DNA of 38,327 nucleotides from Prevotella sp. (GTDB taxonomy: Bacteria > Bacteroidota > Bacteroidia > Bacteroidales > Bacteroidaceae), in contig JALFIX010000217.1 in the NCBI GenBank assembly GCA_022775105.1, positions 1 through 38,327 of the forward strand, given 5' to 3'. The stretch's first letter is position 1; every line of letters begins with the position of its first letter. This document shows positions 1 through 38,327 of the stretch, one piece after another. The position numbers were made by a program, and so were the translations under genes. The notes under the pieces were generated by a model that saw nothing but the letters and a program-made list of their open reading frames with translations, ran no database searches and was not told where the DNA came from.

Positions 1-237
1 GAACTGATGCAGGTGAAACTGACCCTCTATTTTGAGAATGCCCCAGTAAATGCCCCAGTAAAACTAACGGATAGGCAGAACATGATACTGCAAATGTTCG
101 ATGAAGACAATACTTTAAGTAGGGAACGTCTGTGTGAAAAAACAAGCTTGTCTGAAGGCACTATAAAACGTGAAATCGCATATCTGAAAAGTATTGGCAA
201 ACTTAAAAGAATTGGTAGCGACAAGACTGGATATTAG
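1..237 (+). CDS. C-terminal end of AlbA_2-type ATP-binding transcriptional regulator (5' truncated by window)
   Basis: The reading frame is open from base 1 and ends at 237, so only the last 78 residues are present and the real start lies upstream. The visible part is a winged helix-turn-helix: LTDRQNMILQMF, then LSRERLCEKTSLSEGTIKRE, then IAYLKSIGKLKRIGSDKTGY. This ending is typical of Bacteroidota regulators with an N-terminal AlbA_2 (Schlafen-like) domain, a HATPase_c_4 domain and a terminal wHTH (the RecG-like predicted regulators). The linker contains a 12-bp direct duplication (about 39-62) that encodes NAPVNAPV. It converges on the AraC gene. The family assignment rests only on the tail. 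Confidence 0.7.
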   Translation, partial: ELMQVKLTLYFENAPVNAPVKLTDRQNMILQMFDEDNTLSRERLCEKTSLSEGTIKREIAYLKSIGKLKRIGSDKTGY

Positions 238-280
238 TTAGTTGAAAAATGAGTTTGAACTTATAAGGATTTCTTATCAG

Positions 281-1156
281 TTATTCCCCCGATGAGATGC
301 GGTAGTTCTTGGGCGAGAGCCCCGTGTGTTTCTTGAAGAAAGTGCCGAAGGCGGAAGCGTTGGGGAAATTGAGTTCGTCGGAGATTTCCTGTATGGTCTT
401 GCTCGTACTTGTCATGAGGAAGATGGCACGGCGGATGATTGCCTTGAAGACAAGGTCCTGAACAGTGTAGCCGCAGATGCCCTTCACCATCGAGGAGAGA
501 TATTTGGGCGAGAGACACAGACGGTCGGCATAGAAGGAGACACTGCGCTCCTTAGGGTAGTGGTCGCTGATAAGGGTTATCAGTTTGACGAAGATGTCAA
601 TCTTATGTCCCGACGCCTCGCCTCCCTGTACCACCTTGCGGTTGAAGATAGAGCAAAGACGATAGGTGAGACTGAGCATAAGCAGCTTGCGCTCGTGCCC
701 GTCGAACATCGTTGACTCGGTGTAACTCGCCGATGGCAACAACTGCGTATAATCTGCCAAGGCATACTCCTCACCCGTGGCAAGAACAATAAACGGACGG
801 GGGTTGAGCGTGGCATACAGGCGCATCATCATCACCGTATTGCCAAGGATGTCGCGTATAGGAGTTATGCGATAGAACAAAAGGGAATATTCAAGGTCGG
901 CTGAGACGCTCTCGATCTGGAAATGCACGTTCTCGGTGAGAAACAGGGTCTCCCCTGCCCTCGCCTCCATATTTTCTTCGTTTACTTTAAAGCTATATGA
1001 ACCACGGGTGCATACGACAAGACCTATATAATCCACAAGATATGATGACATAAGAGACTGCGGAAAGACATTAAGATATCCCTCCGAACTGCATACGTCA
1101 AGACGCCTTTCGAGCGCGTCCTGCAATACTGCCAATCTTACCGACTCTTGTTCCAT
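281..1156 (-). CDS. AraC family transcriptional regulator
   Basis: A 291-residue regulator with an N-terminal sensor/cupin-like region (about 1-160) and a C-terminal AraC double HTH (about 190-288). The second HTH is visible as TIQEISDELNFPNASAFGTFFKKHTGLSPKNYR, the classical AraC signature. The frame stays open up to 1267, but I chose the internal Met at 1156 (MEQESVRLAVLQ). The upstream extension is Lys-rich, runs into a palindromic repeat, and contains a promoter-like box at 1184-1191. The gene lies directly after the TolC-HlyD-MFS efflux genes on the same strand, so it probably controls that pump or responds to its substrates; this is inferred from position. The inducer is unknown. Confidence 0.85.
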   Translation of the reverse strand: MEQESVRLAVLQDALERRLDVCSSEGYLNVFPQSLMSSYLVDYIGLVVCTRGSYSFKVNEENMEARAGETLFLTENVHFQIESVSADLEYSLLFYRITPIRDILGNTVMMMRLYATLNPRPFIVLATGEEYALADYTQLLPSASYTESTMFDGHERKLLMLSLTYRLCSIFNRKVVQGGEASGHKIDIFVKLITLISDHYPKERSVSFYADRLCLSPKYLSSMVKGICGYTVQDLVFKAIIRRAIFLMTSTSKTIQEISDELNFPNASAFGTFFKKHTGLSPKNYRISSGE

Positions 1157-1183
1157 AACGTGGGTAATATACGAAAAACGCTG

Positions 1184-1214
1184 CGAAGTTACAACTTTTT
1201 TCGCAATTACCACA
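1184..1214 (-). promoter_or_regulatory. possible Bacteroidota promoter for the AraC gene
   Basis: On the minus strand a TAACTTCG box (1184-1191; consensus TAnnTTTG) lies 19 bp from a TGTG (1211-1214; consensus TTTG). It is about 28 bp upstream of the chosen AraC start and supports that start. Both boxes have a mismatch. Confidence 0.35.
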
Positions 1215-1253
1215 CTATTTTTCGCTTTTTTTTGCATTTTCTTGTATATTAAT

Positions 1254-1347
1254 AAACACAGAGACACAAAGATACAGAGTTTTCTGTTTATTTTCTCTGT
1301 TTTACCTAAACAATAAATATCCTCTGTATCTCTGTGTCTCTGTGTTT
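1254..1347. repeat. palindromic CACAGAG element, copy 1 (likely terminator / REP-like)
   Basis: Two 26-nt arms, 1254-1279 and 1322-1347, are inverted complements with a single mismatch and a 42-nt AT-rich loop. The arms are built from CACAGAG/GACAC/TACAGAG units. The element begins 7 nt past the stop of the MFS transporter gene (minus strand), so it would fold as a long hairpin at the 3' end of the efflux mRNA. Two related copies lie at 5647-5728 and 20576-20657. Confidence 0.85.
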
Positions 1348-1354
1348 TATAATA

Positions 1355-3025
1355 TCACCTAAAACGGAATTTCACTTCCTTCGGAACACGTTCCCAATCC
1401 TGAAGTTTGCGCTTGGGCCAGGGAACGAAGAGGATTATTCCTGCACAGATGATGCAGCCATAGAACGTCCAACCAGCCATCTCCTTGATGGTGGAGATAG
1501 TGGCCTGGACCATCACCTTGCCCTTCAACTGCAATGCTGCCATTTGCTGGGCCTCTGCTTCGGTCTTTCCCTGCATCTTCATGCCTCGCAACGTCATGTC
1601 GTATGTCTTTGCCGTCTCGTCGTCCATACGGTCGTAGTTCTGGGCATAGCGAGTGACATAGTACTGCTGGCGATGCTGCAAGATATTGCTATACAAGGCA
1701 CTGCCTATACCAGGACCGATAATCATACGCACGGTGAGCATGATGCACACCCATGTTGACATCAGTTTATAGGGCATACGCTGGTTGGCATACACTGCGG
1801 TACATGCGTAGAGCAGCATCATTCCAGCGGCACGGATGATGATGGGCCACTTCATTCGCTCCATCATTCCAGCCGTCTGCACCTCAAAGTACATATACAC
1901 GGCGGAGAGTCCGATGAAGATGAAGCCCCAGAAGAAGAGCCACTTGAAGTGAATCTTCTTGGAACTGCAGAAGATTGCCATCACGAGTCCGATGAAATAT
2001 CCCAAAAGCACCCAGTTGCCCACCTCGGCAATCTGGAGGTTGTCCATCTTCATGCCCACACTCATGAACACATTCACGAACATCGCACTGGAGTTGAATA
2101 TCATGAGTCCGAGGAATAGCAAGATACCACCCTGGATGCTGCGCGACTTCAATGCCGTGATGAGGAAATATGCGGAGCGTCGGGTTCTTTGGAGGTAGAG
2201 GAACAACAGAACAGATACTACACATATCATCGTAGCCAACTGTATCCGCTGGTCGTCATACCAGTCGAGCACCTTGCCATATACCATTATATATATAAAG
2301 GAGAGGCAGGCAATAGAGAACACCGTGAAATCCCCAAACTTGGAGAAGTTGATGGGAATACGGTTGTTGGGGAAGGGATTATAGGGCATGGTGAGCCATA
2401 CGATAATCACTGCCAAACCCAACACTGCTATCATGGCATAATATACATATTGCCATTCGTAGTTATAGGCAAACCATGCCGTCATCCACGTGCCTATCTG
2501 ACCGAGAACCATGAAGAAATAGTAGATGGTAGGCATCGACGCAGTCTTCTCGTAGTCGAGCTTGTCCCATCCCTCCTCTGTAGTTGGTTCGTTGCCGGGG
2601 GTGAGGTTGTGGGTAGCCTCGATGTGGAACCCGTATGTGATGAGCGTAAAGAGGTTGCACATCAGCAATGCCTGGCGCACGAATCCCATGACGAGCGAGC
2701 ACAAGGCAAGGACATACACACTGTCGGTGCGCGCACATACGAAGCTCAAGACTATCAAGATGGCGAAACCCCACATCAGCATAATCTTCTCACGACGTAT
2801 GCACACGAGGTCGTAGAAGAACGGCGAGAAAGCCGCCATTCCCACCGACGTGGCAAAGCCCACAAAGGATATATGTTCCGAAATGATGCCCAAGCCACCA
2901 ACCATCTCACTGCTGTTGGCGGAATACACTCCACCAACTGTCATTATAGGTATGAAAAGGAATATCAGGAAGATGATTCCCAATGGCTTAGGCACCCAAT
3001 CGTAGAACGGAAAATTCTTATTCAC
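1355..3025 (-). CDS. MFS drug-efflux transporter, EmrB/DHA2-like
   Basis: A 556-residue polytopic inner-membrane protein with well over ten hydrophobic segments (e.g. PLGIIFLIFLFIPIMTVGGV near the N-terminus, then WVLLGYFIGLVMAIF and AGWTFYGCIICAGIILFVPW near the C-terminus). Size and context fit the 14-TM DHA2 (EmrB) branch of the major facilitator superfamily, which drives proton-coupled export. A soluble loop (about residues 135-165, TPGNEPTTEEGWDKLDYEK) interrupts the N-terminal half. The gene follows the HlyD-type adaptor gene by 16 nt, and TolC is first in the operon, so together they form a complete inner membrane-periplasm-outer membrane pump. The substrate cannot be read from the sequence. 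The palindromic element at 1254-1347 probably ends the transcript. Confidence 0.85.
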   Translation of the reverse strand: MNKNFPFYDWVPKPLGIIFLIFLFIPIMTVGGVYSANSSEMVGGLGIISEHISFVGFATSVGMAAFSPFFYDLVCIRREKIMLMWGFAILIVLSFVCARTDSVYVLALCSLVMGFVRQALLMCNLFTLITYGFHIEATHNLTPGNEPTTEEGWDKLDYEKTASMPTIYYFFMVLGQIGTWMTAWFAYNYEWQYVYYAMIAVLGLAVIIVWLTMPYNPFPNNRIPINFSKFGDFTVFSIACLSFIYIMVYGKVLDWYDDQRIQLATMICVVSVLLFLYLQRTRRSAYFLITALKSRSIQGGILLFLGLMIFNSSAMFVNVFMSVGMKMDNLQIAEVGNWVLLGYFIGLVMAIFCSSKKIHFKWLFFWGFIFIGLSAVYMYFEVQTAGMMERMKWPIIIRAAGMMLLYACTAVYANQRMPYKLMSTWVCIMLTVRMIIGPGIGSALYSNILQHRQQYYVTRYAQNYDRMDDETAKTYDMTLRGMKMQGKTEAEAQQMAALQLKGKVMVQATISTIKEMAGWTFYGCIICAGIILFVPWPKRKLQDWERVPKEVKFRFR

Positions 3026-3041
3026 AACAAACTTGCTTAAA

Positions 3042-4157
3042 TTATTTCACTTCTGCCTTCACAATCACCATCATACCGGCAGCAAGTCGGTCGTTGTCCT
3101 CCTTGCTGAGGTTGGTGAAGTCGATACGCACTGGCACACGCTGCTGGATCTTCACGAAGTTTCCGGCAGAGTTGTCGGTGGGAGTGAGGGAGTATTTAGA
3201 ACCAGTGGCACCGGAGATGGCAGTCACCTTGCCAGTGAACTCCTTGTCGCTGATGGCGTCAACAGTCATGCGGACAGGCTGACCGACGTAGAGATTCTCC
3301 ACCTGAGTCTCCTTGTAATTGGCAATCACCCACTTCTGTGTCTCGGGGATGATATAGGTAATGGTCTGACCTGCATTCACCATCTGACCCTCTTCGAGAG
3401 AACGGCGACCCAACTTACCGTCGCAAGGAGCCACAACCACGCAATATGACAGGTTTAGCCTTGCCATCTCCAAGGCTGCAGTGGCACGCTCAATGGCGGC
3501 AGCTGTGTTGCCCTTGCGTGTCTGCACCTCATTCACGCCCGAAAGGGCAGCCTTCTTCTGCTTGAGAGTTGCGTCGAGTTTCTTCTTTGTAGCCTTATAT
3601 TCAGTCTCATACTGTTCGAGCTGTATAGGAGTGGCAGCATCACGAGCCACGAGGTTGCGATAACGCTCAACGTCCTTTGCCAACTTCTGCAGACGAATCT
3701 CTATCTCGGATATAGACGCGTCATATACCGAAGCCGTAGTCTCGGTGGTGTTCAGGGTGGCATCCATCACATTTGCACCAGCCTGAGCATCCTTCAGTGC
3801 AGCCTCAGCCTCCATCACACGGATGCGGTATTCACGATCGTCGAGGATGAGCAGTGTGTCACCCTTCTTCACACTCTGATGCTCCTGGAAACATATCTTC
3901 TTGATATATCCCGACGCACGCAGATTGACAGGCGAGAGATACTGCTCCACCTGAGCGTCGTTACTTGACTCATTCGACCTGTAGTCGATGAACATACATA
4001 CTACTTCGAACACACCCCAAGCGATGAGTGCCAATCCGATGAGACTGACTATCATCTGGCGCACCTTCTGCTTCTTCAACTGTTCCGCAGTCTTCTCATG
4101 ACTTTCAGACACCTTTGTTTCCTGGCTCTCAACAGCCTTATTCTCATTATTTTCCAT
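3042..4157 (-). CDS. HlyD/EmrA family periplasmic adaptor of efflux pump
   Basis: A 371-residue membrane-fusion protein. A short cytoplasmic N-terminus rich in Glu/Lys is followed by one TM helix (about residues 36-54, VSLIGLALIAWGVFEVVCMF). Next come a lipoyl-like half-motif (SGYIKKICFQEHQSVKKGDTLLILDD), a long alpha-helical hairpin (about 110-225), the second lipoyl half (VVAPCDGKLGRRSLEEGQMV) and a beta-barrel domain (VGQPVRMTVDAISDKEFTGKV). The adaptor bridges the MFS pump to TolC. It sits in the same operon 58 nt after tolC and 16 nt before the MFS gene. Confidence 0.92.
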   Translation of the reverse strand: MENNENKAVESQETKVSESHEKTAEQLKKQKVRQMIVSLIGLALIAWGVFEVVCMFIDYRSNESSNDAQVEQYLSPVNLRASGYIKKICFQEHQSVKKGDTLLILDDREYRIRVMEAEAALKDAQAGANVMDATLNTTETTASVYDASISEIEIRLQKLAKDVERYRNLVARDAATPIQLEQYETEYKATKKKLDATLKQKKAALSGVNEVQTRKGNTAAAIERATAALEMARLNLSYCVVVAPCDGKLGRRSLEEGQMVNAGQTITYIIPETQKWVIANYKETQVENLYVGQPVRMTVDAISDKEFTGKVTAISGATGSKYSLTPTDNSAGNFVKIQQRVPVRIDFTNLSKEDNDRLAAGMMVIVKAEVK

Positions 4158-4215
4158 AATTATAATCTATATCGAAACGAACTTTAATTTTTTAATATTT
4201 TAATTCTTTAATTTC

Positions 4216-5541
4216 TTAATTCTCCAACAGAGAATTAAGATTCCCTGTTAATTTTAGCACCGAGAGATTTGACACCTCATAGTTATAATGGGCGGTGAGG
4301 TAGTTGTTCTGAGCCTCCGACATGCTCATCTCGTCCTGAAGCACCTCCACCATAGATGTCACACCCTCGCGATAGCGGTCCATCGTCACATTATATATAT
4401 CTTCGGCAAGACGATAGTTGTCGCGCTGCTTGCGATAGTTGCGCTCGTTGTTCATCTGGTCGTTTACTGCATTCGAGTATTGCGTCTGAAGGTTTTTCAG
4501 AGTGTTCTCGTATGCAATGCGTGCATTGTCGGCATCAATCTTGGCCTTGCGTATCTTGGAACGCTTCTCAAAACCGTCGAACACGGGGACGCGAAGCGAA
4601 ATACCCAATCCGTTGGAGTCATACCAATGGTTGCTCTCACCCGAATGGAACCAGTTCTTAAACTTGTCGGTATAAGCCGTGAAAGTGAAGTTTCCCGTCA
4701 ATGCGACAGTGGGCAGATACGCATCCTTGGCAAGTTTCACCTGCTGTTCTGTGAGTTTCTCTTGGGTGCGCATGAGCTGCAGTTCATACAGATTGGTGTT
4801 GAGTCCCGTCTGCGAAGCCATATCAATGTCATCCACTCGTTTCACTTCGGCAATGATTTCCTCGTCGGCGGGATAGTCCATGGCATATTTCAGCATGTTA
4901 TATTGCTCACGGAGCATAGCCTTGGCATTGGCGAGCGACACGTCCGTGCTCTCTATTCTCACGTTGATGCGCTTGAGGTCAACGGCAAGCGCCATCTGGT
5001 TGTCATAGAAAGCCTGAGTGAAATTCCTCAGTTCCTCAAATCGCTTGAGATTGTCGCTGATGATGGTAATCTGCTCAGTGGTGTTTTGGATGAGATAGTA
5101 GAGTTTGGCAATCTGCATGATGATGTCCTCACGCGCCTTCTCGTATGAGAGTTGGTTGAGATTGTCGAGAGTCTTGGCAATCTCCACGGCAGTGAGAGCC
5201 GTCTGGCTGTAGAGCGGCATCTGCAACTGCAGACTTGCCGACGAGTTGTACTGCAATGTCTTGGTGACATTGTACTGCTTTCCGTAGGCAGTACCGTCGG
5301 TCACGGAAACCGGCGGAGTGAAATTGTCATTAAATCCCGCAGCAAAATTTATCTGCGGCAGCAACCTTGCACGGTTCTCACTGATGTTGTGCTTGCCCTT
5401 AGCCACCTCGTTGCGGCTTGACTTGAGCGAGAGATTGTTTTCGATACCAATCTCAAGGCATTGTTTGAGCGAAAGCACCTTCTGTGCTCCTGCTGCTGAC
5501 ATCGTCAGGAGCAGGGAAAAAGTGAACAGTAATTTCTTCAT
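4216..5541 (-). CDS. TolC family outer-membrane efflux protein
   Basis: A 441-residue outer-membrane channel with a Sec signal peptide (MKKLLFTFSLLLTMSAAGAQ) and two OEP repeats rich in long amphipathic helices. The N-terminal repeat opens LSLKQCLEIGIENNLSLKSS, and the C-terminal repeat contains NLQTQYSNAVNDQMNNERNY and a YREGVTSMVEVLQDE motif typical of the family. It is the first gene of the efflux operon (tolC, hlyD, MFS, araC-type regulator). The upstream -7 box at 5568-5575 starts the operon. Confidence 0.93.
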   Translation of the reverse strand: MKKLLFTFSLLLTMSAAGAQKVLSLKQCLEIGIENNLSLKSSRNEVAKGKHNISENRARLLPQINFAAGFNDNFTPPVSVTDGTAYGKQYNVTKTLQYNSSASLQLQMPLYSQTALTAVEIAKTLDNLNQLSYEKAREDIIMQIAKLYYLIQNTTEQITIISDNLKRFEELRNFTQAFYDNQMALAVDLKRINVRIESTDVSLANAKAMLREQYNMLKYAMDYPADEEIIAEVKRVDDIDMASQTGLNTNLYELQLMRTQEKLTEQQVKLAKDAYLPTVALTGNFTFTAYTDKFKNWFHSGESNHWYDSNGLGISLRVPVFDGFEKRSKIRKAKIDADNARIAYENTLKNLQTQYSNAVNDQMNNERNYRKQRDNYRLAEDIYNVTMDRYREGVTSMVEVLQDEMSMSEAQNNYLTAHYNYEVSNLSVLKLTGNLNSLLEN

Positions 5542-5567
5542 TCTTTGCTAACGTCTAAATTCGGCTG

Positions 5568-5575
5568 CAAAGGTA
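5568..5575 (-). promoter_or_regulatory. -7 box of the efflux operon promoter
   Basis: TACCTTTG on the minus strand matches TAnnTTTG exactly and lies 27 bp from the tolC start. No good TTTG is present at the -33 position, which fits a weak or activator-dependent promoter such as one controlled by the AraC protein (inference). Confidence 0.5.
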
Positions 5576-5646
5576 CTGCTTTTATATGAATAATCGCTAT
5601 TCACATATAAATTGAATATGTTCAAAAAGTCGGTTTTAAGTATAAA

Positions 5647-5728
5647 AACACAGAGACACGGAGATACAGAGTCTAAACAAAGCTGCTTTAGCTTCATAAA
5701 AAACTCTGTATCTCCGTGTCTCTGTGTT
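5647..5728. repeat. palindromic CACAGAG element, copy 2 (likely terminator / REP-like)
   Basis: The arms 5647-5672 and 5703-5728 are perfect 26-bp inverted complements. The 30-nt loop carries its own small hairpin (AAGCT/AGCTT). The element starts 10 nt after the stop of the thioredoxin-like lipoprotein gene (minus strand) and lies upstream of the efflux promoter. The arm sequence is nearly the same as that of the copy at 1254-1347. Confidence 0.9.
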
Positions 5729-5738
5729 CCAATAATAA

Positions 5739-6890
5739 TCAGAGCAGAGCGGCGATGGCAGCCTCAACGTCCTTGATCTGTGCCGAACGGTTGACGAGGG
5801 TATTGCTCTTGTCTATGAGGAAGAACTCAGGGACAGCCTGCACGTTATAGAGGGTGACATACTTCGACGAGGCACCGTCCTCGTCCCTCACGCTAATCCA
5901 TGGCAGTGCGGCAGTCTGCTGCTTCCAAAAATGCTCATCACCGTCGAGCGAAACCTGGTAAATCTCCAATCCCTGAGAGTGGTATTTATTATAAAGTTCG
6001 CGAAGCATAAGAATGCGCTGGGGCGAATCCTCAAGGGCAAAGACATGGAAATCAAGTAGCACCACCTTACCCTTCAACTCGGTGAGAGAACGCACATTAC
6101 CCTTGTTGTCCGTGAGTTTCACGTCGATGATTCCCGCCTCCGACACCTTGCTTGCGTCAATGGCGGCAGTCTGCCGGTCGGATATTATGCGGTCGGTCTT
6201 CAGTCCCTCGATGGCGATGTTGTGCAGGTTCTCGCCTCGCAACGCACCGGGATAGAACGTGTCCCAGCTTGTTGCCACTGCAGCAAACACCTTGATATCG
6301 TCGCGGTTACTGCGGGGATTGAAGATGAGATACGGACCAATGGCCTGGAACAATGCGAAATAAGAAGACGCAGCCTTAGGCTCCTTGAAGATATAGTTGC
6401 TCTTCACGTCACCCTTATACATATTAATCATCTTCATGATACTGTCGGCAATGACATCCGAACCAAGCTCACGGTTCTGCTCCAGCTGTATCACCTTGTT
6501 CTGCAGGGCAATCTGCTTCAGTGCCAACTCGCGAATCTTTGAACACTCCTCCGAACCGCTGACCTCATAGTTGGCAGCCATTTCGGGCATCTTGGCCTTC
6601 ACTGTCACAGTCTCAGTGGAATCCACCGAGATATTGATTATCTGTCCGGCAATGCGCAGGCGATAGAACTCAGGAGCCTCAGGGCACTTGTCGCTGAAGT
6701 CAAACCCACCGTCAGCGTCAAGTCTCACGGAGTCAACCACCACCGGGCCTTCCAGGCTGATATTCTCAAAATATAGCAGAGAGTCCTTAGCGTTCTCAAT
6801 GCTACCTTCCACATGGAATTTCTTCTCGCTACATGCCGTAAAGGCGAACGCAGCCATCACCAAGGCGGCTGCCGATAACAATTTCTTCAT
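5739..6890 (-). CDS. DUF4369 / TlpA-like thioredoxin-fold lipoprotein lacking the CXXC motif
   Basis: A 383-residue predicted lipoprotein: signal MKKLLSAAALVMAAFAFTAC with lipobox FTAC (lipidated Cys20). An N-terminal beta-rich DUF4369-type domain (about 24-110) is followed by a helical linker and a C-terminal thioredoxin-like domain (about 255-383). That domain keeps ELKGKVVLLDF and the cis-Pro loop QAVPEFFLID (Pro354). Where TlpA/ResA proteins have W-C-x-x-C, this one reads FHVFALEDSPQR (281-292), so both redox cysteines are absent. It is therefore probably a non-redox binding or scaffold protein of the periplasm or outer membrane. It is monocistronic, with a good promoter at 7023-7053 and a palindromic element behind it. 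Confidence 0.85.
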   Translation of the reverse strand: MKKLLSAAALVMAAFAFTACSEKKFHVEGSIENAKDSLLYFENISLEGPVVVDSVRLDADGGFDFSDKCPEAPEFYRLRIAGQIINISVDSTETVTVKAKMPEMAANYEVSGSEECSKIRELALKQIALQNKVIQLEQNRELGSDVIADSIMKMINMYKGDVKSNYIFKEPKAASSYFALFQAIGPYLIFNPRSNRDDIKVFAAVATSWDTFYPGALRGENLHNIAIEGLKTDRIISDRQTAAIDASKVSEAGIIDVKLTDNKGNVRSLTELKGKVVLLDFHVFALEDSPQRILMLRELYNKYHSQGLEIYQVSLDGDEHFWKQQTAALPWISVRDEDGASSKYVTLYNVQAVPEFFLIDKSNTLVNRSAQIKDVEAAIAALL

Positions 6891-7022
6891 AAATATTTTA
6901 ATCTTTCAATTTTTCAATATTTGACTTCGTCGATTCTTTAACTTCACTCGGCATAGCTCAAGCAAGCTTGGCTCTGCTCTCGTTTGCAAAAGAATTCAAT
7001 CTTAATCATCAGTTTTCGGCTG

Positions 7023-7053
7023 CAAAGTTAGTGCAAGTTGGGCGAAATACAAA
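7023..7053 (-). promoter_or_regulatory. Bacteroidota promoter for the thioredoxin-like lipoprotein gene
   Basis: On the minus strand TTTG (7050-7053), a 19-bp gap and TAACTTTG (7023-7030) make a perfect -33/-7 pair. The leader would be about 125 nt. It holds a GC-richer patch (about 6950-6985, GGCATAGCTCAAGCAAGC) that could fold weakly. Confidence 0.75.
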
Positions 7054-7124
7054 ATAAAATCATAAAAAAATGAAAATAATAGCAGATATTTGGCGTTTTT
7101 CTCGTTCATTTGTATAATTATGAG

Positions 7125-7132
7125 TAACTTTG
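7125..7132 (+). promoter_or_regulatory. -7 box of the pnp promoter
   Basis: TAACTTTG matches TAnnTTTG and lies 33 bp from the pnp ATG, giving a short leader. The -33 region (near 7098-7104) is only weakly similar to TTTG. The promoter diverges from the one at 7023-7053. Confidence 0.65.
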
Positions 7133-7165
7133 CCCGATTTTTGATGTAAACAAACAATTTTTTAG

Positions 7166-9496
7166 ATGAACGTAATTACGAAAACAGTATCGTTGCCTGA
7201 TGGAAGAACCATCAGCATCGAGACCGGGAAAGTGGCAAAACAGTGCGACGGTTCATGTATGCTCCGTATGGGCAACACCGTTCTTTTGGCCACCGTTTGT
7301 GCCGCAAAGGATGCAGTTCCCGGAACAGATTTCATGCCTCTGCAGGTTGACTACAGAGAGCAGTATGCAGCAGCAGGCCGCTTCCCAGGCGGTTTCACCA
7401 AGCGCGAAGGCAAGGCCAGCGACAACGAGATTCTCACATCTCGCCTTGTTGACCGCGTGCTCCGCCCGCTGTTCCCCTCTAACTACCATGCCGAGGTGTA
7501 TGTAAATGTAATGCTTTTCTCTGCCGATGGTGTTGACCAGCCCGACGCTCTTGCCGGATTTGCAGCATCAACAGCATTGGCTTGCTCCGACATTCCTTTT
7601 GAATGTCCTATCAGCGAAGTCCGCGTAGCCCGTATCAACGGTGAATACGTTATCAACCCCACTTTCGACCAGATGAAGGATGCCGACATGGATATCATGG
7701 TGGGCGCCTCTGCCGAGAACATCATGATGGTGGAAGGCGAGATGAAGGAAGTAACCGAACAGGACATGATCGGTGCTCTCAAGGCCGCCATGGATGCCAT
7801 CAAGCCCATGTGCGAGATGCAGGTTGAACTCTCCAAGGAGCTTGGCAAGGATGTCAAGCGCGAGTATGACCACGAGGTCAACGACGAGGAGCTTCGCGAA
7901 CAGATGAACAAGGAACTTTACCAGAAGGCTTACGACGTGACCAAGCAGGCTCTTGAGAAGCAGGCACGTCAGGAGGCTTTTGAAAATATCCTCACCGAAT
8001 TCAAGGAAGCATACAACGCCGCCCACACCGACCTTTCTGAGGACGAGCTTGAGGAGAAGGCTGCCATGATGGAGCGTTACTATCACGACGTGATGCGCGA
8101 TGCCATGCGCCGCTGCATCCTCGACGAGGGTATCCGTCTCGACGGACGCAAGTGCGATGAGATTCGCCCCATCTGGTGCGAGGTAAGCCCACTGCCGATG
8201 CCTCACGGAAGCTCTATCTTCACCCGTGGCGAGACTCAGTCGCTCACTACCTGTACTCTCGGTACAAAGCTTGACGAGAAGATGGTTGACGACGTGCTCG
8301 ACAAGAGCTACATGCGCTTCCTCCTCCACTACAACTTCCCACCGTTCTGTACTGGTGAGGCCAAGGCCCAGCGTGGCGTAGGCCGTCGCGAGATTGGTCA
8401 CGGACATTTGGCATGGCGCGGTCTGAAGGGTCAGATTCCCGAGGACTTCCCCTACACAGTGCGTCTCGTGAGCCAGATTCTCGAGTCTAACGGTTCTTCT
8501 TCCATGGCAACAGTATGTGCCGGCACTCTCGCCCTTATGGACGCAGGTGTTCCTATGAAGAAGCCTGTCAGCGGTATCGCAATGGGACTTATCAAGAACC
8601 CCGGCGAGGAGAAGTATGCAGTGCTTAGCGACATCCTCGGCGACGAGGACCACTTGGGAGATATGGACTTCAAGACCACCGGTACACGCGACGGTCTGAC
8701 AGCCACACAGATGGACATCAAGTGCGACGGTCTGTCATTCGAGATTCTCGAGAAGGCCCTCATGCAGGCAAAGGCCGGCCGCGAGCACATCCTCAACTGC
8801 ATCACCGACACTATCGCTGAGCCACGTGCCGAGATGAAGCCCCAGGTTCCGCGCATCGTTCAGATTGAGATACCCAAGGAGTTCATCGGTGCCGTTATCG
8901 GCCCGGGCGGAAAGATTATCCAGCAGATGCAGGAGGACACCGGTGCCACCATCACTATCGACGAGATTGACGGAGTGGGCAAGGTACAGGTGAGCGCTCC
9001 CAACAAGGAGAGCATTGACGCAGCCCTTGGCAAGATCAAGGCTATCGTAGCCATCCCCGAGGTTGGTGAGGTATATGACGGAACAGTGCGTTCAATCATG
9101 CCTTACGGTTGCTTCGTTGAGATTCTCCCCGGCAAGGACGGTCTGCTCCACATCAGCGAGATTGACTGGAAGCGCCTTGAGACAGTTGAAGAGGCTGGTA
9201 TCAAGGAAGGCGACAAGATAAAGGTTAAGCTGCTTGAGATTGACCCGAAGACAGGCAAGTACAAGCTCTCTCACCGTGTACTCATCGAGAAGCCTGCCGA
9301 CTATCAGGAGCGTCCCGCACGCCGTGAGCGTGGTGAGCGTCCCGAGCGTGGTGAGCGTCGTCCCCGTCCTGAGCGCGGCGAGCGTCGCCCACGTCCCGAA
9401 AGAGGTGAGCGTCGCCCACGTCCAGAGCGCGAGGAAATCCACGAGCCACACGAGCCGAAGGACTTCAACGACTCACTCGACAAGATGGATTTTTGA
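7166..9496 (+). CDS. pnp: polyribonucleotide nucleotidyltransferase (PNPase)
   Basis: A 776-residue 3'-5' phosphorolytic exoribonuclease of RNA decay. In order: first RNase PH domain (about 10-140), helical domain (about 150-310), second RNase PH domain (about 320-540), KH domain (about 565-620, with GPGGKII in [18 protein letters not shown]) and S1 domain (about 630-700, [20 protein letters not shown]). Beyond S1 there is a charged tail of about 75 residues that includes three exact 9-residue GERRPRPER repeats (residues 729-755), preceded by related Arg/Glu units. It ends in an acidic [20 protein letters not shown]. The tail probably adds RNA or partner binding. The gene is monocistronic with its own promoter and terminator. 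Confidence 0.97.
9350..9430 (+). repeat. pnp: 27-bp tandem repeat in the pnp tail
   Basis: Three in-frame 27-bp units (9350-9376, 9377-9403, 9404-9430) each encode GERRPRPER. The units differ at synonymous positions, so the protein repeat looks maintained rather than newly duplicated. Confidence 0.85.
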
Positions 9497-9520
9497 TTGA
9501 CGAGTTGATAGTAATATAAG

Positions 9521-9563
9521 GAAATCCCGCAATTGTTATTTACGATTGCGGAATTTTCTCTTT
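9521..9563 (+). terminator. rho-independent terminator of pnp
   Basis: CCGCAAT (9527-9533) pairs with ATTGCGG (9545-9551). Flanking AAAT/ATTTT extends the stem and a T-rich run follows. It lies 25 bp past the pnp stop and between convergent pnp and murI, so it may act in both directions. Confidence 0.75.
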
Positions 9564-9606
9564 ATAATATATAAATGAAACCAAATCATCATCCGCTAAT
9601 ATCGGA

Positions 9607-10446
9607 TTACGACAATACAATATTATTAACCTCCACATTCTCATGGAGGAAAATCTGGGCTGACTCCTTGAACTTGTCGGGATTCTCAGTTGTGAGATAA
9701 TGCACAGTTCCGTTCTTTGTACATTTACTTTCCATCTCAGGATGGCGTATGAAATAATTGCGAAGACTTTCAGCAACATATTCTCCCTGCGGCACGATAC
9801 GTACACCGGGATTGACATACTTCACAATCTTCGGCATAAGCAGAGGATAATGCGTGCAACCAAGGATTATGGCATCAATCTTCGAATCAAGTAGCATCAG
9901 CTGGTCTATTCGTTTCTTTACAAAATAATCGGCACCGGGACTGTCAGCCTCGTTATACTCTACAAGCGGCACCCAAAATGGGCAAGCGACTCCGGAAACA
10001 ACAATATCGGGATAAAGTTTCTGTATTTCGAGGTTATAGCTCTCGCTCTTGATGGTACCCTCAGTGGCAAGCACACCTACATGGCGTGTTGTTGTGAGCT
10101 GCCCGATTATCTCTGCCGTGGGTCTGATAATACCAAGGACGCGCCTGTTTGGGTCAACTTTGGGCAAGTCATTTTGCTGTATAGTGCGCAATGCCTTTGC
10201 TGATGCCGTATTACATCCAAGAATGACGAGATGGCATCCCATCTCGAAAAGGCGCATCACTGCCTGGCGAGTGAACTCATAAACGACATCAAAAGAACGC
10301 GGGCCATAAGGTGCCCGGGCATTGTCGCCGAGATAAAGGAAGTCATACTGCGGCAACAACTGTCTCATACCGTGGAGTATTGTCAGACCTCCATAACCGG
10401 AATCAAAAATACCGATTGGACCGGCAACCGTTGACAGTTTTAGCAT
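9607..10446 (-). CDS. murI: glutamate racemase
   Basis: A 279-residue cytosolic enzyme that makes D-glutamate for peptidoglycan. The family motifs are all present: GPIGIFDSGYGGLTI at the N-terminus (catalytic-site Asp15/Ser16), LGCNTASAKAL with Cys78 and LGCTHYPLL with Cys197, the two catalytic thiols. Length is normal. It is the last gene of the envelope run and starts 6 nt after the third ompH stop, so it is cotranscribed with it. Confidence 0.96.
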   Translation of the reverse strand: MLKLSTVAGPIGIFDSGYGGLTILHGMRQLLPQYDFLYLGDNARAPYGPRSFDVVYEFTRQAVMRLFEMGCHLVILGCNTASAKALRTIQQNDLPKVDPNRRVLGIIRPTAEIIGQLTTTRHVGVLATEGTIKSESYNLEIQKLYPDIVVSGVACPFWVPLVEYNEADSPGADYFVKKRIDQLMLLDSKIDAIILGCTHYPLLMPKIVKYVNPGVRIVPQGEYVAESLRNYFIRHPEMESKCTKNGTVHYLTTENPDKFKESAQIFLHENVEVNNIVLS

Positions 10447-10452
10447 AAGATT

Positions 10453-11007
10453 CTACAATTCGTTTATCATTCTGGTAGCAATACCGGTCAAATCTACCCC
10501 CTGCTTGGGATTAATATACGGACAGGCATCGTTATCGGTATTGATTATGAACATAAGGTTCATCTGTTCACCGATAGTGGCGAGTACTTTTGAAAGTTTC
10601 TCGCGCAATGGTTTCATAAGCGTAGTTTCAGCATCAGCGAGCAAACGCTTGCTTTCTGCCTTGAATGCGATATTCTTCTCCAATAGTTCCTGCAGTTCAG
10701 TCTGGCGCTTTTTTAGGATAGTTGGAGGAAAGTCACGCTGTCCCTCGAGAAAAGCCTCGTATTTAGCGTTGAACTCATCCTCAACTCTTTTGGTTTCGGC
10801 TGCATACTTTTCCTCAAGTTGCAAATATTGCTTATGGGCAAAGGCATAGTCGGGCATTGTCTCAATCATTGCGCTATAACTGAGATAACCGAATGTAGGT
10901 GCAGATGATGTAACCACAGCAGCTACGGGAACTGGTGTTGCCTCTTGATTTTGAGCCAGCATTGACAAAGGTAAGGCCATGAGGGTGAACAGCAAAAATT
11001 TCTTCAT
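10453..11007 (-). CDS. OmpH/Skp family periplasmic chaperone, paralogue 3
   Basis: A 184-residue protein with a Sec signal (MKKFLLFTLMALPLSMLAQ) and an OmpH domain: FGYLSYSAMIETMPDYAFAH, a long charged helical hairpin (about 60-140), then the closing strand region MNLMFIINTDNDACPYINPK. Skp-type proteins hold unfolded outer-membrane proteins for BamA. It is the most diverged of the three tandem paralogues, with a Val/Ala/Pro-rich insert after the signal. It lies directly before murI. Confidence 0.85.
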   Translation of the reverse strand: MKKFLLFTLMALPLSMLAQNQEATPVPVAAVVTSSAPTFGYLSYSAMIETMPDYAFAHKQYLQLEEKYAAETKRVEDEFNAKYEAFLEGQRDFPPTILKKRQTELQELLEKNIAFKAESKRLLADAETTLMKPLREKLSKVLATIGEQMNLMFIINTDNDACPYINPKQGVDLTGIATRMINEL

Positions 11008-11082
11008 ACCTAATCGTTGATAGATTAATTAAGAATTAAAAATAAAGAATTAAAAATTATGAATAATGAATTAAGAATTAAG

Positions 11083-11164
11083 AATTAAGAATTAAAAATT
11101 AAGAGAAATAGCTTAACTGGGTTAGAGACAAATTTTCTTAATTCTTAATTTTTAATTCTTAATT
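11083..11164. repeat. AT-rich 22-bp palindrome between ompH paralogues
   Basis: 11083-11104 and 11143-11164 are perfect inverted complements built from AATTAAGAATTAAAAATT, around a 38-nt loop. Further direct copies of AATTAAGAATTAA fill 11027-11095. The element lies in the intergenic gap between ompH paralogues 2 and 3 and could fold in the mRNA as a processing or partial termination site. Confidence 0.7.
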
Positions 11165-11185
11165 ACAAAAGCGTGATTCACGTTT

Positions 11186-11683
11186 TTATTTGAGTCCGAG
11201 TTTTGCCTTCACTTGGGCAGTAACATCAGTGCTGAGCGTGGTGCTGATGTAGGGGATGCCACCCTGAAGCTCCATGATATATACATATCCACCAGCCTGA
11301 CCAACCTGGTTGATAGCCTCTACCACCTTGGCAGTAATTGCAGACATCTTCTCCTGTGAAGCCTTTGCAAGAGCCTGCTGGTTGTCCTGATAGCTCTGCT
11401 GAATCTTCTGATACATGTCCTGAAGTTCCTGCTGACGACGCTGCTTGATATTGTCGGGCAGAGTCTTTTCATTAGCCTCATAGTCCTGTGACTTCTTGGT
11501 CAGTTCGTCCTGCATGCTCTTGAGGTCTGCCTCATACTGCTTTTGCAGGGCGTCAATCTCGGTCTTAGCCTTGGTGTACTCGGGCATTGCCTGGATAATG
11601 TCCTGAGTGTTCACATGTCCGAACTTCTGTGCCATGACTGCCATAGGAGCCAGCAACAGAATCATAAAAAGTAACTTTTTCAT
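11186..11683 (-). CDS. OmpH/Skp family periplasmic chaperone, paralogue 2
   Basis: A 165-residue protein with a Sec signal (MKKLLFMILLLAPMAVMAQ) followed by the OmpH motif KFGHVNTQDIIQAMPEY, a long Gln/Lys/Glu-rich helical hairpin (about 40-125) and the C-terminal YVYIMELQGGIPYISTTL strand. Predicted periplasmic chaperone for outer-membrane proteins. It is 38 nt downstream of paralogue 1. Confidence 0.92.
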   Translation of the reverse strand: MKKLLFMILLLAPMAVMAQKFGHVNTQDIIQAMPEYTKAKTEIDALQKQYEADLKSMQDELTKKSQDYEANEKTLPDNIKQRRQQELQDMYQKIQQSYQDNQQALAKASQEKMSAITAKVVEAINQVGQAGGYVYIMELQGGIPYISTTLSTDVTAQVKAKLGLK

Positions 11684-11721
11684 TTTTTTGTTGATGTTTT
11701 ATTTTTTATTTTGATGATTTT

Positions 11722-12231
11722 CTACTTATAACCTAACTTATTCAATACCTCGTCACTTATGTCTATGCGGGGACTGCCGAAGATAATGCCGGAGTCACTG
11801 GCACGGTCGAGCACAAGCTGATATCCCCTTAGATCGGCAATGTCTTTCACTGCATTGTATATTTCGTCCTGAATGGGAGACATCAGTGCAGTACGCTTTT
11901 TGTAAAGCTCACCTTCTGGACCGAAGTATTTCTGCTTCAATTCAGATGCCGACTGCTCTTTCTGCATAATGGCGTCCTGCTTTGCCTTTTTCTGCTCGGC
12001 AGAAAGGAAGACAAGTTCGTTCTGATAGTTCTTATACATTGTCTGGGCCTCTGTGGATAGAGCCTCCACCTCAGCCTGCCATTTCTTCGACACCTGTGAG
12101 AGCTGCTCGTTAGCCCTCTCGTATGCCGGTATGTTCTTCAGGATATATTCCATATCCACCAATGCGAACTTTTGGGCACTTACCCCCATTACTGTTGCCA
12201 AAAAGGCAATAAGAAACAAAAACTTCTTCAT
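11722..12231 (-). CDS. OmpH/Skp family periplasmic chaperone, paralogue 1
   Basis: A 169-residue protein with a Sec signal (MKKFLFLIAFLATVMGVSAQ) and the OmpH motif KFALVDMEYILKNIPAYERA. A coiled helical hairpin and the closing GYQLVLDRASDSGIIFGSPR region follow. It follows bamA on the same strand, the usual Bacteroidota order bamA-ompH-ompH. It very probably works with BamA in outer-membrane protein assembly. Confidence 0.93.
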   Translation of the reverse strand: MKKFLFLIAFLATVMGVSAQKFALVDMEYILKNIPAYERANEQLSQVSKKWQAEVEALSTEAQTMYKNYQNELVFLSAEQKKAKQDAIMQKEQSASELKQKYFGPEGELYKKRTALMSPIQDEIYNAVKDIADLRGYQLVLDRASDSGIIFGSPRIDISDEVLNKLGYK

Positions 12232-12254
12232 AAGCCAACATTCTTTATTAATTC

Positions 12255-12310
12255 TTCATTCTTCACTCTTCATTCTTCACTCTTCATTCTTCACTCTTCA
12301 TTCTTCACTT
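12255..12310. repeat. four tandem copies of TTCATTCTTCACTC
   Basis: Exact 14-bp units at 12255, 12269 and 12283 are followed by a nearly identical fourth at 12297. They fill the gap between bamA and the first ompH gene. The same unit recurs at 25807-25834, so it is a dispersed low-complexity repeat. Confidence 0.85.
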
Positions 12311-12315
12311 AAAAA

Positions 12316-14964
12316 TCAGAACTCCTGACCAAGTATGAAGTGGAACTGGCTTCCGCCCTTTGTGCCAGTTGACAGGGCCTTGTCGAAACCGTATGCCCAG
12401 TCAATACCCATCATACCCACCATCGGGAGGAAGATTCTCACACCTACACCGGCAGAACGCTTCATGTCGAACGGATTGAACTTCTTGGTGTCATACCAGG
12501 CATTTCCACCCTCGAGGAAGGTAAGACCATAGATAGTCGTATTGCCGAGCATAAAGGGATAGCGAAGCTCAAGCGTGAATCTGTCGTAGGCATAACCCAT
12601 AGCACTGTATGGGGTAAGTGAACCGTTCTCATATCCACGAAGTCCGATGGTCTCTTGGGCATATCCTGTACTGTAGCCACTCATACCGTCACCTCCCATA
12701 TAGAAGGTTTCGAACGGCGACTTCTTGTCCTTGTTATAAGAACCGAGGATACCCAATTCAACGCGAGTCATAAGCACAAAACATTTCTGTCCGCTTGTAA
12801 GTGCGGTATATGTACGTGACTTGAACTTCCACTTATGGTACTCAATCCATTTGTACTTCTCCTGCAGTTCCAAGTCATAGGTTGCAGAAGTTCTGTCGTT
12901 TGCAAGCGACGAGTAGTTCTTATTGTCAAACATTGACCAAGGCGGAGTAAGCGTCACTGAAGCCATAAACTCAGAACCGCGACGCGGGAACATCTGGTTG
13001 TCGGTAGATGTTCGTGCAAGTGTAATGCCGAGGTTGATGTTATTACAATTACCGTTAGAGATGATGAAGTACTGCCAGTCTCTCAGCATGTATCGCTGAT
13101 AAGACAGAGACATGGACAACTGGAAATAGTCATCGGGCCAACGCAGACGCTTACCCCATCCCACAGACAGTCCGAAGAGCTGCACATACTTGTCATCATC
13201 AAGATAGCTCTCGTAGTTGTTATAATAGTTGCCGTATGAACCATATCCTCCATAGTAGTTATACAGGGAGTTCATCCACGAACTGTTGTAATAGCTACTG
13301 TTGACGTCGGTCTGCTTAGAGTAGTATGCACCAACATTGAAAGCGTTAGGACGTCGTCCTCCAAACCATGGCGATGCGTAGCTGATAGAATACGACTGAT
13401 AGTACGAACCGTTAGTCTGGGCCGAGAGCGCAAGCTGCTCACCATCGCCTATAGGCATGATACCACGGTGCATCTTGTTCTTGCCAAAGAGGTTGCGCAT
13501 CGAGAAGTTGTTGAGCTTGAGCGATATTCGCCCGATAACGCCAGTCTGTCCCCATCCCAATGAGAACTCCACTTGGTCGTTTGACTTCTGTTCGAGAGGC
13601 CAGTTGATGTCAACTGTTCCGTCCTCATAGTTGGGCTGGATGTCGGGGTTCACCTGCTCGGGGTCGAAGAATCCCATCGACTGTATTTCTCGTGCCGAAC
13701 GCATGAGCGCATCCTTGGAGAACAGGTCACCCGGCTTAGTACGCAATTCTCGTCTCACCACCTCCTCATAGAGTCGGTCATTACCGTAGATACGCACGTG
13801 GCTGATATGAGCCTGTTGGTTTTCTGATATACGCATTTCGAGGTCGATGGAGTCGCCCACGATATTCACCTCAGTAGGGTCGAGTCGATAGAATAGATAA
13901 CCGTTGTTCCAGTAGTAGTTGCCCACGGCATCATCATCCTCAGACAGTCTCTTGCTGAGTAGTTTCTGGTTATATACGTCACCTTTCTTCATACCGAGCA
14001 GTTGGTTGAGATAGTCGCTTGTCACGACTGTATTACCCACCCAAGTGATGTTTCTTATATAATATCTCTGTCCCTCGTCGATTTTAAGGTATAGACTCAC
14101 GTGGTTTTCATCCACATTCCACACGCTATCCTCCTCGATGGTCATGTCGCGGTATCCCAGTTCGTTATACTTGTCAATGAGGTTCTGCTTTGCGGTCTTG
14201 TATCTTTCGTCAGTGAATTTCTTGGACTTTAGAAATGAACCCAGTTTGCCTGCTTCATTCATTTTGGTAAGTACACCTTTTTTGAACAGTCCACCCTTGA
14301 TTTTGGACGTTCTGAGGCTCTTGTTTCCCACGATGACGATGTCTCTAATCTTCATCTTGTCGTGCTTGTCAATATTGATATCAAGGATAACCTGGTTCTT
14401 TCCCGTAACGTCATCTCGTTGCTGGATGTCAATTTCGGCATTCTTATATCCCTTGTCGTCGAAGTATTTCTTCGCGAGAATCTTTGCACGGTCAATCATG
14501 TTGGGAGTGATCTGGCTTCCCTTCATGATACCGAGCTTTGCCTCCATATCCTCACGTTCCGACTTTTTCAGACCGTTATAGTTGATGGTGCTGACACGAG
14601 GGCGCAGTGCGAGGTTAAGTGCAAGATACACAGTATCGCCCACGATAGAGTCAGCGGAAACAGCGACCTTGGAGAAGAGTCCGTGACGCCAATAGCGTTT
14701 CACAGCCTCGGTGATCTCGCTTCCCGGCAGACTTATCCGCTGTCCCACCTGTAGCCCTGACAGTCCAGTCAACATATAGTCCTCATACCCCTCCACGCCA
14801 TGAACGGATATACCACCGATGATACATGAGCGTGGCGTACCGGCATACGAGATATTAGGGTTGACAATCTTTTCCTGTGCCATAACCGTGGAACAGCATC
14901 CCACGACAGCCACAAGCAAGGTCATCACCTTATTAATAATATAGCTCTTTACCGAAAATCTCAT
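12316..14964 (-). CDS. bamA: outer-membrane protein assembly factor BamA
   Basis: An 882-residue Omp85 protein with a signal peptide (cleavage after about residue 29, VMAQ). It has several N-terminal POTRA domains (about 35-455; e.g. IRDIVIVGNKSLRTSKIKGG, ISHVRIYGNDRLYEEVVRRE), then a C-terminal 16-strand barrel (about 470-882) ending in FHFILGQEF with the terminal Phe expected of outer-membrane barrels. It inserts beta-barrel proteins into the outer membrane. A predicted barrel loop at about 550-590 is extremely rich in Tyr, Asn, Ser and Gly. The neighbours uppS (30 nt upstream) and three ompH genes downstream fit the conserved Bacteroidota envelope cluster. Confidence 0.96.
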   Translation of the reverse strand: MRFSVKSYIINKVMTLLVAVVGCCSTVMAQEKIVNPNISYAGTPRSCIIGGISVHGVEGYEDYMLTGLSGLQVGQRISLPGSEITEAVKRYWRHGLFSKVAVSADSIVGDTVYLALNLALRPRVSTINYNGLKKSEREDMEAKLGIMKGSQITPNMIDRAKILAKKYFDDKGYKNAEIDIQQRDDVTGKNQVILDINIDKHDKMKIRDIVIVGNKSLRTSKIKGGLFKKGVLTKMNEAGKLGSFLKSKKFTDERYKTAKQNLIDKYNELGYRDMTIEEDSVWNVDENHVSLYLKIDEGQRYYIRNITWVGNTVVTSDYLNQLLGMKKGDVYNQKLLSKRLSEDDDAVGNYYWNNGYLFYRLDPTEVNIVGDSIDLEMRISENQQAHISHVRIYGNDRLYEEVVRRELRTKPGDLFSKDALMRSAREIQSMGFFDPEQVNPDIQPNYEDGTVDINWPLEQKSNDQVEFSLGWGQTGVIGRISLKLNNFSMRNLFGKNKMHRGIMPIGDGEQLALSAQTNGSYYQSYSISYASPWFGGRRPNAFNVGAYYSKQTDVNSSYYNSSWMNSLYNYYGGYGSYGNYYNNYESYLDDDKYVQLFGLSVGWGKRLRWPDDYFQLSMSLSYQRYMLRDWQYFIISNGNCNNINLGITLARTSTDNQMFPRRGSEFMASVTLTPPWSMFDNKNYSSLANDRTSATYDLELQEKYKWIEYHKWKFKSRTYTALTSGQKCFVLMTRVELGILGSYNKDKKSPFETFYMGGDGMSGYSTGYAQETIGLRGYENGSLTPYSAMGYAYDRFTLELRYPFMLGNTTIYGLTFLEGGNAWYDTKKFNPFDMKRSAGVGVRIFLPMVGMMGIDWAYGFDKALSTGTKGGSQFHFILGQEF

Positions 14965-14994
14965 TCTATATATAGTATATATTGTTGTTTGCGT

Positions 14995-15732
14995 TTACTC
15001 TTCGTTTTCCACCTGGTCTTCAGTCTTGCCAAAACGGCGCTGGCGTTGCTGATAGTCGAAGATTGCGTTGTGCAAGTCCTGCTCGCTGAAATCAGGCCAG
15101 TATGTATCGCAGAAATACAGTTCGGAATAAGCAATCTGCCACAACAGATAATTAGAGATGCGCAGTTCGCCTCCAGTGCGTATCAGCAGTTCGGGGTCGG
15201 GCATGAAGTTTGTCACCAGGTTATCGTTGAACACATCCTCTGTGATGTCGTTGATGTCCAACTTGCCGTCTTTCACCTCCTGTGCTATGCGCTTGGCGGC
15301 GTTGGTGATTTCCCAGCGTGAGGAATAGCTCAGCGCCACCACCATAGTCATGTTGGTGTTCCCCTTAGTCAGGTTTTCCGTATAGCGCAATTTCTCCTGC
15401 ACCTTTTCCGATAGTCTCTCAGTATCGCCGACAACACGGAATCTCACATTGTTCTTCATGAATGTCTCATCCTCCAATGAGTCAAGCACCAGTCCCATCA
15501 GTGCGGCAATCTCGTCTTCAGGCCTGTTCCAGTTCTCGGTGGAGAATGTATATAGAGTGAGGAATTTGACACCGAGTCGGGTGCATTCCGCCGTGATTCT
15601 TCTCACGGCATCCACTCCCGCCTGATGTCCATAGCTGCGTTTCTTACCTCTTTCTGTTGCCCATCTTCCGTTGCCGTCCATAATGATGGCAATATGCTCG
15701 GGTATGCGCGTCTTGTCCAATTGTCTTTCCAT
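14995..15732 (-). CDS. uppS: isoprenyl transferase (undecaprenyl diphosphate synthase)
   Basis: A 245-residue cis-prenyltransferase making the C55 lipid carrier for peptidoglycan and other glycans. The catalytic P-loop is clear ([13 protein letters not shown]), followed by [26 protein letters not shown] and the C-terminal [22 protein letters not shown] region. I chose the start at 15732 ([13 protein letters not shown]). The frame extends to 15780, but that part overlaps the previous gene and is not family-like. It begins 1 nt after the DUF6089 gene stop and is cotranscribed with it and with bamA. Confidence 0.95.
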
Positions 15733-15733
15733 A

Positions 15734-16417
15734 TCAAAAATTATCGTTGTTGCACGTTTTACATTTTTTCCATATATCATACGTCACAGTGAGGGTAAGC
15801 CCACTGAAACTGTCGGTATTCTTAAACATTCCCTTGCTCTCGATGCCGTAGGGGTCGATGACGCAGTCAATCCTGTCGCTGAAAGTGAAGTGCATCAACC
15901 ATTCGAGAGAAGCATTGAGTCTCGTTGCCAACTTGTATTTCACTCCCAGTCCCAAGGGTATGCCCGTAGTGAACACTCCGCCTTGTGAGGTATTGACGTT
16001 GGTGAATCCCAGTCCACCCGTAATATACGGGGTGAATGGCACTGCGCCTCGGTATTCCCTACCCGTCCCGTATGGCCAGAAGTTATACTCATACTTTATA
16101 GTGGCATCCACGAACGAGTGTTTGAAGTCCAGGTTCTTGCCGGCATATACAGGATACCATGACTTTACATTGGCCCCCGTCCCCTTGATGTTTCCGAACG
16201 AGAGGTTGAATGCCCATGCCATCCTTGGATTAGGCTTATATCGGGCCACAAGCGAGAACATCGGCTGCATATTCTTGGTTATGCTGCCGTTAAGGTCGCC
16301 TTGGTATGAGACAAGTCCTATGCCTCCACCTATCTCAGCCCTGTATTCCGGGTCTTCCTGGGCCATCAGGATATTTGGCGCCAAGAGCATCAGGATAATG
16401 ACTGTCACTCTGCCCAT
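15734..16417 (-). CDS. DUF6089-type outer-membrane beta-barrel protein
   Basis: A 227-residue protein with a signal peptide ([15 protein letters not shown]) and repeated amphipathic beta-strands: [61 protein letters not shown]. This matches the DUF6089/porin-family barrels that sit next to uppS and bamA in Bacteroidota. The molecular role is not established. It overlaps the 3' end of the preceding DUF6242 gene by 13 nt and is followed at 1 nt by uppS, so translation is probably coupled. Confidence 0.85.
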
Positions 16418-17802
16418 CCCAATCTGTTAAGCCTGCCTCTCCACACAGCTCCCGTACCTCCGCACACTATCCAAAGATAGTTGTCGTTGTCGGAAAAGAG
16501 CGTAAAGGCATTTGGTGAAGACTCAAAACCATTGGGCAACACCACCTCAGTGGATTTTGTCCATGCAAAACCGAAATCGACCGTTTTGTAGAATCCTGCA
16601 TACGGCAGAAGTGTACATTCCCCGATTCCTTTTCCGCCGAGAGCGACAATACCGCCATCGTATGGCGTAGCAGTGAGATTCTGGAGACGCGGCAATGAGT
16701 TGTAGTTGGTGGCTGTTGTCACCACTCCCGACCATGAGTATTTCTTTGCTCCCGGAGTTTTCTCAATCACCTTGGTGAGCACCACCGCTGCCGTGTCGGC
16801 AGGATAAGCCGCCTCATCGCGGTTGCCCATGAGCACGACACATTCCGTGTTGGGCACTGAGGGATAGTTGACTGTGCAGGCTGTGATGTCACTCACAGGA
16901 ACTACAGTCCCGAAATCCATATCATCCAAGATCCATGTCTTACCGGTGTCTTCGGTTGATACTATCGCTCCGGAGGCAATGCCGTAAAGCGCGAGTGCGC
17001 TCTGTGCCACAAGCCTTGTCACTGGCACATCCTCTGCCAGAGTCTCGAAGTTTATGCCGTCAACACTAACTTTCAGGTCATTTCCGTCAAGCACAAAGAT
17101 GGTGTCGTTGCGTGTCACCACATTTTGAGCGGCATTCCCGGAAAGTGACGAGAGCAAGCTCCATGTCTTGTGACTTTCGTCGTTTGAACCGTAAACGAGG
17201 GTCTGCCCGTCCTTTACGCCCAGCACATACAGAGCCTTGCCCACTTGCAAGCCCTTCATATTGCTAAGTGCGCCAAGTTCGTTTGCCGTGGTTATCTTTT
17301 CCCATTTCATCTCCGAGCCGTCTTCCTTGTGCACATTCACCCTCACTGTGTATTCACGCGAATATAGTCCGCTTGATGAATACACGCAGATGGTGCGCGA
17401 CTGGGAGAAGTCGATAGTGTCTGTAGAAGAGACGTATGTCATCGAGTCGGGCTTCTCTATTGAGCGCAACAAAGCCACACCGTTGTTCTTGGTTGTGCAG
17501 TTCACAAGTATCTTTGCCGGATTGATATTTTCGGGCAATGAATCAACATTATATATCTCTGCCTTCGCCTGGTCGATGACGAACCTGTATGACGTGAGGC
17601 TTGAGTTTGTTGATGTGTATGTGGAGTCTTCTCCCGTTGACGAAGTGGTATGAAGAGTTATTTCAGCACTTGCGATGCTGAAAGAATTAATAGCCACATC
17701 GTCGTATGTGACATATTCTGTGGTATCAGAGTTAAGGCACGAAGCCATAAGTGCAGCCACTGCAAAAAGCAGAGCAAGAGGACAAAAATATCTTCTCATC
17801 AA
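16405..17802 (-). CDS. DUF6242-like lipoprotein with beta-propeller-like repeats
   Basis: A 465-residue lipoprotein: signal with lipobox (LMASC, Cys22). An N-terminal beta-sandwich region (about 25-165) contains VAINSFSIASAEI and ends SREYTVRVNVHKEDGSEMKW. It is followed by about 300 residues of short repeats (GKALYVLGVKDGQTLVYGS, NDTIFVLDGNDLKVSVDGI, SALALYGIASGAIVSTEDTG) that resemble a Kelch- or sialidase-like propeller. This architecture fits Bacteroidales DUF6242. It is the first gene of the envelope run toward bamA. Function unknown; it is probably anchored to the outer membrane. Confidence 0.78.
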   Translation of the reverse strand: MMRRYFCPLALLFAVAALMASCLNSDTTEYVTYDDVAINSFSIASAEITLHTTSSTGEDSTYTSTNSSLTSYRFVIDQAKAEIYNVDSLPENINPAKILVNCTTKNNGVALLRSIEKPDSMTYVSSTDTIDFSQSRTICVYSSSGLYSREYTVRVNVHKEDGSEMKWEKITTANELGALSNMKGLQVGKALYVLGVKDGQTLVYGSNDESHKTWSLLSSLSGNAAQNVVTRNDTIFVLDGNDLKVSVDGINFETLAEDVPVTRLVAQSALALYGIASGAIVSTEDTGKTWILDDMDFGTVVPVSDITACTVNYPSVPNTECVVLMGNRDEAAYPADTAAVVLTKVIEKTPGAKKYSWSGVVTTATNYNSLPRLQNLTATPYDGGIVALGGKGIGECTLLPYAGFYKTVDFGFAWTKSTEVVLPNGFESSPNAFTLFSDNDNYLWIVCGGTGAVWRGRLNRLGWAE

Positions 17803-17825
17803 ATACGTATTTTAGAATTCGGGTG

Positions 17826-17833
17826 CAAATTTA
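17826..17833 (-). promoter_or_regulatory. -7 box before the DUF6242-uppS-bamA run
   Basis: TAAATTTG on the minus strand matches TAnnTTTG and lies 23 bp from the DUF6242 start. The -33 region is poor. It is the only promoter-like signal I see for the run from 17802 down to murI. Confidence 0.45.
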
Positions 17834-17942
17834 CGCACAATTCCCGAAAAATCAGCAACTTTTATCAGAATATTAAGTTAAATATTTATATTTGGTGCAT
17901 TTTTAAGGTCTATTAGGGATATTTTCCCCATTTTTTAACGAT

Positions 17943-17973
17943 AAAAAAGCCGTGTCTTTCACAAGACACGGCT
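17943..17973 (-). terminator. rho-independent terminator of pckA
   Basis: A perfect 11-bp stem (17948-17958 with 17963-17973) with a 4-nt loop, followed on the minus strand by a run of six U residues. It sits 63 bp past the pckA stop. Confidence 0.93.
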
Positions 17974-18035
17974 GATATGGCAACTACAATTAAAGTAGTC
18001 AATTCAAATGATATTATATTTTTTATAATCTCAAA

Positions 18036-19649
18036 TTAGAGCTGGGGACCAGCAGCAACAAGAGCCTTACCAGCCTCGTTGCCTGTATATTTCACGAAGT
18101 TCTTGATGAAACGTCCGGCGAGGTCCTTAGCCTTCTCCTCCCACTTGCAAGCGCAGTCGTATGTGTCGCGTGGGTCGAGGATAGCAGGATCTACTCCAGG
18201 AAGCTCTGTAGGAACAGTGAAGTCGAACAGAGGAATCTGCTTTGTAGGAGCGTTGTTGATTGAACCGTCGAGGATAGCGTCGATGATACCACGTGTATCC
18301 TTGATAGAGATACGCTTGCCTGTTCCGTTCCAACCTGTGTTCACGAGGTAAGCCTTTGCACCGCTCTTCTCCATCTTCTTAACCAGCTCCTCAGCATACT
18401 TTGTAGGATGCAGCTCGAGGAATGCCTGGCCGAAGCAAGCTGAGAATGTAGGAGTAGGCTCGGTGATACCGCGCTCTGTACCTGCCAGCTTGGCTGTGAA
18501 TCCAGAGAGGAAGTAGTACTTTGTCTGCTCCGGTGTCAGGATAGATACTGGAGGCAGCACTCCGAATGCGTCAGCAGAGAGGAAGATAACCTGCTTTGCT
18601 GCGGGAGCGTGAGAGATAGGCTTAACGATGTTCTCGATGTGGTCGATAGGATAAGACACACGAGTGTTCTCGGTTACGCTCTTGTCAGCGAAGTCAATCT
18701 TGCCGTCAGCAGCTACAGTAACGTTCTCGAGAAGTGCGTTGCGCTTGATGGCATTGTAGATATCTGGCTCACTCTCCTTGTCGAGGTTGATAACCTTGGC
18801 ATAGCAGCCACCCTCGAAGTTGAACACGCCGTTGTCGTCCCATCCGTGCTCGTCGTCACCGATAAGCAGACGCTTCGGGTCGGTAGAAAGAGTGGTCTTA
18901 CCTGTTCCAGAGAGACCGAAGAAGATAGCGGTGTTCTCGCCGTTCTTGTCGCAGTTGGCAGAGCAGTGCATTGAAGCGATGCCCTTAAGCGGCAGGAAGT
19001 AGTTCATCATAGAGAACATTCCCTTCTTCATCTCACCACCATACCATGTGTTGATGATAACCTGCTCCTTGGATGTAACATTGAATACAACGGCTGTCTC
19101 AGAGTTCAGACCCAGCTCCTTGTAGTTCTCAACCTTAGCCTTGGATGCGTTGTAAACGATGAAGTCAGGCTCGAAGTCTGCGAGTTCCTCCTCAGAAGGA
19201 CGGATGAACATGTTCTTAACGAAGTGAGCCTGCCATGCAACCTCAACGATGAAGCGAACAGCCATACGGGTGTCCTTGTTGGCACCGCAGAATCCGTCAA
19301 CTACATAGAGTTTCTTGTTTGAAAGCTCCTTCTTGGCGATTTCCTTGACAGCTGCCCAAGTCTCCTTGGTCACGGGCTTGTTGTCGTTCTTATATTCGTC
19401 AGATGTCCACCATACGGTGTCATGTGAGTTCTCGTCGTCAACGATGAACTTGTCCTTAGGTGAACGACCGGTGTAGATACCAGTCATCACGTTGACAGCG
19501 CCAAGCTCTGTCTCCTGGCCCTTGTCAAAACCTGTGAGGCTCTCCTGAGTCTCTTCCTCAAACAACACTTCATAAGAAGGATTGTAAATCACTTCAGTAG
19601 TACCGGTAATACCGTACTTTTCCAAAACTGACTTGTCAAACTTTGCCAT
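18036..19649 (-). CDS. pckA: phosphoenolpyruvate carboxykinase (ATP)
   Basis: A 537-residue cytosolic enzyme interconverting oxaloacetate and PEP with ATP/ADP. In Bacteroidota it commonly fixes CO2 on the route to succinate. Motifs: [14 protein letters not shown] near the N-terminus, the kinase P-loop [14 protein letters not shown], the metal site [11 protein letters not shown], and [10 protein letters not shown] chose the start at 19649 ([13 protein letters not shown]). The frame begins 15 bases earlier but the extension is not family-like. It is monocistronic, with a consensus promoter (19714-19744) and a strong terminator (17943-17973). Confidence 0.97.
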
Positions 19650-19713
19650 TTCTTTGTAAATCAATTATTATGTGTGAATACTTATTTTTTACCTTATTTC
19701 TCTAAAACCGCCG

Positions 19714-19744
19714 CAAAGTTAGTAATAATTCCGCAGATTGCAAA
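19714..19744 (-). promoter_or_regulatory. consensus Bacteroidota promoter of pckA
   Basis: On the minus strand TTTG (19741-19744), a 19-bp gap and TAACTTTG (19714-19721). Both boxes match the sigma-ABfr consensus perfectly. The leader to the ATG at 19649 would be about 58 nt. Confidence 0.85.
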
Positions 19745-19834
19745 GGATTATCCGATGTTTTTTTTGTTTAGTAATTCTTTTTAGGTTAAAGTATTAAAAA
19801 AAACACGGATTTGAAACTGTTTTGCAACTTGCAG

Positions 19835-19866
19835 TTTGCAAAATCAAATCATTTTTGCTATTTTTG
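19835..19866 (+). promoter_or_regulatory. Bacteroidota promoter of upp
   Basis: TTTG (19835-19838), a 20-bp gap and TATTTTTG (19859-19866), about 49 bp before the upp ATG. It diverges from the pckA promoter. Confidence 0.8.
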
Positions 19867-19914
19867 CAGCGTGATTTTGAGACACGCTTTTATACACATT
19901 ATTAATATATAATT

Positions 19915-20574
19915 ATGAACACTATAAATATCAGTGCAACTTGTTCCATCGCAAACAAGTTTCTTGCAGAACTCAGAGACTGCAACTATCAGACAAACCG
20001 TGCGCTGTTCCGCAACAACATCGTGCGCATAGGTGAGATTATGGCTTACGAAATCAGCAAGACTCTGAACTATGAGCCTAAGGATATCCAGACCCCGTTG
20101 GGCATCTGCCCTACCCTCCTGCCTACTGACGAGATTGTACTTGCCACTGTCTTGCGTGCCGGACTGCCAATGCACGAAGGCATGCTGCGCATATTCGATC
20201 ATGCCGACTGTGCATTTGTGAGTGCATATCGCGAATATGATGACGACAATCACACTGACGTTAGCATACATGTTGAATACCTTGCCTCACCCGACCTCAC
20301 CGGCAAGACCCTTATTATTGCCGATCCCATGCTTGCCACTGGAGGATCAATAGAATTAGGCTATAAGGCTTTTGCCACTAAGGGTGAACCAAGGCAAATT
20401 CATGTGGCAAGCATTATTGCCGCCCCTGAGGGTGTCGCCCATCTTGAAAGTGTGATGCCGAAGGACAAAACCACAATATGGTGTGCCGCTATCGACGAAC
20501 GACTCAATGAACACAAGTATATCATTCCGGGACTGGGAGATGCGGGAGACCTTTGTTTTGGTACTAAAAATTAA
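19915..20574 (+). CDS. upp: uracil phosphoribosyltransferase
   Basis: A 219-residue type I phosphoribosyltransferase that converts uracil and PRPP to UMP in pyrimidine salvage. The PRPP loop is clear (LIIADPMLATGGSIELGYK), and ATVLRAGLPMHEGMLRIFD and the C-terminal YIIPGLGDAGDLCFGTK uracil-binding region are family features. It is monocistronic with its own promoter. A palindromic element starts 1 nt after the stop and separates it from convergent korB. Confidence 0.95.
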   Translation: MNTINISATCSIANKFLAELRDCNYQTNRALFRNNIVRIGEIMAYEISKTLNYEPKDIQTPLGICPTLLPTDEIVLATVLRAGLPMHEGMLRIFDHADCAFVSAYREYDDDNHTDVSIHVEYLASPDLTGKTLIIADPMLATGGSIELGYKAFATKGEPRQIHVASIIAAPEGVAHLESVMPKDKTTIWCAAIDERLNEHKYIIPGLGDAGDLCFGTKN

Positions 20575-20575
20575 A

Positions 20576-20657
20576 TTTGAACACAGAGTTACAGAGCCAC
20601 AGAGTAATTATCCTATATAATAATTCATCTCTGTGGCTCTGTGCCTCTGTGTTCAAA
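20576..20657. repeat. palindromic CACAGAG element, copy 3 (bidirectional terminator-like)
   Basis: The arms 20576-20604 and 20629-20657 (29 nt) are inverted complements with two mismatches, around a 24-nt AT-rich loop that can itself pair. It lies exactly between the convergent stops of upp (20574) and korB (20663). The arm units (ACACAGAG, ACAGAG, CCACAGAG) are related to the copies at 1254-1347 and 5647-5728 but not identical. Confidence 0.88.
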
Positions 20658-20662
20658 TAGAG

Positions 20663-21691
20663 TTACTTCACTTCCCAAGTGTCGTTGGTTTCGAGAAGTT
20701 CCATGAAGTTATGGTACTTCTTCTGGGACTTCACGTCCTCTATCTGCTGATGTACGGCTTCGTCGTATGTGGGAGCCTCAACATCGCGGATGACACCGAG
20801 GGCAACAGGGAATCCGTGCTCGTTGTCCATCATGGCGAGCTTCAACTGGAGGGTATCATCCTCACAGTGAGCGTCATGCACGAGAATATCCTTCTCGGTG
20901 ATGCCATTCTCACCAATCTTCACAACCTTCAGACCGAATCCCTCCTGCACGAGACCGTATTCGTTGTTCTCGCCGAAGATGAGCGGTTCGCCGTGCTTCA
21001 CGTAGATAGCGTTCTTCTTGCGTCCCTCCTTATTATATATAGGGTCGTAGCATCCGTTGTTGAAGATTACGCAGTTCTGCAGTATCTCGCACACTGCGGC
21101 TCCCTTGTGCTTATATGCTGCCTTCAAGATGTCAACTGTTGCGGGTGCATCGGTTGCCACTGCACGTGCGAAGAAGTGTCCGCGTGCACCGAAGCAGAGT
21201 TCTGCCGGACGGAACGGATCCTCAACTGTTCCGTAAGGACTTGACTTGCTGACAAAGCCGCGAGGACTCGTGGGCGAGTACTGTCCCTTGGTAAGACCGT
21301 AAATTCTGTTGTTAAGCAGAATCATGTTGAGGTCGATGTTGCGGCGCATGGCGTGTATGAAGTGGTTACCGCCGATGGCAAGTCCGTCGCCATCACCGCT
21401 TATCTGCCACACTGTCAGGTTGGGGTTAGCCACCTTGGCGCCGGTGGCAATTGCTGCCGCACGACCGTGAATGGTCTGCATAGCGTATGTATTTACGTAA
21501 TAAGGCAGTCGGCTCGAACATCCGATACCCGAAATCACCGCCGTCTCATAAGGTGCCACGCCACATTCTGCCATAGCCTTGTGGAGTGATGCGAGGAAAA
21601 AGTGGTCGCCGCATCCAGGACACCAGCGTGGCTGGCCCTTCTTAAAGTCAGAAGCTTGCAGCCCGCCAATATTTTTATCTAAGTTTTCCAT
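20663..21691 (-). CDS. korB: 2-oxoacid (2-oxoglutarate):ferredoxin oxidoreductase, beta subunit
   Basis: A 342-residue thiamine-diphosphate-binding subunit. Motifs: RWCPGCGDHFFLASLHKAM at the N-terminus, GIGCSSRLPYYVNTY, and the TPP/Mg site WQISGDGDGLAIGGNHFIHA followed by NRIYGLTKGQYSPTSPRG. With KorA it oxidatively decarboxylates a 2-oxoacid, probably 2-oxoglutarate, to the acyl-CoA and reduces ferredoxin. It follows korA by 15 nt. No separate ferredoxin-like subunit is present nearby, which fits two-subunit KorAB enzymes. Substrate preference cannot be proved from sequence. Confidence 0.93.
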   Translation of the reverse strand: MENLDKNIGGLQASDFKKGQPRWCPGCGDHFFLASLHKAMAECGVAPYETAVISGIGCSSRLPYYVNTYAMQTIHGRAAAIATGAKVANPNLTVWQISGDGDGLAIGGNHFIHAMRRNIDLNMILLNNRIYGLTKGQYSPTSPRGFVSKSSPYGTVEDPFRPAELCFGARGHFFARAVATDAPATVDILKAAYKHKGAAVCEILQNCVIFNNGCYDPIYNKEGRKKNAIYVKHGEPLIFGENNEYGLVQEGFGLKVVKIGENGITEKDILVHDAHCEDDTLQLKLAMMDNEHGFPVALGVIRDVEAPTYDEAVHQQIEDVKSQKKYHNFMELLETNDTWEVK

Positions 21692-21706
21692 CTTAATTCT
21701 AATTTT

Positions 21707-23566
21707 TTAATTCTTAATATCATCAAGTATCCGCGCAAACGCCTCTGTCAGTTCGGCAACTACGAAGGGCTGTCCCTTAACTTCATTGAACTGGTATGGC
21801 ACAAATCCGTCAACCTTCGAGCGGAGGTATGCCGCAAACTGTCCAAGGTTCTGCTCTGCCACTACAACCTTATTATATTTAAGGAGCACCTCGGCGGTGT
21901 TCTTAGGCAGCGGGTTGATATACTTGAACTGGGCGAGAGCAACCTTCTTGCCCTGCTTCTGCAACTCTTCCATTGCTGAATACAGATGACCGAAAGTACT
22001 TCCGAAACCTACTATCAGGAGTTCGGCATCGTCCTTGTCTCCCAACACCTCAACGTCGGGCACGGGGATGTTTGCCACCTTCTCGGCACGCAACTGACAC
22101 ATTATGTTGTGGTTCTCAGGCTCTGTGGAGATTGCTCCAGTCTTTCCGTCCTTCTCCAGTCCTCCGAGGATGTGGGTGTAACCCTCCTGTCCGGGGATTG
22201 CCCAATAGCGCACCTTCGACTCCGGGTCACGCTCGTATGGAGTGTAGTTGCCCTTCTGCTCTGGAGTGACATAGTGGGGCTTGATGTCGTCGAGACCTTC
22301 CATAGTGGGCAGTTTCCATGCTGCCGAACCATTGGCTATGAAGGCATCGGTGAGAAGGATTACTGGAGTGAGATGTTCCACGGCAATCTTTGATGCCTGA
22401 TATGCAGCATCGAAACAGTCAGTAGGACTCACGGCTGCAATCACCGGCATGGGACTCTCGCCGTTGCGTCCGTATAGGGCCTGCAACAGGTCGGTCTGCT
22501 CGCTCTTGGTGGGAAGTCCAGTCGAGGGACCGCCACGCTGAACATCGATGACAACCAAGGGCAGCTCGTCGATTACGGCGAGGTTCAAAGCCTCCGACTT
22601 CAGACAGATACCTGGTCCTGATGTGGATGTGGCGGCAAGCGCACCTGCGAACGATGCACCCACGGCACTGGCACATCCCGAGATCTCGTCCTCACACTGC
22701 ACTGTGATTACGCCACATGACTTGTGCTTCGAAAGCTCGTGCAGGATGTCCGTAGCAGGAGTGATAGGATAAGAACCGAGATAGAGCTGCATGCCAGCCT
22801 TTTCGGCAGCGGCAATGAGTCCGTAGGCAGTAGCCTTGTTTCCCGTGATGTCCATATAGCGTCCCTTCTCCTTGGAAGTGGATTCTATGCGGTAAGTGGC
22901 AGGCACTGAGGCATGGGTGTTGTGTCCATAGTCGAATCCTGCCTGCACCACCTTGATGTTGTTCTCTGCAATCTGAGGTTTCTTGGCGAATTTCTCGCGC
23001 AGGAAGTTGGCGACAAGGTCGAGGTCGCGGTTGAAGAGCCAGCAAACGATACCGAGCGCGAACATGTTGCGGCACTTCAATACCGACTTGTTGTCCATAC
23101 CGCTGTCTGCCAGGCAGTCCTTAACCATCGTTGTCAACGGACACTGCACCACGCGGTCAGGGTCGATGCCCATCTCACCGAGATAGTCGGCTGTCTTGAA
23201 CTGCGCCTTCTCCAGATCTTTCGGCCCGAAGCTGTCGGTGTCGATGATGATAGTGGCCTGAGGCTTGGCATACTTGTACTGAGTCTTGAGGGCGGCGGCA
23301 TTCATAGCCACCAGCACGTCGCACTTGTCACCAGGTGTGAACACACGTCCGGCACCGATGTGCACCTGAAATCCCGAAACACCGGTGAGCGAGCCTTGCG
23401 GGGCGCGGATGTCTGCCGGATAGTCCGGGAATGTAGAAATGCCATTACCCACAGTGGCTGACACCGTGGAGAAAATGTTTCCGGCCAACTGCATTCCGTC
23501 GCCGGAGTCACCTGAGAAGCGGACAACTACCTGGTCCAGCTCCTTTACTTCCAATTTTTCTGCCAT
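21707..23566 (-). CDS. korA: 2-oxoacid (2-oxoglutarate):ferredoxin oxidoreductase, alpha subunit (gamma-alpha fusion)
   Basis: A 619-residue fused subunit. The N-terminal gamma domain (about 8-190) starts VVRFSGDSGDGMQLAGNIFS. The alpha pyruvate:ferredoxin-oxidoreductase domains follow (about 225-615), with NKATAYGLIAAAEKAGMQLYLGSYPITPATDILHEL and the CoA/TPP-side segment QCEDEISGCASAVGASFAGA. This fused layout is usual for Bacteroidota KorA. It is the first gene of the korAB operon, with a promoter-like pair at 23606-23637. Confidence 0.93.
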   Translation of the reverse strand: MAEKLEVKELDQVVVRFSGDSGDGMQLAGNIFSTVSATVGNGISTFPDYPADIRAPQGSLTGVSGFQVHIGAGRVFTPGDKCDVLVAMNAAALKTQYKYAKPQATIIIDTDSFGPKDLEKAQFKTADYLGEMGIDPDRVVQCPLTTMVKDCLADSGMDNKSVLKCRNMFALGIVCWLFNRDLDLVANFLREKFAKKPQIAENNIKVVQAGFDYGHNTHASVPATYRIESTSKEKGRYMDITGNKATAYGLIAAAEKAGMQLYLGSYPITPATDILHELSKHKSCGVITVQCEDEISGCASAVGASFAGALAATSTSGPGICLKSEALNLAVIDELPLVVIDVQRGGPSTGLPTKSEQTDLLQALYGRNGESPMPVIAAVSPTDCFDAAYQASKIAVEHLTPVILLTDAFIANGSAAWKLPTMEGLDDIKPHYVTPEQKGNYTPYERDPESKVRYWAIPGQEGYTHILGGLEKDGKTGAISTEPENHNIMCQLRAEKVANIPVPDVEVLGDKDDAELLIVGFGSTFGHLYSAMEELQKQGKKVALAQFKYINPLPKNTAEVLLKYNKVVVAEQNLGQFAAYLRSKVDGFVPYQFNEVKGQPFVVAELTEAFARILDDIKN

Positions 23567-23605
23567 AAATATGCTATTTTATTCTCTAATTCGATTTTTC
23601 GACTG

Positions 23606-23637
23606 CAAATATCGCTACTTTTTTCGACACTACCAAA
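23606..23637 (-). promoter_or_regulatory. promoter-like pair of korAB
   Basis: Minus strand TTTG (23634-23637), a 20-bp gap and GATATTTG (23606-23613; one mismatch to TAnnTTTG), about 40 bp before the korA start. Confidence 0.55.
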
Positions 23638-23727
23638 TAATTCGGCATTTTTCTTGTAAAAACGACAAAAATAACTGATATATGACAACAAACTTTGCAT
23701 TTTTATGCTATTATTGTCTATTTAATG

Positions 23728-25707
23728 TCATTTTGCCACCTTTGTAGCTCTTATGAAATATAGTATCAACAGCACGTATGCCACGAGCGAAGCAATCTCA
23801 GACATCGGCGATGACCACCAAGCCTCGTAGTCGAACACCACTCCGCTGAATCTCAGCAGTGCGCTCACCACTCCCATCAACGCTCCTCCGGCGATGAATC
23901 CCGAGGCGATGAGATTACCCTTCTCTCCTCGCTCCTTGTTCTCGTCGGCGTTCTTCGAGCGGGTGGTGACAAACCAGTTGATGGCTCCTCCCACGAGCAG
24001 CGGGATATTCAGTTCCATCGGGATGAACATACCCAAGGCGAACGCCAAGGCGGGCACCTTGAACACGGTGAGCAGGATGGCAATCACGGCTCCTATACCA
24101 TACAGCAGCCAGGGCGCACCGATTCCGTTCATCAGCGGGTCGATCACTGCAGCCATGGCATTCGCCTGCGGTGCTGCCAACTGTCCCGAGGCGAATCCGT
24201 AGGTCTCGTTGAGCAGCATCATCACTCCGCCCACTGTGGCTGCCGACACTAATGTGCCGAGGAATTTCCATGTCTCCTGCTTTTTAGGGGTGGTGCCCAA
24301 CCAATAGCCAATCTTGAGGTCGGTGATAAACGAGCCTGCCATCGAGAGTGCAGTACATACCACTCCTCCCATTATCAGTGCCGCCACCATGCCGCCTGTG
24401 CCCTTCAGTCCCACTGCCACCATCACCACTGATGCCAATATGAGTGTCATGAGCGTCATTCCCGACACGGGGTTGCTGCCCACGATGGCAATGGCATTGG
24501 CTGCCACGGTGGTGAAGAGGAACGCTATCACTGCCACAAGCAGTATTGCCACCACGGCAAAGAGCAGGTTGCCCTCCATCACTCCAAACCAGAAGAAGAT
24601 GAAGGTGAGGATGAGTGTCACGATGGTGCCGATGGCTATCACCTTGAACGAGATGTCCCTCTGGGTGCGTATCTGCACCTTGTCATCGCCGCCCTTGCCT
24701 TTCATCTCCTTGGATGCAAGCGACACGGCACTCTTGATGATGCCCCACGACTTGATGATGCCGATGATACCTGCCATGGCTATACCGCCGATACCGATGC
24801 TCTTGCCGTAATAGCGGAAGATTTCCTCAGGCGACATCGCTCCAACGGCAGTGCTGATAGTGGGGTCCCACTGGTTGAGCACCTGGTCGCCAAACACGAG
24901 TGCCATTCCCGGAACTATCACCCACCACACTGCCAACGATCCAAGACAGATGATAAAGGCGTATTTCAGTCCGATGATATATCCGAGACCGAACACCGCA
25001 GCTCCAGTATTCACCTTAAATACCAATTTCGCCTTCTCTGCTATATCCTCGCCAAGGGCGCAGAATCGCGAGGTGAAGTTCTCGTTCCACCATCCGAATG
25101 TGGCTACGATGAAGTCATACAGTCCTCCGATAAGTCCTGCCAACAGCAGCGGCTTGGCCTGACTTCCTCCTTTCTGTCCACTGATCAGCACCTGGGTTGT
25201 TGCGGTTGCTTCGGGGAAGGGATACTTGCCGTGCATGTCGCTCACGAAATATTTTCTGAAAGGTATTAGGAACAATATTCCTATGATACCTCCAAGCAGC
25301 GACGAGATAAATATCTTGAGGAACGACGCGCTCATCTCGGGATATTTTGCCTGTAGGATATATATTGCAGGCAGGGTGAAAATAGCTCCCGCCACCACTG
25401 CTCCCGAACAAGCTCCGATACTCTGTATGATGACATTCTCGGCGAGTCCATCCTTGCGCTTTGCCGCCGTAGATACTCCCACTGCGATGATGGCGATAGG
25501 GATAGCAGCCTCGAACACCTGTCCCACCTTCAGTCCGAGATAGGCCGCGGCAGCCGAGAACAGCATCGCCATGAGCACACCCCACGTCACCGACCATCCA
25601 TTCACTTCGGCGTAAGTCTTCCGTGAACTCATCACCGGTTCATAACTCTCTCCCTCCTTCAATTCCCGAAACGCATTGTCGGGCAATACTATCTTTTCTT
25701 CTTCCAT
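23728..25707 (-). CDS. OPT family oligopeptide transporter
   Basis: A 659-residue inner-membrane protein with about 15-16 hydrophobic segments. The family hallmark SNPVSGMTLMTLILASVV is present, and so is KYPFPEATATTQVLISG, typical of the bacterial OPT/EspB-like branch. It probably imports small peptides or peptide-metal complexes by proton symport; the substrate is unknown. It lies 121 nt after the C_GCAxxG_C_C gene on the same strand and could share its transcript. The gap between them carries repeat sequence rather than a clear promoter. Confidence 0.93.
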   Translation of the reverse strand: MEEEKIVLPDNAFRELKEGESYEPVMSSRKTYAEVNGWSVTWGVLMAMLFSAAAAYLGLKVGQVFEAAIPIAIIAVGVSTAAKRKDGLAENVIIQSIGACSGAVVAGAIFTLPAIYILQAKYPEMSASFLKIFISSLLGGIIGILFLIPFRKYFVSDMHGKYPFPEATATTQVLISGQKGGSQAKPLLLAGLIGGLYDFIVATFGWWNENFTSRFCALGEDIAEKAKLVFKVNTGAAVFGLGYIIGLKYAFIICLGSLAVWWVIVPGMALVFGDQVLNQWDPTISTAVGAMSPEEIFRYYGKSIGIGGIAMAGIIGIIKSWGIIKSAVSLASKEMKGKGGDDKVQIRTQRDISFKVIAIGTIVTLILTFIFFWFGVMEGNLLFAVVAILLVAVIAFLFTTVAANAIAIVGSNPVSGMTLMTLILASVVMVAVGLKGTGGMVAALIMGGVVCTALSMAGSFITDLKIGYWLGTTPKKQETWKFLGTLVSAATVGGVMMLLNETYGFASGQLAAPQANAMAAVIDPLMNGIGAPWLLYGIGAVIAILLTVFKVPALAFALGMFIPMELNIPLLVGGAINWFVTTRSKNADENKERGEKGNLIASGFIAGGALMGVVSALLRFSGVVFDYEAWWSSPMSEIASLVAYVLLILYFIRATKVAK

Positions 25708-25742
25708 AACAATCTATATTTGAATTACTCTCTACGCAAGCC

Positions 25743-25834
25743 GCGGGCGAGACGCCCACGCTCCCAGTGGCATCCGCATCCCTAGCGAACATCGCGCAGC
25801 CCATTCTTCATTCTTCACTCTTCATTCTTCATTT
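25743..25834. repeat. intergenic repeat patch: GC-rich hairpin plus TTCATTCTTCACTC units
   Basis: 25743-25761 (GCGGGCGAGACGCCCACGC) forms a short GC hairpin of the kind often dispersed in bacterial genomes. About 45 bp further, 25807-25820 and 25821-25834 are copies of the 14-bp TTCATTCTTCACTC unit (second copy imperfect) that is also tandemly repeated at 12255-12310. The GC richness differs from the rest of the intergenic DNA. Confidence 0.6.
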
Positions 25835-26308
25835 AATAAATTCTTCATTTAAAAACTCTCCGAATATCTTCGCACATGTGATCACCTGATTCAGGCACGG
25901 CCTCGACTTGTAATACTCCTCCGTGCGCTCCGAGGCAACGTATGTCAGCGGCGTGTCCTTCTTCAGTTGCAGCAGTTCCGAGCATATAATCGTGCCATAT
26001 ATCTTCTGGAACCGGCTCACCAACTCCTGCACCACCTTGTAATTCGCCGACTTACCCTCGCGGTCGTCGGCATCCGCCGACCCGCACTCCATTCCTGCCA
26101 ATATCGCCATTCCTGCCACGGCACCGCAAGTCAGCCTCAACCTGCCCATACCGCCGCCCATACCGGCACTCAGCTTCAGGGCCTGTTCCTCGGTATATCC
26201 GTAAATGTCGGCATAAGCAGCCACCACAGCCTGAGCACAATTAAATCCCTTGACGAAGTATTCCTCCGCCCTCCTCATCCTTTCGTTCACGTCTATTTTC
26301 TCATTCAT
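25829..26308 (-). CDS. C_GCAxxG_C_C family protein
   Basis: A 159-residue protein of the family named after its cysteine pattern. FNCAQAVVAAYADIYG supplies the first Cys, then GMGGGMGRLRLTCGAVAGM (the GCAxxG-like core), CSELL and CLNQVITCAKIFGEFL. The family is thought to bind metal or an iron-sulfur cluster, and members often lie near redox or transport genes; the exact function is unknown. The length is typical. Two tandem promoter-like pairs lie upstream. It may be cotranscribed with the OPT transporter downstream. Confidence 0.9.
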   Translation of the reverse strand: MNEKIDVNERMRRAEEYFVKGFNCAQAVVAAYADIYGYTEEQALKLSAGMGGGMGRLRLTCGAVAGMAILAGMECGSADADDREGKSANYKVVQELVSRFQKIYGTIICSELLQLKKDTPLTYVASERTEEYYKSRPCLNQVITCAKIFGEFLNEEFIK

Positions 26309-26357
26309 AATCCGATATTATTTCTTGCTTATAAATATAAAAATGTGAAATTTGCTG

Positions 26358-26388
26358 CAAAAGTAACATATTTTATTGAATTGACAAA
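26358..26388 (-). promoter_or_regulatory. proximal promoter of the C_GCAxxG_C_C gene
   Basis: Minus strand TTTG (26385-26388), a 19-bp gap and TACTTTTG (26358-26365): a perfect match, about 50 bp before the start codon. Confidence 0.8.
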
Positions 26389-26448
26389 GGAATATCCTAA
26401 TTATTTGGAATTTCGGAAGATAAAATATGAGTTTTGATATTTCGGGAG

Positions 26449-26479
26449 CAAAGTTACAACTTTTATTTTAGAACACAAA
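26449..26479 (-). promoter_or_regulatory. distal promoter of the C_GCAxxG_C_C gene
   Basis: Minus strand TTTG (26476-26479), a 19-bp gap and TAACTTTG (26449-26456): also a perfect match. Spaced 91 bp behind the proximal promoter, it suggests dual control. Confidence 0.65.
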
Positions 26480-26540
26480 AAAAAGCGGAAATTTATTCAA
26501 AACTATACAGAAATAACCCAGTGCCTCCGCAGTTACTCCC

Positions 26541-26659
26541 CACCAAAGTCGGTGATACCCCAATGTAAGTATATCCCCATAGCGGAGTTACACCGACTTT
26601 GGTGCGGAGGTTCACCGACTTTGGTGCAGAGGAACATTAGAGGATCACCGACTTTGGTG
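26541..26659. repeat. cluster of four 14-bp CACCGACTTTGGTG motifs
   Basis: CACCGACTTTGGTG occurs exactly at 26591-26604, 26613-26626 and 26646-26659, and inverted (CACCAAAGTCGGTG) at 26541-26554. Direct copies start 22 and 33 bp apart, i.e. multiples of 11. The inverted and first direct copies, with flanking CCTCCGC (26524-26530) and GCGGAGG (26604-26610), can form a long stem-loop. The motif itself is an imperfect palindrome (CACC...GGTG). No gene lies within it. Confidence 0.85.
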
Positions 26660-26714
26660 TTGACTTGCATTAGACTTACAGCATATTTACATGCTTTTAG
26701 GTGTTATGCTGATG

Positions 26715-26784
26715 CATAATGTTAAAATTAGGTTAAAATCCCGACGAACCATATAACTTTCATAAAATTTTCACTATCTTTGCA
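26715..26784 (+). repeat. 70-bp direct repeat R1 with promoter -7 box
   Basis: R1 is 69/70 identical to R2 at 27781-27850 (single T/C difference after GGTTAAAA). It ends in TATCTTTGCA, with the TATCTTTG box at 26775-26782 pointing right. The HEPN/MNT pair lies between R1 and R2. Transcription from R1 would run antisense into the HEPN gene. Confidence 0.9.
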
Positions 26785-26915
26785 CTCGGACTCGCAGACT
26801 CTTAAAAAGCCTACGCCGAGCCAAGCATGGAGAAGCCACCTCTTTATAAATAATAGGGGAAATGGCAACAAATCCATGACAAAGCGGAATATGACAGAAG
26901 CTTGTTGTAATTATA

Positions 26916-27317
26916 TCACGAAATCAGACGTCTAATCCCATCTACCAACTCCTGTGCTTTGGGGGTATATTCATCCACCATATCTTTGTCGCAGTAGATA
27001 AAATCATCGTAATCACTACTATGTCTCATTTCAAACAAACGGCTGAAAGTCTTGCCATAATCTTTTGGCAAAATCCCAGATGCTATAAAATGTAAACGGA
27101 ACATTGTCTTAACTCCTGCATGGGTTGTGGCTGATAATTCTCTTGATAGTAATGCCGCAACTACAGCATAATAGCAAGCATAATACAACCTATTGATAGC
27201 TGCATTATAATAAGAGGCATCAGACATGACCTTTGCCTCATCTAATGTTTGTTCAGCCCTTTGCAAACGATATTTAATCAAAGCTCTTCTGCTCTCTTCG
27301 TCCAATTTCCCTTTCAT
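26916..27317 (-). CDS. HEPN domain protein (partner of MNT nucleotidyltransferase)
   Basis: A 133-residue all-helical HEPN protein (PF05168-like). The signature INRLYYACYYAVVAALLSRE (about 41-60) is followed by ATTHAGVKTMFRLHF and FSRLFEMRHSSDYDDF. An R-x6-H (Arg59-His66) is present, but the canonical R-x4-6-H of HepT-type RNases in the C-terminal helices is not, so nuclease activity is doubtful. The gene overlaps the MNT gene by 4 nt (ATG within the stop region), which shows translational coupling. Together they resemble minimal nucleotidyltransferase/HEPN modules, some of which act as toxin-antitoxin pairs. Confidence 0.85.
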   Translation of the reverse strand: MKGKLDEESRRALIKYRLQRAEQTLDEAKVMSDASYYNAAINRLYYACYYAVVAALLSRELSATTHAGVKTMFRLHFIASGILPKDYGKTFSRLFEMRHSSDYDDFIYCDKDMVDEYTPKAQELVDGIRRLIS

Positions 27318-27628
27318 AGTTTTATTCCTTCGTTAGTAATATTAATATAAAAAGGGGTCTTGAACGGGCGGTTTTCCCATTGCTTTTTGAGCATTATCAT
27401 TGGGCTGATTATTACGCCGTGATTGAGTTCAATCTCATAAAGAGCTCCTGAGATTTCATCTTCTCGTTTAAGGTCACGTTTGTCACCATCTAACAGTATA
27501 AGTACATCAATATCACTCTCGGGGCAGGCATCGCCTCGAGCTTCCGATCCATACAAAATGGCAGTTGCCTTTGGAGCGGACTTGAATATTGTGTCACGTA
27601 TTTCCTTGACAATTTCCGGTCTTCTCAT
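27314..27628 (-). CDS. MNT-type minimal nucleotidyltransferase (antitoxin-like)
   Basis: A 104-residue nucleotidyltransferase of the pol-beta fold. The motif ILYGSEARGDACPESDIDVL supplies Gly27-Ser28 and the catalytic Asp39 and Asp41 (DxD). In characterised MntA-HepT pairs the MNT protein adenylylates the HEPN toxin; here that role is inferred. I chose the start at 27628 (MRRPEIVKEI). The frame is open to 27679, but a consensus promoter (27649-27680) lies within that extension. It is the first gene of the two-gene operon. Confidence 0.87.
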   Translation of the reverse strand: MRRPEIVKEIRDTIFKSAPKATAILYGSEARGDACPESDIDVLILLDGDKRDLKREDEISGALYEIELNHGVIISPMIMLKKQWENRPFKTPFYINITNEGIKL

Positions 27629-27648
27629 ATTGACATCCTTATTTACTG

Positions 27649-27680
27649 CAAAAGTACGGCTTTTATTTGAATTGTGCAAG
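27649..27680 (-). promoter_or_regulatory. promoter of the MNT-HEPN operon
   Basis: Minus strand CTTG (27677-27680), a 20-bp gap and TACTTTTG (27649-27656), about 20 bp before the chosen MNT start. It overlaps the open frame upstream and so decides the start codon. Confidence 0.7.
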
Positions 27681-27780
27681 GAATTTGAAAGAAAAGTGAG
27701 GAAAGAAGGATGTTATTTAACAGTTATTGGATGTCATAAAGGGAATATCACAAACATACGAAGTCGCTACTTGTGGCTAT

Positions 27781-27850
27781 CATAATGTTAAAATTAGGTT
27801 AAAACCCCGACGAACCATATAACTTTCATAAAATTTTCACTATCTTTGCA
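27781..27850 (+). repeat. 70-bp direct repeat R2 with promoter -7 box for the seven-gene operon
   Basis: This is the second copy of the R1 repeat (69/70 identical). TATCTTTG at 27841-27848 matches TAnnTTTG and points toward the operon; the -33 region lacks TTTG. The predicted leader is about 395 nt, long for this phylum. Confidence 0.85.
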
Positions 27851-27879
27851 ACTGCTTTAGCCTGCAGAAGTTCCACATG

Positions 27880-28172
27880 GGATAGCGGGCGGGGCAGACT
27901 TTATGGAAAGAGCGTTTACCTGACGCTTGTCTTTGACTATCCGTAATCTCGCAAGTTACATTATCGTCAGAAGACAAGACAATGGTAGATGCTCACGGTT
28001 GGTATATATCTGCCGTATTTCAAGATTGCCGATTATTTGGTTGTCTTGAAGTTGGTTATATATATATGCCATAGCGTGGGCTTCTGCATTGTCCGTCTTG
28101 ACGATAAGGGCAATGCGAGAGCCTTGGATAGTGAGATGGGCAAGGGGGAGATTCCCACGCTATCTTTTTATT
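27880..28172 (+). ncRNA. candidate structured leader RNA or small RNA (two folded domains)
   Basis: Domain 1: GGATAG (27880-27885) pairs with CTATCC (27937-27942), enclosing AAAG-AGCGT (27907-27915) with ACGCT (27923-27927) and CTTT (27931-27934). Domain 2 is a three-way junction. A perfect 10-bp outer stem, ATAGCGTGGG (28071-28080) with CCCACGCTAT (28154-28163), encloses GCATTGTCC/GGGCAATGC (28086-28094/28108-28116) and CCTTG/CAAGG (28122-28126/28141-28145). TCTTTTTATTT follows at once. Such a fold plus U-run could be the 3' end of a small RNA or an attenuator before the operon. I do not recognise it as a known RNA family. Confidence 0.5.
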
Positions 28173-28251
28173 TAGCCTAAAAACAATTGCTTAATTGCCG
28201 AATTTGGGAATTCTGTCGGTCAAATATTGTAATGGAGATTTGTCGAATCCA

Positions 28252-29514
28252 ATGAAAAAAATCATCGTTGTTATGGCTCTCGGTATGATAGCCTTGCTTA
28301 TTATTAGCTCTGTTGGGGGATGTTCCGTTTGTTCTAATCCAACTCATGGCAAGTGGTTTGGAGAGGATGGTAGCAGAATCAAGGACACATCTCTAACTAA
28401 TAAAGATTCTTTCCTTATAAGAATTCCTTCAAAGGTGCATTTTTATATGGAGGCTTCAGGCAGTATGAACGGTTTTTTGAGAGGTGGAGTGCCCACTGAT
28501 TTCAAGAAAGATGTTTGGCAGGTGATTAATTATTACAGCAATTATGTCCCTTGTATTAGTGTTTTATCGTCTGATGGAGGCAAAACCAATGCATTGAAAT
28601 TTGGTGTAAGCCAGTTTCAAAATCCGTTTAATAGTGGAGGATTCGTATGTGGACAGTCAACAAACTTGCACAATATGATTAAAGATATAATGAGTGATTT
28701 CGATTCAGATAATGACGAAGTTGCCGTATTCGTTTCTGACATGGAATATGACCCGGTTGGAGCTGTGGCTCCACAGGTGCTTGCCTCTGTGTTTGCTACT
28801 GATATGGCTACTACTTTTGCAAATTTCAGGAGATCTGTATCTTTGGTTGCTGCGATATCTAATAGTGTTGACAAACAAGGAAATATACAGACGACCCAAA
28901 GACCTTATTACTATTTGATTATGGGTAAGGCAGAATGCGTGGCAAGCGTGAGGAATTGTATATCTTCAATGCTTGATGCCAACAATCATTTTATTGATAA
29001 CATTGAAACAGGGTTTGATTACGGTAAAGTGCCATATTCAATTTCAAGTTATGCAGGATGCGTTCAGGTTGGCAAAGACCCTTCTTTTCACTCAATAACG
29101 AGTGCTGGTTGCAAAATTGTTCTCGGGCTTAAACTTGAAAACTACAGGTGGCTTTTATCTACGGACAAAGATGTTATGCAACGCTCTTTTAAGATAAAAG
29201 GTATTAATGGGACGAAAGTAACTGTTGACAGCATATCTTACGACATAAAGAATGTTGTTGACAACCAACTCAAAAGAGATGCAACGGCATTAGTTCATTT
29301 AAGTGTAAATCAAATGCCATACGACTGCGATATTCTTCAGTGGTATCTGGATATTCCTGTAACAGATAATAGCAAATTAGCCCATCTGTTTACAGATACG
29401 CCTAATTCTTTGGAGCAAACATTTTCGCTTAAAGAGTTCATTATTGGAATGTTCAGGGCCAGTTTGGTATGTACTTACGGAAAGGAAAACTATATTCACA
29501 TTTCAAAGCAATAA
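28252..29514 (+). CDS. lipoprotein with von Willebrand factor A-like domain (operon gene 1)
   Basis: A 420-residue predicted lipoprotein. The signal MKKIIVVMALGMIALLIISS with lipobox VGGC (Cys24) decides the start at 28252 over the upstream Met at 28195. After it, KVHFYMEASGSMNGFL (62-75) is a strand ending in a MIDAS-like ExSxS (Glu67, Ser69, Ser71; usual form DxSxS). STNLHNMI gives the MIDAS Thr (137), and VAVFVSDMEYD gives the third MIDAS Asp (163). The fold is therefore vWA-like with Glu in the first position. The C-terminal 200 residues are unassigned. It probably sits in the periplasm or on the outer membrane and binds a partner through a metal site. It is the first gene of a seven-gene operon; the next gene starts 12 nt later. 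Confidence 0.75.
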   Translation: MKKIIVVMALGMIALLIISSVGGCSVCSNPTHGKWFGEDGSRIKDTSLTNKDSFLIRIPSKVHFYMEASGSMNGFLRGGVPTDFKKDVWQVINYYSNYVPCISVLSSDGGKTNALKFGVSQFQNPFNSGGFVCGQSTNLHNMIKDIMSDFDSDNDEVAVFVSDMEYDPVGAVAPQVLASVFATDMATTFANFRRSVSLVAAISNSVDKQGNIQTTQRPYYYLIMGKAECVASVRNCISSMLDANNHFIDNIETGFDYGKVPYSISSYAGCVQVGKDPSFHSITSAGCKIVLGLKLENYRWLLSTDKDVMQRSFKIKGINGTKVTVDSISYDIKNVVDNQLKRDATALVHLSVNQMPYDCDILQWYLDIPVTDNSKLAHLFTDTPNSLEQTFSLKEFIIGMFRASLVCTYGKENYIHISKQ

Positions 29515-29526
29515 AAATCAATAATT

Positions 29527-29976
29527 ATGGATTTGTCAACATTTTACGGATGGTTCGGAGTTAACTCCGCGTCATTAATTGATGCGAATAAAGACAATAA
29601 TATGGGTGATTCTGCTATGATTGCCTGGGCAAACTTGTCTCAATGGACAATATTGTTTTTTGCAGGGATGGTAATATTGTCGGTATTATCAGCAATTTAC
29701 TATTATACAGAATACAACAACCAACCCAAAAGACATTATACACCTAATCAATGGATGATAATTGGATTGGCAATTGTTGCTTTTGTTTTTTTATTGACAT
29801 TAGGTTGTGCATATTGTATTGAAAGGACAAATGCCATCAATGGATTAATTGCATTAGAGTTAAAACTATCGTCATGTAACGCAATATATGCAGCCGGAAT
29901 TTATGTTCTTGTATCATTTATATGGTGCAATATACCTGAATTACCAACGAATGCATACAGATTTTTAAAAATATAA
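29527..29976 (+). CDS. small membrane protein with three TM segments (operon gene 2)
   Basis: A 149-residue protein I do not recognise. Hydrophobic segments lie at about 38-60 (LSQWTILFFAGMVILSVLSA), 75-97 (WMIIGLAIVAFVFLLTLGCA) and 118-136 (IYAAGIYVLVSFIWC). The first 30 residues are polar and start MDLSTFYGWFGVNSASLID. It has no signal peptide and no catalytic motif. Tight spacing (12 nt before, 15 nt after) shows it belongs to the operon, where it could help anchor the cytoskeletal-like proteins or seat the motor in the inner membrane (inference). Confidence 0.7.
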   Translation: MDLSTFYGWFGVNSASLIDANKDNNMGDSAMIAWANLSQWTILFFAGMVILSVLSAIYYYTEYNNQPKRHYTPNQWMIIGLAIVAFVFLLTLGCAYCIERTNAINGLIALELKLSSCNAIYAAGIYVLVSFIWCNIPELPTNAYRFLKI

Positions 29977-29991
29977 ATAACAGACATAAAT

Positions 29992-31365
29992 ATGAACAAG
30001 AAAGTATTTGTTTTCTGTATTGGCGGCACTGGCGAGCGTGTTATGAAAAGCATAACAATGCTTATGGCAGCTGGAATGAGTACCAATGGTTATACGGTTA
30101 TTCCGATAATCATTGACCCGCATCTTGACCTTGACGAAAAGAAAAACCTTCAAAATCTTATAGACAAATACAGAGAGATATACCAAAGTGTTAAATTGGA
30201 TGGCAAAAGCCCCATTGGCTTCTTCAATTCAGAGATGGAATTGATTAATGCAATTGACACGCAGATAAATAATACTGACAAGGCATTGGGTGAAGACCGT
30301 TCGTTTGGGGAATATCTGAATATCGGGAATTTGAACATTTCAAGTATTAATAATTATCTTGTACAGACTATGTTCACCCAAGATAATCTTAACAGCAAGT
30401 TGTCCGTCGGATTTAGGGGAAATCCTAATGTGGGTACAGTCGTGTTACAGGAGATGCTTGAAGGAGCGGCATGGTTCAAGTCATTTAAAAACCATTGCGG
30501 TCAGCATGACAGGGTGTTCATTATCGGTTCTATCTTTGGTGGAACTGGAGCCTCTGGCTATCCTCTATTAGAACGCAAGATTCGTTCATCTATTGAATCC
30601 CAAACCGTATCCGAAGTTTTTATGGGTGCGGTAACTGTACTTCCATATTATGGACTAACAGATCCAAAGAAGAACAACAGCAAGATAGATTCCGGAAACT
30701 TTATGACCAAGGCAAAGGCGGCATTAGCCTATTACGAACATACGGTAAAATCAGATTTGTTGTATTACGTAGGCGAAACGACATTGCAAGCTTTCCACGA
30801 GAATGATGAGCAGAAACAGGAAGACGAGACCAATTTCACGGAATTGGTTGCTGCAACGGCCTTGTTTGACTTCTTGCAAAGGTCAAAGCCCCAGTCAAGA
30901 CAATACCTCACCCGTGCTATACAAGAGGATGTGGTGTCCTTGGATTTGTCAACATTAGGAAAAGGCTATGCCCCATTAGTTAAACACTTGGCAGATTTCA
31001 AGATTTTGCATTTACTGCTTGGTATATTGCCTAATGAGAAATATTTTCCTCTTAAACAGACACGGGGATTCGATGCAAGTTTCTACAATAATGACTTGCA
31101 TTCCTTGAATGAGTTTATGGAATCTTTTTCAAAATGGTATAAAGAACTGTCTATGAAGAAAAGGGCATTCGGCCCTGTTTCAGATGTCAGTCCCAATAAT
31201 ATGACAAATATTATAATGAATTACAGAGGTTTGGACGCGCTGGATGATTCCTATTATTTATTGGAGATGATAAAAAATTCCAAACAGATGACATCAAACA
31301 AAATGAGGGATTTTCTGGAGTATGCATTCAAAGCAATTGATAACTACACTAAAAAAGTAAATTAA
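29992..31365 (+). CDS. tubulin/FtsZ-like GTPase (Tubulin_2-like; operon gene 3)
   Basis: A 457-residue soluble protein. The N-terminus reads KKVFVFCIGGTGERVMKSI, a beta strand followed by a glycine loop (11-14) at the position of the first nucleotide loop of tubulin/FtsZ. RVFIIGSIFGGTGASGYPLL (174-193) carries the T4-type GGTGxS loop, the hallmark of the superfamily, and FMGAVTVLPYYGL follows as the next core strand. This pattern fits the Tubulin_2 (PF13809) branch of conflict- and envelope-associated tubulins rather than FtsZ, whose T4 loop lies much earlier. It probably binds GTP and may polymerise. It lies 15 nt after the TM protein and 7 nt before the actin-like ATPase. A dinucleotide-binding Rossmann protein is the alternative, but two correctly placed glycine loops argue for tubulin. 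Confidence 0.72.
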   Translation: MNKKVFVFCIGGTGERVMKSITMLMAAGMSTNGYTVIPIIIDPHLDLDEKKNLQNLIDKYREIYQSVKLDGKSPIGFFNSEMELINAIDTQINNTDKALGEDRSFGEYLNIGNLNISSINNYLVQTMFTQDNLNSKLSVGFRGNPNVGTVVLQEMLEGAAWFKSFKNHCGQHDRVFIIGSIFGGTGASGYPLLERKIRSSIESQTVSEVFMGAVTVLPYYGLTDPKKNNSKIDSGNFMTKAKAALAYYEHTVKSDLLYYVGETTLQAFHENDEQKQEDETNFTELVAATALFDFLQRSKPQSRQYLTRAIQEDVVSLDLSTLGKGYAPLVKHLADFKILHLLLGILPNEKYFPLKQTRGFDASFYNNDLHSLNEFMESFSKWYKELSMKKRAFGPVSDVSPNNMTNIIMNYRGLDALDDSYYLLEMIKNSKQMTSNKMRDFLEYAFKAIDNYTKKVN

Positions 31366-31372
31366 CAGTTTT

Positions 31373-34300
31373 ATGGCAAGCATAGATTTATGTATCATCG
31401 ACCGCGGAATACAAGGCACGGAATGGACGGCACAAAATACAGGGATTCAAGCTTCGCAGCTTGACAAGATAAAAGAAACTCGTACAGACAACAGTGGGGC
31501 TTTGAACTCATTGCCTACTCCATTTGCGAGATTCTTTGTGGTGAAAGAGGCGTTTCGTCGTATCACGGAAGAAAAAAGGCATAAGGATTATTATGCCGGT
31601 CTTGCATATACCCGACTTGTATCTGACTGCCTTGATGTGTTTGAACTGTTGTTCAATAAGAAGTATCATGAGAATCAGTGGGGAGACAAGGAAAGAATAG
31701 TTATTAAGGAGTGGAATAAGGATGAACAACTGAATGAACTAAAGAATAATGTTCCTATTCTATACAATGCCATAGTGGCGTCATATAATGAAGATATAAA
31801 TGAAGATAAACTATTCTTTGTAGTATTGGAAAAAGACGGGAAAGAGTTCTTGCTGGCTACAAGTTCGCCTATGACTGGTTTTGTAACTCCTCCGGACATT
31901 GACAAATATGATGTAAAAGAAAATAACACAGATTCTGTGAAATTCCGTGGAGAGCAATACAACAATCTGTTCATATCCAGGAAGAATGGCAAGGGAGCGT
32001 ATTTTCGTGATGTGCTCTTGTTTGAAGACCGTGACAAGGATTTCAAGAATTATATGTATCAGCTTTTCGGAACAGGGTCACTTGACGAACGTTTTCAGGT
32101 GATTCGTGACTATATACTAATGTTCGGAAACGATACAGACATAAGAAATAATTATCAGTTGCGAACGGAATATGTATTCACGGAATATAATTCTCAACTT
32201 TTGATTAATGGGCTAAATGTAAGCTATAATGACGAAATTGACATTAACAGCTTCTTTATGCCAAAACTTGTACGCCTGCCTTTTAAGATTAACAAAGAAA
32301 ACTATGTGGGCATAACCTATGAACGCGACCCCAAAGAGAGGGACTATGACTATTTGATACCTTTAAGAAGTGAGGCTTTGGTTTATCTCGACCAAGGCTT
32401 GGCTACATGCGTATGTCAGATTAAGCCATATAGTGTGGTTGTCAAGTTCAAATACAATGGCAATGAGTACAAAAAAGAATATGGGCATTGTGATATATAC
32501 GATTTGAAGGATAATGCCAAGTACTTAAATATTGGATTGTTCCCTAACATCTTGTCGCTGATAGAATCAGAGAATAACTATTTTAAGGTAGCGTTGTCTT
32601 TTGCCGACTTAAATGAAGAATATGGGACTCCAATGGATGTTAAACTTTTATTCTTCAAAAAAGACGCTAATGGTATCTTCGCTGAGATTAATGAGGTTTC
32701 AAAGGAAAAAGTGGGTATGGCAAAGAATGGTGTTTTGCCAGCTGTGGTCAGATCCGAGCAAAGAAGGGATACTGATACGGATTGCACTTCCAAGTATTAC
32801 GAAATCTTTAATTCTGGCTTTGATGCTGTTGAATTTAATGTAGAAGGGAATGAAGGCTTTATCCTGCCGAAGTGGAAACAGGCTGAAAGGAGCAATGACA
32901 GTTATACATACGCCATAGACTTGGGAACATCCAACACCTTTGTGTCGAGGAAAAAGGATAATGAAGACAATATGCCGGAAATGTTCTCAATGAATAAACC
33001 TATGGTGTCTTACCTTCACGAATACGACGAAAACACCCAGTACTCATTGGTTTCAAATATTGAAGAATCTATGATTGGCGGATGTCGTGAAATAATGAAA
33101 ACGGAGTTCGTGCCTCCGTTTGTTGACGGTTTTGACTATAAATTCCCAATAAGGACTGCAATCTGTAAGGCAAGCAATAAAGCAGACAAACCCGCTTTGT
33201 TTGATAACCACAATATTGCTTTCTTCTATGAAAAAATGTTGGAAAAGACACTACAGGATTGTATTACAGATATTAAATGGGAACAGGACGAAGAGCCTGT
33301 CAGGATTTTTATCCAAGAACTTATGCTCATTATTAAATGTGATGTGCTTCAACGTAATGGTATTCTGAACCAAACGAAGATTATTTGGTTCAGGCCATTG
33401 AGCTTTTCAGGAAAGACCAGGCGAATGTATGATAGATTATGGAATGAACTGCCTAAGCAATTCCTGTTTACAGACAATGTGAACTGTTATACTGAGTCTG
33501 AAGCTCCTTACTATTATTTCAAAAAGATGGACGAGGTGAGGAATACGGATTCCGTTGCTATTATTGACATCGGAGGAGGTTCAACTGACTATGTATATTT
33601 CAGCGAGAACAAACCTCTTTCGGCAACTTCCGTTCATTTCGGTTGTGACGTCCTATGGGGTAATGGTCACAATGAATTTGGAAATGCCAGAGAAAACGGT
33701 ATATATAATAAGTTGGTTGGCAACGTAGATTGGGGGGATATGGACTATTACCGCAAACTGGAGTCTGAAATGAAGGCTAATCCCAAATGCAGCACTACCG
33801 ATATAATCAATTTCTGGCTTGGTAATAGTAAATATAATGATGTGTTGGATAGACTGCATAGTTTATATCTTCCTTTGTTTGTATATCATTTTACGGCTAT
33901 ACTATTCCATATATCTCATTTGTACAAATACAAGGGATATGCAGCACCACGAACTATTGTATTCAGTGGCAATGGCAGTAGGTATATTGACAATTTCATA
34001 ACAGATGACCAAATGGTTATTGAGGAGATTGTTACAGCGATATTTTCAGATATCTATGGTAGTATAGAAAAAATTCATGTCTTGTTGCCCAAGACCAGAA
34101 AGGAAAGTACTTGCTATGGAGGACTATATCGTTCAAAATCGCTTGATGAAATTATTCCGACACATTACCAAGGGGTTGACAAGAAATATGAGAATGTGGG
34201 AGACATGAATTCTGACAAAGCAATGAAAGATATGCTTATGCATCGATATGCGTCAATGAATAATCTGTATGGAAAGATTCTTGATATACTAAAACGTAAA

Positions 34301-34489
34301 GATGTCATAGACAATGAAGTGGACATAGAACATTTCAAGTCTGTGTCATCAGCCGGATACGATGAAAATTTCACAAGACATTACCGTTCCGTTGTCAAAG
34401 AGAGGTATGCGGATAGTGATATATTCAACGACTCCGTGTTCTTTATTCCCATAAAAGATAAAATATTTGAACTTACAAAATTGGTATAA
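31373..34489 (+). CDS. large actin/Hsp70-like ATPase with a 500-residue N-terminal region (operon gene 4)
   Basis: A 1038-residue protein. The C-terminal half (about 510-900) shows the actin/Hsp70/MreB nucleotide-binding signatures: phosphate-1 YAIDLGTSNTFVSRK (Asp516), phosphate-2 VAIIDIGGGSTDYVYF (Asp732) and the adenosine motif TIVFSGNGSRYI (about 865). A helical tail of about 130 residues follows. The N-terminal 500 residues are not recognised. They open MASIDLCIIDRGIQGTEW and contain LPTPFARFFVVKEAFRRI. The size and ATPase core recall the SrfB family (PF07520), but I cannot confirm homology. No signal peptide or TM, so it is cytosolic. It sits between the tubulin-like and motor genes (7 nt and 3 nt gaps), so a filament or chaperone role coupled to the motor is likely. 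Confidence 0.75.
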   Translation: MASIDLCIIDRGIQGTEWTAQNTGIQASQLDKIKETRTDNSGALNSLPTPFARFFVVKEAFRRITEEKRHKDYYAGLAYTRLVSDCLDVFELLFNKKYHENQWGDKERIVIKEWNKDEQLNELKNNVPILYNAIVASYNEDINEDKLFFVVLEKDGKEFLLATSSPMTGFVTPPDIDKYDVKENNTDSVKFRGEQYNNLFISRKNGKGAYFRDVLLFEDRDKDFKNYMYQLFGTGSLDERFQVIRDYILMFGNDTDIRNNYQLRTEYVFTEYNSQLLINGLNVSYNDEIDINSFFMPKLVRLPFKINKENYVGITYERDPKERDYDYLIPLRSEALVYLDQGLATCVCQIKPYSVVVKFKYNGNEYKKEYGHCDIYDLKDNAKYLNIGLFPNILSLIESENNYFKVALSFADLNEEYGTPMDVKLLFFKKDANGIFAEINEVSKEKVGMAKNGVLPAVVRSEQRRDTDTDCTSKYYEIFNSGFDAVEFNVEGNEGFILPKWKQAERSNDSYTYAIDLGTSNTFVSRKKDNEDNMPEMFSMNKPMVSYLHEYDENTQYSLVSNIEESMIGGCREIMKTEFVPPFVDGFDYKFPIRTAICKASNKADKPALFDNHNIAFFYEKMLEKTLQDCITDIKWEQDEEPVRIFIQELMLIIKCDVLQRNGILNQTKIIWFRPLSFSGKTRRMYDRLWNELPKQFLFTDNVNCYTESEAPYYYFKKMDEVRNTDSVAIIDIGGGSTDYVYFSENKPLSATSVHFGCDVLWGNGHNEFGNARENGIYNKLVGNVDWGDMDYYRKLESEMKANPKCSTTDIINFWLGNSKYNDVLDRLHSLYLPLFVYHFTAILFHISHLYKYKGYAAPRTIVFSGNGSRYIDNFITDDQMVIEEIVTAIFSDIYGSIEKIHVLLPKTRKESTCYGGLYRSKSLDEIIPTHYQGVDKKYENVGDMNSDKAMKDMLMHRYASMNNLYGKILDILKRKDVIDNEVDIEHFKSVSSAGYDENFTRHYRSVVKERYADSDIFNDSVFFIPIKDKIFELTKLV

Positions 34490-34492
34490 ATT

Positions 34493-36631
34493 ATGGATGT
34501 TTTAGATATCATATTCAATAATTCTATTGCTATCTCAATAGCAATGGCGATAGGATTTATTTATTGGCAGTGCCGTGTATGTGCTGGAAATTTCAAATCC
34601 TTAGATATACTAAGGCGTTTCTTCTCGAAAAAAGAAGCATACGCAACCTTAGAGCGCATATCAGGTGATATTACTTCAAAACAGAAGAATGCGATAGTGT
34701 TGAAAGATGTTTCTGAGCCTGATGCAGAACTGCACAATCTTATAAGAGATATAAACGAATACATTGAAAAAAGTAAGGGAACAGTCGCTTTTTCAATTAT
34801 TCAAAACAAGACAGAAAGGCGTATTTCAATGCTATATGAAATAGCAACGTCTAAGTTGTCTTTCCCAACTCAGATTGGGTTGATGGGAACATTCGCAGGT
34901 GTTCTATTGGGATTGATAATGTTTCTAATAGGTACCAAAAGTTCTGGTCAAATTACAGATGATGCTATTAATAGTCTTATTTTTGGTGTACTCGTGTCAA
35001 TGGCTACAAGTTGTTTGGGAATACTACTGCTTATATTGAGCCATACCAAGGCAAGTAAGGTGACTAACCAAATAGATAGAGACAAGAATGAATTCTATGA
35101 ATGGGTACAGAATGAACTGATGCCATCAGTAGATGTCAGCATGGTCGAAGCCATAGGAAAATTGCATGAGACCATAGGTCAATTCGAACCGACATTCTCG
35201 GGCGTTATAAACAAGTTCAAAGACGCATTTAAGGATATTACAGGCGCATTTGGAGATGAATTCCGCACTAGTGTCCAGATTGTAAAGATATCTGTTGATA
35301 ATATGGGGGATAATATTGACAAAATAAACCATAACATCGACCTTCAAACAGAATTGTTAGGAACAATAAAGAGTAAAGAGCTTATTACTGGTATGGATGC
35401 ATTTGTTGAGGCATCCAAAAAGTTTGGAGAAATAACAGGTTCGTTAGACCAATTTGAAAGGGCACGTCGTCTTATGTTGATAGCAGCTCAGGAAGCGATT
35501 AACATACAAAGAGACTACAATGAATCATTGCAGATACCAAAACAGGTAGCAGCAGATATTAATTCGATTCTTGACCGTATTACCAATTTTGAGAAAAACA
35601 TCGAAGGTCTTGGTGCAAATATTGCCCAGACACAACTTGTTGGAAGTAAACTTGTTGAACAGATTAAGGAAAATATTATCGCCATACGAGATAAACAAAA
35701 GGTTGCTGAATATATGGTAGGTCTTACTAATGAGCAACTTGGGGATTTCTTTAATGAACAAAAGGGTGTTTTGTCAAGTATATCTGAAAAATACAATAAT
35801 GCTCTTAACGACTATCTAAATGATTATGGTCATATGCTTCAAGAACTCAAACAAGAATACGAGAATCGCAAACAAGAGTTTGTCGTTGCAATCGACAAGA
35901 AACTGTCTATTGACGATATCAAGAATGAATTTACCAACTTAAGGAAGTTGGGAGTTATTGTGGATAAACTCGATAAACTTTGCAATGCTGGTGTAAAGCC
36001 AGAACGGCTTAGTCATGAATTGAACTCAATCAAGGATGAATTGATTGCTCTTAATGAAAAACAAAGTAATGTCAGCAAGGGAATTACCCTCTTTGGAGGT
36101 GGAGGTAATGGAACCTCTGAAGCAAACAGACAAGAGATTAATAGGCTAAATGAAAAGATAATTAGTCAGAATGAAGATATAGAGAAACAAAAAGGCGAGA
36201 TTGATGCCCTCAAAGAAAGACTTGCCCAAGCAAGTAGCAATATGAGTGCTGAGGCTCGTAATAAAATCAATATGCTTGAGGGCGAGGTGTCAAGTTTAAA
36301 AGGTTCCATCTATGAATTGAAAAGCAATCTGAATTATGCTCAAATCCAGCTTGCATCTTATCAAAGACAAAGCTATTCAGAGCCTTCAGCAATAAAAAAA
36401 ACAAGTGTTGAACCCTCAAATATAGCAGGTATTCAAACCAATGATGCACGTATAGATGTTAACGATTCAGAAAAAGAAGCACCGACTGACATAAATCAGA
36501 ATGTAAACGTCGAAACTTCAAATGTTGATACAATATCAGGACTAAATCAAACCAATGAATCAAATAAGACAGATGGTGTGCCAGAAAAGCCGAAGGGTTT
36601 TATTGATAGATTTTTTTGGTGGAAAAAATAA
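34493..36631 (+). CDS. ZorA-like MotA/TolQ/ExbB-family motor protein with long coiled-coil tail (operon gene 5)
   Basis: A 712-residue protein. TM1 lies at about 9-27; TM2 (125-147, QIGLMGTFAGVLLGLIMFLI) and TM3 (159-183, NSLIFGVLVSMATSCLGILL) form the proton-channel core with the family's LMGTFxGxxxGL pattern. After TM3 come about 500 cytoplasmic residues: helical segments, then a clear heptad coiled coil (about 545-640, rich in EINRLNEKI- and LKERLAQA-type repeats), a polar Asn/Thr/Glu-rich linker and a terminal GFIDRFFWWKK. MotA, TolQ and ExbB lack such a tail; ZorA of the Zorya anti-phage systems has one. It starts 3 nt after the actin-like gene and precedes the MotB/ZorB-like gene by 6 nt. 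Confidence 0.85.
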   Translation: MDVLDIIFNNSIAISIAMAIGFIYWQCRVCAGNFKSLDILRRFFSKKEAYATLERISGDITSKQKNAIVLKDVSEPDAELHNLIRDINEYIEKSKGTVAFSIIQNKTERRISMLYEIATSKLSFPTQIGLMGTFAGVLLGLIMFLIGTKSSGQITDDAINSLIFGVLVSMATSCLGILLLILSHTKASKVTNQIDRDKNEFYEWVQNELMPSVDVSMVEAIGKLHETIGQFEPTFSGVINKFKDAFKDITGAFGDEFRTSVQIVKISVDNMGDNIDKINHNIDLQTELLGTIKSKELITGMDAFVEASKKFGEITGSLDQFERARRLMLIAAQEAINIQRDYNESLQIPKQVAADINSILDRITNFEKNIEGLGANIAQTQLVGSKLVEQIKENIIAIRDKQKVAEYMVGLTNEQLGDFFNEQKGVLSSISEKYNNALNDYLNDYGHMLQELKQEYENRKQEFVVAIDKKLSIDDIKNEFTNLRKLGVIVDKLDKLCNAGVKPERLSHELNSIKDELIALNEKQSNVSKGITLFGGGGNGTSEANRQEINRLNEKIISQNEDIEKQKGEIDALKERLAQASSNMSAEARNKINMLEGEVSSLKGSIYELKSNLNYAQIQLASYQRQSYSEPSAIKKTSVEPSNIAGIQTNDARIDVNDSEKEAPTDINQNVNVETSNVDTISGLNQTNESNKTDGVPEKPKGFIDRFFWWKK

Positions 36632-36637
36632 AAGGAG

Positions 36638-37498
36638 ATGAAGTTAAGTGGAAGAAATAAAGAGTCGTTTTGGCCAAGTTATGTTGACATTATGACAACA
36701 CTATTTACAGTGATGCTCATTTTGTTTGCGGTATCTTATGCCCGATTTAAACTCAAACAAGGACAACTTGAATTATTGGTCAAGGAATACAAGGACATCA
36801 TTGATGTATATTCAAGGGTTGACGAGATAGACAAAAGTCCGTATTATGCATACGACAGTCTTTATCTGAAACATACAATCACTATCAGTATCGCCTATCA
36901 GGATAAGGAATACGATATTCACAAGCTCAAACTTGATGAAAATCCTTCTACAAAGGAACGGGCAGACATGAAGAGGGACAGCATTCGCCAGGCTGGAATG
37001 TTGGCCCAGACAATCATTAATGAGCTTGAAGAAAAAAGTGACATAAGTAAAAACATCAAATTCCTTGTCGTTATTGAAGGACAATCGTCGAAGATTCCTT
37101 ATAATGAAGATGACTGGAGAAACAATGAAACGCTTTCATTCTTAAGGGCGCAATTCCTGAAGAAGTATTGGACAGACCCAATTGAGAATGGGGGGTGTGG
37201 ATTATTCCAAAAGACAAGTGAGAATGACATTAACAGCAAATGTGAAATCATTGTAGCCGGAAGTGGTGAGGGTGGTGTTCCAAGATATTACTATACTGGA
37301 TTAAATAGTCCTGTAAGTCTGAATCCTGATGAGGAAAAATATTCTTCATATAATGATGTAACACAATCAACGCCCGAAGAATTTGTGGCTTGGCGTAATA
37401 CTGAAATAGGAAATCAGAGGTTTTTGATTAATATTATCCCAATAATAGGCAATATAGATGTCACTAAAGCGCAAATTAATAATATTGGTATAAAGTAG
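36638..37498 (+). CDS. ZorB-like MotB/OmpA-family motor subunit (operon gene 6)
   Basis: A 286-residue protein with a short cytosolic N-terminus and a single TM (about 12-34) that begins FWPSYVDIMTTLFTVMLILF. The Asp17 just inside the helix is at the position of the proton-carrying Asp of MotB, ExbD, TolR and ZorB. A periplasmic linker leads to an OmpA/MotB-type peptidoglycan-binding domain (about 140-280): FLVVIEGQSSKIP, then NNETLSFLRAQFLKKYW (the N-x-x-LS-x-x-RA signature) and the final strand RFLINIIPI. It pairs with the preceding ZorA-like gene as a proton-driven motor anchored to the cell wall. Confidence 0.87.
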   Translation: MKLSGRNKESFWPSYVDIMTTLFTVMLILFAVSYARFKLKQGQLELLVKEYKDIIDVYSRVDEIDKSPYYAYDSLYLKHTITISIAYQDKEYDIHKLKLDENPSTKERADMKRDSIRQAGMLAQTIINELEEKSDISKNIKFLVVIEGQSSKIPYNEDDWRNNETLSFLRAQFLKKYWTDPIENGGCGLFQKTSENDINSKCEIIVAGSGEGGVPRYYYTGLNSPVSLNPDEEKYSSYNDVTQSTPEEFVAWRNTEIGNQRFLINIIPIIGNIDVTKAQINNIGIK

Positions 37499-37499
37499 A

Positions 37500-38141
37500 A
37501 TGGATAATTACGTAATATCAGATAATATTTATAAAGAATCAATAGAGGGATTGACAGATAATCGTTATGTCATTTCATCTGATATCTTCGAAGAGACTGC
37601 CTCTTTGACTTCTGAGATTATTTCTCAGGAGTTGATTGAGTCTTTCCATTTTTCTGGTCGCTACTGGATATGGAAAATGACATCCGATTATAAAAAAATG
37701 GAATGGAAAAATATGTATCAATCAGGAGAGATGAGGATTAAGACCAATGGTTTGAAATACCTGAAATCTTTTACTTCAATTGTAGCCATGGAAGAAGCTT
37801 ATTCTTTGCTTCATCCCGACCGTGTCGGTATAAAAAAGTTTCCGCCATCATACTATGCATTTGCTAACTATTTAAGGATAGGAGATGTCGTTCTTGTTAC
37901 GCGTCCAGGTTTCGACGTTTTATGTTGGGGGATAGTGAAAAGTGGTTATATGTATAGGCCAAATCAGTATTCAGGAAAACATTACAGAAAGATGAAATGG
38001 TTCCTTGTTGATATTCCGTTTACTTATACTAAAAGCATTCAAACCCTTTATCAGATACCAAAGGATGAATGTACTGATTTGAAAGAAACACTTATTGCAA
38101 ATATTAGAATTAATGCAGCTGCACTTCCTTTTGGATTTTAA
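37500..38141 (+). CDS. protein with EVE/PUA-like segment, possible nucleic-acid sensor (operon gene 7)
   Basis: A 213-residue soluble protein starting 1 nt after the ZorB-like stop, so translation is coupled. I do not recognise the first 90 residues. The second half contains ANYLRIGDVVLVTRPGFD (GD at 128-129), then LCWGIVKSGYMY and HYRKMKWFLVDIPF (161-174). This succession (RIGD, G-x-V-x-SGY, R-x-x-KW) resembles the PUA-like/EVE-type beta-barrels that read modified bases and are found beside McrB-type restriction proteins. No nuclease motif is visible. It may be the target-recognition component of the operon. This call is a weak fold-level guess; another beta-barrel is possible. Confidence 0.5.
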   Translation: MDNYVISDNIYKESIEGLTDNRYVISSDIFEETASLTSEIISQELIESFHFSGRYWIWKMTSDYKKMEWKNMYQSGEMRIKTNGLKYLKSFTSIVAMEEAYSLLHPDRVGIKKFPPSYYAFANYLRIGDVVLVTRPGFDVLCWGIVKSGYMYRPNQYSGKHYRKMKWFLVDIPFTYTKSIQTLYQIPKDECTDLKETLIANIRINAAALPFGF

Positions 38142-38150
38142 TTATGCTAT

Positions 38151-38163
38151 TTAGACCGTCTAA
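38151..38163. promoter_or_regulatory. 13-bp perfect palindrome after the operon
   Basis: TTAGAC-C-GTCTAA begins 10 bp after the stop of the last operon gene. It could be a small protein-binding site, a weak hairpin, or target DNA beside the insertion sequence. No T-run follows, so it is not a typical terminator. Confidence 0.35.
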
Positions 38164-38208
38164 TCTCTGGAGGATTCTTCTTGTTCGTAAGCGTCTCCAC
38201 GATGACGT

Positions 38209-38240
38209 ATTGCGTTGTCCAAATTAATTGTTTACCTTTG
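38209..38240 (+). promoter_or_regulatory. promoter of the element's first gene
   Basis: ATTG (38209-38212), a 20-bp gap and TACCTTTG (38233-38240), a good -33/-7 pair 24 bp before the ATG at 38265. AGAGG (38255-38259) lies 5 bp before the ATG and could serve as ribosome-binding site. Confidence 0.6.
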
Positions 38241-38264
38241 CCGCGTTTTTTAAAAGAGGTAACA

Positions 38265-38327
38265 ATGAAAACAGCAGAAGAACGTTATGAGGAGACTTGG
38301 AACAGTTATCTTGAGCTTCTCAACAAG
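38265..38327 (+). CDS. start of a small ORF, possibly IS66 accessory protein (3' truncated by window)
   Basis: Only 21 codons are present (MKTAEERYEETWNSYLELLNK), and the frame is open at the window edge. The helical, Glu/Tyr/Trp-containing start is compatible with the small first ORF of Bacteroidota IS66 elements. Promoter and ribosome-binding site spacing support translation. The product is not certain. Confidence 0.45.
   Translation, partial: MKTAEERYEETWNSYLELLNK

Follow-up and report, generated by a model that had tools for sequence, protein, structure and literature searches.

A conserved six-gene operon of gut and rumen Bacteroidales, whose changeable last genes often encode a predicted exported nuclease, likely guards the envelope against phages

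Bacteroidales of the gut and rumen carried a conserved operon of six genes, in which a predicted ion-driven membrane motor stood next to predicted tubulin-fold and actin-like proteins. It was followed by changeable last genes, often encoding a predicted exported nuclease, and it was likely that this operon guards the envelope against phages. We analysed one copy in a window of 38,327 nucleotides (the whole stretch of DNA under study), where the operon consisted of six core genes, g1 to g6, and one exchangeable gene, g7, and was no closed seven-gene system (Table 1). The initial annotation had described a seven-gene unit in an AT-rich setting. All seven open reading frames were on the forward strand with gaps of, in order, 12, 15, 7, 3, 6 and 1 nt, and the GC content of the operon was 0.36-0.39 versus 0.44-0.53 for most of the remaining window; the place of the seventh gene in the unit had to be given up. 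Namely, the order and strand of g1-g6 were kept in 35 of 36 fetched loci, whereas g7 was carried by one of them (L004). The g1-g6 gaps in the compared loci, measured from the longest-ORF starts, were all at most 19 nt with a median of 3. Thus, the kept order and strand together with the short gaps indicated that the six-gene arrangement was not due to chance.

Table 1. Features of the operon and its surroundings in the window
Feature	Positions	Strand	Description
g1	28252-29514	+	predicted lipoprotein; predicted vWA domain followed by a beta-sandwich
g2	29527-29976	+	small membrane protein, three hydrophobic segments judged by eye
g3	29992-31365	+	tubulin/FtsZ-fold protein, loop FGGTGASG, 457 aa
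g4	31373-34489	+	putative actin/Hsp70-superfamily NTPase, 1038 aa
g5	34493-36631	+	ZorA/MotA-like motor subunit, long coiled-coil tail
g6	36638-37498	+	ZorB/MotB-like stator, one TM segment with the ion-site Asp
g7	37500-38141	+	exchangeable gene; stand-alone domain known beside EVE in McrB-type AAA+ proteins
HEPN/MNT pair	26916-27679	-	PF05168 and PF01909; outside the conserved unit
IS-like repeated element (edge only)	38187-38327	+	copies in its own genome; contig end

Both neighbours named in the initial annotation were real. The HEPN and MNT genes, located upstream on the opposite strand, matched PF05168 (8e-18) and PF01909 (9e-11), and the pair also matched PADLOC PDC-S09 (3.3e-21). We rejected the pair as a part of the system because of its opposite strand and because no match to it adjoined the OPT gene in any of the 13 relatives inspected. 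On the other side, the final ~140 nt of the contig had eight further copies in the same genome (90-100% identity, four at contig ends), so the IS-like element was a real repeat whose edge alone lay in the window. An Rfam scan of positions 26300-38327, covering the stretch upstream of g1, gave no match.

The occurrence of the operon was patchy, even inside one genus. Relatives were found in 38 of 301 genomes of the family and in 12 of 119 genomes of a second genus. In the genus of the window itself, any g4 relative occurred in 70 of 299 genomes and the close form in five (its own genome included). Moreover, when the left-hand core gene was inspected in 13 relatives, chosen by us among 47, nothing next to it matched the operon. 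The contrary case raised by the initial annotation, namely single-copy core genes, was not found. The operon was also present on two IMG/VR contigs (L002 and its near twin L003).

A variable part of the locus was the slot after g6, where we considered genes that shared the strand of g6 and lay no more than 3 kb from it, and assigned families by BLAST cluster. Of 34 loci, 24 had a nuclease of the Endonuclease_NS (NucA) type in the slot and 19 a DUF4357 protein; these counts omit L006, which lacked g6 at a contig end, and L032, with just 30 nt available. In the isolate Prevotella sp. tc2-28 (L015), the six genes were accompanied by both DUF4357 and the nuclease. Since 40 genomes of the own genus contained 68 Endonuclease_NS-type nucleases, about 0.03 slot nucleases would be expected by chance, a figure that serves as a guide only because the loci were related and came from several genera. 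All 25 members of the nuclease cluster kept GH and the Asn of N..PQ and had an N-terminal hydrophobic segment, and the Arg before GH was missing in nine of the 25. The slot nucleases were predicted to be exported, presumably with the catalytic side toward the periplasm, and the DUF4357 protein was likely a DNA-binding module. Five slot proteins were scanned from relatives in which a further gene preceded g5: two were Trypsin_2, one SNase, one Endonuclease_NS and one of no recognised family.

In the window this slot was occupied by g7, previously read as EVE/PUA-like. We rejected the EVE identity: the g7 profile reached a probability of 4.2% against two EVE domains, and it was the neighbouring domain that matched instead. 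An hhalign comparison with this EVE-adjacent domain of two proteins gave 7.7e-13. When four proteins with a g7-like domain were scanned, AAA_5 was present in all four and EVE in two; the McrB-type label for these AAA+ proteins is our own reading. Additionally, g7 matched PADLOC PDC-S02 (7.2e-6), and its profile had two weak PDB matches, both antibody chains by name. As a stand-alone McrB-associated domain, g7 was likely a DNA reader. This homology was shared with modification-dependent restriction of the McrBC type; no AAA+ protein or McrC-type nuclease was matched in the operon (Pfam). The operon of the window contained no recognisable effector and no nuclease family over the Pfam cut-off; a partner nuclease of g7, if any, lies outside it.

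PADLOC was also run on the flanks of 34 loci (L006 and L003 left out), with proteins above 900 aa or below 120 aa removed from both the flank and the control sets and with five slot proteins taken out by hand (L004 g7, L008 D1, L022 D1, L035 D3 and L036 D3; 116 of 121 proteins remained). The flanks matched 211 models with these 116 proteins and the controls 55 models with 130 proteins, a weak comparison because it counts models and a single protein can match many. The control set contained an AbiE pair. In a PHROG scan of the flanks, no named structural protein was among the best 25 of 64 families.

The first two core genes agreed with their earlier descriptions as a vWA-like lipoprotein and a protein with three transmembrane segments. 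g1 had a lipobox, and its model suggested a vWA domain with a MIDAS-like ExSxS...T...D set and, after it, Ig-like parts. The vWA reading depended on a second look and not on Foldseek alone, which gave nothing at E ≤0.001 and a list headed by antibody complexes. A PDB sequence search with g1 had no match, and the sole Pfam line was PvuII (0.033, below the cut-off). g2 was found in all 36 loci (L002-L037), matched no family over the cut-off in Pfam, NCBIfam or PADLOC, and had C134 and TNAY invariant across 11 aligned rows.

The claim that g3 was Tubulin_2-like was correct at the level of the superfamily: its predicted model had the FtsZ/tubulin fold with GGTG loops. However, g3 scored 14.3 bits against PF13809 (cut-off 27), and the hhalign probability was 0.8% with a thin profile built from two Tubulin_2 proteins. 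For g4, the actin-like part of the annotation stood. Residues 708-759 matched Ppx/GppA just under the Pfam cut-off (2.1e-5, 24.6 bits versus 27), the best PDB match was an exopolyphosphatase (0.0038), and D516, G518, T519, D732, GGG734-736, G866 and N867 were present in 44 of 44 rows, including the window's own copy. The putative phosphate-1, phosphate-2 and adenosine motifs of the actin/Hsp70/Ppx superfamily were all found in its sequence. The SrfB identity proposed for g4 was rejected, as there was no PF07520 match at E up to 1; the same search over 148 genomes was silent even in controls and says nothing.

The nearest published precedent for operons with vWA, FtsZ-like and OmpA components is the set of FtsZl1 (Tubulin_2)/vWA/OmpA operons, for which Makarova and Koonin (2010) predicted membrane remodelling (PMC2875224). 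Like the predicted parts of ours, those operons contain a vWA protein (in some cases with a signal peptide), an FtsZ-fold protein and transmembrane proteins, and several genomes add a component of OmpA type (PMC2875224), to which the OmpA-like part of g6 may correspond. In contrast to them, our operon had no Pfam match to a P-loop GTPase or protein kinase, its g3 lacked a long coiled-coil C-terminus and fell below PF13809, and it had, in addition, a ZorAB-type motor and a large putative actin-like NTPase. The operon might be an FtsZl1-like machine that remodels membranes or the envelope, for vesicles or envelope repair. The tubulin-fold and actin-like proteins would then give the inner membrane its shape, with the motor and the vWA lipoprotein linking that membrane to the peptidoglycan and outer membrane, and the nucleases would be passengers. 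We consider this a rather doubtful possibility. It fits the precedent of PMC2875224 and the finding that the vWA-TM-tubulin-actin core lacked a ZorAB match in L076, from another family of the phylum, and in the fetched stretch of nine of 20 distant related regions (chosen by us among 38 matching genomes), so the core may occur without this motor. It also agrees with the similar-sized neighbours after g6 in L051-L053, which may mean stable inheritance. However, exchangeable slot genes for nucleases, proteases and likely DNA readers would not be expected of such a machine, and the patchy occurrence and the Tubulin_2 scores of g3 speak against it as well.

The prediction that g5 and g6 form a MotA/MotB-type pair was upheld, and the pair appeared most like the Zorya motor. 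Amid coiled-coil matches, g5 matched NCBIfam ZorA_2 (4.6e-5, 22.7 bits versus a cut-off of 100) and PADLOC ZorA1 (5.5e-4). Of the five best PDB matches of its N-terminal profile, four were chains with the name ZorA and the other, 8vvn, was called just a MotA/TolQ/ExbB domain protein; the profile match was at 0.0038. A full-length search returned 59 PDB sequences with coiled coils such as FliS at the top and ZorA chains as the sole motor type. G132, T133, S169, T172 and S173 were kept in 39 of 39 rows, including the window's own copy. As for g6, it matched PADLOC ZorB1 (1.8e-6), whereas in NCBIfam flagellar MotD was best (5.8e-4, 19.6 bits, cut-off 283) ahead of ZorB1 (0.022, 14.2 bits, cut-off 400). 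Among its three PDB matches, the second was 8qyd_F from the ZorAB entries (0.024, across the TM segment) and the other two were malaria CIDR domains. D17 of g6 aligned with the TM-segment Asp of 8qyd_F and, like R170, was present in 35 of 35 rows with the window's copy counted, so g6 appeared to have the Asp that allows ion passage in ZorB. The periplasmic part showed an OmpA-like order of motifs by eye, with R170 kept, and no OmpA match in Pfam. The usual peptidoglycan-binding motif is GHTD; its Asp was replaced by Ser in all 35 rows, which made peptidoglycan binding by g6 doubtful.

The initial annotation had suggested a new Zorya-like class, which is possible. The likeness was in the MotA/MotB-type pair with its long cytoplasmic tail, in the motor-type PDB matches of g5, which were to ZorA-type chains only, and in the nuclease genes after the motor in most relatives, comparable to the nickase ZorE of type II (PMC11890865). 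Unlike Zorya, four more conserved genes (predicted vWA, TM, tubulin-fold and actin-like) were present, the nucleases were predicted to be exported, and the curated NCBIfam cut-offs for ZorA and ZorB were not reached. As had been noted, no ZorC, ZorD or ZorE was detected: in PADLOC none of the seven proteins matched them at E ≤1. A true new type, where the tubulin-actin pair would take the place of ZorC/D or ZorE as responder in the cytoplasm and block phage by filament assembly instead of a nuclease, was unlikely in our opinion. The type of motor, the long g5 tail and the lack of a nuclease family over the cut-off in the window's operon would suit it, but it is opposed by the low ZorA_2 and ZorB1 scores, by cores without a ZorAB match and by the nuclease in most relatives.

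The Agl-Glt machinery of Myxococcus includes a 5:2 motor, MreB, a small GTPase and the vWA lipoprotein CglB, and a machine partly analogous to it, or to motor-driven vWA force transducers, could be imagined that transmits force across the envelope for adhesion to surfaces or for motility. It was improbable: the PDB motor matches of g5 were of the ZorA type with no MotA, TolQ or ExbB chain, nuclease and likely DNA-reader genes followed g6, and the named carriers were gut and rumen species in which, to our knowledge, gliding is not known. Force transducers with vWA domains, frequently encoded close to TolQ/TolR-like genes in PVC bacteria, are proposed in PMC12204202, where CglB is cited as an adhesin of the vWA kind. 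With its predicted vWA and Ig-like parts, the predicted lipoprotein g1 resembles them, but it has a lipobox where those transducers have a TM anchor.

We therefore return to immunity, and propose, at a little under an even chance, that the six-gene operon is an envelope-spanning conflict machine that licenses exchangeable effectors against invading phage DNA. A breach of the outer membrane or peptidoglycan would be felt by the vWA lipoprotein g1 and the OmpA-like part of g6. Ion flow through g5/g6 would turn or bend the predicted coiled-coil tail of g5, and this movement would alter an NTP-driven assembly of g3 and g4 under the inner membrane, with g2 as a putative anchor. The assembled state may recruit or release the slot-encoded effectors, and a NucA-type nuclease would then act in the periplasm, on the route of injected DNA. 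In support of the proposal we count the synteny of the six genes, the ZorA-type PDB matches of g5, the ZorB matches and kept ion-site Asp of g6, the tubulin fold of g3, the contents of the slot, the patchy occurrence and the flank comparison. Against it we count the missing effector in the window's operon, the nine nucleases without the Arg, the remodelling precedent, the similar-sized neighbours in L051-L053, the Ser in the GHTD-type motif of g6, the cores without a ZorAB match and the better MotD score of g6. More tentatively, and well short of an even chance, we suggest an undescribed immune machine where the ion motor drives a tubulin-actin switch that licenses exchangeable nucleases or proteases in the periplasm. 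Phage DNA would thereby be destroyed during its passage through the envelope and the chromosome spared, and the motor would have been added later to an older core of the vWA, TM, tubulin and actin genes.

Conflict systems with a constant core and variable effectors, including nucleases and proteases, were described by Kaur et al. (2020), who also reported another system that pairs a NucA-type endonuclease with a trypsin-like protease (PMC7159879). Their GAP1-N2/DO-GTPase systems likewise have membrane-associated cores and variable effectors; one theme contains tubulin and vWA, a second one HSP70 (PMC7159879). However, these themes are separate there and both kinds were in one operon here, and the GAP1-N2 lineages listed exclude Bacteroidales (PMC7159879). 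An ion motor was a further difference of our operon. None of the seven proteins had a Pfam match (E ≤1) to DO-GTPase or GAP1, models that Pfam presumably includes.

A search of the open-licence PMC literature found no description of this gene set. If true, the proposal would join a Zorya-type ion motor, tubulin-fold and actin-like proteins and extracytoplasmic effectors, whose joint working we found nowhere described in that literature. It would offer a natural set of co-conserved partners for the question of which targets a ZorA tail signals to, and a testable claim on FtsZl1-like operons, whose role was predicted in 2010 (PMC2875224). Since g4 relatives were so frequent among the sampled congeners, it would also matter for the phages of gut Bacteroidales.

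All seven genes of the operon lay on the same strand with intergenic gaps of 12, 15, 7, 3, 6, and 1 nt, confirming the tight unit described in the initial annotation. The AT-rich composition noted there was also found (GC 0.36-0.39 against 0.44-0.53 over most of the remaining window), as was the neighboring HEPN/MNT pair on the opposite strand. From the end of g7 to the end of the contig there were 186 nt, and the contig stopped within a repeat that had 8 further copies (~140 nt) elsewhere in the same genome.

Features of the window and of two other contigs (C48, C152) of its genome
Feature	Position	Strand	Remark
Operon g1-g7	28252-38141	+	
HEPN/MNT toxin-antitoxin-type pair	26916-27679	-	Upstream of g1; MNT protein matches PADLOC candidate PDC-S09
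350 nt without clear ORF	27840-28190		Separates the MNT gene from g1; Rfam search negative
Tubulin_2 (PF13809) piece, L080	C48:19-573		Above cut-off; at contig end
Tubulin_2 (PF13809) piece, L079	C152:5316-5639		Above cut-off; at contig end; adjoins zinc-ribbon-like TM protein

Searching with an alignment of g4, the actin-like NTPase, gave 34 named genome loci, to which two near-twin loci from a viral collection were added. The initial annotation had treated all seven genes as one set, and the tabulated neighborhoods upheld this for g1-g6, which kept order and strand in 35 of the 36 loci (L006 was cut by a contig end), but not for g7, which only L004 shared with the window. Gaps were all ≤19 nt (median 3, overlaps counted). 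Since identity to the window proteins was 28-71% for g1, g3, g5, and g6 (10-13 aligned loci), the gene order was held over long divergence. Residue conservation was read from 44 rows for g3, 44 for g4, 39 for g5, and 35 for g6, each counting the window's own copy and those of g3, g4, and g5 also counting some loci fetched twice; the 36 rows of g1 excluded the window's copy. The two viral-collection contigs (L002 and L003, 104 kb and 58 kb) had matching upstream genes and were either misassigned or a mobile element. Two records labelled Erysipelotrichaceae and Roseburia (L013, L034) held this Bacteroidales operon and were likely binning errors in metagenome genomes.

The genes after g6 formed a variable slot, tabulated for 35 loci, 34 of which extended at least 1.5 kb past g6; genes were counted if they shared the strand of g6 and lay no more than 3 kb beyond it. 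A DUF4357 protein (PF14267, 7.5e-31 for L011) was found in 19 of these 34 loci, always directly after g6 (19/19), and an Endonuclease_NS nuclease in 24 (PF01223, 9.5e-56 for L011; others via BLAST cluster). Both were present in 16 loci, the nuclease only in 8, DUF4357 only in 3, and neither in 7, including L004 with its g7. Given 68 Endonuclease_NS genes across 40 own-genus genomes, a nuclease so near g6 would be expected by chance in ~0.03 of the 34 loci, but the loci were related and came from several genera. The window's genome had two such genes, each on another contig (C169, C177). All members of the nuclease cluster (n=25, with that of L007 upstream on the other strand) kept GH and the Asn of N..PQ, while the Arg before GH was missing in 9. 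Every one of the 25 had a hydrophobic N-terminal segment, and in some a lipobox could be made out by visual inspection; the slot nucleases were therefore predicted to be exported or anchored. DUF4357 resembled RAMA weakly (0.0038), and relatives of g7 were McrB-type proteins; both point toward restriction-type proteins, and therefore the first slot gene was likely a nucleic-acid reader. In L104, the g7 profile matched a single 993-aa open frame twice, as tandem McrB-associated domains. A DUF6804 membrane protein, either on its own or as a fusion with a cytoplasmic part of ~350 aa, recurred downstream of g6 (L008, L011, L015, L018, L019, L023, L035, L036).

Any g4 relative was found in 38 of 301 family genomes, 12 of 119 genomes in the genus of G135, and 70 of 299 own-genus genomes, five of which, own included, had the close full-length form. 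To the left of the operon lies a gene for an OPT transporter, which 47 of 60 congeners also had. Beside it, within the ~13 kb fetched, none of 13 inspected congeners showed any match for the operon or the HEPN/MNT pair, and one had the neighboring redox gene; gene sizes there varied, and some genomes (L126, L129) looked alike. Flanking proteins of 34 loci (116 proteins) matched 211 PADLOC models versus 55 for controls (130 proteins), making the proposed defence-island setting suggestive only, and the like-sized neighbors after g6 in L051-L053 counted against mobility.

The idea of a Zorya-like class stood in part: the ZorA and ZorB models were matched, but far below their cut-offs. No ZorC, ZorD, or ZorE was matched, as had been anticipated, and thus the operon was not filed as Zorya. 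According to excerpts of PMC11890865, Zorya function depends importantly on ion flow, on the ZorA tail, and on the binding of ZorB to peptidoglycan, and the type II effector ZorE is a nickase. By analogy, envelope damage would switch the motor on and its state would be passed along the motor tail. In comparison to Zorya, the operon added a co-conserved pair of tubulin-fold and actin-like proteins, and its effectors were often predicted to be exported; hence the NTPase pair may be the switch, and the slot genes may act at the site of DNA entry. We give this mechanism slightly less than an even chance of being broadly right. Membrane remodelling, the main rival although rather unlikely, has a precedent in FtsZl1, the Tubulin_2 systems of Makarova and Koonin 2010 (excerpts of PMC2875224). 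The operon was not assigned to FtsZl1 or SrfB either, since g3 scored below the cut-off of PF13809, suggested initially for it, and SrfB (PF07520) gave no match. A Zorya type with the filament itself as effector would share the motor and appeared improbable; force transmission for adhesion or motility seemed slightly more so.

The wider family was sampled in 20 distant regions, hand-chosen among other family-genome matches of the g4 search. Relatives of g3 and g4 were present in all 20 (in L068, g4 was a 290-aa piece only), of g1 in 19, and of g5 with g6 in 11; in 7 of these 11, a further gene separated g4 from g5. From the regions with this added gene, five slot proteins were scanned, giving Trypsin_2 (2), SNase (1), Endonuclease_NS (1), and, for the fifth, no family match. 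In L055 and L066, a Trypsin_2 protein with a lipobox-like start followed g6, and in L066 SNase came next, placing protease and nuclease in one slot. The fetched stretches of the other 9 regions had no g5/g6 match, and L076, from another family of the phylum, had vWA-TM-tubulin-actin without a ZorAB match; thus, the wider unit is the NTPase core, and the motor resembles a module. Such operons lacking a ZorAB match (L056-L060, L063, L065, L070; L076), where read, were followed by a coiled-coil protein whose C-terminal domain was conserved, and several also by a zinc-ribbon TM protein; they may be a sister system that uses a different sensor. The Tubulin_2 pieces L079 and L080 of the window's genome represented a separate FtsZl1-type locus.

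No description of this gene set was found in the open-licence PMC literature searched. Excerpts of that literature treated Tubulin_2 proteins as scattered and divergent (PMC9871819) and proposed motor-driven vWA transducers (PMC12204202). The design agreed with the conflict systems of Kaur et al. 2020, which have a constant NTPase core and variable effectors; in the excerpted text (PMC7159879), tubulin and HSP70 belonged to separate themes, whereas the operon had tubulin-fold and actin-like proteins together. We place the operon with the motor-plus-effector conflict systems, as a new form, and there is a real chance that it is a kind of its own.
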